A stretch of DNA of 64,000 nt from Arachidicoccus sp. BS20. Lineage in GTDB: Bacteria > Bacteroidota > Bacteroidia > Chitinophagales > Chitinophagaceae. Of the stretch, positions 1 to 64,000 are shown piece after piece (positions within the stretch are counted from its first letter, which is position 1; the number at the start of each line of letters is the position of its first letter). The stretch is taken from NCBI RefSeq assembly GCF_001659705.1, contig NZ_CP015971.1, positions 2,046,001-2,110,000 on the forward strand. Direction: 5' to 3'. A model generated the notes under the pieces. It ran no database searches. It was not told the DNA's origin and saw nothing but the letters and a program-made list of their open reading frames with translations. The translations under genes were made by a program, and so were the position numbers.

Positions 1-613
1 CATGGTCAATGGAATGCAGGCAAAAGAAGTAATACTGAAAAGCGATGTACCCAATCTCGACTTGATTCCTTCGCACATTGATTTGGTGGGCGCGGAAATT
101 GAGATGATTAATTCGCCCAACCGCGAAAATGTGTTGAAAAATGTATTGCAGCCTGTGAAAGATTTGTACGATTTTATCGTGATTGATTGTTCGCCTTCTC
201 TCGGCTTGATTACTGTAAATTCTTTAGTTGCTGCAGATAGCGTGGTTGTTCCTGTACAATGCGAATTTTTTGCACTGGAAGGTTTGGGGAAATTATTGAA
301 CACCATAAAAATTGTTCAAAACCGCTTGAATCCCGACTTACAAATCGAAGGCATTTTAATGACAATGTACGATGGTCGCTTGCGCCTGAGCAATCAGGTT
401 GTGAGCGAAGTAAGAAGACATTTTGACGATCTGGTTTTCGACACCATCATTCATCGCAATACAAGATTGAGTGAAGCGCCGAGCTTCGGAAAACCTGTTG
501 TACTCTATGATTCGGAAAGCAAGGGTGCAATCAACTATGTGAATTTAGCAAAAGAAGTGTTGCAAAAAAATAATTTGGTCAAAAGCGCAGGCAAAGCCAA
601 AGCTGAGCAATAA
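1..613 (+). CDS. parA: ParA family chromosome-partitioning ATPase, 3' part
   Basis: The 5' end lies outside the window; the reading frame is already open at base 1. ParA/Soj is a deviant-Walker ATPase that moves ParB-parS complexes over the nucleoid. The visible 203 residues hold the Soj signatures NLDLIPSHIDLVGAEIEM, the Walker B-like stretch FIVIDCSPSLGL and the PVQCEFFALEGL segment. The N-terminal KGGVGKT loop expected for a protein of about 250-270 residues is not in the window. parB follows 23 bases downstream on the same strand, the usual order. The first ATG seen (base 2) is therefore an internal methionine, not the start. Confidence 0.95.
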   Translation, partial: MVNGMQAKEVILKSDVPNLDLIPSHIDLVGAEIEMINSPNRENVLKNVLQPVKDLYDFIVIDCSPSLGLITVNSLVAADSVVVPVQCEFFALEGLGKLLNTIKIVQNRLNPDLQIEGILMTMYDGRLRLSNQVVSEVRRHFDDLVFDTIIHRNTRLSEAPSFGKPVVLYDSESKGAINYVNLAKEVLQKNNLVKSAGKAKAEQ

Positions 614-636
614 ATTAAAACAATCGGGAATAAATA

Positions 637-1584
637 ATGGCTGTATCAAACAAAGTAACTCCACCAAAAGCATTTAAACAAGGCAAAGAAGCATTGGGCA
701 AAGGTATTCGTTCTTTGCTGGCAAATATTGATGAGGATTTAAAAACCACTTCCGGCAATCTGAAGCCAAAAGTGGTTGAAGAAGCTACAACCACCATGCG
801 TGTAGCTATTAGTGCTATTGAAGTAAATCCGAAAAATCCGCGCAACGATTTTGACGAGAAAGCTTTGAATGAACTGGCAGATTCTATTAAGCTGCACGAC
901 ATTATTCAACCACTAACCGTAAGTAAAACTGCTGACGGGAAATATCGTTTAATCGCGGGCGAGCGCCGTTTTCGCGCAGCAAAAATCGCCGGCTTGGCAG
1001 ACGTCCCCGTTTACATTCGTCAGGCAAATGATGCGGAATTATTGGAACTGGCGCTGTTGGAAAATTTGCAGCGCGAAGATTTGAATGCCATTGAAATTGG
1101 TTTGAGCTACCAGCGCATGATGGACGAACTTGCTTACACGCAGGAACAAGTTGCAGAGCGCATGGGCAAAGAAAGAAGCACGGTAGCAAACTACATCCGT
1201 TTACTGAAACTTCCGCCGGACGTGCAATTGGCAGTTCGCTACGGAACGCTGAGCATGGGACACGCGCGCGCATTGATTACTTTGGAAACGGTGGATAAAC
1301 AGCTTTTCGCTTTCAAAGAAATCAAGGAAAAAGGCTTGAGCGTTCGCCAAACCGAAGCATTGGTTCGCGAGTTGAGTAAAGATAAAAATACAACGGCAAA
1401 AGCAAAACCCGCCAACACATTGCCGCCTGCCTATAAAAAAATCGAAGACAATCTTGCTTCGTATTTTGGGACAAAAGTAAAATTGGCACATAGCAAGAAC
1501 GGCAATGGCAGCATCACTATTGAATATTATTCCTTGCAGGAACTTAACAAACTATTGGAAACGATGAACGTTCATGTGGGTTAA
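637..1584 (+). CDS. parB: ParB/Spo0J chromosome-partitioning protein
   Basis: Binds parS sites near the origin and spreads as a CTP-dependent clamp; partner of ParA encoded just upstream. The 315 residues show a basic N-terminus, a ParB/Srx nucleotide-binding fold (about 54-140) with the CTP-contacting GERRFRAAK motif near residues 108-116, and a helix-turn-helix at about 165-190 (TQEQVAERMGKERSTVANYI). The C-terminal dimerisation part follows. The ATG at 637 agrees with the N-terminal length of Bacteroidota ParB proteins. No canonical parS (TGTTNCACGTGNAACA) was recognised in the window. Confidence 0.96.
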   Translation: MAVSNKVTPPKAFKQGKEALGKGIRSLLANIDEDLKTTSGNLKPKVVEEATTTMRVAISAIEVNPKNPRNDFDEKALNELADSIKLHDIIQPLTVSKTADGKYRLIAGERRFRAAKIAGLADVPVYIRQANDAELLELALLENLQREDLNAIEIGLSYQRMMDELAYTQEQVAERMGKERSTVANYIRLLKLPPDVQLAVRYGTLSMGHARALITLETVDKQLFAFKEIKEKGLSVRQTEALVRELSKDKNTTAKAKPANTLPPAYKKIEDNLASYFGTKVKLAHSKNGNGSITIEYYSLQELNKLLETMNVHVG

Positions 1585-1593
1585 TTTTACTTA

Positions 1594-2391
1594 ATGCGAT
1601 ATTTTAAAATATTCATTTTACTTTTCTTTTTGTTTTTTAGCAAGAGCAATTTTTTGTTGGCACAGCGAAACGATTCTTTGCGTCGGGTGATGAGCAAAAA
1701 CACACTTTTTCCGCTCGTGAAAAAAGATTCCGTTACAGCAAAAGATTCGCTTCAACCCATAAAAAACGTCGGCGATTCTATTGCAAAAAACGCAATGATG
1801 CAGCCTGTGCAACCCGTTGCAAAACCCGCACGCGACACTTTTTTTCTCTTTCGTAAAAAACACACGCCCAAAGGCGCAACTTTGCGTTCATTGATTTTTC
1901 CCGGTTGGGGACAAGCCTACAATCACGAATACTGGAAAGTACCTTTGGCTTGGGCTGCGGTAGGCATCCCTATTTATACATATATTGATAATACCAACGA
2001 ATACCACAAAGCACAGTTTGCCTATCACGCTATTTTTATCTCGCTGCCGGCAGGTCAATATCCCGGAGCAACGGGCGACGATTCGCAAATCAAAAACATT
2101 GACCCACGGTTTTTAAAAGCGTACAATCAATATATTTCCGGACAAGCGACTACGGCAAACAAGGTTCAGTTTCTTACTTTTCTGCAATCGTATAGAAATA
2201 CCTTTCGCAGCTATCGCGATTATTCCATTTTGGCAACCATATTATTGTGGGGTTTACAAGTCGCGGATGCCACTGTTTTCGGACATTTGCGGGAGTTTGA
2301 TGTAAGTCCTGATTTGAGTTTGAAAGTTGCACCTGCGTATTTTCAATATGCAAAAGCGCCGGGAATAACAGTGATAATGAATATAAAATGA
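1594..2391 (+). CDS. DUF5683 domain membrane-associated protein
   Basis: A protein of 265 residues with an N-terminal hydrophobic signal (about residues 4-23, ending LLAQ) followed by a polar linker. A DUF5683 domain starts near residue 90 with the sequence TLRSLIFPGWGQAYNHEYWK. It has two or three hydrophobic stretches (about 105-120, 205-220). The family has no known function but in Bacteroidota sits between parB and dapB, as here, nine bases after parB. The position suggests co-transcription with parAB. It probably resides in the cell envelope; nothing in the sequence suggests catalysis. Confidence 0.85.
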   Translation: MRYFKIFILLFFLFFSKSNFLLAQRNDSLRRVMSKNTLFPLVKKDSVTAKDSLQPIKNVGDSIAKNAMMQPVQPVAKPARDTFFLFRKKHTPKGATLRSLIFPGWGQAYNHEYWKVPLAWAAVGIPIYTYIDNTNEYHKAQFAYHAIFISLPAGQYPGATGDDSQIKNIDPRFLKAYNQYISGQATTANKVQFLTFLQSYRNTFRSYRDYSILATILLWGLQVADATVFGHLREFDVSPDLSLKVAPAYFQYAKAPGITVIMNIK

Positions 2392-2400
2392 ACCAAATTG

Positions 2401-2487
2401 CATGAGTCGTGAAACGTCAGTAGTGAGAACACCTGCATTCATGTTTTACAAAATGAAATTCGTGTAATTTGCAAAAATTCGTGTAAT
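2401..2487. repeat. Intergenic repeat debris upstream of dapB
   Basis: The 104-base gap before dapB contains GTGAAACGTCAGTA (2409-2422), a near-copy of GTGAAACGTGAGTA at 23703-23716. It also has two direct copies of AATTCGTGTAAT (2457-2468 and 2476-2487) 19 bases apart. Short dispersed repeats of this kind are common between genes in Bacteroidota. Confidence 0.6.
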
Positions 2488-2495
2488 AAAAAAAT

Positions 2496-3212
2496 ATGAA
2501 AATAGCATTAATCGGTTACGGAAAAATGGGCAAAGCCATTGAAGAAATTGCTTTAGCAAAAGGGCATGAAATTGTATTGAAAATTTCTTCTTCAACAATT
2601 GATTTGCTGACCAAAGAAAACTTGCAGCAAGCCGATGTTGCGATTGAATTTACCAATCCCGAATCGGCTGTACAAAATATTAAACTTTGCGCAGATGCAG
2701 GCGTGCCGTGCATTTCAGGCTCAACGGGCTGGCTGAAAAACTGGCATGAAGTTGTAAATTATGTAAACGAAAAACAAGGCGCATTTTTGTACGGAAGCAA
2801 TTTCAGCATCGGTGTAAATTTGTTTTTTGAGCTGAATAAATATTTGGCAAAGTTGATGAAGCCATACAAAGATTATGATGTTTCGCTGGAAGAAATTCAT
2901 CATACACATAAAAAAGATGCGCCAAGCGGAACGGCTATAACGCTTGCGGAACAAGTGTTGCATGAAATTACTTCAAAGAAAAATTGGGTAAATGCGCCGA
3001 GCGGTAATAAAGAAGATTTGGTTATTCTTTCGCAAAGAATTGACCCTGCGCCCGGCACGCATACCATAAAATATAGTTCCGAAATTGACGATATTGAAAT
3101 CACGCATACGGCGCATAACCGCAAAGGATTTGCAGGCGGCGCGGTACTTGCAGCGGAATTTATCAAAGACAAAAAAGGTATTTTTACAATGCAGGATGTA
3201 TTGTTTAGATAG
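2496..3212 (+). CDS. dapB: 4-hydroxy-tetrahydrodipicolinate reductase
   Basis: Reduces hydroxy-tetrahydrodipicolinate with NAD(P)H in the diaminopimelate/lysine pathway, so it supplies peptidoglycan and protein synthesis in the cytoplasm. The 238 residues start with the Rossmann motif GYGKMGKA (about 7-14). They contain the catalytic signature EIHHTHKKDAPSGTA (about 132-146), with the His-His and Lys of the active site, and end in the dimerisation domain with AHNRKGFAGGAVLAA. The protein is shorter than the 273-residue E. coli enzyme, as is usual in Bacteroidota. It follows the parAB-DUF5683 group after a repeat-bearing gap and may have its own promoter. Confidence 0.96.
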   Translation: MKIALIGYGKMGKAIEEIALAKGHEIVLKISSSTIDLLTKENLQQADVAIEFTNPESAVQNIKLCADAGVPCISGSTGWLKNWHEVVNYVNEKQGAFLYGSNFSIGVNLFFELNKYLAKLMKPYKDYDVSLEEIHHTHKKDAPSGTAITLAEQVLHEITSKKNWVNAPSGNKEDLVILSQRIDPAPGTHTIKYSSEIDDIEITHTAHNRKGFAGGAVLAAEFIKDKKGIFTMQDVLFR

Positions 3213-3246
3213 GCACAATTCATAAATCACAAATCATCATTCATAA

Positions 3247-4641
3247 ATGTTTTCTCCAGAACTCATACAACAATTCAAATCTATCATCGGCGACAATTAT
3301 GTTTTTGCCGATGAAGAAACATTGCAGCATTATTCGCATGACGAAACAGAGAAGCTTTCTTATTTGCCTTCTGTTGTTTTAAAACCAAAAACAACAGAAG
3401 AAATAAGTGCAATTTTAAAAATTTGTAATGAACAAAAAATTCCTGTAACGCCGCGCGGCGCGGGAACAGGCTTGAGCGGCGGCGCATTGCCAAACTTAGG
3501 CGGCGTGCTGCTTTCAACGGAACGGCTCAATCAAATTTTAGAAATTGATGAAAGAAATTTGCAAGTGATTACAGAACCCGGCGTGGTTACGGAAGAACTG
3601 CAAAACGCCGTAAAAGAAAAGAATCTGTTTTATCCGCCTGACCCGCAAAGTAAAGGTTCGTGCTTTATCGGCGGCAACATTGCGGAAAACAGCGGCGGTC
3701 CCAAAGCCGTGAAATACGGCACTGTAAAAGATTATGTGTTGAACCTTGAAGTGGTTTTGCCTACAGGCGAAATTATTTGGACGGGCGCAAATGTGATAAA
3801 AAATGCAACAGGTTATAATCTTACGCAACTTATTGTCGGCAGTGAAGGAACGCTTGGCATTGTTACAAAAATTGTATTGCGATTAATTCCTCTACCCAAA
3901 TTTGATTTGCTTATGCTCGTGCCTTTTCATTCTGTTGAAAAAGCAGGCGAAGCCGTGAGTGCCATATTCTGCGCGGGTTTCACGCCGAGTGCGTTGGAAT
4001 TGGTAGAGATAAATGCATTGAAAATTACAAGCGATTATGTCGATAATCAAACAGTTCCCGTGCATGACGGCATTGCTGCACATTTGATTATTGAAGTGGA
4101 CGGTAATAATCAAGATGTGTTGATGCAGGATATGCAAGCCATCGCGGTTTTGTTGGAAAACTATGACACCGACGAAATCTTTTTTGCCGATGACGCGCAG
4201 CAAAAAGAAGAACTTTGGAAGCTCCGTCGCAAAACTGCGGAAGCCGTAAAATTGAAAGGTTATACGATTGAAGAAGATACCGTTGTGCCGCGTGCGGAAT
4301 TGCCTGCGCTCATCAACGGTGCGAAAGCCTTAGGCGTTGAACATAACTTTGATGTGGTTTGTTACGGACACGCAGGAGACGGAAATTTACACATCAGGAT
4401 TCGGAAAGAAGGCATATCGAATAGTCATGGAAATGCAGAGATGACGGGCATTCTGGCGGAATTGTTTAAGTTGGTAAAAACACTTGGCGGAACGATTAGT
4501 GCAGAACACGGAATAGGGTTGATACAAAAAACATATATGCCGATTGTGTTTGATGAAGTGCAATTAAATTTGATGCGCGGCATTAAAAAAGTATTCGACC
4601 CGAATAATATTTTGAATGTAGGGAAAATTTTTGATATATAA
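3247..4641 (+). CDS. FAD-linked 2-hydroxy-acid oxidase (GlcD-like)
   Basis: A flavoprotein of 464 residues of the D-lactate/glycolate dehydrogenase type. It has an FAD-binding PCMH domain (about 40-215) with PRGAGTGLSGGALP and GSEGTLGIVTK, followed by the FAD-oxidase C-terminal domain (about 220-462) with the metal/substrate motif YGHAGDGNLH and the ending EHGIGL..K. It oxidises a 2-hydroxy acid and passes electrons to the respiratory chain or another acceptor; the precise substrate (glycolate or D-lactate) cannot be told from sequence. No separate Fe-S subunit is adjacent. The start ATG at 3247 lies just behind an AT-rich spacer. Confidence 0.9.
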   Translation: MFSPELIQQFKSIIGDNYVFADEETLQHYSHDETEKLSYLPSVVLKPKTTEEISAILKICNEQKIPVTPRGAGTGLSGGALPNLGGVLLSTERLNQILEIDERNLQVITEPGVVTEELQNAVKEKNLFYPPDPQSKGSCFIGGNIAENSGGPKAVKYGTVKDYVLNLEVVLPTGEIIWTGANVIKNATGYNLTQLIVGSEGTLGIVTKIVLRLIPLPKFDLLMLVPFHSVEKAGEAVSAIFCAGFTPSALELVEINALKITSDYVDNQTVPVHDGIAAHLIIEVDGNNQDVLMQDMQAIAVLLENYDTDEIFFADDAQQKEELWKLRRKTAEAVKLKGYTIEEDTVVPRAELPALINGAKALGVEHNFDVVCYGHAGDGNLHIRIRKEGISNSHGNAEMTGILAELFKLVKTLGGTISAEHGIGLIQKTYMPIVFDEVQLNLMRGIKKVFDPNNILNVGKIFDI

Positions 4642-4646
4642 TTTTT

Positions 4647-4693
4647 GCCACAGATGCACAGATAAAATTAAAATTCATCTGTGTATCTGTGGC
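4647..4693. repeat. Inverted repeat GCCACAGATGCACAGAT
   Basis: Arms 4647-4663 and 4677-4693 pair over 17 bases with one mismatch around a 13-base loop, starting six bases after the stop of the FAD oxidase. It resembles the inverted repeat at 9639-9692 (13 of 17 arm bases alike), so both belong to one dispersed family. It can also act as a transcription terminator, though it lacks a U tract. Confidence 0.75.
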
Positions 4694-4712
4694 TTATTTC
4701 AAAACAATTTTT

Positions 4713-5351
4713 ATGATAAAGAAATTATTTATTCTTGTATTCTCTGTAACCCTTGCTGCATCAGTGTTTGCGCAAGACACAACCGATATAAACGATGACA
4801 TTCCCGAAGTAAGCAATGTGCATTATCAACCTTCACGCGCCAATAAATTTCATCATTATTTTGTCGGCGGTAATTTGGTTGCAGGCTTCGGCGACGGTGG
4901 CGGAGCGTTTGGGATTAATCCGTCCATCGGTTATTCTGTTAATCAATATGTAGATGTAGGCATTGCGTTAAACGCTGTTTATAATTATCAAAAATATTAT
5001 AACGACGATAAGCAACACACGTGGAACATAGGCGCAGCGCCGTTTGCGAGAATTTATCCTGTTCCGTTTTTGTTCTTTGAAGCATCGTTTGAAGATAATT
5101 ATGTGCATTCAAAATACATTCCCTATGGCGAACAATCTTACAGCGACCATTGGAATGTGCCGAGCATCATCGGCTCAATTGGTTATGCGCAGCGGGTTTA
5201 CGGGCAATCGTATTTTTTCTTTAGCGTGGGAATGGATTTTCTCAATAATAAAAATTCGCCTTATCGCGAACAGTATTATGATGAAAATAATGTGCTTCGT
5301 TCAAAAGTTCAACCGATTGTCCGCACAGGTTTTGGCGTCAATCTTTGGTAA
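4713..5351 (+). CDS. Secreted small outer-membrane beta-barrel protein
   Basis: 212 residues from the ATG at 4713. A GTG at 4689 would also be in frame but falls inside the inverted repeat and would precede the signal peptide with nine extra residues. The signal peptide MIKKLFILVFSVTLAASVFA is clear. The mature part has alternating aromatic and glycine-rich strands (for example GGNLVAGFGDGGGAFGINPSIGY) and ends in FGVNLW, with the terminal aromatic typical of beta-barrels inserted by BamA. No family name is certain; function unknown. Its last 14 bases overlap the convergent LOG-family gene. Confidence 0.75.
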   Translation: MIKKLFILVFSVTLAASVFAQDTTDINDDIPEVSNVHYQPSRANKFHHYFVGGNLVAGFGDGGGAFGINPSIGYSVNQYVDVGIALNAVYNYQKYYNDDKQHTWNIGAAPFARIYPVPFLFFEASFEDNYVHSKYIPYGEQSYSDHWNVPSIIGSIGYAQRVYGQSYFFFSVGMDFLNNKNSPYREQYYDENNVLRSKVQPIVRTGFGVNLW

Positions 5352-5874
5352 GCAATTGCAATACCTCTTCGGGCGTTGAACATATTTCTATTTTATTTTC
5401 GGAATACAAAAATCCTTCATTGAACATATTCTCAATGTGCTGAACAAGTGCATTGTAAAAGCCAGCGGAGTTCAATAAAATTACTTTTTTGTCGTGAATA
5501 CTCAACACATTCCAGGTAATGGTTTCAAACATTTCATCGAGCGTGCCGTTGCCACCGGGCAATATCAAAATGGCTTCGCTCAAGCTATACATCATTTGTT
5601 TGCGCGTGTGCATATCGTCCACAATATGAATTTGCGTAAGCGATTTGTGCGCACGTTCTCTATCGACTAACCTTTTGGGAATAATACCGATAATTTTTCC
5701 GGCGTTTTCCAAAGCCGCATTTGCCACAGCGCCCATAAGACCTGAGTTTCCGCCGCCGTAAACAATATCTATTTTATTTTCTGCCAATAATTTTCCTAAT
5801 GTTTCTGCATGTTGAATATAGATTGGATTATTCCCGTTTTGTGAACCGCAAAAGACCGCGACCGATTGTAGCAT
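5338..5874 (-). CDS. LOG family protein (TIGR00730), nucleotide phosphoribohydrolase
   Basis: 178 residues with a Rossmann fold beginning SVAVFCGSQNG and the family signature PGGNGTLDE (about 103-111), including the catalytic Arg/Glu region (MHTRKQMM). Members hydrolyse cytokinin riboside 5'-monophosphates or other nucleoside monophosphates to free base and ribose 5-phosphate; in non-plant-associated bacteria the physiological substrate is usually AMP-like or unknown. The protein is cytoplasmic and monocistronic here, convergent with the beta-barrel gene. Confidence 0.9.
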   Translation of the reverse strand: MLQSVAVFCGSQNGNNPIYIQHAETLGKLLAENKIDIVYGGGNSGLMGAVANAALENAGKIIGIIPKRLVDRERAHKSLTQIHIVDDMHTRKQMMYSLSEAILILPGGNGTLDEMFETITWNVLSIHDKKVILLNSAGFYNALVQHIENMFNEGFLYSENKIEICSTPEEVLQLLTKD

Positions 5875-6111
5875 AATGAAATATTTGGGGTTAAAGATAG
5901 AAAGGCAGCGGCAAATATGAATAACTCATTTTATTATGGATTGATGAATTTTACAACGATATTTTTCATTCTTTTTCCGCCAATAAATATTGACAGGTTA
6001 TCATCAAGCCAAAAACAGCTTCCTCAAAAAGTACCCGAAGCGATATTTGTGAAAATATTTTCTATTTTTTGGACAGGAATTATTTTAATCTTTATCTTTG
6101 CAGCCCCGTAC

Positions 6112-6186
<75 letters not shown>

Positions 6187-6194
6187 CCCGCTTT

Positions 6195-6233
6195 AAAAGC
6201 TCTGTAAGCTAATAGCTTTCAGGGCTTTTTTTC
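6195..6233 (+). terminator. Rho-independent terminator of tRNA-His
   Basis: AAAAGC.CTG.AAGCT pairs with AGCTT.CAG.GCTTTT around a short AAT loop and is followed by a run of T (to 6232). Confidence 0.8.
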
Positions 6234-6245
6234 TAAAACAATGAT

Positions 6246-6812
6246 ATGCCTTTTCACACTCCCGTTTATTATTGGGCAATGCCGGTTGCCTGTGCCTTCA
6301 GTTCCTGGGGGTTTGTCTGTCTCCTGATTTATTTTTTCAGAAAAAAACAAAAATCGTTAAAAGACGCATTGGCAAAAGAGTTTTCAAAATTGCTGCTGTC
6401 AAATAAAGAAGTAATTAAAAACAGTATCGCGTCGCAAGACAATGTTGAAAAAATTATTCCCGAACTGGATAAACATATACATGAATTTATTGCCGTAAAA
6501 GTTCCGAAGGAAATGCCGATGATAGCCATGTTTATCGGCGAAAAAACCACTCATCAAATTAAAGAGATTTTTATGAAAGAATTGAGTGCTTTGTTTCCGG
6601 TAGTTCTTTCACAATACTTTGACAAAGTATTTTCGGAAGAAAAGCTACGAAAAATAGCCGAACAACAATTATCCGGTTCTTCTGAAACAAGCATAGCACA
6701 GGCGTTACAGCAAAAATATAAACCATTGCTTTTGAAAATAAAAGCTATCGCATTTATTTTCGGCTTAGTCTTGGGCGTCATATTTATATTGGCTATACAT
6801 CTGCTTACCTAA
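6246..6812 (+). CDS. DUF445-like membrane protein
   Basis: 188 residues with hydrophobic helices at both ends (about 8-30 and 165-187) and a charged, helical middle. The central segment MPMIAMFIGEKTTHQIKEIFMKELSALFP matches the C-terminal half of Bacteroidota DUF445 (YheB/YjiN-like) proteins, which also end in a single transmembrane helix. The N-terminal part does not show the usual GWxTNxxAIKMLF motif, so this is a divergent or shortened member. Function unknown. It follows the tRNA terminator, so it must have its own promoter; an in-frame ATG at 6279 is an alternative start. Confidence 0.65.
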   Translation: MPFHTPVYYWAMPVACAFSSWGFVCLLIYFFRKKQKSLKDALAKEFSKLLLSNKEVIKNSIASQDNVEKIIPELDKHIHEFIAVKVPKEMPMIAMFIGEKTTHQIKEIFMKELSALFPVVLSQYFDKVFSEEKLRKIAEQQLSGSSETSIAQALQQKYKPLLLKIKAIAFIFGLVLGVIFILAIHLLT

Positions 6813-7007
6813 AGATTTACCGAAACTGCCGAATCAACAAATTGTTAATTCAACCAATCATTTCATTATAAGTCTAACCTTTGCACCACTCATAAAGCAA
6901 GTGCATTTGTTATCATTTTTACTGCTCAATTTTGTGTAGCAAAAAGCAATCAGAATAACATTTAAACAAGCATACTTAAAGCTCAATCAAATTTATCAAT
7001 TATTTTT

Positions 7008-9617
7008 ATGAAGTATTTTTTCTCATTGGTTACAGGATTATTTTTTACGACTCTTTCATTCGCACAACAGGCTGGTAACAATCATCAGTTTTCAAAATTC
7101 CCACAGCAAAAAAACGGTATAATTTCCGGTATAGTGCTTGATTCCGCCACAAAACAACCGGTTGAAAGTGCAACTGTTTTTGTTTTTACAGAAGTCAAAG
7201 ACAGCGCCAGCGGTTCAACAAAAAAATTATTGGCAGGCAATGCTGTTTCTAAAAAAGACGGGAAATTTGAAATCAGCAATCTAACCTCTCCGGCAAAACT
7301 CAACATCCAGATTTCGGTAGTAGGAAAAGAAACGTTTGAAAGAACCGTTGTGCTTACCCGCGCAAATAACGAACAAAATATCGGCAATATTCTTTTACAA
7401 TCTACCGAAGGAAATCTTAAGACCGTTGTCGTAAACGGAACTGCGACCAAACCCTTTTTTGAAATGGGAACGGACAGAAAAATATTCAACGTAAGCCAAA
7501 GCTTAGTAAGCACCGGACAAACGGCGCAGGAAGTAATGGCGCAAATTCCATCTGTAAACGTGGACATCGACGGGAATGTAACGGTGCGCGGCGCAGCTCC
7601 TCAAATCTATGTGGACGGGATGCCTACACAACTTACGCTTGACCAAATTCCTTCGGACCTGATTGACAAAGTGGAGTTGATTACAAATCCGTCTGCAAAA
7701 TTTGACGCATCAACAGGCGGCGGCGGAATCATCAATATTGTTTTAAAGAAAAACAATACTACAGGCTATAACGGTGGACTAAACGCCGGTTCGGACACGC
7801 GCGGTTCTTATAATTTTGGCGGCGACCTTAATGTACGCATGGGCAAATGGAACATTTTCGCCACTGCAAACCATAGGTCAAGAAATTCCAAACAAACCAG
7901 CCATTCCGAAAGAGATTTTTATGATAATGGTATGCCAACAGGCAATTCCATTTATCAGCGCAGCGACGACAATAAAAATACCGGTTCGTTTACATTTGCC
8001 AATCTCGGAGCGAAATACAGCTTCAATAAAAGTAATAATGTAACGCTTTCCGGCAATTATGTAAAAGGTACTTTCGATGGAAATAATCCTCAATTAATCG
8101 ACTCTATCTTCGCAGATGAACCGGAAGTTTACGGCAATTTATTATCAAAATCGAGCTTTGGGTTTAAAAACTTCCAAGGCGACTTCAAATATCAGCACAA
8201 TTTTTCAAAAGACGGCGACCACAACATTTTGTTTGATGTGAATTATAGTCATGCGACATCGCATAATTTTACATCCACAACCAGCAGCACTTTTACCGAC
8301 CCGGATTTTCAAAATCAATACCTGCCCGACGTATTGCGTAACATTACAGGAAACGGTCCGCACAAAAACCTTGTATTTCAGGCAGATTATGCAAATCCTA
8401 TTACAAAAAACACAAAACTTGAAGCAGGCATACGCGGGCAAATAGAACAAGTCGCCAGCACGTCGTTACAATACACCGATTCTACCGGAACGGCAACAAA
8501 TCTTATATCGGACGAATATTTAGACCCACTCGCATCGAGCAAATATTCTTACAAAAATCAGGTGTATGCGGCTTACGGAATTTTCTCTTCAAAAGTGGGC
8601 GAAAAACTTTCTTATGAACTGGGAATGCGCGTGGAAAGCTCCAATTATAAAGGCACGCAATATACCATTCCGGCAAATGTAGCTACGCCGTTTAAAGTAA
8701 AATACGGCGCAGAACTTTTCCCAAGTGCATTTGCTACTTACAACTTGACCGACAAGCAGAATTTACAGGCTAATTATTCAAGAAAAGTAAACCGCCCCAA
8801 CTTCTTCCAGTTGCTACCGGTGTACAACTATTCCGACCCGTACAATATTCAGGTAGGTAATCCGGATTTGAAGCCGGAGTTTACCAGTATGTATGAATTG
8901 TCTTACGACAACAGCTATGGCAACAGAAGTAACTTTATGGCAAGTGCTTATTATCGTCATTCTTCCGACTTAATTGTGTCTTACCAATACAAACAAGGCG
9001 ATACATTCCTCAACACTTATGCCAATGCTGCAAGCAGCCAGACTTACGGATTGGAACTGACAGACATGATGACCATTGCCAAAATTTGGGATATGAATGC
9101 CAACTTTAATCTGTTTAATTCTCTCATTAAGAACATCGACTCTACAGGCGGCGGGCAAAATCAACGTGTGAGCTGGTTTGCAAAAATGAACAACAATATC
9201 AAATTGCCGGCAGGTTTTACATTTGAATTAAGCGGGCAATACAACGCAAAAACCGTTTTACCGAATAACAGCGGAAATGGTCATGGCTGGGGCAACAGCA
9301 ATATTGGAACGGCACAAGGCTACATTGCATCCCATTTCGACGTAGATGCAGCTATTAAAAAAGATTGGAAATGGGGCAAAGGCAACACACTTTCTTTCAC
9401 AGCAGCCATCAGCGATATTTTTGCGACGAACAAAACAGAAAGCTATTCTGTTACTTCTTACATGGTACAAAATAATTACAGGTTGCGCCAGCCAAGAGTT
9501 GTACGCTTTACACTCAGCTATCGTTTTGGCAAGCTGGATACCAATCTGTTTAAAAAGAGAAATAATCAGCAACCGCAGGACAACGGCGGCGATGACGGCG
9601 GATTTATGGGCATTTAA
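7008..9617 (+). CDS. Outer-membrane beta-barrel receptor with carboxypeptidase-like domain (OMP_b-brl_3 / TonB-dependent family)
   Basis: 869 residues: signal peptide MKYFFSLVTGLFFTTLSFAQ, a carboxypeptidase-regulatory-like domain (about 37-115), a plug domain (about 140-250; IPSVNVDIDGNVTVRG and IYVDGMPTQL), and a long beta-barrel with the typical NPDLKPE motif (about 620) ending RFTLSYRFGK. It resembles the TonB-dependent receptors of Bacteroidota that lack a SusD partner; none is adjacent, so the substrate is open. An AACCTTTG sequence near 6876-6883 resembles a -7 element but is not perfect. The gene is monocistronic or co-transcribed with the following methyltransferase. Confidence 0.88.
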   Translation: MKYFFSLVTGLFFTTLSFAQQAGNNHQFSKFPQQKNGIISGIVLDSATKQPVESATVFVFTEVKDSASGSTKKLLAGNAVSKKDGKFEISNLTSPAKLNIQISVVGKETFERTVVLTRANNEQNIGNILLQSTEGNLKTVVVNGTATKPFFEMGTDRKIFNVSQSLVSTGQTAQEVMAQIPSVNVDIDGNVTVRGAAPQIYVDGMPTQLTLDQIPSDLIDKVELITNPSAKFDASTGGGGIINIVLKKNNTTGYNGGLNAGSDTRGSYNFGGDLNVRMGKWNIFATANHRSRNSKQTSHSERDFYDNGMPTGNSIYQRSDDNKNTGSFTFANLGAKYSFNKSNNVTLSGNYVKGTFDGNNPQLIDSIFADEPEVYGNLLSKSSFGFKNFQGDFKYQHNFSKDGDHNILFDVNYSHATSHNFTSTTSSTFTDPDFQNQYLPDVLRNITGNGPHKNLVFQADYANPITKNTKLEAGIRGQIEQVASTSLQYTDSTGTATNLISDEYLDPLASSKYSYKNQVYAAYGIFSSKVGEKLSYELGMRVESSNYKGTQYTIPANVATPFKVKYGAELFPSAFATYNLTDKQNLQANYSRKVNRPNFFQLLPVYNYSDPYNIQVGNPDLKPEFTSMYELSYDNSYGNRSNFMASAYYRHSSDLIVSYQYKQGDTFLNTYANAASSQTYGLELTDMMTIAKIWDMNANFNLFNSLIKNIDSTGGGQNQRVSWFAKMNNNIKLPAGFTFELSGQYNAKTVLPNNSGNGHGWGNSNIGTAQGYIASHFDVDAAIKKDWKWGKGNTLSFTAAISDIFATNKTESYSVTSYMVQNNYRLRQPRVVRFTLSYRFGKLDTNLFKKRNNQQPQDNGGDDGGFMGI

Positions 9618-9638
9618 CCGACCCAATATTTTTAATAC

Positions 9639-9692
9639 AAAGCCGCAGATACACGAATAATTTCTAAATGAAATTTGTGCATCTGCGGCTTT
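9639..9692. repeat. Inverted repeat AAAGCCGCAGAT
   Basis: Left arm 9639-9655 pairs with right arm 9676-9692 (AAAGCCGCAGATrCACrA, two mismatches), central AT-rich loop. It is the second member of the family seen at 4647-4693. The right arm runs up to the start region of the methyltransferase gene. Confidence 0.75.
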
Positions 9693-9703
9693 ATCTTTGC
9701 CGC

Positions 9704-10516
9704 ATGTACTCAAAGTATCAGCTGACGAAAAAATACCTGCATTATCTTTTATATGCATCCAACGGCAAAGGACACGGAATACACTCTCCGTTTGTATTTG
9801 ACTTTGTTACAAAAGTATTGAACGACAAAAAAAATTATCGTTGCTATAAAGAAATTGAAACACTGCGTTCCTCGTTATTGAAAGATGAAACAGTTTTGAA
9901 AATTGAAGATTTTGGTGCCGGTTCGCGCGTAAATGCTACCAACGAAAGAAAAATTTCAGCCGTCGCAAAATCTGCGCTAAAGCCAAAAAAATTCGGAAGA
10001 TTATTGTACAGGATGGTGCAGCATTACCAGCCAAAAACTATTCTTGAACTGGGAACCTGCTTTGGCATTACAACGTCATACCTATCCAATGGAAATGCAG
10101 GTGCACAGGTGTCCACAATGGAAGGAGCGGCGCAAATTGCAGCTGTCGCAAAGAAAGATTTTGAAAAATTATCGCTGAAAAATATTGAATTGATTGAAGG
10201 GAATTTTGATGAAACTTTACCCGAATTTATTCAACAATTTCAGGCAAAAAATAAAACGATTGACTTTGCCTTTATCGATGGAAACCACCGTTACGAGCCG
10301 ACTGTACGCTATTTTCATTCTTTGCTTGAAATAATAAACGAAAACTCCATTTTAATTTTTGATGATATTCACTGGAGCGAAGAAATGGAGAATGCGTGGA
10401 AAGAAATTATTGCACATGAAGCGATAACCCTAAGCATCGATTTATTTTTTATCGGTATTGTTTTCTTTCGGAAAGAATTTAAAGCGAAGCAGGACTTTGA
10501 GATAAAGTTTTTGTGA
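9704..10516 (+). CDS. Class I SAM-dependent methyltransferase
   Basis: 270 residues from the ATG at 9704; the earlier ATG at 9668 lies within the inverted repeat and is unlikely to be used. The SAM-binding motif ILELGTCFGITTSYL (about 112-126), acidic loop TMEG and FAFIDGNHRYEPTVRYF place it with class I methyltransferases of the O-methyltransferase / MDMC type, with FDDIHWSEEM near the C-terminal part. The substrate is unknown. The N-terminal segment YASNGKGHGIHSPFVF is typical of the Bacteroidota members of this family. Confidence 0.85.
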   Translation: MYSKYQLTKKYLHYLLYASNGKGHGIHSPFVFDFVTKVLNDKKNYRCYKEIETLRSSLLKDETVLKIEDFGAGSRVNATNERKISAVAKSALKPKKFGRLLYRMVQHYQPKTILELGTCFGITTSYLSNGNAGAQVSTMEGAAQIAAVAKKDFEKLSLKNIELIEGNFDETLPEFIQQFQAKNKTIDFAFIDGNHRYEPTVRYFHSLLEIINENSILIFDDIHWSEEMENAWKEIIAHEAITLSIDLFFIGIVFFRKEFKAKQDFEIKFL

Positions 10517-10555
10517 AATCGTTTTGTTTATATCGCTATCAAATTCCATGCAACA

Positions 10556-11149
10556 TCAATTTGCCGAGTCTAAAAAGTAACACATAAAGAAACGTCTAAT
10601 TCGGTTCTTTTTTTGAACTTCGGATTGTTGCGCGCCACATTCATTTTCCGCAACTATACGTATAAGTGCATTAAAAATAACATAGCTGCTCAGTTCAGCA
10701 TCTACAATTTTAAGTCTTTTTTCTTTAACGCCCGTGTTAATAATTCTTTCAAGTATTGTGTAATTTGAACGAAAAAATGTTTTGATAATACTTACGGCTT
10801 CTTTTGGCGATTCGTTGTTAAGTCCATTCAACAAAAAACGAAAAAATTGCCGGTGTTCCGAAATAAGTTCCATACTGAGATTTATAAATATGAACAATTG
10901 CTGATAAATATTGCCGGAAGATTTTACTGCATCTGTAATCTTCAACTCATATTCATCCAGTCTCCGCAAAATGACCGCAAGTAAAAGATTTTCCTTAGAT
11001 TCAAAATAATAGCTAACCATAGCAACACTTAGTCCTGCGCCCGTTGCAATCTGCCTTATAGATGATGATTTATATCCGTGAGATGCAAATATTTCTTCCG
11101 CAGCGTCTAATAAATGTATCCGTCTTTTGCTGTAATTGCCTCCTTCCAT
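10556..11149 (-). CDS. TetR/AcrR family transcriptional regulator
   Basis: 197 residues with an N-terminal TetR helix-turn-helix (about 10-55: AAEEIFASHGYKSSSIRQIA, followed by GLSVAMVSYYFESKENLL) and an all-helical ligand-binding part. It is the last gene of the minus-strand efflux operon, 41 bases behind the PxpA-like gene. An 18-bp palindrome lies 17 bases upstream of its start, suggesting autoregulation. It probably senses a substrate of the RND pump encoded upstream and represses transcription; this is inferred from position. Confidence 0.92.
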   Translation of the reverse strand: MEGGNYSKRRIHLLDAAEEIFASHGYKSSSIRQIATGAGLSVAMVSYYFESKENLLLAVILRRLDEYELKITDAVKSSGNIYQQLFIFINLSMELISEHRQFFRFLLNGLNNESPKEAVSIIKTFFRSNYTILERIINTGVKEKRLKIVDAELSSYVIFNALIRIVAENECGAQQSEVQKKNRIRRFFMCYFLDSAN

Positions 11150-11166
11150 AAATCCCGAAAATTAAA

Positions 11167-11184
11167 TACATGAAATATCATGTA
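11167..11184 (-). promoter_or_regulatory. Candidate TetR operator
   Basis: TACATGAAATATCATGTA: 7-bp arms TACATGA/TCATGTA with a 4-base spacer, between the PxpA-like stop and the TetR start. Its size and symmetry fit a TetR-family dimer site. No copy was seen upstream of the membrane fusion protein gene. Confidence 0.55.
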
Positions 11185-11190
11185 ACAAAG

Positions 11191-11820
11191 TCAATAATAC
11201 CTGTCAATTGCTATGGAATCAATTTTCACATCGGGGTTTTGTAAGGAACAAAAGGTATTGCACCGCTTTCCCCAATCTTTCAATTGCTTAACAAATGCGT
11301 TTTTATCTTTAGCCATGCGGCTTTTCTCACAGCTGAAAATATCTGTATAAACTTCATTGCATACATTCAGGTGTAGTTTTCTCGCCTGCATTGTTAACCA
11401 ACTCTCTGCTATTCCATATACACTTATTTGGTTATCAAAATCTTTAATGGCTTTGGCAATACATAAAGCAACGTAAGAATTTTGCGCCGAAACACGATAC
11501 AAGTGTCCGGATAACTTCGCATGATGAATGGCTGCTCCGTAGGAAGCAAGGTAACTTTGGACAATACTCAATTGCTCATATACCATTTGATAAATATATT
11601 CGCCTTCAAATCTGCATATTTGTCTCTTACCTCCCGTTTCGCACATAATAAGCGCTCCGGGCACTGCATTGCACTGAATAGATGCAGTAACAGCATCACA
11701 TATCATGCGTTCATTTTTTGCATGATTTATACAGCATATATTCACAGAGCTTACATAAGGCACGAAACCGGCGTTGCCTTCAAAACCTTTACCAATATTG
11801 CAATTAACATCAATACACAT
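11191..11820 (-). CDS. Degenerate LamB/YcsF (PxpA-like) protein
   Basis: 209 residues aligning along their whole length with 5-oxoprolinase subunit A (PxpA, about 250 residues). The start CIDVNCNIGKGF matches IDLNADLGEG; VSSVNICCINHAKN matches SSANIACGFHAGD; HHAKLSGHLYR matches RHVKPHGMLYN; VYGIAESWL matches LVGLAGSEL; NEVYTDIF matches EEVFADR. Several residues conserved in true PxpA are changed: the Asp and Glu of DLGE, the Asp of HAGD, the whole GAHPSFPD segment, the His of KPHG and the C-terminal GDG. So it probably lost oxoprolinase activity. No pxpB or pxpC is nearby. It is located between the efflux channel and the TetR gene, 37 and 41 bases from them, so it is likely part of that operon. 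Confidence 0.72.
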   Translation of the reverse strand: MCIDVNCNIGKGFEGNAGFVPYVSSVNICCINHAKNERMICDAVTASIQCNAVPGALIMCETGGKRQICRFEGEYIYQMVYEQLSIVQSYLASYGAAIHHAKLSGHLYRVSAQNSYVALCIAKAIKDFDNQISVYGIAESWLTMQARKLHLNVCNEVYTDIFSCEKSRMAKDKNAFVKQLKDWGKRCNTFCSLQNPDVKIDSIAIDRYY

Positions 11821-11857
11821 TATTATTTTTATTGCATAAACTTTCCTTAGTTCTTTG

Positions 11858-13294
11858 TCATTTCCAGCCGCCGCCTAAAGCCTGGTACAATGTTACATCT
11901 GCATCCAGCCGTTGGCTTTTTACTGCTGCAAGTGTCAAACGAGCCTGCAACAAGTTGCCTTGCGCTGTAAGTACATCTAAATAATTGCTTTGACCATTGG
12001 CAAACAGCAGTCGCGCATTCGCCACTGCGCCCGTTAACAGCGTTACCTGATTTTGCAGATAAGTTTCACGGCTTTTCAGCTTATCGGTTTCGACTAAAGC
12101 GTTGGACACTTCCTGCAAAGCAGTTTGTACCGATTTTTTGAATTGTAGTTCGGCAATGTCTGTTGAAATCTTTGCCTGCCGGTATTGTGTTTTCAATTGC
12201 CTGCCCTGAAATACAGGCGCCGTAATACCGCCCAACGCCGCGCCAAACAAAGAACCGGGAATGTTGAACCAGTTTTTAAAATCAACAGCATCCAGCCCGC
12301 CTTGCGCAGATATATTGAGAGACGGATACATACTTGCGTGCGCCACATTTTCCAAGCCTAAAGCTTGTACAATTCCAAGCTCCGCCTGCTTCACATCGGG
12401 ACGGTTACTCACAATATTTGCGGGATAACCTGTTGACAATGCATCTGCGGGATGCAGCATTTCAAGCGAATTTCCCCTGCTGATTTTTCCGGGATTATCG
12501 CCGGTTAAAACTTTCAACGCATTTTCCTGAACAGCAATCTGCTGTTCAATTTGCGGAAGCGTAGCTTTGGCGGCTTCCCGCGCAGCTTCCTGCTGTTGAA
12601 CAGCAAGCTCATTTACACTGCCCGATTCCTGAAGCACCTTTGTCATTTGTATGGTACTGTCGTATAAACGAATGCTGTTTTCCGTAATACGCTGCTGCTC
12701 GTCCAGCAACAGCAAATTGTAATATCCCTGTGCTATGGAAGCAACCAATTGTGTCTGCACGGCTTTTTTTGCTTCTTCCGTTTGCAGATAAGCGGCTAAT
12801 GCCGCACTTTTCCTGTTTTTTATTTTTCCCCAAATATCTGCTTCCCAGCTGATGCCGAGATATGAAGTATAATCGGTAACGTAACTTTTTCCCAAAAACT
12901 GGCTCGCCAGCGAACCGTTAAGACTGTTGTCGGAAGAGCGCGTAATGCTTGCATTTGCAGCAGTAAAGCTTACGGTCGGTATGTTTCCGAGCTTTGCCTG
13001 TTTGAGAGCTTCCTGTGAATAAGCTATTTGTTTAATTGCTGTTTGCAAATCGTAATTGCGCGCAATGCCGCTATCAATCAGCGTAACCAATTCCTTATTA
13101 TCGAAAAAAGATTTATAAGGAACAGTAGCAATGCCGGAATCATTCATGGCAATATAATCTGTGGATATGCTGTCTGTGCTTCTGTAATTGTCCGGCATAT
13201 CTAACGACGGACGTTCATAATGCCTTGTTGCACAAGAGAAAAACCCTACTATTACAATGAATGCTGCAATATATTGGATGATATGTTTATTCAT
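11858..13294 (-). CDS. Outer-membrane efflux channel lipoprotein (TolC/OprM/NodT family)
   Basis: 478 residues. Start chosen at 13294 because it begins directly with a lipoprotein signal (MNKHIIQYIAAFIVIVGFF, Cys in the lipobox FFSC); an ATG at 13330, two bases behind the pump gene stop, would add twelve residues. Two outer-membrane efflux protein repeats (about 60-255 and 275-470) with long coiled-coil helices, for example AAREAAKATLPQIEQQIAVQENALKVL split over the first repeat, and the ending QRLDADVTLYQALGGGW typical of the OprM/NodT group. Forms the outer-membrane duct of the tripartite pump encoded just upstream. Confidence 0.93.
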   Translation of the reverse strand: MNKHIIQYIAAFIVIVGFFSCATRHYERPSLDMPDNYRSTDSISTDYIAMNDSGIATVPYKSFFDNKELVTLIDSGIARNYDLQTAIKQIAYSQEALKQAKLGNIPTVSFTAANASITRSSDNSLNGSLASQFLGKSYVTDYTSYLGISWEADIWGKIKNRKSAALAAYLQTEEAKKAVQTQLVASIAQGYYNLLLLDEQQRITENSIRLYDSTIQMTKVLQESGSVNELAVQQQEAAREAAKATLPQIEQQIAVQENALKVLTGDNPGKISRGNSLEMLHPADALSTGYPANIVSNRPDVKQAELGIVQALGLENVAHASMYPSLNISAQGGLDAVDFKNWFNIPGSLFGAALGGITAPVFQGRQLKTQYRQAKISTDIAELQFKKSVQTALQEVSNALVETDKLKSRETYLQNQVTLLTGAVANARLLFANGQSNYLDVLTAQGNLLQARLTLAAVKSQRLDADVTLYQALGGGWK

Positions 13295-13332
13295 TCCCGG
13301 TAAAATTTTTATATTAACTGATGAATACATTT

Positions 13333-16300
13333 TTATGAATGAGCCTCGGTAATGTTGAGTTTGTTTATATCAAAATCAATGTCTTTGTTTGTGGGCGGAC
13401 CTGATGCTTTCTCCTGAAAATATTCAAATATCACAAAGAGAACAGGTATCAAAAACACGCCGAAAACAATACCGAAAAGCATTCCGAAAACTGCCGCCCA
13501 ACCGATGGAATGATTACCCAGCGCCGACGGACCAATAGCACGCAACAACGGCAATAACCCTACGATAAAGGCAAAAGATGTCATAATAATCGGGCGCAGC
13601 CTCGCTCTTGCACCCTCTACCGCCGATGCTATAATGCTTTTGCCAGCACGTCGTCTTTGCAAGGCAAATTCTACAATAAGAATGGCATTTTTTGCCAGCA
13701 GCCCAATGAGCATAATCATTGCTACCTGTACATAAATATTATTGTTCAATCCACCCAAATGCACGCCCACAAACACGCCGAGCAAACCCGTAGGAATAGA
13801 CAAAATAACTGCTAACGGAAGAATATAACTTTCGTACTGTGCCGAAAGTAACAAGTAAACGAAAACAATACAGAGCGCGAAAATAATTGCCGAAGAACTT
13901 CCCGCAGATTGCTCTTCGCGACTCATACCTTTAAAGTCTGTTGTGTAACCGTTCGGCAAGTTTTTAGCGGCAACTTCCTGGATGGCTTTTAAGGTCTGCC
14001 CCGTGCTGTAACCTTGTTTTGGAGAAACCGTAAGACTGATAGAGTTGAACATATTAAAGTGGTCAACCGCTTCCGTTCCGTAAACTTTCTTCATGGTAAT
14101 GAGTGTGTTGACAGGAACCATTTCTCCAAGCGAATTTTTTACAAAAATCCCGTTGAGGCTGGCGAGGTCTTTTCTGTCGGCAATTTCGGACTGAATCATC
14201 ACTCTGTAATATTTACCGAAGCGGTTGAAATCAGAAGCCTGCATACTGCCATAATACGTCTGCATTACGGTAATCAGGTCTTTTACATTTACGCCAAGTT
14301 GCTTTGCTTTCTCGTCGTTCACTTCCATTTCGTATTGCGGGAAGTTGGTATTGAAGGTGGTAAATGCAAATTGTATTTCGGGGCGTTGCATCAGTTGCCC
14401 GATAAACTGTTGGGCCACATTGTTGAATTTGCTGAGGCTGCCGCCCGTTCTGTCCTGCAATACCATTTCTATGCCACTCGTTGTACCAAAGCCGGGAACG
14501 GTGGGGAAACTCAACACAAAGAACGATGCTTTGGTAATGCTGCCAAGCATTCCCTGCAATTGTCCGGCAATTTGGTTAACATCCGAAACCTTACCACGCT
14601 CCTTCAAATCTTTCAGTTGAAGCATCAGAATTCCCGAAGACGGCGAGCTTGTATTGTTCAGTAAGTTTATGCCCGATATAGAAAGCACTTTTTTAATATA
14701 AGGTTGACCTTCTATCATTTTTTGTGCTTCATTTATCACTTCAGTCGTTCTGTCGAGCGAAGCGCCCGACGGCAGCGTTACGGTGGCTATAAGAAACCCC
14801 TGGTCTTCATCGGGAATAAATCCTGTGGGTGTGGTTTTTGTCATATAAGCAAATCCCGCAACAATCGCTAACAGCATTATTACCGCAATCCATTTTTTCT
14901 TTAGCAGAAATACTATTGAATACACATAACGATTAGTCAACTTCTGAAAACCGATATTGAACGCATCGAAAAAACGCTTGCCGAATTTCTTTTTCGGAAC
15001 GGCGTGAAATACACCTTTTTCATCGGTATAGTCATGCGGCGGGCGCAGGAACAAAGCGCAAAGCGCGGGACTTAAGGTTAAGGCATTCACAGCCGAAATA
15101 ATGATAGCGATTGCCAATGTAAATGCAAATTGCCGGTAAAACACGCCGGTGGGACCTTTCATAAATCCGACGGGCAAAAACACAGCCGACATTACCAGCG
15201 TGATGGAAACCAATGCACCGGTAATCTCACTCATGGTATGAACAGATGCCGTTTTGGGCGGCAAATGCCGGTGTTCCATTTTCGCATGAATGGCTTCTAC
15301 TACTACTATCGCATCGTCCACCACTATCCCGATAGCCAACACAAGCGCAAACAGCGTCAGCATATTAATAGAAAAACCGAAAAGCTGCATGAAGAAAAAT
15401 GTACCTACAATGGATACCGGAACGGCAATTGCCGGGATAAGCGTTGAACGAAAATCCTGCAAAAACAAAAACACGACTATAAACACCAGCACAAATGCTT
15501 CTATTAAAGTGTGCACCACTTGTTCAATAGATTCATCCAGTGATTTTTTTGAGCTGTATGGAACGGAATACTTGACACCTGCGGGAAACGATTTAGATAA
15601 CCGTTCCATAGTCTTTTCAAGGTTTACTTCGATTTCATTTGCGTTCGACCCGGATGTCTGGTATATCGCAATTGCACAAGTAGGCGCATCGCCGTATTTA
15701 GCGTCGGACGAATAGTTGAACGAGCCGAATTCTATCCTTGCCACATCTTTCAGCTTCAATACCGAACCGTCTTTATTTGCACGGATGATGATGTTTTCAT
15801 AGTCGGAAGGAACAAATAGTTTCCCTTTGTAACGGATAACATATTCCATTGCTTCCGAAGAGTTTTGCCCGAAGCGTCCCGGTGCGGCTTCCAGATTTTG
15901 ATCTTGTATGGCTCCCATTACTTCCTGCGGCGTAAGTTTATAAGCCGCCATTCTTTCGGGATTGAGCCATACGCGCATCGAATAATCCTTCACGCCGAAA
16001 ACCTGCGCCTGCCCTACGCCAGTGACACGCTTCAGTTCCGGCACGATATTGATTTTCGCATAGTTCTGCAAAAAAGTTTCGTCCATTTTCTTATTGTCCG
16101 AATAAATTGTCATCATACGGACAATGCTGTTTTGCTTTTTTACCGTAGTAATACCGTATTGCGTTACTTCCGCCGGTAATTGACTTGTTGCCTGAGAAAC
16201 CCTGTTTTGCACGTTTACGGCTGCCTGGTCAGGGTCAGTTCCCAAAGTAAAATAAACGTCTATAGTAAGTGTGCCATCGTTGCTGGAAGTGGATGTCATA

Positions 16301-16530
16301 TACGTCATGTTTTCCACGCCGTTAATGGCATCTTCCAATGGCGGCGCTACCGTTCGGGCAATAACATCGCCACTCGCGCCGGTGTAAGTCGTGGTAACTT
16401 CCACAGTTGGCGGCGCTATTTCGGGAAATCTGGTAATGGGCAATGTAAATAAACCAACCAATCCCAAAATGACTAATATGATAGAAATAACGGTAGCAAG
16501 TACCGGTCTTGTAATAAATTTTCTCAACAT
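13333..16530 (-). CDS. RND multidrug efflux permease (HAE-1, AcrB/MexB-like)
   Basis: 1065 residues with the full HAE-1 layout: helix 1 (about 10-30), periplasmic porter domain, helices 2-6 around 340-500 with the proton-relay pair in AIGIVVDDAIVVVEAIH, second periplasmic domain, and helices 7-12 near the C-terminus with GLLAKNAILIVEFA. Exports amphipathic drugs, detergents or metabolites from the periplasm or inner membrane using the proton gradient. The stop is two to three bases before the long-form start of the channel gene, so translation of the two is probably coupled. Confidence 0.96.
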   Translation of the reverse strand: MLRKFITRPVLATVISIILVILGLVGLFTLPITRFPEIAPPTVEVTTTYTGASGDVIARTVAPPLEDAINGVENMTYMTSTSSNDGTLTIDVYFTLGTDPDQAAVNVQNRVSQATSQLPAEVTQYGITTVKKQNSIVRMMTIYSDNKKMDETFLQNYAKINIVPELKRVTGVGQAQVFGVKDYSMRVWLNPERMAAYKLTPQEVMGAIQDQNLEAAPGRFGQNSSEAMEYVIRYKGKLFVPSDYENIIIRANKDGSVLKLKDVARIEFGSFNYSSDAKYGDAPTCAIAIYQTSGSNANEIEVNLEKTMERLSKSFPAGVKYSVPYSSKKSLDESIEQVVHTLIEAFVLVFIVVFLFLQDFRSTLIPAIAVPVSIVGTFFFMQLFGFSINMLTLFALVLAIGIVVDDAIVVVEAIHAKMEHRHLPPKTASVHTMSEITGALVSITLVMSAVFLPVGFMKGPTGVFYRQFAFTLAIAIIISAVNALTLSPALCALFLRPPHDYTDEKGVFHAVPKKKFGKRFFDAFNIGFQKLTNRYVYSIVFLLKKKWIAVIMLLAIVAGFAYMTKTTPTGFIPDEDQGFLIATVTLPSGASLDRTTEVINEAQKMIEGQPYIKKVLSISGINLLNNTSSPSSGILMLQLKDLKERGKVSDVNQIAGQLQGMLGSITKASFFVLSFPTVPGFGTTSGIEMVLQDRTGGSLSKFNNVAQQFIGQLMQRPEIQFAFTTFNTNFPQYEMEVNDEKAKQLGVNVKDLITVMQTYYGSMQASDFNRFGKYYRVMIQSEIADRKDLASLNGIFVKNSLGEMVPVNTLITMKKVYGTEAVDHFNMFNSISLTVSPKQGYSTGQTLKAIQEVAAKNLPNGYTTDFKGMSREEQSAGSSSAIIFALCIVFVYLLLSAQYESYILPLAVILSIPTGLLGVFVGVHLGGLNNNIYVQVAMIMLIGLLAKNAILIVEFALQRRRAGKSIIASAVEGARARLRPIIMTSFAFIVGLLPLLRAIGPSALGNHSIGWAAVFGMLFGIVFGVFLIPVLFVIFEYFQEKASGPPTNKDIDFDINKLNITEAHS

Positions 16531-16568
16531 GATAATTAAAATTGCTTGAGCTTGTTATAAAAAGGAGG

Positions 16569-17711
16569 CTATTTGGCTTTGGACACAGACGGGACAATTG
16601 CCGCGCCTTCGCTAAGTCTGTCAAAGCCCGATTCCACAATTTTATCTCCGGATTTTATACCGTCGGAAATAATATAATACACGCCGCTTTTTCCTTTTAC
16701 GGTAAGAATTGCCTGGTGGACTTTATTTTGTTCATCCACACGCCACACAAATACTTTATCCTGTAAATCGGTAGTGGATGCAATGGGCACAAGTACAGCG
16801 TTATTTGTATGTTCGGGAATCAATATGGTACCTGTGTTTCCCGTACGTAACAAGCTGCCGGCGTTGGGAAATATTGCCCGGAATTGTATGGAAGCGGTAT
16901 TGGCGTCAAACTGCCCTTCTACAAGCTGTATGCGTCCGGAATCTCTATATAAATCCCCGTTGGACAATTGCAATAAAACAGCAGGCGTATGTTTGATTTT
17001 TTCGGAGATGGAATTTCCGGCGTATTTGTTCTGAAAGTTAAGGTACCCGTCTTCGCCCATGCTGAAGTAAGCATACACATTGTGTATATCGGAAACCGTA
17101 GTTAATGCGGCTGCGTCCTGCGAACTAACCAGGCTTCCGCGCTTATGCGGAATGCTGCCCACATAACCGCTTACAGGCGATTGTATGCGACAGAAGTTCA
17201 AATTGATTTGTGCAGACTGTACAGCCGCTTTTGCCTGTGCCACATTTGCCTGTGCTGCCTCATAAGCGGCTTGTGCAGTCTTTAAATTGATGGGAGCAAC
17301 TACTTTGTTTTCTACCAATGGCTGTTGTTTATCAACTTCCAGTTTTGCAGATAATAAATTTGCTTCCTCCGATTTTAATGCAGCCTGTGCGTTGGCAAGC
17401 TGTTGCTGATAAGGTCTGTCGTCTATTTCAAAAAGCGTTTGTCCTGCTTTTACAAATGCGCCTTCTTCCGTCAAAATGCGGCTGAGATAGCCCGACACTT
17501 GCGGTCTTATTTCCACATTGGCAATGCCTTGTATGGAGGCTGCATATTGCAGCGTATCATTTGCATCTGCCATTTGTACTGTTGTAACGGGTAAAGATTG
17601 CGCTGCCTGCACTTGTTGATTCGCCTGATTATGATTTCCACACCCTGCAATCAATAGGACAAAAAGGAAAACAGCAGGCATAAAAATAGCTCTCCGGATT
17701 GATGTACTCAT
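16569..17711 (-). CDS. RND periplasmic adaptor (membrane fusion protein) lipoprotein
   Basis: 380 residues with lipoprotein signal (FVLLIAGC), a biotinyl-lipoyl-like domain split around a coiled-coil hairpin (about 65-215; PQVSGYLSRILTEEGAFVKAGQ and RIQSPVSGYVGS) and beta-barrel/membrane-proximal domains to the end. Connects the inner-membrane pump with the TolC-like channel. First gene of the five-gene minus-strand operon; a well-formed promoter lies upstream (17792-17819). The divergent AraC gene 157 bases away is its likely regulator. Confidence 0.94.
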   Translation of the reverse strand: MSTSIRRAIFMPAVFLFVLLIAGCGNHNQANQQVQAAQSLPVTTVQMADANDTLQYAASIQGIANVEIRPQVSGYLSRILTEEGAFVKAGQTLFEIDDRPYQQQLANAQAALKSEEANLLSAKLEVDKQQPLVENKVVAPINLKTAQAAYEAAQANVAQAKAAVQSAQINLNFCRIQSPVSGYVGSIPHKRGSLVSSQDAAALTTVSDIHNVYAYFSMGEDGYLNFQNKYAGNSISEKIKHTPAVLLQLSNGDLYRDSGRIQLVEGQFDANTASIQFRAIFPNAGSLLRTGNTGTILIPEHTNNAVLVPIASTTDLQDKVFVWRVDEQNKVHQAILTVKGKSGVYYIISDGIKSGDKIVESGFDRLSEGAAIVPSVSKAK

Positions 17712-17791
17712 ATACGGTAAAATGATTTATAGATAAATAGTTGCTAAGTAAAAAGCCTGTAATAAAAGTGGTTCAAGCTTTTTATCGAGTG

Positions 17792-17819
17792 CAAAAATAG
17801 CCCGACAAAAAGATATCAA
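17792..17819 (-). promoter_or_regulatory. Bacteroidota-type promoter of the RND operon
   Basis: On the minus strand: TTG (17819-17817), 17 bases, TATTTTTG (17799-17792), matching the -33/-7 consensus TTG...TAnnTTTG. Transcription would start near 17785, about 75 bases before the adaptor gene. Confidence 0.65.
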
Positions 17820-17868
17820 TCCGTAACAATTAAGCAATTGATGTGTACTTTTGGGAAATTTAAAGGCA

Positions 17869-18678
17869 ATGAAAAAGAATGAATACTTAAATGTGGGCAT
17901 ATTCTCGGAAAAGTCGCTCGCACCTTTAGTCGATAATAAAAATTTTGTTTTGCTCTGGCTGGATGAAGGCAGCGCAGAGATTATTTTCAATTTTCAACCG
18001 CTCCGGTTAAAGACAAAGAAATTGTATGTTTTAGGTCCTGAAAGTGTAAGCAGGATAAACAAAAGCAAAGGTATAAAAGGTGGTGTTCTGGTTTTCTCCA
18101 TTGATTTTTTACAGATGGATGGCAAGGATTATACGAGCGACATATTTCGATTGTTTTTCGTACTTATAGAAAATCCTGTAGTCGACATCAGCACAGAGCA
18201 ATTTAAAGAATTTAGAATTATTGCACTTTTACTTTACAAAGAATACACTAAGCCAAATGCCTCCATACAGATTTTGCATTCTTATTTAAAAATACTCATG
18301 CTGACGCTGATGCGCGCACAACATTTGGATGCAAGCATTCCCAAGCTCAACCTCCAGAGAGTACACGACTTTTTTCTTTTGTTGTTCAACCATTCCAAAG
18401 AAGAAAAAAGCGTTACGTTTTATGCACGACAGCTCAACATTTCCGCAAAGCGTTTAAACCAAATATTGCACATATTTACGCACCATAGCGCCTCTTACTT
18501 CATACACGAGCATTTAATAATAGAAGCAAAAAGACAATTAGTTACCGGCAAATATTCAGTCAAAGAAGTTTCGGATTATTTAGGCTTTGAAGACCGCGCA
18601 TATTTCAGTCGATTTTTCAAAAAGAAAACAGGCGTTCCACCGGAACAATTCAGCCTGTTGTATTACAAAAATCAATAA
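17869..18678 (+). CDS. AraC family transcriptional regulator
   Basis: 269 residues from ATG 17869 (a TTG at 17851 would add six). The N-terminal part is a cupin-like sensing domain; two helix-turn-helix motifs occupy about 180-265, with VKEVSDYLGFEDRAYFSRFF and KKTGVPPEQF at the end, the AraC/XylS signature. Divergent from the RND operon and probably its activator. TACTTTTG at 17846-17853, which fits TAnnTTTG, may be its own -7 element. The ligand is unknown. Confidence 0.92.
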   Translation: MKKNEYLNVGIFSEKSLAPLVDNKNFVLLWLDEGSAEIIFNFQPLRLKTKKLYVLGPESVSRINKSKGIKGGVLVFSIDFLQMDGKDYTSDIFRLFFVLIENPVVDISTEQFKEFRIIALLLYKEYTKPNASIQILHSYLKILMLTLMRAQHLDASIPKLNLQRVHDFFLLLFNHSKEEKSVTFYARQLNISAKRLNQILHIFTHHSASYFIHEHLIIEAKRQLVTGKYSVKEVSDYLGFEDRAYFSRFFKKKTGVPPEQFSLLYYKNQ

Positions 18679-18746
18679 ATGGGTTAAAGACTAAAATATT
18701 TTTTCAAACCGAGAAGACAATTAATATTGAAAAACAATCCGCATAA

Positions 18747-18780
18747 AAAACTCCCGCAGTATTGATACTGCGAGAGTTTT
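18747..18780. terminator. Bidirectional terminator between AraC gene and subtilase
   Basis: AAAACTC-C-CGCAGTAT-TG-ATACTGCG-A-GAGTTTT: 15 paired bases with one mismatch and a two-base loop, A/T tracts on both sides. It serves the convergent genes ending at 18678 and 18802. Confidence 0.85.
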
Positions 18781-18801
18781 ATCAACTATTCGTTTGATAA
18801 C

Positions 18802-20421
18802 TTATTTTTTAGTTTCCTGTTCTGCCAGTTTTACGGCGTTGTATAAGTTAACTATACCTCCTGTCACACACAGTGATTTCATGGATACCTGCTTGCCCGT
18901 TGCAGGATTAACAACCGGGAAATCTATCGGCGTTACCGATTGCATAATAATCTGTTTTACCTGAGGTGCAGTAAGCGAAGAAAAATAAGAGCGCAAAACA
19001 GCTGCGATGCCCGCCACCACCGGCGATGCCATACTTGTTCCGCTCAACGGTCCATACTCGCTTTTGCCCGGAAGCGTGGAATATATCTGCAACCCCGGCG
19101 CAAACACATCTACCGCCTGCGCATTGAAGTTGGAAAACTCTGCCACCAGCAAAGGCTCGATCGGTCCGCTTGCGCCTACGGTTATCATATTGTCGAACGA
19201 TTTGGCAGTGTCTTTTTCGAAATATTGCGTGGGATAATTCGGATTTTCCATCAAATCTTCCCCATCATTGCCGGCTGCGTGCACAAGTAAAACATCGTGC
19301 TGCTGCGCATAACGAAAAGCATCTTCCACCCATTTGCGTTGCGGCGATAGAGGCTTACCAAAACTCATGTTAATCACTTTTGCTCCGTGGTCAACCGCAA
19401 AACGAATAGCCTCCGCAATATCTTTATCATGCTCGTCGCCGTCGGGCACTGCGCGCAGTTCCATCAAAGCAACATTATCTGCAATACCATCGATGCCTAC
19501 ACCATTATTGCGTTCTGCACCAATGATGCCCGATACGTGTGTTCCGTGCATTACATCTCCTGCGGAAATATTGGCGTTGCCATAATACTTATCGTTGAAA
19601 TCGTTGTAATCGTCTTTTACCACATTGCCCCTGTAATCGATTGGCGGAGTTGTAGGCAAAACACTTGCATTTTTCAGACTGTCAATCAGTTTGTTTAGTG
19701 CCGCAGGAAGCTCATAGTTATTCGTGTTCGCGGCTACCCTCTGAAACAGGATTGTATAAATTTGTTTTTCAGCACTCGTTCTTCTGTCAAGCGGTTCGTA
19801 CGCCTTAACGTCATCCAATGTGAAAGTATCTTTTACCAGTGTCTTTTTAAAATCTTCGATTTGCGGAAGCAGGTCTGTGATTCTCTGCAAATCTGCGGCT
19901 TCTTTCGCCTGCGGCGATTGAGTTTTCAGTTCCAGTTCTTTCGCGCGAAGCCATTCTTTATAATTATACAAATCTTTTTTCTTTACCTCCTTAATGTCTT
20001 TCACATTTTCAAACAAAGATTTATACCGGAAATAAACGCGGTCCACGATGTAAGAATCTTTTGTTACGTTGGATGTATCACTTTTTCCGCCGATGAAATT
20101 CCAACCGTAATAATCGTCTGTATAGCCGTCTTTATCGTTGTCGATACCATCGCCGGGAATTTCTTTCGGATTGTGCCATATCACATTTTTCAAATCCTCC
20201 TGCAAAGTATCTGCACCTGCATCTACGACAGCAACAATCACTTTTTGAGAAGTTTTTCCTTTCAACAATTCGTCATAGGCTCTGTTTGCACTAATGCCGT
20301 AAATACTGTCTTTGGAATAATCAAGCATGTGCCAGTCGCGCGGAATTTGTTTCATCTGCGCATGTGAAACGCCTGCTACCAAAATTCCTGCCATTGCAGG
20401 AAACAAAAATCTTTTTACCAT
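18802..20421 (-). CDS. S8 family serine peptidase (subtilisin-like), secreted
   Basis: 539 residues from ATG 20421; a TTG at 20430 is an alternative three codons earlier. Signal peptide MVKRFLFPAMAGILVAGVSHA. The subtilase triad is complete: Asp in VAVVDAGAD, His in HGTHVSGIIGAE and Ser in GTSMASPVVAGIA, with the oxyanion Asn region HAAGNDGED. An insertion of about 200 residues with charged, probably helical sequence separates Asp and His, as in the Bacteroidota clade annotated as S8 peptidases with an extended N-half. Probably secreted to periplasm or outside; no C-terminal sorting domain is present. Shares the terminator at 18747-18780. Confidence 0.93.
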   Translation of the reverse strand: MVKRFLFPAMAGILVAGVSHAQMKQIPRDWHMLDYSKDSIYGISANRAYDELLKGKTSQKVIVAVVDAGADTLQEDLKNVIWHNPKEIPGDGIDNDKDGYTDDYYGWNFIGGKSDTSNVTKDSYIVDRVYFRYKSLFENVKDIKEVKKKDLYNYKEWLRAKELELKTQSPQAKEAADLQRITDLLPQIEDFKKTLVKDTFTLDDVKAYEPLDRRTSAEKQIYTILFQRVAANTNNYELPAALNKLIDSLKNASVLPTTPPIDYRGNVVKDDYNDFNDKYYGNANISAGDVMHGTHVSGIIGAERNNGVGIDGIADNVALMELRAVPDGDEHDKDIAEAIRFAVDHGAKVINMSFGKPLSPQRKWVEDAFRYAQQHDVLLVHAAGNDGEDLMENPNYPTQYFEKDTAKSFDNMITVGASGPIEPLLVAEFSNFNAQAVDVFAPGLQIYSTLPGKSEYGPLSGTSMASPVVAGIAAVLRSYFSSLTAPQVKQIIMQSVTPIDFPVVNPATGKQVSMKSLCVTGGIVNLYNAVKLAEQETKK

Positions 20422-20531
20422 TTTAATCAATTATGAAGACGCAATATAACATTATCCTTTTTATGAAGACAAGAAAGTAAAAAATCATTAAGAATAATTA
20501 TGATTAAATTGCATCGCTAAAATTTCATACT

Positions 20532-21521
20532 TTGACGATACAGGAAATATTCAACAGTTTTTCAACGCTAAAAGTTGCCGTACTCGGCGATATAATGCTC
20601 GACACATATTGCTGGGGAAATATCGAACGAATTTCTCCTGAAGCACCTGTGCCGATTGTTGCGCTGGAAAAAGAAGAATACCGCATTGGCGGCGCGGGAA
20701 ATGTAGCGCTGAATTTAACGGCGCTCGGCGCAAACGTAGATGTGTTCTCTGTTTCGGGCGACGATGTACAGGCAAAAACTTTGCTAAAGTTGATGAGTGA
20801 AAAAAATATCGGGACAGAAAATATCATCAAAATATCACAACGACCTACCACTAATAAAATGCGCATCATCGCACGAAACCAACAGGTAATGCGCCTCGAC
20901 AGTGAAGTTACAACAGATATTAATGAAGGGTTAGTAAATGAACTGCTGGAAAAATTGTCGTCTTATATTGCTCAAAAACAACCGCAACTATTGATTTTGG
21001 AAGATTATAATAAAGGCGTTCTTACAAAATCGTTAATCGAGAAATCCATTGCGCTTGCAAAAGCAAATAATGTAATTGTAACCGTTGACCCTAAGCATAA
21101 GAACTTTTTCGCTTACCAAAATGCAGATATTTTCAAACCGAATTTAAAAGAAGTAAAAGAAGCGTTGCATATTTCTCAGGACAAAATTGATGCAGGAAGC
21201 TTATCTGCAATTCATCAATCTTTACGGGAAAAATTGCAGCATCAAATATCGTTCATCACACTGTCGGAAAAAGGTGTTTTCTTTCAACAGAAGGATAATT
21301 TACCGCAAATCATCCCTGCGAAAATTCGCAATATTGCAGACGTAAGTGGCGCCGGAGATACAGTAATAGCAGTACTTTCAGCAGTTTATACCATTACTGG
21401 AAATATTTTATTTGCAGCCGAAATTGCGAATATTGCAGGCGGTTTAGTGTGTGAGACTGTGGGTACAGTTGCAATTGATAAAGAACAATTATTGAAGGAA
21501 TGCAGCATTTTAAATCTATAA
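20532..21521 (+). CDS. hldA: D-glycero-beta-D-manno-heptose-7-phosphate kinase (RfaE domain I)
   Basis: 329 residues of the PfkB/ribokinase family, with GGAGNVALNLTALGA (about 55-69) and the anionic-hole motif DVSGAGDTVIAVL (about 271-283). Phosphorylates heptose 7-phosphate at O-1 for ADP-heptose and lipopolysaccharide core synthesis. The nucleotidyltransferase domain II of HldE is absent, so the two steps are on separate proteins. The start is TTG at 20532; no in-frame ATG lies upstream or close downstream. Its last codons form one arm of a terminator hairpin. Confidence 0.9.
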   Translation: MTIQEIFNSFSTLKVAVLGDIMLDTYCWGNIERISPEAPVPIVALEKEEYRIGGAGNVALNLTALGANVDVFSVSGDDVQAKTLLKLMSEKNIGTENIIKISQRPTTNKMRIIARNQQVMRLDSEVTTDINEGLVNELLEKLSSYIAQKQPQLLILEDYNKGVLTKSLIEKSIALAKANNVIVTVDPKHKNFFAYQNADIFKPNLKEVKEALHISQDKIDAGSLSAIHQSLREKLQHQISFITLSEKGVFFQQKDNLPQIIPAKIRNIADVSGAGDTVIAVLSAVYTITGNILFAAEIANIAGGLVCETVGTVAIDKEQLLKECSILNL

Positions 21522-21532
21522 AATGCTGCATT
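21499..21532. terminator. Terminator hairpin overlapping the hldA stop
   Basis: Perfect 14-bp arms AATGCAGCATTTTA (21499-21512) and TAAAATGCTGCATT (21519-21532), six-base loop. The left arm is coding sequence for the last hldA codons. It probably ends transcription from both convergent genes. Confidence 0.7.
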
Positions 21533-21537
21533 GAAAA

Positions 21538-22242
21538 TTACTGTTTCCACAGCTTCGCGCCGCCGTCAATGCCTTCGATGTTGGTAACAACTTTAATATT
21601 GTCGTCCAGTTTGAAATTGATTTTTTCTGCATTGCCGCCGCCGAGATATAAGGTATCATAATTGAATACCGTTTTTAATACAGACAAGATAAATTGCAGG
21701 TTCTTATTCCATTTTTTCTTGCCGAGTTTCTTCAATGCTTTTTCGCCTATAAACGCATCGTAATCTTTTTTTCCTTTAATCGGATGATGCGCAAGTTCCA
21801 GATGCGGCAATAGTTCTCCATCTTTCAGGAATGCTGTACCGAAACCCGTTCCAAGCGTTACCACCATTTCAAAGCCTTTACCCGAAACCAAACCCAAGCC
21901 CTGCATATCCGCATCGTTTACCACACGTGCGGGTTTTGAAAAAGTTTTGGTAAGTAAATCTGCAAGTGAAATATTATTCCAATATTCCGTTCCCAAATTA
22001 GGCGCAGTAATTGCGACACCGTTTTTGATATAACCCGGAAATCCGGCAGAAATCACATCAAATTCCAAACCTTTCGTCAACGTTTTTATTGTTTCGACAA
22101 CCGCTTCGGGCGTTGCGGGCTGCGGCGTTGGCAGCTTTTTGTATTCGGATAATAGTTTTCCGTTTTTGCTTAAAACTGAGGTTTTGATATGCGTACCGCC
22201 TATGTCAATGGATAAAATTTTGGAGATTTTTTGTGTAGCCAT
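21538..22242 (-). CDS. ROK family kinase, polyphosphate glucokinase-like
   Basis: 234 residues of the ROK/hexokinase-like ASKHA fold: phosphate-1 motif SIDIGGTHIKTSV (about 11-23), the VVNDADMQGLG segment with the catalytic Asp, and TLGTGFGTAFLKDGELLPHLELAHHP, which resembles polyphosphate-dependent glucokinases more than classic ROK sugar kinases, which carry a zinc-binding CxCG motif that is absent here. Phosphorylates glucose with polyphosphate or ATP; donor specificity is not decidable from the sequence. Confidence 0.82.
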   Translation of the reverse strand: MATQKISKILSIDIGGTHIKTSVLSKNGKLLSEYKKLPTPQPATPEAVVETIKTLTKGLEFDVISAGFPGYIKNGVAITAPNLGTEYWNNISLADLLTKTFSKPARVVNDADMQGLGLVSGKGFEMVVTLGTGFGTAFLKDGELLPHLELAHHPIKGKKDYDAFIGEKALKKLGKKKWNKNLQFILSVLKTVFNYDTLYLGGGNAEKINFKLDDNIKVVTNIEGIDGGAKLWKQ

Positions 22243-22378
22243 TATTGAAAATTTTAATGATTAATTTATTCAAAGATAAGCTGCAAACAGTTATGTCGAA
22301 GATTTGTGCAGAGCCTCTTTCATTCTTAGTCATTCATTGTGAATATATTAGTTATCTTAGCGCATCAAGTTTTTGTAT

Positions 22379-23692
22379 ATGCACATCGCCTCACAATTCA
22401 TATTTGTTTTAGTACTGTTAGCAGCAATTTTTTTGTTTGCAAAAAAATGTCGCTACATCCGAAGAAATATTTTATTAGGCAGAGATGAGGACATCTCTGA
22501 CCATAAAAATCAACGCATCAAAAACGTGATTCTGCTTGCGTTTGGGCAAAAGAAAATGTTCCGAAATCCTTTGGTGGCAGTACTACACCTCTTTGTTTAT
22601 GCCGGTTTCATTATTATCAACATAGAAATTGTAGAAATAATTTTAGACGGCATTCTTGGTTATCATCGCTTGTTTGCTGGCATTGGAAGCTTGTATATTT
22701 TTCTCATCAATGCTTTTGAAGTGTTGGCTTTGCTCGTGTTGGTTTCCTGTATTGTTTTTTTAATAAGAAGAAACCTTGTTCGCGTGAAACGCTTAGTCAG
22801 CAAGGATTTGAAAGGTTTTCCAAAAACAGATGCCAACACCATTTTGATTACCGAAATTATTTTAATGTCATTGTTTTTGATAATGAACAGTTGCGACACC
22901 TTGTTGAATTTTCGCGGTGTGGAAGAATATACGAATACGCCTACCAGCCGGTTTATCGTTTCATCATTGCTACATCCTTTGTTCCACGGATTGAGTAATC
23001 ATTCATTAATCGTTATCGAGCGAAGTGCCTGGTGGCTGCATATTGTGGGCATTTTTGCTTTCTTAAATTATCTTCCTTATTCCAAGCATTTGCACATTAT
23101 TCTCGCTTTTCCGAATGCGTATTATGCGTCATTAGACCCGAAAGGCGAAATGAAAAATATGCCCGAAATCCAGCAGGAAGTTTTATACGCCATGCAGCCG
23201 GAACTCGCGCCAACAGCGGCTTCCGAAGAACCGAATAAAAAGTTTGGTGCGAAAGATGTGTTTGATTTGAGCTGGAAAAATTTGCTTGACGCTTACACTT
23301 GTACCGAATGCGGAAGATGCTCATCAGCTTGCCCGGCAAACGTTACCGGCAAAGCCTTAAGTCCAAGAACAATTATGATGAAAACGCGCGACCGGCTGGA
23401 AGAAGTTGGTCAAAACATTCTCAAGAATAAAACATTTACAGACGATGGAAAATCCTTGCTGCGCGATTATATTTCGGAGGAAGAATTAAATGCATGTACG
23501 ACTTGTAATGCTTGCGTGCAGGAATGTCCCGTAAGCATTTCGCCGTTGGATATTATTCTGCAAATGCGTCGATATTTAGTCATGGAAGAAAGCAAAGCGC
23601 CTGACGAATGGAACGCGATGTTCAGCAATATTGAAAACAACTTTGCACCCTGGAAATTCAGTCCTGACGAGCGTTTTAACTGGAATGCGTGA
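22379..23692 (+). CDS. Membrane-bound (Fe-S)-binding oxidoreductase, HdrC/NarI-like
   Basis: 437 residues from ATG 22379 (a TTG sits two codons earlier). The N-terminal half has five or so membrane helices (about 5-20, 68-90, 100-130, 160-175, 215-235) of the nitrate-reductase-gamma type that may hold haem b. The C-terminal half carries two 4Fe-4S motifs, CTECGRCSSACP (about 308-319) and CTTCNACVQECP (about 379-390). Such proteins pass electrons from the quinone pool to a cytoplasmic CCG-domain (HdrB-like) subunit. That partner normally follows directly but is absent here: a repeat and an unrelated hydrolase follow. Confidence 0.85.
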   Translation: MHIASQFIFVLVLLAAIFLFAKKCRYIRRNILLGRDEDISDHKNQRIKNVILLAFGQKKMFRNPLVAVLHLFVYAGFIIINIEIVEIILDGILGYHRLFAGIGSLYIFLINAFEVLALLVLVSCIVFLIRRNLVRVKRLVSKDLKGFPKTDANTILITEIILMSLFLIMNSCDTLLNFRGVEEYTNTPTSRFIVSSLLHPLFHGLSNHSLIVIERSAWWLHIVGIFAFLNYLPYSKHLHIILAFPNAYYASLDPKGEMKNMPEIQQEVLYAMQPELAPTAASEEPNKKFGAKDVFDLSWKNLLDAYTCTECGRCSSACPANVTGKALSPRTIMMKTRDRLEEVGQNILKNKTFTDDGKSLLRDYISEEELNACTTCNACVQECPVSISPLDIILQMRRYLVMEESKAPDEWNAMFSNIENNFAPWKFSPDERFNWNA

Positions 23693-23747
23693 GGCGTGAA
23701 TAGTGAAACGTGAGTAAGTCTTTCACGACTGACGCCTCACGTTTCAC
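23689..23747. repeat. Nested inverted repeats at the stop codon of the Fe-S gene
   Basis: Two overlapping hairpins: GTGAGGCGT (23689-23697) with ACGCCTCAC (23732-23740), and GTGAAACGTGAG (23703-23714) with CTCACGTTTCAC (23736-23747). They share bases, so only one can form at a time. The stop codon TGA (23690-23692) is inside the first arm. Related sequence occurs at 2409-2422. Confidence 0.7.
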
Positions 23748-23767
23748 GAATAAAATTTGAACTAAGC

Positions 23768-24622
23768 ATGAAACTATATTCAATCGATACGGAACTTTTT
23801 AAATTGGACGGCGGCGCCATGTTTGGCGTTGTTCCTAAGACTTTATGGAATAAATTATTGCCTGCGGACGACAATAATTTGTGCACTTTGGCAATGCGGT
23901 TATTATTGATTGAAGATGAAGGAAGATTGATTTTAATTGACACAGGAATCGGTAACAAACAGGACGAAAAATTCTTCAGTCATTATTATCTCGACAAAGA
24001 AAATACATTGGACAAATCGTTGTCGAAATATGGTTTTTCCAAAGACGACATTACCGACGTTTTTCTCACGCATTTGCATTTCGACCATGTAGGCGGCGCA
24101 GTCGATTTGGTCGATGACAAATTAATTCCCGCTTTTAAAAACGCGACCTATTGGAGCAATGAAACACACTGTAAATGGGCAACACAGCCCAATGCAAGAG
24201 AAAAAGCATCTTTCTTAAAAGAAAATATTTTGCCCTTGCAGGAAAGCGGGAAATTGCAATTTTTAAGAGTTCCGTATCATAATGAAGAACTGTTGTCTTT
24301 TACAAAAAACATATCCATTCGTTTTTCTTACGGACATACAAAAGCAATGATGTTACCGCAAATCAATTATAAAACTAAAACAATAGTTTATATGGCAGAT
24401 TTGATTCCGACAGCGGCACATTTTTCCCTGCCTTATATTGCGAGTTACGATGTGTTTCCATTGGACTCGATGACAGAAAAAGAATCTTTTCTGAATGAAG
24501 CGTTGGGCAATAATTATATTTTATTTTTTGAGCATGATGCAACTGTTGAATGTTGCACGATTCAAAAAAATGAAAAAAATAAAATCGTTATAAAAGAACA
24601 ATTTTCCGTTTCTGATATTTAA
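23768..24622 (+). CDS. MBL-fold metallo-hydrolase
   Basis: 284 residues of the metallo-beta-lactamase superfamily with the metal motif THLHFDHVGG (about 99-108), further ligands near YGHTKAMM and the bridging Asp in VYMADLIPTAAH. The overall layout, with a wall-shaped N-terminal YSIDTELFKLDGGAMFG, is that of quorum-quenching-lactonase or arylsulfatase-like MBL hydrolases of unknown substrate. No signal peptide; cytoplasmic. The following amidase gene begins 12 bases behind its stop. Confidence 0.88.
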   Translation: MKLYSIDTELFKLDGGAMFGVVPKTLWNKLLPADDNNLCTLAMRLLLIEDEGRLILIDTGIGNKQDEKFFSHYYLDKENTLDKSLSKYGFSKDDITDVFLTHLHFDHVGGAVDLVDDKLIPAFKNATYWSNETHCKWATQPNAREKASFLKENILPLQESGKLQFLRVPYHNEELLSFTKNISIRFSYGHTKAMMLPQINYKTKTIVYMADLIPTAAHFSLPYIASYDVFPLDSMTEKESFLNEALGNNYILFFEHDATVECCTIQKNEKNKIVIKEQFSVSDI

Positions 24623-24634
24623 CCGTTTTGAAAA

Positions 24635-25639
24635 ATGAAAAAAACACTTATTCCTTTAAGCATTGTAGTAATGATTACGGCAAGTTGCGCACGTAAAACT
24701 GTTCCGGGTAAAGTAGAGCAATTGAAAGCCGAAAGGCAAGCGGCAATGCAAGCCAAAAGCTCAACAGCTATGGCAGAAAAAAAGAATAAAAAGCACACAG
24801 AAAAAAAGCGTGTAACGATGCAAAAGCCTGATACGACAGCGTTTCGTCCCATAGTAGTGCGAGACAGTACAAAGTATTTTGATTCGTCTTATGCCAATTA
24901 TACTTACGAAACCATGGCGCAGACTTACGCCGATACCATTGCGCAAAATCCGGAACTAAACGACCCTTCGCTGCATTATGCAAAGGATTTTGTCGGCTCT
25001 GTCAATTTTAATATGCGCAAGCCAAACTTCGTTATCATTCATCATACCTCACAAAATTCGGTTGATGAAACGCTGCGAACATTCACTTTGGAGAGAACGG
25101 AGGTAAGCGCCAATTATGTGATTGGACGCGACGGTTCTATTTACCACATGGTCAATGACTATTTGCGTGCATGGCAAGCCGGTGCAGGAAAATGGGGGAA
25201 TATTACCGATATGAACTCATGTTCCGTAGGCATTGAACTGGACAATGACGGTTATGCGCCGTTTACCGATGCGCAAATCAATAGTTTGGTTGCCGTACTT
25301 ACCAGTCTGAAAAAAAGATTTGGTATTCCCGCTGCCAACTTCATTGGTCATGAAGATTGGGCGCCCACAAGAAAGAACGACCCGAATGTGCATTTTCCCT
25401 GGAAACTGATGGCTTCTAAAGGCTTCGGGCTTTGGTGGGGCGATACAACAAACATACAAGTACCGCAGGATTTTAGCGAAATCATGGCATTGCGCATCAT
25501 TGGTTACGATGTGCGCGATGCGGGTCGTGCAGTCATTGCTTTCCGCAGGCATTTTTGCGGCGTAGAATCCACGCAAAAAGGCTTGTCGCCTGCCGAAAGA
25601 AAAATTTTATACTGCCTGTACACGAAGTATATGTATTAA
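24635..25639 (+). CDS. N-acetylmuramoyl-L-alanine amidase lipoprotein (Amidase_2/PGRP)
   Basis: 334 residues. Lipoprotein signal with Cys in ITASC (residue 18), then a Lys/Ala-rich linker and an Amidase_2 domain from about 130 to 275. Zinc ligands are expected at the His of FVIIHHTSQ and at GHEDWAPTRKNDP; SVGIELDNDG is also typical. Cleaves the bond between muramic acid and L-Ala in peptidoglycan, in the periplasm and anchored to the outer membrane or inner membrane. It stands in a run with the O-methyltransferase and a glucosaminidase, suggesting shared wall turnover functions. Confidence 0.9.
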   Translation: MKKTLIPLSIVVMITASCARKTVPGKVEQLKAERQAAMQAKSSTAMAEKKNKKHTEKKRVTMQKPDTTAFRPIVVRDSTKYFDSSYANYTYETMAQTYADTIAQNPELNDPSLHYAKDFVGSVNFNMRKPNFVIIHHTSQNSVDETLRTFTLERTEVSANYVIGRDGSIYHMVNDYLRAWQAGAGKWGNITDMNSCSVGIELDNDGYAPFTDAQINSLVAVLTSLKKRFGIPAANFIGHEDWAPTRKNDPNVHFPWKLMASKGFGLWWGDTTNIQVPQDFSEIMALRIIGYDVRDAGRAVIAFRRHFCGVESTQKGLSPAERKILYCLYTKYMY

Positions 25640-25643
25640 GTGT

Positions 25644-25680
25644 GAACCGTGATTTAAAGGATTGAAATGATTATCGGATT
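25644..25680 (+). repeat. Dispersed repeat GAACCGTGATTTAAAGGATT, copy 1
   Basis: 37 bases, five after the amidase stop, matching 36140-36176 in about 31 positions. Both copies follow a stop codon directly, and similarity reaches into the last codons (TGTATTA). Confidence 0.75.
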
Positions 25681-25699
25681 AACTAGTAAACTATGTACC

Positions 25700-26347
25700 A
25701 TGAGCCATGAACTAATAAATTCGTTAGTCGAAAAATATGCAGAACAAATCACTTCTTCGGAAGATGAATTACTGCAACGCATAAATGAAGAAACATACAC
25801 TTCGCACGCGCAGCCGCATATGTTGAGCGGTCATGTGCAGGGAAGAGTTTTATCATTCCTCAGCCAAATGATGAAGCCAAAGTATATTTTAGAAATAGGA
25901 ACATTTACAGGTTACAGCGCGCTTTGTTTGGCAGAAGGCTTGCATGAAAACGGCGAACTTCATACCATAGAACTTCGCGAAGAAGATGTGCTGCTTTCGC
26001 AAAAAAATTTCGACAAAAGCATTTATAAAAATAAAATACATTTGCACAAGGGAAATGCCCTGGAAATAATACCAACGCTGAAACACAAGTGGGACTTGGT
26101 TTTCATAGATGCGGACAAAAGGAATTACATTAATTATTACGAATTGGTTTTGGAACAATTGAACGACGACGGAATAATTTTAGCAGACAATGTATTGTTT
26201 CACGGGCAAATTCTTGAAGAGAAAATTAAAGGCAAAAGTGCCATTGCAATTGAACAATTCAATCGTTATGTCGCAGCGGATGTGCGAACCGAACAAGTTT
26301 TGCTTACCGTAAGAGACGGCTTATTACTCATTAAAAAGAAAAAATAA
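25700..26347 (+). CDS. Class I SAM-dependent O-methyltransferase
   Basis: 215 residues from ATG 25700; the longer frame from 25667 starts inside the repeat and is unlikely. Motif I is ILEIGTFTGYSALCLAEGL (about 64-82), the acidic loop TIELREED and the metal/SAM motif VFIDADKRNYINYY (about 135-148), followed by ADNVLFHGQIL. These are features of the caffeoyl-CoA/catechol O-methyltransferase family (DUF/COMT-like). Substrate unknown. The next gene starts immediately after its stop. Confidence 0.92.
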   Translation: MSHELINSLVEKYAEQITSSEDELLQRINEETYTSHAQPHMLSGHVQGRVLSFLSQMMKPKYILEIGTFTGYSALCLAEGLHENGELHTIELREEDVLLSQKNFDKSIYKNKIHLHKGNALEIIPTLKHKWDLVFIDADKRNYINYYELVLEQLNDDGIILADNVLFHGQILEEKIKGKSAIAIEQFNRYVAADVRTEQVLLTVRDGLLLIKKKK

Positions 26348-27397
26348 ATGCGCAAAACAGTTTTGCTTTTATCACTTGTAACGCTGTGTTCATCGGCGTT
26401 TGCGCAGTCAGATAAAGTAAATGCCTACATCAACCGTTTTAAAAATATTGCGATGGAAGAAATGATTCGCACAGGCGTTCCGGCTTCCATTACGCTGGCG
26501 CAGGGCATTTTGGAATCGGGCTGCGGACAAAGCGAACTGGCAAAAGCATCCAACAATCATTTTGGTATTAAATGTAAAACCGAATGGACGGGACCGAAAA
26601 CTTATCACGACGATGACAGACGACAGGAATGTTTTCGTGTATATGCAACACCCGAAGATTCTTACCGCGACCATTCCGATTTTTTAAAGAACCGCCCATA
26701 CTATACCAATTTGTTTACACTTGACCCGCGCGATTATAAAGATTGGGCGTATGGTTTGAAGAAAGACGGTTATGCAACGGAAAAAGATTATCCCACAAAT
26801 CTCATCCGCATCATCGAAACCTATCATCTCGAAAGTTATTCCGATTTGGCTTTGGCTAAGAAGAATAATTCAAACGCAGATAATTATGCAATAAATAATA
26901 CACCGCAATCCAACGATGCCGACATGAATGTATCAGCTTCCGTAAAATCGTCGAATGTTGCGATTCCCGTCCAATCAGAAACGCCGAAAATGCGCGTAGC
27001 GCAAACAACTGTTGCATTGCCAAGCTATCCGGCTTCGCCGTTTTTCATTAACAATACTAAGGTAATATATGCTCCGAAAGGCTCATCGTTACTGGCTTTA
27101 GCGTCGAAGTTCAGGCTTGACTATAATAAGCTTCTTAAGTTAAACGATTTGAAAGACGAAAACATTTTGTCCGAAGGACAATTGATTTATCTGCAAAAAA
27201 AATCAAGTAAAGGCAATAAAGATTTTCATGTAACAACTTACGGAGAAACGCTAAAAGATATTTCCGATAAAGAAGCCGTCGAACTGAAAAAATTAGTTGA
27301 ATACAATCATATTTCGTCCGATGCAAAGTTGGCGGAAGGGCAAAAAGTCGCTTTGAAAAACAAGATTGATAATACTTTGCAGACGATTGAAGAATAA
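26348..27397 (+). CDS. Secreted glucosaminidase (GH73) with LysM domains
   Basis: 349 residues: signal peptide MRKTVLLLSLVTLCSSAFAQ; a FlgJ-like N-acetylglucosaminidase domain (about 28-165) with ITLAQGILESGCGQSELA carrying the catalytic Glu and NNHFGIKC; a low-complexity linker; a LysM at about 234-280 (VIYAPKGSSLLALASKFRLD) and a second, weaker LysM to about 345. Cuts glycan strands of peptidoglycan in the periplasm. It starts one base behind the methyltransferase stop, so the two are translated together. Confidence 0.92.
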   Translation: MRKTVLLLSLVTLCSSAFAQSDKVNAYINRFKNIAMEEMIRTGVPASITLAQGILESGCGQSELAKASNNHFGIKCKTEWTGPKTYHDDDRRQECFRVYATPEDSYRDHSDFLKNRPYYTNLFTLDPRDYKDWAYGLKKDGYATEKDYPTNLIRIIETYHLESYSDLALAKKNNSNADNYAINNTPQSNDADMNVSASVKSSNVAIPVQSETPKMRVAQTTVALPSYPASPFFINNTKVIYAPKGSSLLALASKFRLDYNKLLKLNDLKDENILSEGQLIYLQKKSSKGNKDFHVTTYGETLKDISDKEAVELKKLVEYNHISSDAKLAEGQKVALKNKIDNTLQTIEE

Positions 27398-27431
27398 ATT
27401 ATCATTCACACATCATAAAGCCAAAAATTCC

Positions 27432-27965
27432 ATGATTACCATCTTCGACAAAAACTTTGTTCCCTATATTTCCGAAGCCGAGATAAAGAAAAGAATCAAA
27501 GAAGTTGCCGCGCAAATTGTTAATGATTACAAAGGTTTAAGACCCTTATTTGTCGCCATTCTAAACGGCTCATTCATGTTTGCCGCCGACCTGTTTAAAG
27601 AGCTTGATATGGAAGCAGAAATTTCTTTTATCAAGCTCGCATCATACAAAGGCACCACATCTACGGGAAATGTTTTAACTGCAATCGGTTTGGATGCCGA
27701 CATTCACGACCGGCACGTAGTGATTATCGAAGATATTATAGATACCGGAAGAACGCTCAACGCTTTTATTCCTACGCTGTACCATTCTCAACCGAAATCG
27801 GTAAAACTGGTAGCGCTTTTACACAAGCCGGAAGCGGCTATTCATCCAATAAAAATCGATTATCTCTGTTTTACCATTCCCAACAAATTTGTGGTTGGTT
27901 ACGGTTTGGATTTTGACGGACTGGGCAGAAATATCAAAGAGATTTATCAGATTGTAGAACAATAA
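27432..27965 (+). CDS. hpt: Hypoxanthine phosphoribosyltransferase
   Basis: 177 residues from ATG 27432; the longer frame beginning at 27366 would overlap the preceding gene by 32 bases with unconvincing sequence. The PRPP-binding motif VVIIEDIIDTGRTL (about 97-110) and the flexible-loop region LASYKGTTSTGNV are standard. Salvages hypoxanthine and guanine to IMP and GMP. Cytoplasmic. It is probably last in the peptidoglycan-hydrolase transcription unit. Confidence 0.94.
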   Translation: MITIFDKNFVPYISEAEIKKRIKEVAAQIVNDYKGLRPLFVAILNGSFMFAADLFKELDMEAEISFIKLASYKGTTSTGNVLTAIGLDADIHDRHVVIIEDIIDTGRTLNAFIPTLYHSQPKSVKLVALLHKPEAAIHPIKIDYLCFTIPNKFVVGYGLDFDGLGRNIKEIYQIVEQ

Positions 27966-28142
27966 TTATTGCTGCAATTTCATTTTACAATAGTTAAAAC
28001 CCGATAAAAATCTTTAAGAAAAACAACCGCATCATTACAAACAAAGTGTGAAATATTTTTGTTTCAACAAAATATTATATAGCTAAAACTACATTTGTAA
28101 ATTCTGATTGTTTATGTTTATCTTCGGATTTTCAACAAAGAA

Positions 28143-30317
28143 ATGGCAAAAAAAATTTTAATATTTATGATGAGTAAGAAAGCCCGTCCCATATTTGCAG
28201 TATTGCTTATCGGCGGAATTTTAAGTGTGTGTTCATGCAGAGGCAATAACGACAACGATTCGCTTATGAAGCAACAACAATTGTTGGTCGGAATTGGCAT
28301 GATACTGGAACAACGGCATTACTCGCCGCGACCAATCAACGATTCTTTTTCCGAAGTTGTATTCAATGGTTTTTTATCTCAGCTCGATGGAGACAAGAAC
28401 CTTTTTATGCAGTCAGATGTAGATGCGCTTAGCCAATACAAAGACAAAATTGACGACGAAATTCACGGCGATGCGCCTATGCGGTTCTATCCTTCCGCAG
28501 TTGCAATACTTAAACAAAGGGTTGCAGAAGCCAAGCCGGTTTACACAAAAATATTGTCGCAGCCTTTTGATTTTACAAAAGACGAAATGTACCAACCCAT
28601 CGGCGACAGTTTAAACTATCCTGCCGACAGCGCAGCGTGGGTCGAAGCATGGCGCCTTCGTTTGAAATACAGAACCCTTCAAGTTTACAGCGACTTGCTC
28701 GCACAAAAAGAAAGTGCAAAATCCACAGACAGCATCAAACAAAAAACCGATGCCGACCTGCAAACACAGGCACGCGATATGGTAAAAAAATCTTATGACA
28801 AATATTTTGAAAGCAAATTCAACCCAAAGATTTTTGATGCTACTGCACAGTTCAGTATGTTCACCAATGTGATTGCACACGCTATGGACCCGCATACCGA
28901 TTATTTTGCGCCCGTTGAAGAACGCTCCTACAACGAAAGCATCAGCAATAAGTTTTACGGCATCGGTGCGCAATTGGGCGATAAAAACGGATTGGTAACC
29001 ATCACATCAATCGTTACCGGCGGCGCAGCATGGAAAAGCAAAAAAATAAATGTAGGCGACGCTATTTTAAAAGTGCAAAACGGCAGCGATGCACCGATTG
29101 ATTTGGTCGGCTATACAGCTCTTGACGCAGTAAAAGTGATACGTGGTGCCAAAGGCTCAACCGTTACCTTGACAATTAAAAAAGTATCTGACGGAAGTGT
29201 CATCACGATAAGTCTTATTCGTGAAGAAATTAAGCTGAGCGAAATGCTGGCAAAAAGCGCCATCATCAATGAAGGCGGCAAAAAAATCGGCTTCCTGCAT
29301 CTTCCCGAATTTTATGTGGACTTTGAAGACTCAAGCAATCCGCCCTGCTCAGTAGATATTGCAAAAGAACTTAAAAAACTGACTGCGGCACACATCGACG
29401 GATTAATTTTCGATTTAAGAGATAACCCCGGCGGTTCCTTGCAGGATGTAAATAAAATTATCGGTTACTTTGTTCCAAAAGGCCCCGCAGTACAAGTAAG
29501 AAACCGCGCCGGTAACAGGCAGGAACTCCCCGATGGCGATGACAGTTCCAAGCCGCTGTACACTGGTCCATTAGTTGTGATGATAAATGAATTCAGTGCG
29601 TCTGCTTCCGAAATTTTCGCAGCAGCTATGCAAGACTATCATCGTGCTATTATCGTAGGCAGCCCAACCAGCTACGGAAAAGGTACTGTGCAAAATATGT
29701 TGCCTCTCGGCAGACCGAATGAAAACGGAGAACCCGAATTTGGCAGTCTCAAAATGACTATTGAAAAATTTTATCGTATCAATGGCGGCTCTACACAAAT
29801 GAAAGGCGTATCGTCCGATGTCGTAATGCCCGATATTTACGAATCTGTCAGAGACCTCGAAAAAGACAATACGAGCGCACTACCTTGGGACAAAATAGAA
29901 CCGGCAAGTTATGCAGCATGGAATACGGCTTATAACAAAGATTCCGTAATACGCAAAGCAGATGAACGCATAAGCGAAAATCCGGTGTTCAAAGCAATCA
30001 GTGCAACCAATACATGGATGGATGCCAACAGCTCAAGTCCCATCAGCCTAAACATTGCAAAATACAAAGCGCGCCAGCTTTTGGTAAAAAATATGATGGA
30101 CAAAGATGTAAAAGAAGCCACGCTGAAAACGCCGCTCTCTGTAAGTGTAATGCAAACAGACCACGATAAATTTTACAACAATCCCAATAAAATGACACAA
30201 GAATATTTCCAGGGATGGTTGAAAGATATTGCACAAAATGTCTATATAAAAGAATCCGTAAAAATCGTAAATGATATGATAGGTGCAAAACCACTGGACA
30301 ATATAGCGAAGAAATAA
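28143..30317 (+). CDS. Carboxy-terminal-processing peptidase (S41A, Prc/Tsp-like) lipoprotein
   Basis: 724 residues. Hydrophobic signal with a lipobox at SVCSC (about residue 36). N-terminal helical domain, PDZ domain (about 255-345; GIGAQLGDKNGLVTI), then the S41 protease core with DLRDNPGGSLQDVNKIIG, the catalytic Ser in NEFSASASEIFAAA and the Lys in SYGKGTVQ, and a C-terminal DUF3340-like helical part. Degrades or trims periplasmic proteins from the C-terminus. TACATTTG at 28090-28097 fits a -7 element. A 48-bp palindrome terminates it. Confidence 0.94.
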   Translation: MAKKILIFMMSKKARPIFAVLLIGGILSVCSCRGNNDNDSLMKQQQLLVGIGMILEQRHYSPRPINDSFSEVVFNGFLSQLDGDKNLFMQSDVDALSQYKDKIDDEIHGDAPMRFYPSAVAILKQRVAEAKPVYTKILSQPFDFTKDEMYQPIGDSLNYPADSAAWVEAWRLRLKYRTLQVYSDLLAQKESAKSTDSIKQKTDADLQTQARDMVKKSYDKYFESKFNPKIFDATAQFSMFTNVIAHAMDPHTDYFAPVEERSYNESISNKFYGIGAQLGDKNGLVTITSIVTGGAAWKSKKINVGDAILKVQNGSDAPIDLVGYTALDAVKVIRGAKGSTVTLTIKKVSDGSVITISLIREEIKLSEMLAKSAIINEGGKKIGFLHLPEFYVDFEDSSNPPCSVDIAKELKKLTAAHIDGLIFDLRDNPGGSLQDVNKIIGYFVPKGPAVQVRNRAGNRQELPDGDDSSKPLYTGPLVVMINEFSASASEIFAAAMQDYHRAIIVGSPTSYGKGTVQNMLPLGRPNENGEPEFGSLKMTIEKFYRINGGSTQMKGVSSDVVMPDIYESVRDLEKDNTSALPWDKIEPASYAAWNTAYNKDSVIRKADERISENPVFKAISATNTWMDANSSSPISLNIAKYKARQLLVKNMMDKDVKEATLKTPLSVSVMQTDHDKFYNNPNKMTQEYFQGWLKDIAQNVYIKESVKIVNDMIGAKPLDNIAKK

Positions 30318-30334
30318 TTTTATAAGTTATTTTG

Positions 30335-30382
30335 TAATATAAAAAAGGAGTTGTGCAATTGCACAACTCCTTTTTTATATTA
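30335..30382. terminator. 48-bp perfect palindrome, terminator
   Basis: Fully self-complementary sequence centred at 30358/30359 (arms TAATATAAAAAAGGAGTTGT... and its complement) with GCAATTGC in the middle. It ends in a T6 run on either strand, so it can terminate transcription from both sides. It starts 18 bases after the protease stop. Confidence 0.9.
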
Positions 30383-30420
30383 TACAGCAACCGTTTGCAC
30401 AATAATTTTCCGGGAAAACT

Positions 30421-30450
30421 TTGCCACTTATTCTTCATCCCTTACCTTTG
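30421..30450 (+). promoter_or_regulatory. Bacteroidota-type promoter of the cys operon
   Basis: TTG (30421-30423), 19 bases, TACCTTTG (30443-30450) fits TTG...TAnnTTTG. Start of transcription would be near 30457, about 36 bases before cysH. Confidence 0.7.
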
Positions 30451-30492
30451 CAATTATCCTACATTATTTATAGACTAATACTTCTTTAATCA

Positions 30493-31194
30493 ATGACAGA
30501 TACGATTACATATTTATTCGATAAAATAAGTGGACTAAACGAACCGGAAACGCTTCGTTTTTTGTCCGATGCTTTTCCCGGCGAAGTTGTTTTTTCCAGC
30601 AGCTTCAGTTGGGAAGACCAAGCAATTACGCACATGATTTTATCGGAAAAACTACCCATCGAAATTTTCACTTTAGATACAGGCAGATTATTCAGCGAAA
30701 CATATTATGTGTGGAACAGAACCAATGAAACCTACGGAACAAACATAAAACCTTATTATCCGCAGCACGAAGCGTTGGAAAAATATGTAACGGAAAACGG
30801 TCCGAATGCATTTTATGAATCGCCCGAACTGCGCAAAACCTGTTGTCATATTCGCAAAGTGGAACCATTGAACCGCGCGTTGAAAGGCAAGAAAGTTTGG
30901 ATTACAGGTTTGCGGGCAGCGCATTCGCCTGAGCGGGAAAATCTGGAACAATTGGAATGGGACGAATCGCACCAATTGTTTAAATATCATCCTTTGTTGC
31001 ATTGGACTACGGATGAAGTAAAAGATTACATCGCCGCCAATCATATTCCTTACAACACGCTGCACGATAAAGGTTTTGTAAGCATCGGCTGTGCGCCTTG
31101 TACGCGCGCCATCCGCGAAGGCGAAAATTTCCGCGCAGGTCGCTGGTGGTGGGAAGACAACAGCAAGAAAGAATGCGGTTTACACGTTCATTAA
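30493..31194 (+). CDS. cysH: Adenylylsulfate (APS) reductase
   Basis: 233 residues of the PAPS/APS reductase family (PP-loop-like fold). Catalytic Cys228 lies in ECGLH near the C-terminus. Cys117-Cys118 and Cys200-x2-Cys203 form the 4Fe-4S binding set that marks the assimilatory APS-reducing type rather than the cluster-free PAPS enzyme. This fits the absence of an APS kinase (cysC) from the operon. It reduces APS to sulfite with thioredoxin. First gene of the cluster cysH-cysD-cysN-SUMT-cysJ-cysI-fusion. Confidence 0.94.
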   Translation: MTDTITYLFDKISGLNEPETLRFLSDAFPGEVVFSSSFSWEDQAITHMILSEKLPIEIFTLDTGRLFSETYYVWNRTNETYGTNIKPYYPQHEALEKYVTENGPNAFYESPELRKTCCHIRKVEPLNRALKGKKVWITGLRAAHSPERENLEQLEWDESHQLFKYHPLLHWTTDEVKDYIAANHIPYNTLHDKGFVSIGCAPCTRAIREGENFRAGRWWWEDNSKKECGLHVH

Positions 31195-31223
31195 TCATCA
31201 ATTTTAATTATCGGATTTATTAT

Positions 31224-32132
31224 ATGAGTAATTATCAGTTAGATTATTTAGACCAGTTGGAGTCGGAAGCCATTCACATTTTTCGTGAAGTGGCGGGACA
31301 ATTTGAACGTCCGGCATTGTTGTTCAGCGGCGGCAAAGATTCCATTACATTGGTGCATTTGGCATTGAAAGCTTTTCGTCCGGGCAAGTTTCCTTTTCCT
31401 TTGGTACACATCGATACAGGGCATAATTTTCCCGAAGCCTTGCAATTCCGCGATGAACTGGCAGAAAAACTCGGCGAAAAATTAATTGTGCGCAATGTAG
31501 AAGATACCATTAAAGCGAAACATTTAACCGAACCGAAAGGAAAATTTGCAAGCCGTAATCAGTTACAGACTTTCACTTTACTCGATACGATTGAAGAGTT
31601 TCAATTCGACGCTTGTATTGGCGGCGCACGGCGCGACGAAGAAAAAGCAAGAGCCAAAGAAAGGATTTTTTCCGTGCGCGATGAGTTTGGTCAATGGGAC
31701 CCGAAACTGCAACGTCCCGAACTGTGGAATATCTATAACGGAAAAATTCATAAAGGCGAAAATGTGCGCGTATTTCCCATCAGTAATTGGACAGAGTTGG
31801 ATGTTTGGAATTATATCAGAAGAGAAAATATCGAATTGCCTTCGGTGTATTTCTCGCACGAAAGAGAAGTGCTGGAATATCAGAATCAGTTAATCGCAAT
31901 TTCGCCTTTTATTCAGATTGATGAAACGGATACAATCGCTACAAGAAAAGTTCGTTACCGCACGGTCGGCGATATGACTTGTACCGCAGCCGTTGCGTCT
32001 GAAGCGTATTCCGTGGATGACATCATCAGCGAAATCATCACATCGAAAACAAGCGAGCGCGGCGAAACCCGCATCGATGACAGGGTTTCCGAAGCAGCAA
32101 TGGAAGACAGAAAAAGGAACGGGTATTTTTAA
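31224..32132 (+). CDS. cysD: Sulfate adenylyltransferase subunit 2
   Basis: 302 residues from ATG 31224; the longer frame from 31098 overlaps cysH. ATP-PPase PP-loop FSGGKDS (about 32-38) and HIDTGHNFPE, RRDEEKARAKER and the C-terminal GETRIDDRVSEAAMEDRKRNGYF (given here by its halves RIDDRVSEAAME and RKRNGYF) are those of CysD. With CysN it makes APS from sulfate and ATP. The stop codon is part of an AT-rich repeat. Confidence 0.96.
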   Translation: MSNYQLDYLDQLESEAIHIFREVAGQFERPALLFSGGKDSITLVHLALKAFRPGKFPFPLVHIDTGHNFPEALQFRDELAEKLGEKLIVRNVEDTIKAKHLTEPKGKFASRNQLQTFTLLDTIEEFQFDACIGGARRDEEKARAKERIFSVRDEFGQWDPKLQRPELWNIYNGKIHKGENVRVFPISNWTELDVWNYIRRENIELPSVYFSHEREVLEYQNQLIAISPFIQIDETDTIATRKVRYRTVGDMTCTAAVASEAYSVDDIISEIITSKTSERGETRIDDRVSEAAMEDRKRNGYF

Positions 32133-32247
32133 TTAGTAATGAATAATTAAAAATTAAGAATAGTTCAGTATTCAAGGATTTCATTTATACAATATCATTT
32201 TAAACGGAGGCAATAATTATTAATTACTAATTATTAATTCTCAATTA
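32130..32247. repeat. AT-rich inverted repeats in the cysD-cysN spacer
   Basis: AATTAGTAATGAATAATTA (32132-32150) at the cysD stop pairs with its near-complement in the sequence before cysN (around 32214-32234, 18 of 19 positions). A GGAGG lies between them (about 32204), too far from the cysN ATG to be its ribosome site. Such TAATTAGTAAT blocks are dispersed repeats in Bacteroidota. Confidence 0.6.
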
Positions 32248-32253
32248 GAAAAT

Positions 32254-33495
32254 ATGGACTTATTAAGATTCTTAACGGCAGGCAGTGTTGATGATGGCAA
32301 AAGCACACTTATCGGGCGTTTGCTCTACGACAGTAAAAATATATTGATTGACCAGCTCGAAGCTATCGAACGCAGCAGCAAAGCAAAGAACAACGGAACG
32401 GTTGATTTGGCTTTGCTTACCGACGGTTTGCGCGCCGAACGCGAACAAGGCATCACGATTGATGTGGCGTATAAATATTTTTCCACGCCTAAAAGAAAAT
32501 TCATCATTGCCGATGCGCCGGGTCATATTCAGTACACACGCAACATGGTTACGGGCGCGTCAAACGCAGACCTCATCATCATTTTGGTAGATGCGCGCAA
32601 CGGTGTTGTGGAACAAACACGCAGGCATTCCTTGATTGCATCGTTGCTGAATATTCCGCACGTTGTAGTCGCGATTAATAAAATGGACTTGGTCAATTAT
32701 TCAGAAGAAGTGTATAACAACATTGTGGAAGATTACGCGAAAGTGGCGCAGGCATTGAATTTAAACGATGTTGTATATGTTCCTATCAGCGCGTTGGACG
32801 GCGATAATATTGTAGATGTTTCCGAAAAAATTGATTGGTACAAAGGCAGCCCTTTGCTCGAATATCTGGAAGAAGTGGAAGTAAAAGGAAATCATAATTT
32901 GGTCAATGCGCGCTTTCCTGTTCAGTATGTGATTCGTCCGCAAATCGATGAACTCCACGATTATCGCGGCTATGCGGGAAAAATTCAAAGCGGCGTTTAT
33001 AAAAAAGGCGATAAAGTAAAAGTGTTTCCGTCAGGTGCAGAAGCGATTATTAAAGCAATTGAACTTAACAACAAAGAAGTGGATGAAGCTTATGCTCCGC
33101 AAAGTGTGGTACTGCATCTCGAAGAAGATGTGGACATCAGTCGTGGAGACAGCATTGTGAAAACCGATGACAACTTAAAAGTATCGCAGGATATTGATGC
33201 AATTATTTGTTGGATGGACGAAAAACCTTTGACCATCGGAAGTAAATATTTTTTGCAGCACAACAGTAAAGTCGTTCCTGCAATCGTCAAAGAAATCAAG
33301 TACAAGCTTGATGTAAACGAGCTGAAAAAAGAATATGAAATCAGCAGCGCATCGTTGAACGAAGTAGTTGAAGTAAAGCTGAAAACCGCGTCGCCGTTAG
33401 CTTACGACGCATATAATTCTTTAAGAGAAAACGGCGGAGCGATATTGATTGACCAAACGAGTCTGGTAACAGTTGCCGCAGCGATGTTGCAATAA
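32254..33495 (+). CDS. cysN: Sulfate adenylyltransferase subunit 1 (GTPase)
   Basis: 413 residues related to elongation factor Tu. G1 is GSVDDGKST (about 10-18), G3 is DAPGH, G4 is NKMD. Beta-barrel domains II and III follow (about 225-413). GTP hydrolysis drives APS formation by CysD. No fused APS kinase domain, in line with the APS-reductase route. Downstream spacer carries two different repeats. Confidence 0.96.
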   Translation: MDLLRFLTAGSVDDGKSTLIGRLLYDSKNILIDQLEAIERSSKAKNNGTVDLALLTDGLRAEREQGITIDVAYKYFSTPKRKFIIADAPGHIQYTRNMVTGASNADLIIILVDARNGVVEQTRRHSLIASLLNIPHVVVAINKMDLVNYSEEVYNNIVEDYAKVAQALNLNDVVYVPISALDGDNIVDVSEKIDWYKGSPLLEYLEEVEVKGNHNLVNARFPVQYVIRPQIDELHDYRGYAGKIQSGVYKKGDKVKVFPSGAEAIIKAIELNNKEVDEAYAPQSVVLHLEEDVDISRGDSIVKTDDNLKVSQDIDAIICWMDEKPLTIGSKYFLQHNSKVVPAIVKEIKYKLDVNELKKEYEISSASLNEVVEVKLKTASPLAYDAYNSLRENGGAILIDQTSLVTVAAAMLQ

Positions 33496-33564
33496 AATTG
33501 AAAATGAAGAATTGAAAATTGAAAGTTTTTCTTCGCGTCATTGCGAGCGCAACGAAGCAATCTC
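33493..33564. repeat. Two stacked repeats between cysN and SUMT
   Basis: Directly at the cysN stop is a GAATTGAAAATTGAAAG-type AT-rich repeat (33493-33530). Adjacent at 33536-33564 is CGTCATTGCGAGCG...GAAGCAATCTC, a palindromic repeat also known from many unrelated bacterial genomes. Confidence 0.75.
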
Positions 33565-33588
33565 AATACAAAACATAGATTTTAATAA

Positions 33589-34425
33589 GTGAAAAAAATT
33601 GCTCAAGGGAAAGTAATTATTGCGGGCGCAGGACCCGGCGACGCGGAACTGATCACGCTGAAAGCCGCGCGTGCGCTGCAACGCGCCGATGTGGTTTTGA
33701 CTGACCGATTGGTAAGCGAAGAAATCTTGCATGAACACGTATCGCCGTTGGCAAAAATTATTTTCGTGGGCAAAGAAGGCTGTAACAATGCGCAATCCGT
33801 TTCACAAAAAGAAATCAACCAGATGCTGATAGATGAAGCATCTCAAGGCAAATTGGTGGTTCGTTTGAAGGGCGGCGATGTTGCCTTTTTTTCCAATGTT
33901 TTGGACGAATTATACACGCTTGTAGAGCATGAAATTCATTACGAAATTATTCCCGGAATCACGGCGGCATCGGGCGCTTCGGCGTATTCAGGCATTCCGT
34001 TGACGGCGCGCAATCACGCGCGCAGCGTGCGTTTCGTAACTTATTCGCACAATAAATTTTCTGAGAATTATTGGAACGAACTGGCAACTACGGAAGATAC
34101 TTTGGTATTTTATATGTCCGGCGAAAATTGGTATGATTTAGCGGAACAATTTATTCAGCACAATATTTCCAACAATAAAAAAATTGCGATTGTGCAGCAA
34201 GCAACAACGACGTATCAAAAAGTGTTTGTGCATGATTTTGATGAATTAAAAAGGAGTAAGCCCGAACATGATTTTGTTTCTCCGTCTTTAATTATCGTGG
34301 GCAAAGTTGTGAACCTGCACGAAGAATTTTCCTGGAAAGAAAACAGCAAGGTTGATGAAAATTATTTCCGTCCTGCGACAAGAAAACACATCGAAGTTAT
34401 CAACGAAAACAAATTAAGCGCATAA
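33589..34425 (+). CDS. cobA: Uroporphyrinogen-III C-methyltransferase (SUMT)
   Basis: 278 residues, GTG start at 33589. Tetrapyrrole methylase fold with the N-terminal AGPGDAELITLKAARALQ (about 12-29), VVRLKGGDVAFF and the GITAASGASAYSGIPLT segment. Methylates uroporphyrinogen III at C2 and C7 to precorrin-2, the first step to the siroheme of the sulfite reductase encoded two genes downstream. The later steps are covered by the Met8-like domain of the fusion gene. Confidence 0.93.
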   Translation: MKKIAQGKVIIAGAGPGDAELITLKAARALQRADVVLTDRLVSEEILHEHVSPLAKIIFVGKEGCNNAQSVSQKEINQMLIDEASQGKLVVRLKGGDVAFFSNVLDELYTLVEHEIHYEIIPGITAASGASAYSGIPLTARNHARSVRFVTYSHNKFSENYWNELATTEDTLVFYMSGENWYDLAEQFIQHNISNNKKIAIVQQATTTYQKVFVHDFDELKRSKPEHDFVSPSLIIVGKVVNLHEEFSWKENSKVDENYFRPATRKHIEVINENKLSA

Positions 34426-34435
34426 AGTTTTTGCA

Positions 34436-36136
34436 ATGTTATACGAAACGAAAAAAGAAATTTTTAATGATTTGATTAAGTCCGCTTCACGAGAAGAATT
34501 AATCTGGATGAACGGATTTATAACGGGCTTGCTAAATGCTTCAAACCCTGATGTTTCGGGCATTGTAGAGAATAATGTGTCCGTTACAACCAAGATTGAC
34601 AAGCTCACGATTTTGTATGCAACCGAAACAGGAAATGCAAAATCTGTTGCCACAAAATTTGCTTCAACAACTAAAAAAATAGGCATTAAAACAAAGCTCG
34701 TTTCGGCAGACCAATATCGCATTTCCGATTTACCGAAAGAGGAATATTTATTGGTTGTCATCAGTACGCAAGGCGATGGCGAACCGCCTGTTTCCGCAGC
34801 GAAATTTTATAATGCGATTCACGAAAATGACTTGCAGTTGAACAAGCTGAAATACGGCGTGCTTGGCTTAGGCGATACATCATATCCTTTGTTTTGCAAA
34901 GCTGGTGAAGATGTGGATGAACAGTTGGCTTTGCGCGGCGCAAAACGCATTATCGATTTACAAAAATGCGACACCGATTATGAAGATGCGGCAAATGAAT
35001 GGTTTGAAAAAACTATTTCGCTTTTAAATAACAACGACGCGAAACCAACGCCACAAAAGGCTTCCGCGAAATCGACAGGAAAGAAAATATATGAAGGAAC
35101 AATTGTTACCAACATCAATTTGAATGATATTGATTCCAATAAAGAAACATATCATATAGAAATTTCGGCGGAAGATGCTGCGTATAATTCCGGCGATGCT
35201 TTGGGAATTGTTCCCGAAAATCCGAAGGCTGTTGTGAAAGAAATTTTGCATTTAACCAACGTTGATGCAGATACTAAAATCGCCTGGAAAGATGATGAAT
35301 ACAGCGTTTCAGAACTTTTGACAAAGAAACTGCAAATCATTTATCTGCACGAAAGAGTGGTAAAAAAATATGCTTCAATCGTTCAGCAGGACATCCCCGA
35401 AACGAGAATTAATCTTACTGATTTATTGAAAATTTATCCCGTTAAAAACGAAGATGAATTTATACAGGTATTGCAAATTTTGGAACCCATTGCGCCGCGC
35501 TTGTATTCGATTTCTTCATCTCCGGAGGCACATTCTGGCGAAGTTCATATCACGGTTGCAAGAGATAAGTTTATTGTGAACGATAAGGAAGAAGTTGGTT
35601 TGTGTTCGGGTTATCTTTCGCAGTTAGATACGGAAACAAAAATCAATTTTTACATTCATCCGAATAAAATTTTCCGTCTTCCTGCGGAGCATAAAGATGT
35701 GATTATGATTGGTCCCGGCACAGGCATTGCGCCGTTCCGTTCGTTCCTCTTTGAGCGCGATGCACAGGGCGCTTCGGGAAGAAACTGGCTCTTCTTCGGC
35801 GACCAACATTTCACAAGCGATTTCCTGTATCAAACCGAAATTCAATCATTCATTGAAACAGGTTTGCTCACGAGATTTAATGCCGCTTTTTCGCGCGACC
35901 AGGAACATAAAATTTATGTGCAGCACAAATTACTACAGCATTCGGCGGATGTTTTTGACTGGCTCGAAAACGGTGCGTACATCTACATCTGCGGCGCAAA
36001 AGAACCGATGAGTGTGGACGTTGAAAAAGCATTGATTGAAATTATTGCGCAGCAAAAAAACATTGATGAATCGCAGGCTGAGACCTATTTTGAACAATTG
36101 AAAGAAGAGGGACGATTGTTGAAAGATGTGTATTAG
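34436..36136 (+). CDS. cysJ: Sulfite reductase [NADPH] flavoprotein alpha-component
   Basis: 566 residues. A short helical N-terminal part (about 1-55), a flavodoxin-like FMN domain (about 58-205; ILYATETGNAKSVA), then the FAD-binding domain and the NADP-binding module (RLYSISSSPEAHSGEVHITV; MIGPGTGIAPFRSFLFER; YICGAKEPMSVDVE). Delivers electrons from NADPH to CysI. Its stop codon is followed by copy 2 of the GAACC repeat. Confidence 0.94.
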   Translation: MLYETKKEIFNDLIKSASREELIWMNGFITGLLNASNPDVSGIVENNVSVTTKIDKLTILYATETGNAKSVATKFASTTKKIGIKTKLVSADQYRISDLPKEEYLLVVISTQGDGEPPVSAAKFYNAIHENDLQLNKLKYGVLGLGDTSYPLFCKAGEDVDEQLALRGAKRIIDLQKCDTDYEDAANEWFEKTISLLNNNDAKPTPQKASAKSTGKKIYEGTIVTNINLNDIDSNKETYHIEISAEDAAYNSGDALGIVPENPKAVVKEILHLTNVDADTKIAWKDDEYSVSELLTKKLQIIYLHERVVKKYASIVQQDIPETRINLTDLLKIYPVKNEDEFIQVLQILEPIAPRLYSISSSPEAHSGEVHITVARDKFIVNDKEEVGLCSGYLSQLDTETKINFYIHPNKIFRLPAEHKDVIMIGPGTGIAPFRSFLFERDAQGASGRNWLFFGDQHFTSDFLYQTEIQSFIETGLLTRFNAAFSRDQEHKIYVQHKLLQHSADVFDWLENGAYIYICGAKEPMSVDVEKALIEIIAQQKNIDESQAETYFEQLKEEGRLLKDVY

Positions 36137-36139
36137 TCT

Positions 36140-36176
36140 GAACCATGATTTAAAGGATTTAAAGATTTACCGGATT
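36140..36176 (+). repeat. Dispersed repeat GAACCATGATTTAAAGGATT, copy 2
   Basis: Starts three bases after the cysJ stop; same family as 25644-25680. Confidence 0.75.
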
Positions 36177-36216
36177 ATAAAAACGGATAACAAATAACTG
36201 ATAACGGACAACAGTA

Positions 36217-37872
36217 ATGAGCAATGAATCTCCATTAGAAAAAATAAAAAAGAACAGCAAAGGTTTACGCGGCACTTTGGTCGAAAGCCTGAATGATGAA
36301 TATACAGGCGCAATACGTGAAGACGACCAGGCGCTTGTAAAATTTCATGGAATGTATTTGCAAGACGACCGTGACAGGCGCGAACAACGCGCCGAGAAAA
36401 AGCTCGACCGTTTGTGGTCTTTCATGTTACGATTGCGGTTGCCCGGCGGTTTTCTCACGGCGGAACAATGGGAAAGCCTGCATCATATTGCGGGAAAATA
36501 TTCGACAGGCATTATTAAAATTACGACACGCCAAACGGTGCAACTGCACGGCATTTTAAAGCAAAATACAAAGCCTACGCACAAGGAATTTAATTTGATG
36601 AAACTCGATTCTATCGCGGCTTGCGGCGATGTAAACAGAAATGTTTTGGCAACCGCACATCCGAAGGCATCGCCTGTTCATCAGGAAGTTTTTGAAGCGG
36701 CGGACAAGTTGAGTGCACTGCTGAAACCCAAGACACGAGCGTATTACGAAATTTTCGTAGGCGAAGAAAAGATTTCGGAAAAAGTAGAAGAAGACCCTTT
36801 GTATCACGACAGTTATTTGCCGCGCAAATTCAAAATTGCGTTAGCAATTCCACCTTATAATGATGTGGATGTTTTTACAAATGATGTTGCGTTGATTGCG
36901 ATTGTCAAGAATAAAAAATTAATCGGTTACAATGTTGCTGCAGGCGGCGGCATGGGAACAACGCACGGTAACAGCGCGACTTATCCGCGCCTGGCATCTA
37001 TGCTTGGTTATATCGATAAAAAAGATTTGGATAAAGTGGTTTATGAAATTGCCACAACGCAGCGTGACTTCGGAAATCGTGAAGACAGAAAGTTGTCGCG
37101 ATTGAAATATACAGTTGATAGATTGGGTTTGAATGTGTTTAAAGCAGAAGTGGAAAAGCGTACGGGCATTACGTTTCAGCCTGCAAAGCCTTATAAATTT
37201 ACACACAGAATTGACGATTTCGGCTGGGCAAAAAATCATGAAAATAAATGGTATTACACCGCTTTTGTGGAAACAGGAAGAGTATATGACGGCGACAATG
37301 TTTCTTTCAAACAAGCGTTTTTGGAAATAGCCGAAGCGCGTAAAGCCAACTTCCGTTTTACGGCAAATCAAAACATTATCATAAGCGATGTTGAAGGAAA
37401 AGATAAGGCTTGGGTTGATGAGATTTTGACAAAATACGGCGTTGTTAAAGCAACGGAAAACGCATCTTTAATTCGCAAAGAATCCATTGCTTGTGTCGCG
37501 TTAAACACTTGTCCGCTGGCACTTGCGGAAGGTCAAAGATATTTGCCTTCGTTGATTGATAAAGTTGATACACTTATCAACAAACATCAATTAAACAATC
37601 AAAATATTTCTATTCGCATGACGGGTTGTCCAAATGGTTGCGCGCGACCTTACGCTGCGGAAATAGGTTTTGTAGGCACGGCTTCCGGGCATTATAATTT
37701 GATGCTTGGCGCAGACAGCATCGGCGAAAGACTGAACAAAATTTATAAAGAGAGTTTGGACGAAGAAAGCATTTTAAGTGAGTTGGATAATTTGCTTGGA
37801 AGCTATGCTTCGCAGAAAAATGCGCAAGAAAGTTTCGGGGATTTTGTGGTAAGAAAAGGCATTGTTAATTAA
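36217..37872 (+). CDS. cysI: Sulfite reductase hemoprotein beta-component
   Basis: 551 residues with two ferredoxin-like half domains and the duplicated nitrite/sulfite reductase fold. The siroheme-4Fe4S ligands are Cys426, Cys432 (CVALNTC), Cys471 and Cys475 (TGCPNGC), all present. Arg and Lys residues near KITTRQTVQLHG bind sulfite. Reduces sulfite to sulfide with six electrons from CysJ. Its length is shorter than E. coli CysI (570) but complete. The following fusion gene starts three bases behind. Confidence 0.95.
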   Translation: MSNESPLEKIKKNSKGLRGTLVESLNDEYTGAIREDDQALVKFHGMYLQDDRDRREQRAEKKLDRLWSFMLRLRLPGGFLTAEQWESLHHIAGKYSTGIIKITTRQTVQLHGILKQNTKPTHKEFNLMKLDSIAACGDVNRNVLATAHPKASPVHQEVFEAADKLSALLKPKTRAYYEIFVGEEKISEKVEEDPLYHDSYLPRKFKIALAIPPYNDVDVFTNDVALIAIVKNKKLIGYNVAAGGGMGTTHGNSATYPRLASMLGYIDKKDLDKVVYEIATTQRDFGNREDRKLSRLKYTVDRLGLNVFKAEVEKRTGITFQPAKPYKFTHRIDDFGWAKNHENKWYYTAFVETGRVYDGDNVSFKQAFLEIAEARKANFRFTANQNIIISDVEGKDKAWVDEILTKYGVVKATENASLIRKESIACVALNTCPLALAEGQRYLPSLIDKVDTLINKHQLNNQNISIRMTGCPNGCARPYAAEIGFVGTASGHYNLMLGADSIGERLNKIYKESLDEESILSELDNLLGSYASQKNAQESFGDFVVRKGIVN

Positions 37873-37890
37873 GAATGAATAATTATAAAT
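37866..37890. repeat. AT-rich repeat across the cysI stop and the next start
   Basis: TTAATTAAGAATGAATAATT resembles the block after cysD (AATGAATAATTAAAAATTAAGAAT at about 32141-32164, quoted in two parts: AATGAATAATTAAAA and ATTAAGAAT). The annotated ATG of the fusion gene falls in it. Confidence 0.45.
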
Positions 37891-39428
37891 GCGTGTCTAA
37901 CACAACAACTAAACATATCGTTCAACCAACAACAAATCCGTTGTTCCCCATTTTCTTAAAATTGGAGCAATTGCATTTACTGTTGATTGGCGCCGGAAAT
38001 GTAGGCGTGGAGAAGCTTTCAGCCGTTTTGTCCAACGCGCCGGAAACGAAAGTTACTGTTGTCGCAAAAAAGGTAAATGAAGATTTTAAGCAATTATTCA
38101 GCAATAAAGAAAATATCCAAATCGTTGAAAAGCCTTATGACAACAGTGATTTGAACAATTGTGATATTGCAATTATTGCCGTAAATAATATTGCTTTAGC
38201 GCAACAAATAAAAGCAGATGCGCAACAAAAAAATATTTTAGTAAACGTTGCCGACAAGCCAGCTCTGTGCGATTTTTATTTAGGCTCGATTGCTTCAAAA
38301 GGCAGCATTAAAGTTGCTATTTCTACCAATGGAAAATCGCCGACCGTCGCGAAGCGGTTAAAAGAAATTATTAATCAATCGTTGCCCGAAGAGTTGGAAA
38401 CTTCTTTGGACAATCTTCAGCAATTAAGAAAAAGCCTGAACGGAGATTTTCATTCCAAAGTGGAAAAGCTGAATGAGGTTACGCAAATTTTAATCAAACC
38501 GAAAGAAAAAGAAACCGTTCAAAAGCCGCTTGTGTTACGGGTTTCGTTTTGGAAGAAAGCCGGTTTATATGCAATGTCAGTTTTAGCAATTATGTTGTTC
38601 GGCTATTGGTTATTCGGTTTTGTTTTACCTGTTCATTGGATTGATAATAGCTTTCATTATCTGTCAAACAGTTTAGATACAAATTTCTTTTGGATGTTCG
38701 CGGCAGGCTTTCTTGCACAGTTAGTCGATGGCGCCATGGGTATGGGTTACGGCGTATTATCTACCACTTTGTTATCAAGTATTTCCGGTATTCAGATTGC
38801 GGGTATCAGCAGCAGCGTTCACATGGCAGAAATGTTTTCCGTAGGTACGGCAGGCATCAGCCACTATAAATATAAACACGTCAATAAAAGATTGTGGGTA
38901 GCATTGGTTATCCCGGGTGCAGTAGGCGCGGTGCTTGGCGCAATATTTATCGGCACATTGGGCAAGACTTTCGGTGCGTATTCAAAGCCTCTTGTTGCAG
39001 CTTATACTTTTTATTTAGGGTTTAAAATCCTGAAAAAAGCATTTAAAAATTTACGGATGCAACGGCAGAGAAAATTAATCAACGTCCGTCCTGTTGCATT
39101 CGTCGGCGGTTTTTTGGATGCGTTTGGCGGCGGCTGGGGACCGCTTGTTACAAGCACTTTAATCTCCGGTGGGCGCGACCCGTTATACACTATCGGTTCA
39201 TCTACCTTTACAAAATTCTTTACTTCTATTGCAAGCACCGCAACATTCATTATCGTATTTCATCAAATGCACTTTCAGATAATTGCGGGATTGATTTTCG
39301 GCGGAATGATTGCTGCACCTATTGCCGCAAAACTATCGGGAAAATTTCCTTTAAAAACCATGTTTATTTGTGTGGGCATTCTGGTAATGCTTTGCAGTCT
39401 GCGCAATATTTTCGCTGCCTTTTTGTAA
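37875..39428 (+). CDS. Fusion of siroheme synthase N-terminal (Met8/CysG-like) domain with TSUP-family transporter
   Basis: 517 residues. Residues about 20-215 are the precorrin-2 dehydrogenase/sirohydrochlorin ferrochelatase domain: LLLIGAGNVGVEKLSAVL, the NVADKP motif that holds the catalytic Asp, and VAISTNGKSPTVAKRLKE. From about 225 on is a TauE/SafE (TSUP) membrane protein with about eight helices and the FLAQLVDGAMGMGYGVLST and GGFLDAFGGGWGPLVTS repeats. It would finish siroheme for CysI and move sulfite, sulfate or another sulfur anion. The first codons (ATGAATAATTATAAATG) resemble a dispersed repeat; a GTG at 37893 is an alternative start. Confidence 0.9.
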   Translation: MNNYKCVSNTTTKHIVQPTTNPLFPIFLKLEQLHLLLIGAGNVGVEKLSAVLSNAPETKVTVVAKKVNEDFKQLFSNKENIQIVEKPYDNSDLNNCDIAIIAVNNIALAQQIKADAQQKNILVNVADKPALCDFYLGSIASKGSIKVAISTNGKSPTVAKRLKEIINQSLPEELETSLDNLQQLRKSLNGDFHSKVEKLNEVTQILIKPKEKETVQKPLVLRVSFWKKAGLYAMSVLAIMLFGYWLFGFVLPVHWIDNSFHYLSNSLDTNFFWMFAAGFLAQLVDGAMGMGYGVLSTTLLSSISGIQIAGISSSVHMAEMFSVGTAGISHYKYKHVNKRLWVALVIPGAVGAVLGAIFIGTLGKTFGAYSKPLVAAYTFYLGFKILKKAFKNLRMQRQRKLINVRPVAFVGGFLDAFGGGWGPLVTSTLISGGRDPLYTIGSSTFTKFFTSIASTATFIIVFHQMHFQIIAGLIFGGMIAAPIAAKLSGKFPLKTMFICVGILVMLCSLRNIFAAFL

Positions 39429-39438
39429 AAATAATTTG

Positions 39439-40578
39439 TTACAAACGCTGCTTTAATCGTACAACCATTTCATTTTTCCAGCTTGCAAAATCGCCTTCAA
39501 GTATATGTTTTCTTGCTTCGCCTACCAACCATAAATAAAAAGCAAGATTATGTATGCTCGCCAACTGTAAACCCAACAATTCCTGACTTACAAATAAATG
39601 GCGGAGATATGCTTTTGAATAATAATTGCTCGTTTCGCATACAAAACCATCATCAATCGGCGAAAAATCGGTTGCCCATTTTTTATTTTTAATATTGATA
39701 ACGCCTTGCGATGTAAACAACATTCCGTTGCGACCATTGCGCGTAGGCATCACACAATCAAACATATCCACGCCGAGTGAAATACCTTCGAGAATATTCC
39801 ATGGTGTGCCCACACCCATTAAATAACGCGGTTTAGCCTGCGGCAAAATATCGCAGCAAAGCGCTGTAAACTCATACATTACATCTTCCGGCTCTCCTAC
39901 GCTCAAACCGCCGATAGCATTGCCCACAGCATTTTTAGAAGCAATATATTCCGCCGAAGCCGTGCGCAAATCTTTAAACGTATTGCCCTGAACAATCGGG
40001 AAAAGGTTCTGCGTATAACCGTATTTGCCTTCGGTTTCGTTTACTCGTGCAACGCATCTGTCGAGCCAGCGATGCGTAAGTTCCATGCTTTTTTTCGCAT
40101 AAATATATTCGCAACCTGCAGGCGGACACTCATCAAAAGCCATAATAATATCTGCACCGATGCTGCGCTCAATATCCATTACTTTTTCGGGAGAAAATAA
40201 ATGTCGGCTGCCATCGATGTGCGATTGAAAAATCACGCCTTCTTCTTTAATTTTTCTTGTTCCTGAAAGAGAAAAAACTTGATAACCACCGCTATCCGTA
40301 AGAATCGGCTTGTCCCAACCATTGAACTTATGCAAACCGCCGGCTTGTTCCAAAACGTCCGTTCCGGGACGCAGGTATAAATGATACGTGTTGCCAAGAA
40401 TAATTTGCGCAGCTACAATACTTTTCAGCTGTTGCTGGTTTACAGCTTTCACACTGCCTACGGTGCCTACGGGCATAAAAATAGGTGTAAGAATTTCGCC
40501 GTGGTCTGTGGTAATTTTTCCTGCGCGGGCTTTTGTATGATTGTCTTTTGAGCGGAGAGAAAATTGCAATGCTGCCAT
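39439..40578 (-). CDS. tgt: tRNA-guanine(34) transglycosylase
   Basis: 379 residues of the queuine tRNA-ribosyltransferase TIM barrel. Nucleophile region LTDSGGYQVFSLSG (about 95-108), FDCVMPTRNGRNGMLFTSQG with the second Asp and the dimerisation/zinc region. The usual CxCxxC zinc cysteines are replaced: the C-terminal part shows VCETSNYYSKAYLRHLF with only one Cys, as in many Bacteroidota. Exchanges G34 for preQ1 in tRNA-Asp, Asn, His and Tyr; note that the tRNA-His with GTG anticodon in this window is a substrate. Confidence 0.94.
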   Translation of the reverse strand: MAALQFSLRSKDNHTKARAGKITTDHGEILTPIFMPVGTVGSVKAVNQQQLKSIVAAQIILGNTYHLYLRPGTDVLEQAGGLHKFNGWDKPILTDSGGYQVFSLSGTRKIKEEGVIFQSHIDGSRHLFSPEKVMDIERSIGADIIMAFDECPPAGCEYIYAKKSMELTHRWLDRCVARVNETEGKYGYTQNLFPIVQGNTFKDLRTASAEYIASKNAVGNAIGGLSVGEPEDVMYEFTALCCDILPQAKPRYLMGVGTPWNILEGISLGVDMFDCVMPTRNGRNGMLFTSQGVINIKNKKWATDFSPIDDGFVCETSNYYSKAYLRHLFVSQELLGLQLASIHNLAFYLWLVGEARKHILEGDFASWKNEMVVRLKQRL

Positions 40579-40677
40579 TGGGCAAAGGTAAATGAAATTG
40601 GTTGTAAAAGAAGTTGGCGTAAAAACCGGGTGTGATTCGTAGGCAAATTGTTTTGCCCAACAAAGCCATTTAAAAAG

Positions 40678-40932
40678 CTATAATTTATAGATAATTACTG
40701 CAAGAATATAAATACAGGTAATGAGGAAAATTCCTCTTGCCGTTTTATCGATTTTACGATTGATGTAAATAGTAAAAAGCACTACATTCAACATCAGCGA
40801 AATGCTGGAAACTGCCGTCAGCAGCGATTTATTGTCAAATAGTGCATGAAAATATTCGGAAAAAGAAAAAGTAGGAAAAAACTTGACATAATAAAATAAC
40901 AACACGCCGATAACCGGTGCAACCAATCCCAA
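40678..40932 (-). CDS. Small membrane protein downstream of surE
   Basis: At least 84 residues with three predicted membrane helices (about 3-18, 36-54 and 64-82; IFLITCIYILAVIIYKL at the end). The only conventional start near the N-terminus is TTG at 40932, which would begin inside the first helix. The frame remains open upstream to a TAA near 41000 and reads KNFISIFAKDNLKTGVLLGL, a natural N-terminus for such a protein, overlapping the surE 3' end. The true start may thus be a rare codon overlapping surE. Function unknown; in related genomes a protein like this follows surE and precedes lipid A genes. Confidence 0.65.
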   Translation of the reverse strand: MGLVAPVIGVLLFYYVKFFPTFSFSEYFHALFDNKSLLTAVSSISLMLNVVLFTIYINRKIDKTARGIFLITCIYILAVIIYKL

Positions 40933-40951
40933 CAGTACGCCCGTTTTCAGA

Positions 40952-41755
40952 TTATCTTTTGCGAATATCGAAATGAAGTTTTTTATCCAGCTCAGTTTTT
41001 AATTTGTAATTAGTCAGGTCGAACTGTACAGGCACCACGCTTACATAATTATTTTCCAGCGCCCACACGTCCGTATCTTTTTTCTTATCAAAGCTAACAA
41101 ATTCTCCCGCGAGCCAATAATAATTTTTTCCTGCCGGGTCGATGCGTTCTTCAAAATCTTCCTGATGCTTGGCATAAGCTTGCCTGCATACTTTTACACC
41201 TTTGATTAATTCAAGCGGAATGGCGGGAATATTGACATTCAAACAAAAATGCTTATCCAATTTTTTACCCAGCAATTCATTGACCAAAAGACGTACATAA
41301 TATTTAGCTGCGGAAAAATCGGCTTCCACACTATGGTCGAGCAAACTAAACCCGATACTCGGAATGCCTTCAATACTCGCTTCCAGCGCCGCTGACATAG
41401 TACCGGAATAAATCACATTGATAGAATGATTGGCTCCATGATTAATTCCACTTAAACAAATCTCCGGTTTTTTATGCAGCACTTTATCCGCCGCGAGTTT
41501 CACACAATCAACAGGTGTACCGGAACATTGGTAACTTTCAATACCGTCAAAAACGTCCACTTTTGTCAAGCGCAACGGCTGTCCGATGGTAATAGCGTGT
41601 CCCATACCACTTTGGGCTTTGTCCGGTGCTACTACCACAATTTTTCCCAGTCCACGCACCGCCTCTACCAATGCGCGAATGCCCGGCGCCAAAATGCCAT
41701 CGTCATTCACGATTAATATTACAGGCTCTTTTTCTTTTTTCTTTCCTTTCGACAT
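40952..41755 (-). CDS. surE: 5'/3'-nucleotidase SurE
   Basis: 267 residues from ATG 41755 (a TTG at 41770 would add five). ILIVNDDGILAPGI holds the metal-binding Asp-Asp, SGTPVDCVKLA, and SGINHGANHSINVIYSGTM are family signatures. Dephosphorylates nucleoside monophosphates under stress. Cytoplasmic. Followed by the small membrane protein. Confidence 0.95.
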   Translation of the reverse strand: MSKGKKKEKEPVILIVNDDGILAPGIRALVEAVRGLGKIVVVAPDKAQSGMGHAITIGQPLRLTKVDVFDGIESYQCSGTPVDCVKLAADKVLHKKPEICLSGINHGANHSINVIYSGTMSAALEASIEGIPSIGFSLLDHSVEADFSAAKYYVRLLVNELLGKKLDKHFCLNVNIPAIPLELIKGVKVCRQAYAKHQEDFEERIDPAGKNYYWLAGEFVSFDKKKDTDVWALENNYVSVVPVQFDLTNYKLKTELDKKLHFDIRKR

Positions 41756-41824
41756 AACTTCCGGTAACAAACTAAGTTAATTTTTAAGTTACTTGGTGTA
41801 AAGCAAGCGTTATGTTTTTGACAA

Positions 41825-41974
41825 TTATTCTTTCTTGCCAAAAATCTGGTCAACAGCCCCGCTAAGCATCGGGAATTTTTCTTTTACAAAATCGATAACT
41901 ACTTCAACGGACTTTTCTGCCTGTTCAGGCGAAAGATTTGCTTGTTCTACTAACTTATTTACTAATTCTTGCAT
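41825..41974 (-). CDS. 49-residue helical protein
   Basis: From ATG 41974: MQELVNKLVEQANLSPEQAE and so on, an amphipathic, two-helix protein ending in GAVDQIFGKKE. A longer frame from 42013 would run through the terminator of the previous gene and is unlikely. Similar short proteins with an SPEQAEK motif exist in Bacteroidota with no known function. It is situated between the DksA-like gene terminator and surE, which suggests its own promoter. Confidence 0.65.
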   Translation of the reverse strand: MQELVNKLVEQANLSPEQAEKSVEVVIDFVKEKFPMLSGAVDQIFGKKE

Positions 41975-41986
41975 AAAATTTTTGCT

Positions 41987-42021
41987 AAAAAAAGCAGCCG
42001 AAAAATAATTCAACTGCTTTT
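41987..42021 (-). terminator. Terminator of the ileS-traR transcript
   Basis: On the minus strand AAAAGCAG ... CTGCTTTT with a 16-base loop, followed by a T tract. 26 bases after the DksA/TraR stop. Confidence 0.7.
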
Positions 42022-42046
42022 GGGGTTAAAAAGATAATTGAATTTT

Positions 42047-42994
42047 TTACTCTTTGGATTGTACCAGCCCCAACTTTGCTTCCAGACTGAGTGTCGCATG
42101 AGGTACGGCACGCAAGCGGGCTTTGTCAATCAATTTCCCTGTAACGCGGCAAATGCCATACGTTTTATTTTCGATGCGCATCAATGCTTTTTTCAGGTTG
42201 TCGATGAAAGAAATCTGGCGGCTCATCATCTGGCTCATTTGTTCGCGTTCCATGCTTACAGTACCGTCTTCCATTGTCATATAACGACCTTCCACATCAC
42301 TACCCATATCGTCTTTGCGGGTAATAATACCTTGCAAATAAGCGACCTCTCGTGAAGCGTCTTCCAACTTTTTATTGATTAAAGCTCTGAATTCCTCCAG
42401 TTCTGCATCAGAGTAGCGCAATACCGGTCCATTATCGCTGCCACTTACCGAGCGCTCTTCCAACGGCTGATAACCCGGAGAATAAGGCTTGCTCGTTTTT
42501 ACACTTGTTTTAGGCACTTTTACTTCTTTAAAAGGAACTTCTTTTTTCTTTTCTGGTTTTTTTATTGCCACAGATGAAATGTTTTCTTTTTTTACGGATT
42601 TTGTTTCTTTTTTCTTTTCTACTATGGCTTTTGCTTTGGGTACCGCAACCGGCTTTTTTGCAGGAGCAACAACTTTTTTTACCGCTTCCTTTTTAAGGGG
42701 AATCGATTTTTTTACAATCGTTTTTTTCGCAACCTGCTTTTTTGCAACCTGCTTTTTTGCAACTACCGCTTTCTTTTGCACAGGCGCAACTTTTTTAGCA
42801 GCTACCTTTTTAACGGAAACGGCTTTTTTCACAACCGCTTTTTTAGCAGGCGCAATTTTTTTTGCCGGAGCCGGTTTTTTCGTAACAACGGCTTTTTTCG
42901 CAACCGGCTTAGCTGCTTTCTTAGGTGCGGGTTTAACTGCTTTTTTGACAGTCTTTACCGGCTTCTTAGTGGCAATCTTCTTTTTTGTAGCCAT
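42047..42994 (-). CDS. TraR/DksA-type regulator with long Lys/Ala/Pro-rich histone H1-like N-terminus
   Basis: 315 residues from ATG 42994, four bases after the ileS stop (GTG 43018 would overlap ileS). Residues 1 to about 165 are low-complexity repeats of the KKAVVKK / PAKK type, like eukaryotic H1 tails and bacterial Hc1/AlgP. The last 125 residues are DksA/TraR-like: coiled coil RYSDAELEEFRALINKKLED and the end YGICRVTGKLIDKARLRAVP. Of the four zinc Cys only one is left (C in GICRV), common in Bacteroidota members. Probably binds RNA polymerase or DNA; co-transcribed with ileS. Confidence 0.85.
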   Translation of the reverse strand: MATKKKIATKKPVKTVKKAVKPAPKKAAKPVAKKAVVTKKPAPAKKIAPAKKAVVKKAVSVKKVAAKKVAPVQKKAVVAKKQVAKKQVAKKTIVKKSIPLKKEAVKKVVAPAKKPVAVPKAKAIVEKKKETKSVKKENISSVAIKKPEKKKEVPFKEVKVPKTSVKTSKPYSPGYQPLEERSVSGSDNGPVLRYSDAELEEFRALINKKLEDASREVAYLQGIITRKDDMGSDVEGRYMTMEDGTVSMEREQMSQMMSRQISFIDNLKKALMRIENKTYGICRVTGKLIDKARLRAVPHATLSLEAKLGLVQSKE

Positions 42995-42998
42995 AGAC

Positions 42999-45900
42999 TT
43001 AACTGTTTTTGCTGACACTAACTTTGAGTGTTGTGTCGTCTATATCAATCTCTGTTCCATCTTGTAAATTGGGAACGAATTGCAATTCGTCTGCCAAAAC
43101 TTCAGAACAAATGTAATTACTGAATTTTTCAATCGCTGCACGCACTTTTTCATTTTCCGCTACTTTAACAAAGATACGGTCTGTGAGTTCAAATTTATAT
43201 TCTTTTCTGATATTTTGTACACGATTTACAAACATTCGCGCGATTCCTTCCTGTTTGAGCTCTTCGGAAATGGTAATGTCGAGCGCGACTGTCAAATTTC
43301 CCTTGCCTGCGACGCTCCAACCCGGCACATCTTCCGCCGTAATAATTACATCCGCAGGCGTGATTTCGATAATTTCTTCGTCAATATCTATTTTGAAAAA
43401 ACCGTCTTTTTCCAATGCTGCAATATCGTCCTGCGAAAAATTATTGATAAGCTCGGCGGCTTTTTTCATTTTTCCGCCTAAACGTTTTCCGAGCGCTTTA
43501 AAATCGGCTTTTATTTTTTTATGAATGATGCCGTGTGCGTCGGTTATATATTCCACTTCTTTGATATTCGTTTCGGATTTGATTAAATCTTCCACTTTTT
43601 CAAATTGAGCCTGCATTTCGGGATTCAGCACGGGAATCAACACTTTTTGCAAAGGCTGGCGAACGATGATATTTTCTTTTTTTCTTAATGAAAGAATCAA
43701 AGAAGATGTGTCTTGTGCTAATTGCATTCTTTCTTCCAATGACAAATCAATCAGCGATTCATCAGCCATAGGAAAATCGGAATGATGCACACTTTCTACT
43801 TCAAATCGTTTTGCAACTGCGTTCAGATTTCTGAAAATTTCATCGCTGAAAAACGGCGAAAGCGGTGCTATTAATTTTGTCAAAGTTTCCAGACATTCAT
43901 AAAGCGTTTGATATGCCGCAATTTTATCCGCTTCATATTCGCCTTTCCAAAAACGACGGCGACACAAACGAACGTACCAGTTGCTCAAATGCTCATCCAA
44001 AAATTCTTCCACCGCACGGAACGCCAAAGTGGGTTCGTAATTATCTAAATTCTCTGTTACATTTTTAATTAAAGAATGCAACGATGATAAAATCCAACGG
44101 TCGATTTCAGGACGTTCATTTACAGGAGTATATGCTTCGGAAAACGAAAATCCGTCAACATTGGCATATAACGCGAAAAACTGATAAGTGTTGTATAATG
44201 TTCCGAAGAATTTACGCTGTACTTCCTTGATGCCGTCGAGGTCAAATTTCAGATTGTCCCAAGGCGATGCGTTGGTCATCAGATACCAACGTGTAGCATC
44301 CGCGCTGTAAGTATCAATTGTGTCGAAAGGGTCAATGGTATTGCCCAAACGTTTGGACATTTTGTTGCCGTATTTGTCCAACACCAATCCGTTTGAAACA
44401 ACGGTTTTGTATGCGCGACCGTCCACATTTTCTGTCGGAAGATTTGCATTTTTCAATTCATCAATAACATCTTCTTTGACGAGTGAACTGATGGCGTGTA
44501 ACGTATAGAACCAGCCGCGTGTTTGGTCAACGCCTTCGCATATAAAATCCGCAGGATAGTTATCTGCAAAAACTTCTTTATTTTCAAACGGAAAATGCCA
44601 TTGTGCAAAAGGCATCGCGCCGCTATCGAACCAAACATCTACCAACTCGGAAACGCGCTTCATCGGTTTTCCCGAAGGAGAAACTAATGTAATATCGTCC
44701 ACGTAAGGTTTATGTAAATCCAAAGCCTCCCTAAATCCCTCCGAAGGAGGGACTTGCGAAACACCTGCATTAAAAGATTTCTGTAATTCTTTTTCTAATT
44801 CTTCCACGCTGCCGATGCAGATTTCTTCACTTTTATCTTCAGTACGCCACACGGGCAACGGCGTTCCCCAAAAACGAGAACGCGACAAATTCCAGTCCAC
44901 CATATTTTCCAGCCAGTTGCCGAAACGTCCTTCGCCAGTCGATTTTGGTTTCCAGTTAATGGTTTTATTTAATTCAACCATTCTGTCTTTCAACGCGGTG
45001 GTTTTAATAAACCATGCATCCAACGGATAATACAAAATCGGTTTGTCGGTGCGCCAGCAATGCGGATAGCTGTGTTCGTATTTTTCAACTTTGAAAGCTT
45101 TGTTTTCTTTCTTCAGTTTTACACAAATATCCACGTTCACATCTTCGTAATTCGGATCGTCCTTGTAGTTTTTTACATATCGTCCGCTGAACTCGCCAAG
45201 TCCGTCGATGAATTTGCCTTCTTTGTCCACCATTACCAATATGCCGATGCCGGATTTCTGCCCGACTTTATAGTCGTCCGCGCCAAACGCAGGCGCAGTA
45301 TGTACAATGCCCGTTCCGTCTTCTGTTGTAACGAAATCGCCGAGCAATACTTTGAATGCATTCGGATTATCGGTTTGATTTGCTTCGTAAGGCATCAGTT
45401 GATGATAGGAAACGCCTTCAAGATCTTTGCCTTTGAAAGTCTTTAATATTTTCCAGCCGAAATGTTTTTTCTTGCCGTCGCTGTTTTCAAATATTTCCGC
45501 ATCGCCTTCTTCGAGAGAAAGATTCAACGGATTTTCAAAATATTTATGGAACAATGCTTTGGCAATGACAACATTCTGGTCAATTTCCGTGTAAGGGTTT
45601 TTGGTCTGAACTAAAAGATAATCAATACCTGCGCCTACCGTCAAACCGAGATTGGAAGGCAACGTCCAGGGCGTGGTAGTCCAAGCCATGAGACCAAGTT
45701 CTTCGCCGTTCGTTTTATCAAAAAGAAATTGTGATTTTTCGTTTTTGACAACGTTGAAAACAACGGTCGCACTCGTATCTTTTACGTCTTTGTATGTGCC
45801 CGGTTGGTTCAGTTCGTGCGAACTCAAACCTGTTCCTGCTGCAGGCGAATAAGGTTGTATGCTGATGCTTTCATACAGCAAACCTTTGTCGTACAACTTT

Positions 45901-46421
45901 TTCAGCAGCCACCAAAGCGACTCGATATAATTGTTTTCAAATGTGATGTACGGATTTTTCAAATCCACCCAATAACCCATTTTGGTCGTGAGCAAATCCC
46001 ATTTGTCTTTATAGCGCAACACCGCTTCGCGGCATTTTTGGTTGTAATATTCAACGGTAACTTCGTTGCCGGATTTATCTTTTTTACCCGTGCCGATGTC
46101 TTCTTTGGTAATGCCCAATTCTTTCTCCACACCCAATTCCACAGGCAAACCATGCGTGTCCCAACCACCTTTGCGCTGCACCTGAAAACCTTTCATGGTT
46201 TTGTAACGGCAAATCATATCCTTAATAGTGCGGGAAATCACATGATGAATGCCGGGCATTCCGTTTGCACTTGGCGGACCTTCGTAAAAAACGAAAGTTT
46301 TAGCGCCTTCGCGTAGCGAAATGCTTTTTTCAAATGCCTGCCCGGACTGCCATACTTCCAGCATTTCTTTCTCGATGTCCGGCAAATTGAGTGATGAAAA
46401 TTCTTTATATTTATTAGCCAT
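42999..46421 (-). CDS. ileS: Isoleucyl-tRNA synthetase
   Basis: 1140 residues of the eukaryote-like class Ia type (no C-terminal zinc finger). HIGH equivalent in PSANGMPGIHHV (about 50-61), editing domain (about 200-400), KMSKR loop in GNKMSKRLGN, anticodon-binding domain. Charges tRNA-Ile. The region for residues 555-567 (QVPPSEGFREAL) is an in-frame copy of a palindromic repeat (44721-44756), tolerated in a variable loop. TAACTTTG on the minus strand (46466-46459) may be its -7 element. Confidence 0.95.
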   Translation of the reverse strand: MANKYKEFSSLNLPDIEKEMLEVWQSGQAFEKSISLREGAKTFVFYEGPPSANGMPGIHHVISRTIKDMICRYKTMKGFQVQRKGGWDTHGLPVELGVEKELGITKEDIGTGKKDKSGNEVTVEYYNQKCREAVLRYKDKWDLLTTKMGYWVDLKNPYITFENNYIESLWWLLKKLYDKGLLYESISIQPYSPAAGTGLSSHELNQPGTYKDVKDTSATVVFNVVKNEKSQFLFDKTNGEELGLMAWTTTPWTLPSNLGLTVGAGIDYLLVQTKNPYTEIDQNVVIAKALFHKYFENPLNLSLEEGDAEIFENSDGKKKHFGWKILKTFKGKDLEGVSYHQLMPYEANQTDNPNAFKVLLGDFVTTEDGTGIVHTAPAFGADDYKVGQKSGIGILVMVDKEGKFIDGLGEFSGRYVKNYKDDPNYEDVNVDICVKLKKENKAFKVEKYEHSYPHCWRTDKPILYYPLDAWFIKTTALKDRMVELNKTINWKPKSTGEGRFGNWLENMVDWNLSRSRFWGTPLPVWRTEDKSEEICIGSVEELEKELQKSFNAGVSQVPPSEGFREALDLHKPYVDDITLVSPSGKPMKRVSELVDVWFDSGAMPFAQWHFPFENKEVFADNYPADFICEGVDQTRGWFYTLHAISSLVKEDVIDELKNANLPTENVDGRAYKTVVSNGLVLDKYGNKMSKRLGNTIDPFDTIDTYSADATRWYLMTNASPWDNLKFDLDGIKEVQRKFFGTLYNTYQFFALYANVDGFSFSEAYTPVNERPEIDRWILSSLHSLIKNVTENLDNYEPTLAFRAVEEFLDEHLSNWYVRLCRRRFWKGEYEADKIAAYQTLYECLETLTKLIAPLSPFFSDEIFRNLNAVAKRFEVESVHHSDFPMADESLIDLSLEERMQLAQDTSSLILSLRKKENIIVRQPLQKVLIPVLNPEMQAQFEKVEDLIKSETNIKEVEYITDAHGIIHKKIKADFKALGKRLGGKMKKAAELINNFSQDDIAALEKDGFFKIDIDEEIIEITPADVIITAEDVPGWSVAGKGNLTVALDITISEELKQEGIARMFVNRVQNIRKEYKFELTDRIFVKVAENEKVRAAIEKFSNYICSEVLADELQFVPNLQDGTEIDIDDTTLKVSVSKNS
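44721..44756 (-). repeat. Palindromic repeat inserted in frame in ileS
   Basis: The core TCCCTCCGAAGGAGGGA (44736-44752) is a perfect 7-bp hairpin with three-base loop, followed by the typical TTAGGGAGG flank. The 36 bases encode 12 residues of IleS without a frameshift. The same type of element is a frequent intergenic repeat in Bacteroidota. Confidence 0.75.
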
Positions 46422-46458
46422 AAAAGAAAATCCGTGTAATATATTGATAAAATGTGTG

Positions 46459-46466
46459 CAAAGTTA
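46459..46466 (-). promoter_or_regulatory. Candidate -7 element of ileS
   Basis: TAACTTTG on the minus strand fits TAnnTTTG. A TTG 15 bases upstream is closer than usual. The remaining spacer to gcvH (46467-46709) shows only AT-rich sequence and an AGCAAAGTTGCTTCGCT stretch of unknown meaning. Confidence 0.45.
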
Positions 46467-46709
46467 CAAATATTTTGGATGCAAATATTCTAATGCCCTA
46501 CACTCTGCCATTTTATAGCATAGCGTATGTTGTTCATATATTTTTTATGTTGGAACGAAATCTAACTTTATCGGAGCAAAGTTGCTTCGCTTCCTCATTC
46601 CGAAACAAGGTCCATTAAAAACCATCTAAATATTTTTTAGCGCTTTAATTTTTTGCTTCATTTTTATTTCAAAAAATCTTGTAGGTTTGCAGCACTTAAA
46701 AAATATTTT

Positions 46710-47090
46710 ATGGCATTTCCTGCAGAATTAAAGTACACAAAAGACCACGAATGGATTAAAGTTATTGACGGCAATACAGCGCTTGTAGGCATTACCGAAT
46801 TTGCACAAAGCGAACTGGGCGACATTGTTTATGTGGACATCAACACCATCGGCAACGACCTGCAAGCCGAAGAAGTTTTCGGAACTGTTGAAGCTGTAAA
46901 AACGGTAAGCGATTTATTTCTTCCCGTTGCGGGCAAAATACTGGAAATAAATCCCGATTTGGAAAATCAGCCGGAACTGGTTAATACAGACCCCTACGAA
47001 AAAGGCTGGATGATAAAGTTAGCACTTGCCAATCCCGCAGATATCGACGGCTTAATGGATGCTGCTGCATATCAGGCATTAGTGGGATAA
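46710..47090 (+). CDS. gcvH: Glycine cleavage system H protein
   Basis: 126 residues from ATG 46710; upstream frame from 46653 includes the promoter-like TAGGTTTG (46682-46689) and is unlikely coding. The lipoyl-lysine motif is [11 protein letters not shown] (Lys near 65), with [16 protein letters not shown] before it. Carries the aminomethyl group between P and T proteins in glycine breakdown. Other gcv genes are not in the window. Confidence 0.96.
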
Positions 47091-47112
47091 TTTACAGCAT
47101 TTAGATATATTT

Positions 47113-47150
47113 AAAGAGAGATACTTTATTCAGAGTATCTCTCTTTTATT
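47113..47150 (+). terminator. Terminator of gcvH
   Basis: AAAGAGAGATACT pairs with AGTATCTCTCTTT (13 bp) around an eight-base loop, T-rich tail. Confidence 0.85.
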
Positions 47151-47242
47151 TTTCTAACTAATTTGTGCCGGAACAAATAATCCGCTGTAATCATTTTGCC
47201 GAAAGGTTTAAAACGTTGCGGATTATTTGCCCGGACTTAATA

Positions 47243-47566
47243 TTATTGGAACAGGCTGAGCAACTGTTCCGTTTTCACTTCATTGTCCGCCTCTTCTAAA
47301 ATAGCAAGCAATCGCGAGGCTTCTTTTTTAGTGAATATCATATAGGTTTCCTGTGAAGACGTAGGAATAACAATGGTTTTAGCGTTTTCTTCTACGGACA
47401 AATCGTCTATATCGCATTCATTCTTTAAAACGTTCATCAGCATTTTAAAATCGTAGGAAGACAGGTTTAACAACATTGTACCGTAACCCACCTGATAGCA
47501 TTTGCAATGTCTGCAAAAGACCACGTAACCGTCTTTATCGAAAAACATTGTTTGTATGTCGCACAT
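47243..47566 (-). CDS. DUF6686 family protein
   Basis: 107 residues from ATG 47566 (in-frame ATGs at 47602 and 47599 lie twelve codons upstream). Begins MCDIQTMFFDKDGYVVFCRH with CRHCKCYQVGYGTMLLNLS: closely spaced Cys residues at the N-terminus that may bind a metal, then a small alpha/beta part. This layout matches the uncharacterised Bacteroidota family DUF6686. Function unknown. Lies alone between gcvH and nrdA. Confidence 0.75.
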   Translation of the reverse strand: MCDIQTMFFDKDGYVVFCRHCKCYQVGYGTMLLNLSSYDFKMLMNVLKNECDIDDLSVEENAKTIVIPTSSQETYMIFTKKEASRLLAILEEADNEVKTEQLLSLFQ

Positions 47567-47664
47567 AATTTTCTGTTTCAGTACAAAGGTGCGCAGCATC
47601 AAAAGAAAAGAGTTTCGAGATGCGGAAAAGATATTTACGCAATGCGGAATTTTTTTTCTGTCAG

Positions 47665-47711
47665 AAAAAACAGAGCAGGATTTGAATAGTTCAAATCCTG
47701 CTCTGTTTTTT
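47665..47711 (-). terminator. Terminator of nrdBA
   Basis: 22-bp perfect arms (AAAAAACAGAGCAGGATTTG and two more bases, with complement) and loop TAG; T6 on the minus strand. 21 bases after the nrdA stop. Confidence 0.9.
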
Positions 47712-47731
47712 CTTTAAAGTTTGCGAAACAA

Positions 47732-49441
47732 CTACGCTTCGCAACTTTTACAGCTTACCAGATTCGTAACCATTTCTTTGGAAACGCTTTGGCTGCGCTG
47801 ATAGTAAAGCGTTTTAATTCCAAGTTTCCATGCTTCGATAAAAAGCTTGTTTACTTCTTTGATAGGAAGGTTCGCCGGAATATTCACGTTTAAGCTTTGC
47901 GATTGGTCGATATATTGCTGGCGAATAGCCGCCTGCTGAATTATCTCCAACTGGCTTATTTCTTTAAACGTTTTAAAAACTTCTTTTTCTTCAGGTGTAA
48001 GTTCGTTTAAATGTTGCACGCTGCCGTGATTGAGCATAATGCTTCTCCATGTATCTTCATTATCAATACCTTTTTCTTCCAGCAATTTTTTGAGGTATTT
48101 GTTTTTGCGCATGAAATTGCCTTTGGACAATCCTACTTTATAATAATTACTGCTGAAAGGCTCTATACCCGGAGATGTTTGTCCCAATATCGCGGAAGAA
48201 GATGTTGTAGGCGCAATTGCCAAAAGCGTAGTATTGCGTCTTCCGTATCCTTTGAGCAATTCCGGCTCGCCGTAAATCCACGCAAGGTCACGGCTTGCTT
48301 TTAGCGCTTTTTCATTAATGTCTTTGAATATGGATGTAGTCAATTGCTTTGCCCTTAATCCTTCAAAAGGAATCATATTTTTCTGCAAATATGAATGCCA
48401 GCCCAACGCTCCTAAGCCTAATGCACGATGTCTTTTGGCAAAACGATGCGCCGCTTCAAGATAAAAGTTGCCTTCCGATTTTGCAATAAATTCCTGCAAC
48501 ACGGCATCTAAGAAAAATATGGCGAGCTTAACGGCATCGGTATCTTTCCACTCGTCATAAAGTTCAATATTCATGGATGCAAGGCAACAAATAAATGATT
48601 CATCTTCCGTTGACGGAAGCATGATTTCGGAACACAGGTTGCTTGCGTGTATGGTAAGGTCCGCATCCTTATATACCTGCGGTCTGTTTCTGTTCACATT
48701 GTCCGAAAAGAAAAGATAAGGCAATCCTTTCTGCTGGCGGCTTTCCAATACTTTAGCCCAAATTTCCCTTTTCTTCATATCGCCGTCAATCATATCCTGC
48801 ATCCAGTAATCGGGAATACATACGCCGTAAAACAGGTTTTGTATAGGATGACCAATATCTTTTATAGAAAGAAATTCTTCGATGTCGCCGTGGTCAATGT
48901 CCATGTAAGCGGCAAACGCGCCGCGGCGTACGCCGCCTTGCGAAATAGTATCCATAGCCGTATCGAAAAGACGCATGAAACTCACGGCTCCCGTGCTTTT
49001 TCCGTTGTCCGTGATAGAACTTCCTCTTTCGCGCAACGCACCGAAATAGGCAGAAGTACCACCGCCTAATTTGGTTTGCATAATTACTTCTCCAAGCTTG
49101 TGCGTAATGCCTTCGATATTATCGGGAATATGCACGTTGAAGCAGGAAATAGGCAAGCCTCTTTCCGTTCCCATATTTGCCCATATCGGCGAGCTTAGGC
49201 TCATCCAGCCGCGTTCCACTATTTCTTTAAAAGCATCTTTTAGTTCAGGTTTATACAGGCGTTGCGCTGCGGCAGCACAAATACGTTCTATGGCTCCTTC
49301 TACGGTTTCGCCTTTCAGCAGATAACCACTGTTCAGGATGCGTTCGCTTTCTTCGTTTTTCCACCACAGCTTTTCGTAGCTGTCGCTTGCAACGGCGGAA
49401 GATTCCGCTTCGGGTAATATGGTTTCAAATAAGTTACTCAT
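47732..49441 (-). CDS. nrdA: Class I ribonucleoside-diphosphate reductase alpha subunit, no ATP cone
   Basis: 569 residues, well below the usual 750-800, because the N-terminal ATP-cone and part of the N-terminal helical domain are missing. The ten-stranded barrel core is complete: Cys100 (PISC) and Cys285/286 region (ICCLASMN) as the redox pair region, Cys270 (SNLCSEIML) as thiyl site, the Tyr-Tyr pair in TLYYQRSQ, and the C-terminal redox pair Cys564/Cys567 (VSCKSC). Reduces ribonucleotides with NrdB. Start ATG 49441; nrdB is upstream with 33 bases between. Confidence 0.93.
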   Translation of the reverse strand: MSNLFETILPEAESSAVASDSYEKLWWKNEESERILNSGYLLKGETVEGAIERICAAAAQRLYKPELKDAFKEIVERGWMSLSSPIWANMGTERGLPISCFNVHIPDNIEGITHKLGEVIMQTKLGGGTSAYFGALRERGSSITDNGKSTGAVSFMRLFDTAMDTISQGGVRRGAFAAYMDIDHGDIEEFLSIKDIGHPIQNLFYGVCIPDYWMQDMIDGDMKKREIWAKVLESRQQKGLPYLFFSDNVNRNRPQVYKDADLTIHASNLCSEIMLPSTEDESFICCLASMNIELYDEWKDTDAVKLAIFFLDAVLQEFIAKSEGNFYLEAAHRFAKRHRALGLGALGWHSYLQKNMIPFEGLRAKQLTTSIFKDINEKALKASRDLAWIYGEPELLKGYGRRNTTLLAIAPTTSSSAILGQTSPGIEPFSSNYYKVGLSKGNFMRKNKYLKKLLEEKGIDNEDTWRSIMLNHGSVQHLNELTPEEKEVFKTFKEISQLEIIQQAAIRQQYIDQSQSLNVNIPANLPIKEVNKLFIEAWKLGIKTLYYQRSQSVSKEMVTNLVSCKSCEA

Positions 49442-49474
49442 GATAATTGTATTTTTAAATATGATTGTTATAAA

Positions 49475-50449
49475 TTAAAATAGGTCGTGTGCCGAAATAC
49501 TTTTGTCAAACTTGGTATATTCTACCGGGCGCTTTGCAAAAAAATCGTCAAGTGTATTGGAAAAAACTTCTTCTTCAAACCAAAGCATCGGACTGATTTC
49601 TTCGGCGGTAACATTGAAAACCGCAGGAATACCTATTTGTACCAAACTTTCATCCGCACGCTTTTTCATAAAGTTGGTCAAATCTTTTTTGTTGATAATT
49701 TCAATTTCGCCTTCACTGAAAATCCAGTCGAGAATATTGGCTTCCGTGTCGATAGATTTTTTTACAATAGCCTGTACGTGCTCAATAGTGGAAGCGGAAA
49801 AAATATCGGGATACTCCTCTCTCAGTTTATTGATAAGGAAAATACCTGCATTGGCATGAACCTGTTCGTCCACCGAAGTCCATGCGATAATGTTGCTTAC
49901 ATTTTTCATCAGTCCTTTAAAACGTGTAAATGCAAGTATTACGGCAAACTGACTGAACAAGCTTACGTTTTCAATCAAAATGCTGAATAAAATAAGTGCG
50001 GAAGCATATTCTTTTTTATCGCTGGAACCTGCGGTGGATAAGGCTTCCGAAAGATAAGCCACACGTTCCTTAATTACCGGTACTTGCAGCAGGCTTTCAA
50101 ACTGATTGTTGTGGCCCAGCACTTCCAAAAGCCTCGAATAGGCTTCCGAATGCCTGAACTCGCATTCGGCAAAAGTGGCGCCTAAGCCGTTTATTTCGGG
50201 CTTCGGAAAATGATGATACAAATTGCCCCAAAACGATTTTACCGCAACTTCGATTTGTGCAATGGACAACAAACTGTTTTTGATGGCGTTCTGTTCCGGA
50301 ATACTCAAAGTAGAATGGAAGTCCTGCGTATCTGCCGTAAAATCCACTTCGGAATGCACCCAAAACGAAGTGTTAATTGCCTGCGTAAACTTTAATATTT
50401 CCGGGTACTCAAACGGTTTGTATTGCACCCTTTTGTCAAATAAACCCAT
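49475..50449 (-). CDS. nrdB: Class I ribonucleoside-diphosphate reductase beta subunit
   Basis: 324 residues with ferritin-like fold. Metal ligands Glu67 (QIEV), Glu97 and His100 (EFRH), further Glu and His in LIENVSLF and SVDEQVHANAG. The radical Tyr is present at position 104 (HSEAY). No ATP cone at its N-terminus either. It generates the tyrosyl radical for NrdA. Order nrdB-nrdA is the reverse of E. coli. The 183-base gap to the next gene shows no clear NrdR box. Confidence 0.94.
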   Translation of the reverse strand: MGLFDKRVQYKPFEYPEILKFTQAINTSFWVHSEVDFTADTQDFHSTLSIPEQNAIKNSLLSIAQIEVAVKSFWGNLYHHFPKPEINGLGATFAECEFRHSEAYSRLLEVLGHNNQFESLLQVPVIKERVAYLSEALSTAGSSDKKEYASALILFSILIENVSLFSQFAVILAFTRFKGLMKNVSNIIAWTSVDEQVHANAGIFLINKLREEYPDIFSASTIEHVQAIVKKSIDTEANILDWIFSEGEIEIINKKDLTNFMKKRADESLVQIGIPAVFNVTAEEISPMLWFEEEVFSNTLDDFFAKRPVEYTKFDKSISAHDLF

Positions 50450-50632
50450 AACTTAAATATTTTTAGTGTAAAAATCCCTCATGCATTATTGCTAACACAC
50501 AACAGAATAGAATATGATTAAATGAATTGCGTTCTCCGCTACGGAGTAAAATCAAAGTTCATCATTTATTCATCTTTTTTTAAAGAAAGAAATCAACAAG
50601 TGTGCATAATAATCTATTCTTTTTTCAATCTT

Positions 50633-52993
50633 TTACTTAAAAGATAAATTGTAGTGAATTCCAATCTTATAACTTCTTCCTGATTGATAAGGTATCAGGT
50701 AGTTGATTGCATTATTGATATTGTTTATCGAAAATTGTACTCTTAAATTTCTGTTCCGAAGAAAAGTATATTGAACGCTTGCATTCAAGAGCCAGAAGCC
50801 GTTTACATAAATATCGTAAGGATCAATAAAACCGTTGTTGTCCAAATCCAAAAAGCCGTACTTACCTCTGTAATTTGCTCTGAACGAGCCGCCCCAGCGA
50901 GAATGATTATCGTCATAATAAAGTTGCAATTGCAACATATTACGACTGCGAACCGGTAGATTGAAATAATCGCTTACGTATGCAGTGCGAACCGGATTGG
51001 CTCGAACAGTCAATTTGCCTGCTTTTATGGAATCTAAAACAGATAAATCTTGAGAATACAGCAATTGATAATTCGCCGCAAAATGAATTCCTTTAAACAA
51101 CTTGCAGGAACCGTTAATTTCCAAGCCTTTATTTACCACGCGGGCAAGATTAATATAGCTGAATATTTGCGCTCCGTTTGTTTTGATTCCTATTTGTTCG
51201 GTAAAAATCATATTTTTGATATGATTATAAAATATATTCGCTTCAAAGCTTAGTTTATTTCCGGCGGTCCATTTCGCATCTATATTGTAGCTGTGGGATG
51301 TTTCTGCTTTAAGATTTTTTATTGAAGATGCAATAGGCCATATACTGCTTACCTGCCCGGCAGAATCCAATGCCGCTAAAGAAGATGATAAAACATTGGC
51401 TCCGATTACTGTGTAGCCTTGGGTAAGATTTGTAAACACTTGATTCATTTGTGTGTATGTCGGCGACTTAAATCCCATTCCGAATGACGGACGAATGGTT
51501 AATTGTGCCAATGGTTTCCATTCTATTCCCGCGGCAGGCGTTATTTTTCCTCCATATATTGAATTACCTGTTGCACGTGCGCCGACGCTTAGTTTTAATC
51601 TTTCGGCGGGCATATATTGTACTTGTGAATATCCGAAATAATCATATTGCCTGCCGCTTTGTTCATTCTCATATCCGTTCAATTGGTTTAATTCGATGCC
51701 TGCGCCTGAAACAGATTGCCATTTATCATCGGCTGAATGTGCAAGATATTGTGCTTCCAATTGATTAGTCCATTCCCCGAAACGGAATGTTTGCAATGCG
51801 CTGTTACTGTTTTGCAATGCAACTTCTTCACCGGAATAATAATGCGTTAAATAATATCTCAGCAGGAAACGGGAACGGTTACTGAAATTATGGTTCCATG
51901 AAGCCAAAACATTTACGTCATTATCATTCAGCTTATCTGTCGTTACGTAATTATCTCCGTAATTTCTCCACATGGAGCTGTTGCGAAATGAATACCTTGT
52001 ACTGATATTTATACGGTCTTTATCGCTTATATCCAGCAGCATTCTTCCTTGTAATGTATTGCTTATATAGGGCGGCGTCGTTTGACCGCCAAGCAAATAT
52101 TGAGGATTGGCATTGAAACCGTCGGTTTTATAAAAATCTTCATTTATCTGATAAAAGCTTTTTCTTTTTCCGAAAGGATTTGCAAACGAAGTATTTGCGT
52201 TAAGCGTATTAAAGCTGCCGTAATTAATACCTGCGGAAAGTTGTCTGCTGCTGATATTTTGGTTTGTAATAATGTTGATTACGCCGCCTAATGCATCAGC
52301 GCCGTAAAGCGTTGAGGTAGCTCCTTTCGTTATTTCGATGTGGTCTATGTTTTGAACGTCAAAGCGGGAAAGGTCAAGATTCCCGTTCATGCGCCCTTCA
52401 ATCGGCATCCCATCCAACAATATTTTTATATATTCCGAACTGAAGCCTTGCATTTGTATTCCTACGGCTCGGTTGCCGGCTCCAAGGTCGCTCACTACAG
52501 CAATACCGGGCTGTTCTTTCAGCACATCATCTAAGCGTTGAGCTCCTGACATTTCGATTTGATGTTTACTTACCCGGCTTTTTGCATTTGTAATCATGTT
52601 GTAGGAAATCAGGTCATCATTCTTTGGTCTACTGCCGGATTCGGATGCTTGAACTTCAACGTCTTTCAAAGAATCGGTATGTTGAAGCGTAATATTTTGT
52701 TCAATATTTTTATCAATATTAAACGAGCCGATAATATGCGGGGTCTCTTTCTGTAAAACAGATACAATGTAATGTCCGTGCGGGATATTTGTAAAGTAAA
52801 AACGATTATGGGGTAATATTACTTTGCGGCTAAAAGAATGTTTATCGTTTTTAAGACGGACAACCAAAGTGTCATTCTGTTTTATTGCTCCGGATATTTT
52901 ACCCTTAAATGTATATTGGCCGTTTGCAGTTGCCGCCCCTAATAAAAATAAAATTGTTACCGCCCATTCGATGACGCTATTTTTCGACCTCAT
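50633..52993 (-). CDS. TonB-dependent outer-membrane receptor, probable haem receptor
   Basis: 786 residues: signal peptide (about 1-25, ending ATANGQ), a short carboxypeptidase-like domain (about 27-105), plug (about 125-240; QPGIAVVSDLGAGNRAVGIQ and ILLDGMPIEGRMNG) and 22-strand barrel with the final YKIGIHYNLSFK. It is divergent from an AraC regulator and shares its promoter motifs with two HmuY-like lipoproteins and an IsdG-like enzyme, so haem is the likely substrate (HmuR-like role). That assignment is from context; haem-receptor His residues were not verified. Confidence 0.85.
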   Translation of the reverse strand: MRSKNSVIEWAVTILFLLGAATANGQYTFKGKISGAIKQNDTLVVRLKNDKHSFSRKVILPHNRFYFTNIPHGHYIVSVLQKETPHIIGSFNIDKNIEQNITLQHTDSLKDVEVQASESGSRPKNDDLISYNMITNAKSRVSKHQIEMSGAQRLDDVLKEQPGIAVVSDLGAGNRAVGIQMQGFSSEYIKILLDGMPIEGRMNGNLDLSRFDVQNIDHIEITKGATSTLYGADALGGVINIITNQNISSRQLSAGINYGSFNTLNANTSFANPFGKRKSFYQINEDFYKTDGFNANPQYLLGGQTTPPYISNTLQGRMLLDISDKDRINISTRYSFRNSSMWRNYGDNYVTTDKLNDNDVNVLASWNHNFSNRSRFLLRYYLTHYYSGEEVALQNSNSALQTFRFGEWTNQLEAQYLAHSADDKWQSVSGAGIELNQLNGYENEQSGRQYDYFGYSQVQYMPAERLKLSVGARATGNSIYGGKITPAAGIEWKPLAQLTIRPSFGMGFKSPTYTQMNQVFTNLTQGYTVIGANVLSSSLAALDSAGQVSSIWPIASSIKNLKAETSHSYNIDAKWTAGNKLSFEANIFYNHIKNMIFTEQIGIKTNGAQIFSYINLARVVNKGLEINGSCKLFKGIHFAANYQLLYSQDLSVLDSIKAGKLTVRANPVRTAYVSDYFNLPVRSRNMLQLQLYYDDNHSRWGGSFRANYRGKYGFLDLDNNGFIDPYDIYVNGFWLLNASVQYTFLRNRNLRVQFSINNINNAINYLIPYQSGRSYKIGIHYNLSFK

Positions 52994-53011
52994 AATATTT
53001 TACCCAAAAGG

Positions 53012-53104
53012 CAAATTTACCTGCGGTAATTTACCGGATACGGTATAAATCCTATTGTGTTTACCATTTCAGGTATGTTTTGTCATTGCTATGTCATAAT
53101 TTTG
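53012..53104. promoter_or_regulatory. Divergent control region of receptor and AraC gene
   Basis: Minus strand -7 element TAAATTTG (53019-53012) for the receptor; no -33 box. TACC-N6-GGTA boxes at 53032-53045 and 53062-53075, centres 30 bp apart, the first 19.5 bp upstream of the -7 element. TGTCAT-N5-TGTCAT at 53081-53097 overlaps the plus-strand -7 element TAATTTTG (53097-53104) of the AraC gene. A half box (TTTACCTGCGGTAA, N3) lies at 53016-53029. Confidence 0.65.
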
Positions 53105-53263
53105 CCGAACAAGAATGACTACATGATTTAATATCTCCTAAGTGTCCGGGCAAAGCTGTAAGCATAGAAATTCTTGTTGCCGGAATCCTACGTAGAAAGT
53201 ATAAAAAAAATACGAAGTTTCCGGTTACTTAATTTATTGGTTGACGATAAAAACAAAAAGCAA

Positions 53264-54253
53264 ATGACTCCTTATACAGATTCTTCTAAAATATGCCGAT
53301 TTGATATTCAGCATTTATCACATCTGGACAGTATAAAAGAAACCGAGAGAAATTTATCGGATAATACAGGAAGCAAAAAAGGCTTTGTAAAAGAGGTTTC
53401 AACTCCCGACGGAATTATCTTGGGTTATTACAATGTTTTTTCTCAAAGAAATCAAGAAATCACTTTATGTAATGAAACGCCATATTTTCAGCTCAGCTTC
53501 AATATTCTCGGCTCCAAACAATATAAAATAAAATCTTCGGGAAAAGAAGCATTGAATTTAAAATCGCTTCAATACAATTACCTGCATTTGCCCAAAGGCG
53601 ATATGTGCATAGAATGGCAAGGCAACCAAAAACTGGAATCTTTTGAACTTGGAGTAACCGAGCATTTCTTTAATCATATTTTGCCTGAAAGCCATCCTAT
53701 ACATGACCGAATCGAAAAATTACAAAAAGGCAGCGGCGACTGTGCGCTGGGCAAAAACAATCTTCCGTTGCGAACGGAATGTACCGCCATCTTGTATCAA
53801 ATGCTTAACTGTCCGATGACAGGACATTTAAAACGCTTGTACATTCATGCAAAAACCATAGAGCTTATTTCTCTGCAACTCAGGCAGTTTGAAGAAGTTT
53901 GTAACACGCATTCTTACAAAGAAGCCGATAAAAAACTAACGAAAGAAGAAATTGAGCGAATGTATCTGGCAAAAGAAATTGTTGAAAAAAATCATAATCA
54001 ACCATGCCGGCTGATTGATTTGGCACATAGTGTAGGAACGAATGATACTTATCTCAAAAAACATTTTAAAATCGTATTCGGAACAACAGTGTTTGCTCAC
54101 TTGTTGCAATTCAAAATGGAAAAAGCCATGCAGTTTTTGAAAGACGGCTATAGTATTTCCGATGTTGCCGGTCTTACCGGATACAACCGGATATCGCATT
54201 TTTCCAGAGCCTTTAAAAAGCATTTCGGTTTTCCGCCCAATAAAGTAAAATAG
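53264..54253 (+). CDS. AraC family regulator (PchR-like)
   Basis: 329 residues from ATG 53264; a TTG at 53174 would add 30 residues and cannot be excluded. N-terminal sensing part (about 1-210) and two AraC helix-turn-helices (about 235-325; PCRLIDLAHSVGTNDTYLKK and GYSISDVAGLTGYNRISHFS). Its length and the typical ending RAFKKHFGFPPNKVK resemble PchR/YbtA regulators of siderophore and haem uptake in Bacteroidota. It most likely binds the TACC-N6-GGTA boxes of both intergenic regions and activates the locus. Confidence 0.9.
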   Translation: MTPYTDSSKICRFDIQHLSHLDSIKETERNLSDNTGSKKGFVKEVSTPDGIILGYYNVFSQRNQEITLCNETPYFQLSFNILGSKQYKIKSSGKEALNLKSLQYNYLHLPKGDMCIEWQGNQKLESFELGVTEHFFNHILPESHPIHDRIEKLQKGSGDCALGKNNLPLRTECTAILYQMLNCPMTGHLKRLYIHAKTIELISLQLRQFEEVCNTHSYKEADKKLTKEEIERMYLAKEIVEKNHNQPCRLIDLAHSVGTNDTYLKKHFKIVFGTTVFAHLLQFKMEKAMQFLKDGYSISDVAGLTGYNRISHFSRAFKKHFGFPPNKVK

Positions 54254-54268
54254 CGGGTTGCGGCATAA

Positions 54269-54307
54269 AAAATAAAAGAGGGAAATCATACATCCCTCTT
54301 TTATTTT
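54269..54307. terminator. Bidirectional terminator between AraC gene and miniprotein
   Basis: AAAATAAAAGAGGGA / TCCCTCTTTTATTTT, 15 bp with a nine-base loop. The right arm contains the stop codon of the miniprotein on the minus strand. Confidence 0.85.
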
Positions 54308-54438
54308 GTTATCCATAATGCGAATATTATCCAACTGATGATTTTAAGTAAAATCAACAGGAAAAACCATTTTCCGTATTTTTTTCGCGTTTTGGAAAAT
54401 ACAGGCCGATTGAGCAGCTCTCTTATCCGACCAATCAC
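54301..54438 (-). CDS. 45-residue membrane miniprotein, overlapping the monooxygenase stop
   Basis: GTG start (54438-54436) shares one base with the TAG stop of the monooxygenase (TAGTG), so translation is likely coupled. Basic N-terminal part (MIGRIRELLNRPVF, then SKTRKKYGK), one hydrophobic helix (about residues 24-42, FFLLILLKIISWIIFALW) and the ending ITK*. Positive-inside charge suggests an N-in membrane protein. No family was recognised. Conserved coding cannot be shown from one genome, but the length, charge and overlap make a real gene plausible. Confidence 0.55.
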   Translation of the reverse strand: MIGRIRELLNRPVFSKTRKKYGKWFFLLILLKIISWIIFALWITK

Positions 54439-54767
54439 TACTCGGCAATAATTTGGTAAACTTTAAAATCGCTTTTCATAGGAGCCGGTTTGCCTTCTTT
54501 TTTGGCTTGTTCCAAAATAGCAAAACCTCTTTTATGCCCTTCCAAAAAAGCTTCTGATTTTGTCCAATTCTCAAATGCTTCTTTTGAATCCCAGTGGCTT
54601 AGTATCAGATAAGGCTCTCCCTGCTTTGCAGGTTTTAAAACTTCCATATCTATAAATCCCGGTTCTTTATCGATTGCACCTTTTCTGGTTGCAAATAATT
54701 CTTCAAAAGTTTCTTCAAATTCGGGCAGACAACTTATGTAGTTGATAGCTGCAAAATTTTTCTTCAT
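54438..54767 (-). CDS. IsdG/HmoA-like haem-degrading monooxygenase (ABM domain)
   Basis: 109 residues with a ferredoxin-like antibiotic-biosynthesis-monooxygenase fold. The IsdG catalytic triad fits: Asn9 (AINYI), Trp68 (FENWTK) and His78 (EGHKRG), with the ten-residue Trp-His spacing known from IsdG (Trp67, His77). Opens haem and frees iron in the cytoplasm. Transcribed away from the HmuY genes, with TATTTTTG (minus, 54797-54790) as -7 element and control motifs upstream. Confidence 0.85.
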   Translation of the reverse strand: MKKNFAAINYISCLPEFEETFEELFATRKGAIDKEPGFIDMEVLKPAKQGEPYLILSHWDSKEAFENWTKSEAFLEGHKRGFAILEQAKKEGKPAPMKSDFKVYQIIAE

Positions 54768-54789
54768 ACATTAAATTTTTTATTTCTCA

Positions 54790-54938
54790 CAAAAATAGAA
54801 ATGTCATAATAATGTCATTTTAAATAGGGGGAATAATATTTACCGAATACGGTATTTCTTGAAATTATTAAAAATACCTTATATGGTAAACGCTTGGTCA
54901 GTATTTCCCATATTGGTAAACGAGTGTTGCGACTTTTG
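54790..54938. promoter_or_regulatory. Divergent control region of monooxygenase and HmuY genes
   Basis: Three TACC-N6-GGTA boxes: 54841-54854, 54875-54888 and 54905-54918 (the last with TTCC). The latter two have centres 30 bp apart, the nearest 19.5 bp upstream of GACTTTTG (54931-54938), a near-consensus -7 element for the HmuY genes. TGTCAT-N5-TGTCAT at 54802-54818 lies just upstream of the monooxygenase -7 element (54790-54797). Confidence 0.65.
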
Positions 54939-54955
54939 CATTTTAAACTGAAAGG

Positions 54956-55663
54956 ATGATTAAAGGAGTTTTAAACAAATGCGGAGTATTAATAATTGCT
55001 TTATCCGTATTTTGGGGATGCAGCAAAGACAATGCAACATCTGCCGATGCGGGTGCCGCCGGTCAGGGAACATACGTTTATAATCTCGCAGGCGATACCG
55101 CTGCATCGGTGGGTATTGAAGAGGGTAAAACACAGAGGGCATTCTACCCGCTTTTATTCGATTTTTCTACAGGCGAATCTCATTTATTGAAAACCGCTGC
55201 CGACTCGGCACAATACGTTACGGGAAACTGGGATATTGCCTTTACGGCACAATATAATTCCATAGTGATTCCCAATAACGGCAGCTATCAGAACACACTC
55301 GGTTACGGAGGTCCAGGCTCATTCATTATTATGGCAATAAATACTGCCTTTGATAAGGTAACTGCGGCGCCAAGCGACGATGCAATGAAAGCCGCAGCGA
55401 TGCAGAGTATCGGGTGGGACCAGGGGGATGGACAAGGGTGGTTTTATTACAGCACTAATAATCATATTTGCGTTGCAGTTACCGACAGGACATTTATCTT
55501 CAAAACGAGTGACGGATTGTATGGGAAAGTAGAATTTATCAGTATTTATAAAGACCACCCGGCGGTAGTTACAGACTTATATTGGCCGGCTCCCTATCTT
55601 TCATTCCGTTACTTTTTGCAAAAAGACGGCAGCACGAATCTTACGACGTCTTCAAATTCTTAA
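54956..55663 (+). CDS. HmuY-like haem-binding lipoprotein 1
   Basis: 235 residues. Lipoprotein signal with Cys in VFWGC (about residue 22). Family features: NWDIAFTAQYNSIVIPNNG (about 82-100) and, near the end, GWFYYSTNNHICVAV, RTFIFKTSDGLYGKVEFISI and YLSFRYFLQKDG. In Porphyromonas HmuY such a protein binds haem and hands it to the HmuR receptor. A conserved His in the NNHI loop is present. Surface or outer-membrane anchored. Second HmuY-like gene 36 bases downstream, same operon. Confidence 0.82.
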   Translation: MIKGVLNKCGVLIIALSVFWGCSKDNATSADAGAAGQGTYVYNLAGDTAASVGIEEGKTQRAFYPLLFDFSTGESHLLKTAADSAQYVTGNWDIAFTAQYNSIVIPNNGSYQNTLGYGGPGSFIIMAINTAFDKVTAAPSDDAMKAAAMQSIGWDQGDGQGWFYYSTNNHICVAVTDRTFIFKTSDGLYGKVEFISIYKDHPAVVTDLYWPAPYLSFRYFLQKDGSTNLTTSSNS

Positions 55664-55699
55664 TATAAACAAATAAATCTAATATTAATTAAAATCAAA

Positions 55700-56380
55700 A
55701 TGAAAAAACAGTTAACAAACATTGCATTATTGGCAGCCGTAACAATTATGGCATTTTCTTGCAGCAAAAATGATAGTAACACATCAATTCCCGATAACGG
55801 GGATAACGGGATGTCAATAGGCGATACTATTTCGTTGGATAACAGTTATACCAAAGGATATCTTACGCTGATTGCGGAAAAAACATTTTATGTGGGCAAT
55901 TTTACACAAGGCACAGGTGTTAATACTACGGATACTTTTGCCTTTGCTACGAAAAATGCTAATTTTTATTACAGCCTGTCGGGCTTTAAAGGAGATTCCA
56001 CAGATTATGATATTTCATTTAACAAATCATACGCATTAACCGTAGATACATCCAAATACAAGCTTGCATTCATCAACAAATCATTCGAAGATGTTACGGA
56101 TACCACAGGCGGAACATTCATACCGACAGGACTGGCAGGTATGAATAATACTTATCCGTCCAATGATTCGGTTCCCACCGCTTCAGGTTGGTATATATAT
56201 AACGCTACTACGCATATTGTACAGGCATACAGCACGCGCACTTATATAATTACCAATAAATCTACCGGCGACTATTACAAGTTCCACATCGTAAGCATGT
56301 ATTCGGGCGGTCAACCGAATGCTGCGACAGCAGCGTTAAATTTTCCGTACTACCATTTTGAATATATGAAGTTGAATTAG
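55700..56380 (+). CDS. HmuY-like haem-binding lipoprotein 2
   Basis: 226 residues. Lipoprotein signal with Cys in MAFSC (about residue 21). C-terminal half is HmuY-like: GWYIYNATTHIVQAYSTRTY, IITNKSTGDYYKFHIVSMYS and YYHFEYMKLN; the N-terminal half (DYDISFNKSYALTV) is diverged from its neighbour. Likely a paralogue with another ligand preference or a relay function. Terminator follows at 56427. Confidence 0.75.
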   Translation: MKKQLTNIALLAAVTIMAFSCSKNDSNTSIPDNGDNGMSIGDTISLDNSYTKGYLTLIAEKTFYVGNFTQGTGVNTTDTFAFATKNANFYYSLSGFKGDSTDYDISFNKSYALTVDTSKYKLAFINKSFEDVTDTTGGTFIPTGLAGMNNTYPSNDSVPTASGWYIYNATTHIVQAYSTRTYIITNKSTGDYYKFHIVSMYSGGQPNAATAALNFPYYHFEYMKLN

Positions 56381-56426
56381 TTTAGAGAAACTCATATAAA
56401 ATTATTTATTGTGAAATATTCTTATA

Positions 56427-56460
56427 GAAGGCAAGACACGACAAGTCTTGCCTTCTTCTT
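56427..56460 (+). terminator. Terminator of the HmuY operon
   Basis: GAAGGCAAGAC / GTCTTGCCTTC (11 bp), seven-base loop, short T-rich tail. Confidence 0.75.
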
Positions 56461-56560
56461 GTAAATATCTCCCGCGGTTTTAATATTTAAATCGCTTATC
56501 CGCGGTTTGTTATACCACTCATTTTATCATATAAACACACTCAACTTTAATTTAATTTGA

Positions 56561-56763
56561 TTGGCTGTTGCCAAAACCGAACTGAAATTCACAGCCTTTG
56601 ACTTATTAGGACAGAATAAAAACATACTGACTTTCTGAATCAAAACACCATCGGAACTACTGTTACCAACGGATTACGACAATACTTTATGTTGTCGTTT
56701 TCTTTCTATCCAAGAAAATTCGGCGGAAAAGCAACACAAAATCGTATGATGATTGTGAGATAA
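56561..56763 (+). pseudogene. Eroded 3' end of a beta-barrel outer-membrane receptor gene
   Basis: Two frames together give the C-terminus of an OMP_b-brl/TonB-dependent receptor: frame 1 from 56561 reads TELKFTAFDLLGQNKNILT and stops at 56636; the next frame from 56638 reads NQNTIGTTVTNGLRQYFMLS, then FSFYPRKFGGK and ends at TAA 56761. AFDLLGQNKNI...RQYFMLSFSFYP...FGGK is the standard end of this family. Upstream there is a TGA and no more homology, so this is a truncated, frameshifted remnant of about 65 codons. Confidence 0.72.
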
Positions 56764-56815
56764 AATGTTGGTCGCAGATTGTAATAGTAAAAATGCGTAT
56801 TGCCTTTTAATATTA

Positions 56816-56853
56816 AAAGCAACGACAGTGTCTCGAGTCACCATCGTTGCTTT
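56816..56853. repeat. Hairpin in gene-free spacer
   Basis: AAAGCAACGA (56816-56825) and TCGTTGCTTT (56844-56853), inner part nearly self-complementary around CTCGAG. It could be the terminator of the lost receptor gene. The rest of the spacer to 57096 is more GC-rich than its surroundings (notably 56860-56935) and has no recognised gene. Confidence 0.6.
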
Positions 56854-57096
56854 GATTGCCGTCTCGCCGCAATGCGCGCCCTTTCGTACTGATACCGGAA
56901 TGAAAAGTTACCAACGCCGCCGGTACTCCATACAGATAACAAACAATTTTTTTTCGGGGGATGCTGTCTGTCTTATCAATACGCTTCACTCTTTCCGGGC
57001 AGAAAGATTTTTTTCCGGCGTTCCCCTTGTATAAGTTCAATTAAATTTCAACGCTCTCACGAAGATAATTAAAATTTACATTGCATCTCCCAACAA

Positions 57097-59325
57097 TTAT
57101 TGCTTCGGATTTCCGATAATATTTTCAATTGCTGTATCGTATTTATTTTTCCATTCGGAAATATTTCCCCAATCATTTCCATCAATAATTACTTCGCCGG
57201 AAGTAACAGTTCCCAATCGTGAAAATATCAATCCCGAAATTTCCATTTCCGCTTCAAAAGGTGCGGCGTTTTCTTCTGAAACGCTTACCACTACACGACT
57301 TTGCGCTTCGCCAAACCAGAAAGCGTCTTTTCTTAAAAGAGAATAATTCCCCACCTCAAATCCTAAATTCCGGTTGAAACCTTTTTCCAAAAGCGTCGTC
57401 ATTAATCCGCCTTCGCTGATGTCGTGTGCGCTGGCAAGCAATTTCTTTTTAATTAAAGAAGCAACCGCTTGCTGCACTTTCAATTCTTCCTCTATGTCAA
57501 ACGCTGGAACATTGGAATATTCCACACCTTTTATTTTATGTACATATTCCGAAGAACCGATGTCGTTTTTGCTTTCGCCGATTAAATAAATGTAGTCTCC
57601 GGCTTGCTTAAAATCGAGCGTCATTTTATTATCGACATCATCCAGAATGCCCACCATTCCTATCGTTGGCGTCGGATACACCGCGCCGGAAGGATTTTGA
57701 TTATAGAAACTTACGTTGCCGCCCGTAACAGGCGTGTTAAATTTCCGGCAAGCTTCGCCCATTCCTTTGACGGCTTCCACAAACTGGTAATATACTTCGG
57801 GATTATAAGGATTTCCGAAGTTTAAGCAATTCGTTACGCCAATCGGTTCGCCGCCACTGCACACGATGTTTCGTGCCGCTTCCGCTACCGCAATTTGTGC
57901 GCCGACATTCGGATTGGCAAATACATAACGACCGTTACAATCCGTTGTCATTGCCAATGCTTTGCCCGTTCCTTTTGCCAGAACAACCGCCGCATCGCTT
58001 GGCGCGTTGGTTTGCGTATTTGCTGTGCCTACCATGCTGTCGTATTGAACCGTAACCCATCTTTTGTTGGCAATATTCGGATTGGTAATCATTTTTTCCT
58101 CAACAGCTTTCAGTTCTGCATTGTCTTTAATATCTTCAATCGAATCGATAGAAAATGCTTTGTTTTTTTCGAGATAAGCAGGCTCTTTGAATTCGCGCGT
58201 GTATTGCGGAGCGCCGCCGCCAAGCACCAATTCTTCCGCAGGAACTTCCGCTTCGAGTTCGCCGTTCATATAGAATTTCAGCAAGCCGTCGTCGGTTACA
58301 TAACCGATTTCACTGCAAGGCAAATCCCATTTTTCAAACACGTCTAAAATGGCTTGCTCTTTACCTTTTTCCGCCACCAATAACATTCTTTCCTGGCTTT
58401 CGCTGAGTAATAATTCCCATGCTTTCATATTTTGCTGGCGTGTAGGAACTTTGTCCAAATCAATGTGCATTCCCGCCCCGCCTTTGGCGCTCATTTCGGC
58501 AGTGGAACAAATAATGCCCGCCGCGCCCATATCCTGCATTCCCACAACTGCGCCTGTTTCAATTACTTCCAGACAAGCTTCCAATAATTTCTTTTCCTGA
58601 AAAGGGTCGCCCACCTGCACCGCAGGCAATTCTTCTGCGCTTTCTTCCGTGATGTTTGCAGATGCAAAACTTGCCCCGCCGATGCCATCTTTTCCTGTTG
58701 CGCTGCCGACAAAGAAAACAGGATTACCTTTTACATTCCCCGAAGTGGCGCTCACGGTTTTACCCGCTTTCACAATGCCCACACTCATCGCATTGACCAA
58801 AGGATTGGTATGATAACAATCTTCAAAATAGATTTCGCCCGCAACAGTCGGCACCCCAAAACAGTTACCGTAATGCCCGATGCCGTGAACGATGCCCGCC
58901 AGCAAGCGCTGCGTTTTTTTATCTTCCAGGTTTCCGAAGCGTAAACTATTTAAAGATGCAATCGGTCTTGCGCCCATTGTAAAAATATCGCGCTGAATAC
59001 CGCCAACGCCCGTAGCTGCGCCTTGAAAAGGTTCAATCGCACTTGGATGATTATGGCTTTCAATTTTAAACACCACACCGTAGCCGTTGCCCATATCCAT
59101 TAATCCGGCGTTTTCTTCGCCTGCGGCTACGAGCATTCTGCCGCCTTCGCGCGGCAAAGTTTTCAGCCATTTGATGGAGTTTTTATAACTGCAATGTTCG
59201 CTCCACATGGCGCTGAAAATGCAGAGTTCAGTAAAGTTGGGCGTGCGTCCGAGTTTTTGTTTTATCAACTCAAACTCTTCGGCTGTTAAACGTAATTCTT
59301 CGGCGTGTTTTGCTGTGATTTCCAT
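57097..59325 (-). CDS. purL: Phosphoribosylformylglycinamidine synthase subunit PurL
   Basis: 742 residues of the small PurL type that works with separate PurQ and PurS (neither in the window). N-terminal AMWSEHCSYKNSIKWLKTLP (about 39-58), FKIESHNHPSAIEPFQGAATG, and the duplicated AIRS-like halves. Converts FGAR to FGAM with glutamine-derived ammonia and ATP in purine synthesis. TAATTTTG (minus, 59361-59354) fits a -7 element. Confidence 0.96.
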   Translation of the reverse strand: MEITAKHAEELRLTAEEFELIKQKLGRTPNFTELCIFSAMWSEHCSYKNSIKWLKTLPREGGRMLVAAGEENAGLMDMGNGYGVVFKIESHNHPSAIEPFQGAATGVGGIQRDIFTMGARPIASLNSLRFGNLEDKKTQRLLAGIVHGIGHYGNCFGVPTVAGEIYFEDCYHTNPLVNAMSVGIVKAGKTVSATSGNVKGNPVFFVGSATGKDGIGGASFASANITEESAEELPAVQVGDPFQEKKLLEACLEVIETGAVVGMQDMGAAGIICSTAEMSAKGGAGMHIDLDKVPTRQQNMKAWELLLSESQERMLLVAEKGKEQAILDVFEKWDLPCSEIGYVTDDGLLKFYMNGELEAEVPAEELVLGGGAPQYTREFKEPAYLEKNKAFSIDSIEDIKDNAELKAVEEKMITNPNIANKRWVTVQYDSMVGTANTQTNAPSDAAVVLAKGTGKALAMTTDCNGRYVFANPNVGAQIAVAEAARNIVCSGGEPIGVTNCLNFGNPYNPEVYYQFVEAVKGMGEACRKFNTPVTGGNVSFYNQNPSGAVYPTPTIGMVGILDDVDNKMTLDFKQAGDYIYLIGESKNDIGSSEYVHKIKGVEYSNVPAFDIEEELKVQQAVASLIKKKLLASAHDISEGGLMTTLLEKGFNRNLGFEVGNYSLLRKDAFWFGEAQSRVVVSVSEENAAPFEAEMEISGLIFSRLGTVTSGEVIIDGNDWGNISEWKNKYDTAIENIIGNPKQ

Positions 59326-59530
59326 TGAGATTTTTTGATTGTGAAATGCGCTGCAAAATTATTATTATATAATGGGATTACCGAATTTACCCAATTTTTT
59401 TTGATAATTGCAGAGAGTATCATATCCGAAAACAACGTGCTGTTTGCCAGCTTCATTGCTTCACAGGACTAGTTGCATAACCGTGAGGAAATAAGCAGCA
59501 GGTTAAGTTAAATGCAAAATAGAGATTAAT

Positions 59531-60190
59531 TTAAACGTGTTCTAAGCTTATTTCTTGTTCGATATTTCCCAACCGCTTAGCCCAATTCTCCAAAATCTGT
59601 TGCCTGTCTTTGTTACTGATTCTTTCTATCGAATAATGTATTTCGGGTTGCAGAAGCGAGAAGCCCGTAAATTGTAAAACGCCTCGTTGAATCGGTAATA
59701 AAATTTCTTCAATCGTTCCGTATTTATCAGAAACATAATTTTTTTCGGGTCCGCCTGCGGTTAAAGACAAGATAGCTTTTTTCCCTTTTAAAAATCCATT
59801 GCCGAAAATCTTTCCGTTGTCATAAAATTTGCCCTTTGCGAAAACTTTGTCTACCCAACCTTTCAACATCGCGGGAACGGAAAACCACCAAAGCGGAAAT
59901 TGCCAAATCATTACATCGCACCAAATGATTTTCTCTTGTTCGGCACAAATATCATCTGCGAAAGAATCGTTTTCACAAGCGAAAAGTTCTTCAGCTTGTT
60001 GATTAAAAACGGCTTCGTTTTTCATGCTCGTGAAATTTCCTCTGTCCGAAACGGGATTAAAATTCATTCGATATAAATCGGAAATTTTTACTTCATGGCC
60101 TGCATTGCTCAATGTTTCAATGCCTTTACGAAACATGGCGCCGTTAAAACTTTTTTCTTCAGGATGAGCTAAGACAATAAGAATGTTCAT
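59531..60190 (-). CDS. NAD(P)H dehydrogenase (quinone)/FMN oxidoreductase
   Basis: 219 residues of the flavodoxin-like NQO1/KefF family: NILIVLAHPEEKSFNGAMF (about 2-20) binds FMN, WQFPLWWFSVPAMLKGWVDK and LTAGGPEKNY are family motifs. Two-electron reduction of quinones or electrophiles. Divergent from an HxlR-type regulator, a common pair in quinone and electrophile stress. The promoter TTG-N20-TAGTTTTG lies at 60252-60222. Confidence 0.9.
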   Translation of the reverse strand: MNILIVLAHPEEKSFNGAMFRKGIETLSNAGHEVKISDLYRMNFNPVSDRGNFTSMKNEAVFNQQAEELFACENDSFADDICAEQEKIIWCDVMIWQFPLWWFSVPAMLKGWVDKVFAKGKFYDNGKIFGNGFLKGKKAILSLTAGGPEKNYVSDKYGTIEEILLPIQRGVLQFTGFSLLQPEIHYSIERISNKDRQQILENWAKRLGNIEQEISLEHV

Positions 60191-60221
60191 TGTTGTAGTT
60201 TTACATTTTAAAAGATGAATG

Positions 60222-60252
60222 CAAAACTATTTGTCTGATTCTTCTTATGCAA
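60222..60252 (-). promoter_or_regulatory. Promoter of the quinone reductase gene
   Basis: Minus strand TTG (60252-60250), 20 bases, TAGTTTTG (60229-60222). It overlaps the upstream ATG 60247 of the HxlR frame, favouring the later HxlR start. Confidence 0.55.
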
Positions 60253-60291
60253 GGAAGCAGCGAGTTGTTAGCAGCGAACAATTTTGTAAGT

Positions 60292-60666
60292 ATGGCAAAA
60301 CGAAAATTATCAAGCACAAATAGTATTAATCGCGAAGCTTTAATGAAAGCTTGCGGTTCGATGTATGCAACGATTATTCTTTCAGGAAGATGGAAGCTGA
60401 AGATTATTTATGCGCTTGCTAAAGGCGATACACGCTTTTCAGAATTGAAAGAGTATATCCCGAACATTTCGGATAGAATGCTTACATTACAATTGCGCGA
60501 ACTGGAAAACGATCAATTGATTGAACGAACTGTTTTTCCCGAAGTGCCGCCGCGCGTGGAATATAGAATGACAGAAAGCACAAAAAAATTATTTTCCGTT
60601 TTACAAAGCCTTGAAAAATGGGGCAACGAGCATAAAGAAAATTTATCCGAAACAAATAAACATTGA
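60292..60666 (+). CDS. HxlR family transcriptional regulator
   Basis: 124 residues from ATG 60292; ATG 60247 would add 15. Winged helix of the HxlR type: NREALMKACGSMYATIILSG, RWKLKIIYALAKGDTRFSEL, ISDRMLTLQLRELENDQLIER and PRVEYRMTESTKKL. Acts as a dimer, in this class often sensing quinones or aldehydes via a Cys (one Cys, in KACGS). Likely represses the divergent reductase gene. Confidence 0.9.
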   Translation: MAKRKLSSTNSINREALMKACGSMYATIILSGRWKLKIIYALAKGDTRFSELKEYIPNISDRMLTLQLRELENDQLIERTVFPEVPPRVEYRMTESTKKLFSVLQSLEKWGNEHKENLSETNKH

Positions 60667-60677
60667 AACACTAATTT

Positions 60678-61829
60678 TTACGGATTGTTTTCTTTGTTTA
60701 CCAAATACTCCAACAGCAACGCATCGTTGTACGCAGGACAATAATAGTAATATAATAACCAACCAGATTTATAAAACAACTTTTTAAAGGTGTTTGAAAA
60801 ATAAGACGGAATGTTGCCGATGACAAAAGGAAAATCATTTTGTTCAATTTGTTTTTCCATTTCATTTTTTGGCGGCAATACAATAGTTGCTTTTTCGCCG
60901 AATCTATGTAAAGCATTGGCGAGAATAATTTGTTCCAAAATATTTTTTGAAGAAACCAGTAGCTCACGAGATTCCTTTACCAGCAAGGGTTTCAGCGAAT
61001 CGAGGGAAGGGATTTTTTTTACTTCCATCAAGCGCGAAAAATGATACAACAAAATGGAAGTCTTTCCATAATTGGGTGCAATTTCCAATGGTTTTTGAAT
61101 ATAATCTCCGTTTTTAATCACTTGTTCAATCAGTTTCAAAGAAGCGGAATCGGCGTGCGTCCAAGCCAGATTATAGGTCTGTACAAATGTGAGAATATTG
61201 CACAAAACAGCCGCATCAAAAACCACAGGAAATTTCTTTCCAAACCAGGTGGAATATGCATTGTAACTACGGTATTTTTTGTCGGCAGATTTTATTTTCT
61301 TATTCGGAAAGTGGATAAACTGCTGCATCATTTGATGCAATGCTTCGGCAGAATCATTTGTATTAACCAATTGTTCGAGTGCGGTATCGTCCATATCGTC
61401 AGGAACATTTCCATCTTTTTTAATCAACGGAATCCACCACGATAAAGGAAATCTGTATGCTGAATCGCGCAGCCAAAAATTATAGCTGCCTCTTGATTTA
61501 TTCAGAAACCTCGGATAAATTTTTGCAGAACGCGCGAGCAAAGTGTCCACCAAAATTTGTTGTTCTTTATCTAATTTAGGTCTTAATTTTTTCAGCGTTA
61601 CATCAATCACAAGGTTGTAAAAAATATTAATATCGCCTTTCCTTATTGTGCAACGCTGCTTGTTATTAATGTATGTAGGATAGCTTCCGGAAAGAAAAAG
61701 TTTGTCTTGCTTTACCTGTAAAGATGCAATTCGCTTTAAAACGAAACCAGTTGTTATAGAATCTGCTTGTGCGTGTGCTACATATACAAACAAAAAAACG
61801 CAGCATAGCAGTAAACATTTTTTTGGCAT
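60678..61829 (-). CDS. Secreted protein with DMDDTA motif, possible alpha-toroid fold
   Basis: 383 residues from ATG 61829; the earlier ATG 61856 is in the terminator of the upstream gene. Signal peptide MPKKCLLLCCVFLFVYVAHA. Mostly helical with SRGSYNFWLRDSAYRFPLSW followed by VPDDMDDTALEQLVNTND (about 135-155). DxDDTA is the acid motif of class II terpene cyclases, but an exported protein is an unlikely cyclase, so it may be a distant relative with an alpha-alpha toroid. Function unknown; not recognised in any characterised family. Confidence 0.6.
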   Translation of the reverse strand: MPKKCLLLCCVFLFVYVAHAQADSITTGFVLKRIASLQVKQDKLFLSGSYPTYINNKQRCTIRKGDINIFYNLVIDVTLKKLRPKLDKEQQILVDTLLARSAKIYPRFLNKSRGSYNFWLRDSAYRFPLSWWIPLIKKDGNVPDDMDDTALEQLVNTNDSAEALHQMMQQFIHFPNKKIKSADKKYRSYNAYSTWFGKKFPVVFDAAVLCNILTFVQTYNLAWTHADSASLKLIEQVIKNGDYIQKPLEIAPNYGKTSILLYHFSRLMEVKKIPSLDSLKPLLVKESRELLVSSKNILEQIILANALHRFGEKATIVLPPKNEMEKQIEQNDFPFVIGNIPSYFSNTFKKLFYKSGWLLYYYYCPAYNDALLLEYLVNKENNP

Positions 61830-61854
61830 ATAAGGGCGTTTAAGTAATAAACGC

Positions 61855-61888
61855 AAAAAAAACCGGACATATTATATCCGGCTTTTTT
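61855..61888 (-). terminator. Terminator of the SurA-like gene
   Basis: Minus strand AAAAAAGCCGGA ... TCCGGTTTTTTTT; five GC-rich pairs plus A/T tracts. Begins 22 bases after the gene stop. Confidence 0.7.
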
Positions 61889-61910
61889 AATCTGTATAAT
61901 TACGACTTTA

Positions 61911-63332
61911 TTATCGAATTTTGGTGGAAGAAAAATGCTCCACGCGCTCGTTGGAATTTTGCACCCATTTTGCTATCTCGGTACAATGGGAATAAGCCGG
62001 ATCTAACCTGATATAAAAATCCTGCATATGATTGGTAAGCCAATCTTCTGTTACTCTTTGCTTTTTTTGCATCAAAGCCTGCTCCTGGATTTCTATATAA
62101 TCATCATTCAGATTTTCCCTGTGCGGTTTGGTGCGCGTTTGCAGATAAATAATGCGTACAGCCTGCCGTTGTGTTGATGGGTCGGTAAATATTTGCGGAG
62201 CAGAATATTCGCCGGGGTTCAATGTTCCTATGACCTTCTCCACATCTTTGTCCAACAACTGGTCAATGGTAAATGGCGATATGGGATTATTGGGATATCC
62301 TCCGGTAATAGCGCCTGCATTATACTTGGCATTTTTATCTTCATTGTACATATTGAACGCCACGGCAAAGTCTAATTTTTTATCCGTCAACAGACCGCGT
62401 AAGCTGTCCATGCGCTTAATACATTCATCAATTTCTACCTGTGTTACCGGTGGTTTTTTAAGAATGTGGCGAATGGTTGCAGTGTTGCCGACACGACTTA
62501 CCATTTGAATAATGTGATAACCGAACTGTGTTTTTATGACCGGCGAAATCTGCCCTTCGCGCAAGCGAAAAACCGCATTAAAAAAATCAGGGTCGAGGGT
62601 GCCTTTATCGTCAATTCTGTTAATTGTCATCAAGCCGCCGTTTTGTTTTACCGATGGGTCTTCCGAATAAATTCTCGCTAAATCAGCAAAGTTGGCTTTA
62701 CCACTCTCCACCTGTTTTTTCCAGTCTTCCAACTGACCTTTTATAAAATTGACCACATCGTTGTTCGGAATCGGATACATTACAATTTGACTGGCTGTGT
62801 ACTGACTTTCAAAATATTTAAGACTGTCTTTAGGAATCGCATTGAAATATGCCCTTACTTCTTCCGGGCTAACAGTTACATTCTGTGTGATTTTCGCTTG
62901 TTCCTGACCCGCCAGAATTTGGTTTTTCATATCCTGCCATGTGCTTTGACGAAACTGGTCTATGGTCATACCAAATACTTGTTCTGCTTTCTCACGACTA
63001 CCATAATATTGGATGAAATAATTGACTCTGCGCTGAAATTCACTCTCTATCTGGTCATCATCCACGGGAAGTGAATCGACTGTTTTTGCCTGAATTGCCA
63101 AGGCTTTTTGAATAATCTGATATTTCAGCAATTCACAATCGGCAACATTCTGATTACCTGCTGCTCTTTGTTGCAAAAGGTCTCCGTCCAACTCGGATTT
63201 TAAAATAATATCGCTGCCTATCTGCCCGATAATTTTATCCGCAACTACTTTGGATGTATCTTGTTGCTTTTGTCCAAATACAGTAACCATCAGTATTGTT
63301 GCCATGCAAAGCAGTAAACTCTTTTTCGTCAT
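61911..63332 (-). CDS. SurA-like peptidylprolyl isomerase
   Basis: 473 residues from ATG 63332 (an ATG at 63374 would prepend 14 residues before the signal peptide). Signal peptide MTKKSLLLCMATILMVTVFG, N-terminal chaperone domain (about 25-160), PpiC rotamase domain (about 168-280; FADLARIYSEDPSVKQNGG and ISPVIKTQFGYHIIQMV), and a second, diverged parvulin-like region to the end. Helps beta-barrel proteins reach BamA through the periplasm. The many barrel receptors in this window are its type of client. Confidence 0.9.
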   Translation of the reverse strand: MTKKSLLLCMATILMVTVFGQKQQDTSKVVADKIIGQIGSDIILKSELDGDLLQQRAAGNQNVADCELLKYQIIQKALAIQAKTVDSLPVDDDQIESEFQRRVNYFIQYYGSREKAEQVFGMTIDQFRQSTWQDMKNQILAGQEQAKITQNVTVSPEEVRAYFNAIPKDSLKYFESQYTASQIVMYPIPNNDVVNFIKGQLEDWKKQVESGKANFADLARIYSEDPSVKQNGGLMTINRIDDKGTLDPDFFNAVFRLREGQISPVIKTQFGYHIIQMVSRVGNTATIRHILKKPPVTQVEIDECIKRMDSLRGLLTDKKLDFAVAFNMYNEDKNAKYNAGAITGGYPNNPISPFTIDQLLDKDVEKVIGTLNPGEYSAPQIFTDPSTQRQAVRIIYLQTRTKPHRENLNDDYIEIQEQALMQKKQRVTEDWLTNHMQDFYIRLDPAYSHCTEIAKWVQNSNERVEHFSSTKIR

Positions 63333-63508
63333 GCTGTAAACATTATTGTATTGTGCTGCTGCACATAATTTCAAAAGTAAGTATTTGGAAATAGTTTCCG
63401 TTATTCTTAATTCAATTTAACAAAATAAATTCTTTCAATATAATCAAAAGGCTAAACTGTACATACCGGATGAACAATTTAGCCAATGATTTTTTATAAA
63501 AACAGAAT

Positions 63509-64000
63509 TTAAAGTGTACGTTTTATTTCTTCCTGCTCGTAAGCAACGATGTTGTCGCCCACCTGGATATCGGTAAAGTTTTTAAGCGTTAATCCGCATT
63601 CATAACCTTGAGCCACTTCTTTTACATCGTCTTTAAAACGCTTCAGACTGCCGAATTCCGCATAAGCTCCTTCTGTTCGCGGATATATCAAAATACCGTC
63701 GCGGAACAAGCGAATCTTATGCTCACGCTTAACTTTTCCTTCCAGCACATAACAGCCGGCAACAGTTGCTTTATCAAATTTATATACTTCACGTATTTCA
63801 ACCGTAGCCACTTCTTTTTCCTGAACTTTCGGTTCAAGCATTCCTTCCATCGCGCTCTTAACCTCTTCAATCGCATTGTAGATGATGGAATAGCTTTTAA
63901 TTTCAACTCCTTCGGTATCGGCAAGTCTTGCAGCCTGTGAAGATGCACGTACATTAAATCCAAGAATAATGGCGTCGGAGGCTGTTGCCAACAGTACGTC
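63509..64000 (-). CDS. infB: Translation initiation factor IF-2, 3' part
   Basis: Runs off the right edge; 164 codons visible, start outside. The visible part is the C-terminal domain: DVLLATASDAIILGFNVRAS, IIYNAIEEVKSAMEGMLEP and, in the last domain, GYECGLTLKNFTDIQVGD. Positions fMet-tRNA on the 30S subunit; GTP domain is beyond the window. Confidence 0.95.
   Translation of the reverse strand, partial: DVLLATASDAIILGFNVRASSQAARLADTEGVEIKSYSIIYNAIEEVKSAMEGMLEPKVQEKEVATVEIREVYKFDKATVAGCYVLEGKVKREHKIRLFRDGILIYPRTEGAYAEFGSLKRFKDDVKEVAQGYECGLTLKNFTDIQVGDNIVAYEQEEIKRTL

Follow-up and report, generated by a model that had tools for sequence, protein, structure and literature searches.

Tandem boxes with conserved promoter geometry, predicted operators of an AraC-type activator, at a putative heme-acquisition locus of Arachidicoccus sp. 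BS20

The intergenic regions on either side of an AraC-type gene in Arachidicoccus sp. BS20 carry a conserved cis-regulatory architecture, which the present analysis confirmed. Its unit is a bipartite 14-bp box composed of sub-motif A (TACC; in relatives mostly YTCC), an N6 spacer and sub-motif B (GGTA; in relatives GGTN); the boxes are repeated in tandem in the same orientation, and at the receptor and HmuY promoters 12 nt separate the end of the proximal box from the -7 element. We consider it highly probable that these boxes are operators of the adjacent gene's product, a dimeric AraC-type activator that would control heme capture and import and also act on an IsdG-like monooxygenase gene. 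The 30-bp spacing, the position of the proximal box over the -33 region and the TGTCA-N6-TGTCA repeat at the heme-degradation promoter are unusual features. The reading provides heme acquisition in Chitinophagaceae with an operator and promoter architecture that is precise and falsifiable, and it would place capture by HmuY, import through the TonB-dependent receptor and the degradation of heme under a single local regulator.

Genes, boxes and promoter elements of the locus

The genes are located as follows (positions in the window, i.e., the whole 64-kb stretch of DNA analysed):

50633..52993, minus: TonB-dependent receptor gene, heme/hemoglobin-type candidate (Pfam Plug and TonB_dep_Rec_b-barrel)
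53264..54253, plus: AraC-type regulator, 329 aa from ATG; the open reading frame opens at TTG 53174
54438..54767, minus: candidate ABM-fold, IsdG/HmoB/MhuD-like heme-degrading monooxygenase (Pfam ABM)
54956..55663, plus: HmuY-family hemophore-like lipoprotein gene (Pfam HmuY, E=4.2e-08)
55700..56380, plus: second lipoprotein, weak HmuY relative, 75% identical in G067

Given the identities of the receptor, HmuY and IsdG-like genes, the locus would read as one for heme capture, import and degradation. An HmuY-family protein together with a TonB-dependent receptor is also found in the hmu locus of Porphyromonas gingivalis and the hfp locus of Flavobacterium psychrophilum. The receptor scored below the cut-offs of the 25 NCBIfam models listed; the second lipoprotein, which is likely on the same transcript as HmuY, gave no Pfam match at E<=0.001. 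Profile matches of the monooxygenase in the PDB are HmoB, Rv3592 (MhuD), IsdI and IsdG, and none of its residues N9, W68 and H78, the catalytic-triad positions of IsdG, varies among 10 aligned orthologs. In profile match and in the conserved N, W and H the candidate thus resembles the IsdG/HmoB/MhuD enzymes; unlike them, it is predicted to lie under AraC boxes and a TGTCA repeat. The AraC protein was modelled as an AraC-like cupin/dimerisation half, with a fold like that of AraC, RhaR and BgaR, followed by a two-helix-turn-helix (HTH) half like that of AraC and MarA. It therefore has both the C-terminal domain of ~100 aa with two HTH motifs that defines the AraC/XylS family and the N-terminal cupin ligand-binding/dimerisation domain of its dimeric subclass.

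The boxes and promoter elements are arranged as follows:

53019-53012, minus: receptor -7 element TAAATTTG, fitting TAnnTTTG, 12 nt from the proximal box
53032..53045, minus: receptor proximal box TACCGTATCCGGTA (read toward the receptor), exact; same 12-nt distance in the ortholog (L002/L160)
53062..53075, minus: receptor distal box, exact, 30 bp upstream of the proximal box; its counterpart in the ortholog has one mismatch and is also spaced at exactly 30 bp
53081..53096, plus: TGTCA-N6-TGTCA direct repeat, immediately upstream of the putative araC -7 element
53097..53104, plus: putative araC -7 element TAATTTTG, called from its consensus match only
54790..54797, minus: monooxygenase -7 element TATTTTTG
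54802..54817, minus: TGTCA-N6-TGTCA, reading TGACA-N6-TGACA in the direction of the monooxygenase, whose -7 element follows after 4 nt
54820..54833, minus: putative degenerate proximal box of the monooxygenase, TTCC-N6-TTAA, 21 bp from the next box
54841..54854, minus: monooxygenase-promoter box TACCGTATTCGGTA, 43 nt from its -7 element
54875..54888, plus: HmuY distal box, exact, 42 nt from the -7 element; also exact in the ortholog
54905..54918, plus: HmuY proximal box TTCCCATATTGGTA, 12 nt from the -7 element, as in relatives
54931-54938, plus: HmuY -7 element GACTTTTG

The five boxes reported in the initial annotation are all present, four as exact TACC-N6-GGTA and the HmuY proximal box with one mismatch (TTCC-N6-GGTA). 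The distances given there were reproduced: the box centres are 19.5 and 49.5 bp away from the base with which the -7 element begins, for the receptor promoter as well as for that of HmuY. The pairs are indeed 30 bp apart, but this corresponds to 2.86 turns of B-DNA rather than to exactly three helical turns. The single geometry ascribed to all five boxes applies to four of them; the monooxygenase-promoter box belongs to neither 30-bp pair and lies 43 nt upstream of the divergent -7 element.

All four exact copies of TACC-N6-GGTA in the window fall at this locus, and 21 matches with at most one mismatch were counted in the whole window versus 8.93 (sd 3.04) in shuffles. At the genome-wide density, the probability of at least four exact boxes within 458 intergenic bp is ~5e-11. 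Across the genome (3,492,500 bp) the exact 14-mer occurs 46 times versus 50 times for the reversed-pattern control, so the core 14-mer alone is not over-represented and carries no genome-wide information. The initial annotation had named random frequency of the motif as evidence against its reading; this holds for the bare 14-mer, but not for the box combined with the promoter geometry, as WCC-N6-GGT-N13-KAnnTTTGC has two matches in this genome, the receptor and HmuY promoters, and one in the control. Exact 30-bp pairs (CC-N6-GGTA twice) are likewise found in this genome at these two promoters only, and the one-mismatch version of the pair pattern is too loose to reveal further targets (15 matches versus 13 controls). 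In three larger genomes of the same genus that lack the AraC ortholog, the loose 30-bp pair occurs exactly twice in G275, three times in G187 and once in G018, matches that look like chance. Another exact pair in this genome, spaced at 28 bp (G000:C1:1806278/1806306), was discounted; it sits in a GGTACC-rich repeat, with an integrase-like ORF on one side and a tRNA-like stretch on the other. The integrase, the tRNA and the absence of a fitting -7 element were judged by eye.

Box geometry across related AraC loci

Scanning named genomes with a seven-row AraC alignment located 15 loci, which belong to Chitinophaga, Niastella, Filimonas and Chitinophagaceae MAGs. In AraC alignment A2, the L043 row, with an apparent frameshift at both ends, was used unaltered. 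Box distances were counted in a set of 20 loci, from which L003 and L006 were omitted as duplicates of L036 and L042, and in a set of 26 hand-chosen loci; L008-L030 were used as controls. Three of nine added loci (L094, L095, L099) duplicate named ones and bring no new evidence. Several of the 26 loci are close relatives by eye, e.g., L034/L035 and L037/L038/L040/L043/L045, and the counts are therefore not independent events.

In the 20-locus set (177,845 bp), the distance from the box to [GT]AnnTTTG was 12 nt in 16 cases, 33 nt in 15, 43 nt in 7 and 42 nt in 3, with 0-1 at any other value; the 43-nt distance was seen at seven loci of this set, that of the present genome included, and at L105. 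With [GTC]AnnTTTG in the 26-locus set (257,448 bp), the counts were 27 at 12 nt, 30 at 33, 9 at 43 and 3 each at 42 and 44, the remaining distances having a mean of 0.23 and a largest count of 2. Forty dinucleotide shuffles of the same set gave 0.15, 0.30 and 0.275 at 12, 33 and 43 nt and a maximum of 3 at any distance. Loci positive at 12, 33 or 42 nt numbered 25 of 26; the sole negative under the strict pattern, L004, has degenerate boxes only. Among the controls, the loci of other AraC paralogs (86,402 bp) had one match each at 12, 37, 43 and 53 nt, and ten loci of more distant AraC relatives (38,355 bp) had one each at 3 and 47 nt.

Tandem copies in relatives are 21 bp apart, a spacing that forms the peak among box pairs within 60 bp (21 of 43, some pairs being counted on both strands), and the 33 promoters with it share the consensus ttTTCC-N6-GGTA-gct-TTTCTCC-N6-GGTCa-N11-GAnnTTTGCa. 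At the position of the degenerate proximal box of the monooxygenase promoter, seven relatives have TCC-N6-GGC. When promoters were scored one by one, requiring a match at no fewer than 5/6 box positions at the expected distance from the best candidate -7 element of the region (12 nt, or 43 nt in the case of the monooxygenase), 12 of 19 receptor, 15 of 18 HmuY and 8 of 16 monooxygenase promoters passed. The seven receptor promoters under the threshold comprise two weak ones and five without anything; of the three such HmuY cases, two are L041 and L042, where HmuY follows the receptor and both genes read the same way.

Chance similarity between short motifs in intergenic DNA was considered as an alternative, since the 14-mer alone stays at control frequency genome-wide. 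A search for a wider regulon with the box placed 12 nt from the -7 element in nine genomes gave 14 matches, eight at AraC loci and six elsewhere, versus a total of 10 in controls. The peaked distance histograms, the improbability of the local cluster and spacings identical in L002 nevertheless leave chance with a negligible probability.

The AraC ortholog of G067, the closest one, is 68% identical (tblastn). At its receptor promoter the proximal box is exact and the distal box has one mismatch, at its HmuY promoter the distal box is exact and the proximal box has one mismatch, and in both cases the boxes are exactly 30 bp apart, with 12 nt between the proximal box and the -7 element; a further box lies 43 nt from the monooxygenase -7 element. 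Four 30-bp promoters were found among the loci examined, all from G067 and the present genome (G000); a search of five further genomes from its own genus and of one more from that of G067 yielded no additional members. The conservation upstream of orthologous loci on which the initial annotation had staked its reading is thus seen for the geometry, at 25 of 26 loci, but not for the palindrome and the 30-bp spacing: among the loci examined, these are confined to this genome and its closest ortholog, and 21 bp is the common spacing. As the box of relatives is asymmetric, the palindrome is a lineage feature.

The box also appears to follow the regulator: it is absent from six HmuY loci that lack the AraC ortholog and present beside three divergent AraC relatives. 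In six HmuY regions without an AraC ortholog (52,006 bp) there was no match at 12, 33, 42 or 43 nt and a single match at a distance of 10, whereas boxes precede other genes beside the divergent AraC relatives L044, L158 and L159. The six regions are few and related, and other, distant AraC genes occur in G036 (35% over a fragment) and G214 (25%); a Fisher test of 25/26 versus 0/6 gives p=8e-6, a value that overstates independence given the related loci. CRP-type sites are palindromic around an N6 centre, as is the box here, and TACC-N6-GGTA could accordingly be bound by a different homodimeric regulator, of the CRP/FNR, GntR or TetR kind, whose gene lies elsewhere, the AraC neighbour being incidental. 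Such a regulator would have to be reconciled with the mostly non-palindromic, directly repeated box of relatives, its absence from the six regions without the AraC ortholog, its presence beside three divergent AraC relatives with different targets, and, once promoter geometry is included, its restriction in this genome to this locus; we regard it as very improbable. The AraC-operator reading is the one that the same observations favour.

When at most five candidates per genome were scored, 15 of 394 genomes of the family proved to have an AraC ortholog at E<1e-110; HmuY and AraC occur together in 14 of these 394, AraC alone in one and HmuY alone in six. Under the same limit on candidates, no member of the AraC subfamily at E<=1e-70 was found beyond the present genome in 395 class-level genomes, and five other genomes of the own genus contained no ortholog at E<=1e-75. 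Some AraC relatives adjoin siderophore-like or FecCD-type genes, named by eye.

Predicted mode of action and comparison with known regulators

One monomer would bind each box, its two HTHs contacting both sub-motifs, and the cupin-type N-terminal dimerisation domain would let a dimer hold two boxes. This is the arrangement proposed in the initial annotation, and the 25 of 26 positive loci, the six regions without the AraC ortholog and the three divergent relatives argue for it at the level of sequence comparison. In the presence of a signal, judging by the neighbouring genes probably heme or the iron source imported by the adjacent receptor, the dimer would occupy the -33 region and recruit RNA polymerase to a promoter without a -33 element of its own. 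At the divergent monooxygenase gene, the same AraC protein would act from boxes about one helical turn further upstream. With one AraC protein at all three promoters, a single local regulator would coordinate HmuY capture, receptor import and degradation by the monooxygenase.

The TAnnTTTG element of F. psychrophilum spans -12 to -5 (PMC9723704). If the -7 elements here occupy the same positions, the receptor and HmuY proximal boxes lie at -38 to -25, over the -33 region, and the distal boxes at -59 to -46 (21-bp spacing) or -68 to -55 (30-bp spacing), while the monooxygenase boxes of relatives lie at -48 to -35 and -69 to -56. Because these positions differ, the same regulator would use two distances. 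The receptor promoter had been described as an activated one lacking a -33 box; activation is retained as a prediction, and the second part is amended in that, at the receptor as at HmuY, a box lies over the -33 region.

Activation is suggested by the layout and by the -7 elements, which are mostly [GC]AnnTTTG (35 of the 37 receptor/HmuY-type promoters collected). A protein bound at -38 to -25 would cover the usual site of sigma region 4, and the CphR site lies ~10 bp further upstream; both points would suit AraC operators at which the protein is mainly a repressor, blocking RNA polymerase over the -33 region until released by heme or iron. The deviation of [GC]AnnTTTG from TAnnTTTG should, on the other hand, make basal activity weak, and the tandem layout is like that of the activators XylS and CphR, so that repression as the main role seems very unlikely to us.

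The XylS site is TGCA-N6-GGNTA-N6-TGCA-N6-GGNTA with a 21-bp repeat (PMC4514859), and the CphR sites, at -35 to -49 and at -55 to -69, are contacted by one HTH per sub-motif (PMC6205950). XylS at Pm and CphR share with the present boxes two direct repeats of the form A-N6-B, a GG-containing B and, as predicted here, one HTH per sub-motif. The sub-motifs themselves differ from the TGCA and GGNTA of XylS, with A being TACC (in relatives mostly YTCC) and B being GGTN. Relatives agree with the 21-bp spacing of XylS, whereas this genome has 30 bp at the receptor and HmuY promoters with A-N6-B kept. The proximal XylS repeat ends near -35; assuming -7 elements at -12 to -5, the predicted end here is near -25 at the receptor and HmuY promoters and near -35 at the monooxygenase promoters of relatives. 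The latter boxes (~-35 to -48 and -56 to -69) are close to the CphR sites, and the receptor and HmuY boxes are ~10 bp, about one turn, closer to the start site. The architecture fits a known class of gene switch, of which it is a new example with its own spacing and position.

PchR, which governs siderophore uptake in Pseudomonas, is likewise an AraC-type protein that regulates a TonB-dependent receptor taking up an iron source; the likeness is one of description, and the target here is an HmuY/heme locus in Chitinophagaceae. The hfp locus of F. psychrophilum is iron-responsive, and its authors discuss Fur (PMC9331221); the word 'AraC' has 0 occurrences in that paper. In the literature searched, mostly non-subscription and exclusive of bioRxiv preprints, no operator of an AraC protein was found described for HmuY loci or for Chitinophagaceae.

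A more specific scenario is possible but doubtful: a Bacteroidota AraC activator may bind one turn closer than XylS-type class II activators and replace sigma region 4 at the -33 element, keep the position usual for XylS and CphR at the divergent promoter of heme degradation, and have had its dimer re-spaced from 21 to 30 bp in a single lineage, where the sequence of the box and the residues of the recognition helix changed as well. This natural shift from 21 to 30 bp, together with the two promoter distances, provides a compact system for studying how much spacing variation is tolerated by AraC dimers and by the atypical sigma factor of Bacteroidota.

The TGTCA repeat

Of the 16 loci in the 20-locus set that have the monooxygenase gene, 15 carry an exact TGTCA-N6-TGTCA at it, and L002 has TGCCA; at the araC position, the exact repeat was found in none of the other 19 loci of that set. 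Its 11-bp period is like that of OmpR/PhoB-type boxes, and an OmpR-family regulator is a candidate binder. The extended motif TGACA-N6-TGACA-N4-TAnnTTTG matches once in this genome; at the monooxygenase it is exact here and in G177 and G039, and has one mismatch in G067. Allowing up to one mismatch, nine genomes yielded, in addition to these four matches, a single-mismatch match elsewhere in G114; the controls total three. As a genome-wide regulon motif in four genomes, TGTCA-N6-TGTCA did not stand out (20 matches versus 15 controls); the stricter YTGTCA-N5-YTGTCA gave 9 matches versus 1 control, and a small TGTCA-repeat regulon may exist.

A direct repeat at the monooxygenase and araC genes

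The predicted promoter of the IsdG-like heme-monooxygenase candidate gene (54438-54767, minus strand) carries a TGTCA-N6-TGTCA repeat, and a second copy precedes araC in the same genome:
54802-54817, TGTCA-N6-TGTCA repeat, 4 nt from the -7 element of the monooxygenase candidate gene
53081-53096, second copy, before araC

The exact repeat, which has a period of 11 bp and resembles a Pho/OmpR box, accompanies the heme-monooxygenase gene in 15 of 16 loci (the window, L004, L031-L041, L043 and L045). Across four genomes, the total number of TGTCA-N6-TGTCA copies was close to the control (20 versus 15), whereas the stricter YTGTCA-N5-YTGTCA form was found 9 times versus once in the control. The window's own genome has four other TGTCA-N6-TGTCA copies in all, at L074, L078, L082 and L092; by eye, the genes near them resemble ferrochelatase/HemJ, ferredoxin-NADP reductase, a TonB/GntR pair and cytochrome c.

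Box pairs at other loci

In genome G114, a box pair lies upstream of the -7-like CAGCTTTG (L159:841-8593); a second AraC relative is encoded there, adjoining what look by eye like a TonB-receptor gene and a siderophore-biosynthesis operon. AraC relatives at L044:5001-9073 and L158:1833-5150 are 37-38% identical; after each come a box pair and a set of uptake genes that, by eye, look like periplasmic-binding-protein, FecCD and ATPase genes.

Two exact TACC-N6-GGTA sites at 28 bp spacing in the window's genome (L182:1279-1320; G000:C1:1806278-1806319) lie inside a GGTACC-rich repeat and were set aside; by eye, the flanking sequences are an integrase-like ORF on one side and a tRNA-like stretch on the other, and the region looks like an attachment site rather than an operator.

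Other genes in the window

55700-56380, second lipoprotein gene, after HmuY
59531-60666, flavodoxin-fold and HxlR-type regulator genes, a divergent pair

The second lipoprotein is without a Pfam match; its counterpart in G067, the genome with the closest AraC ortholog, is 75% identical, and other HmuY loci give a weak match.
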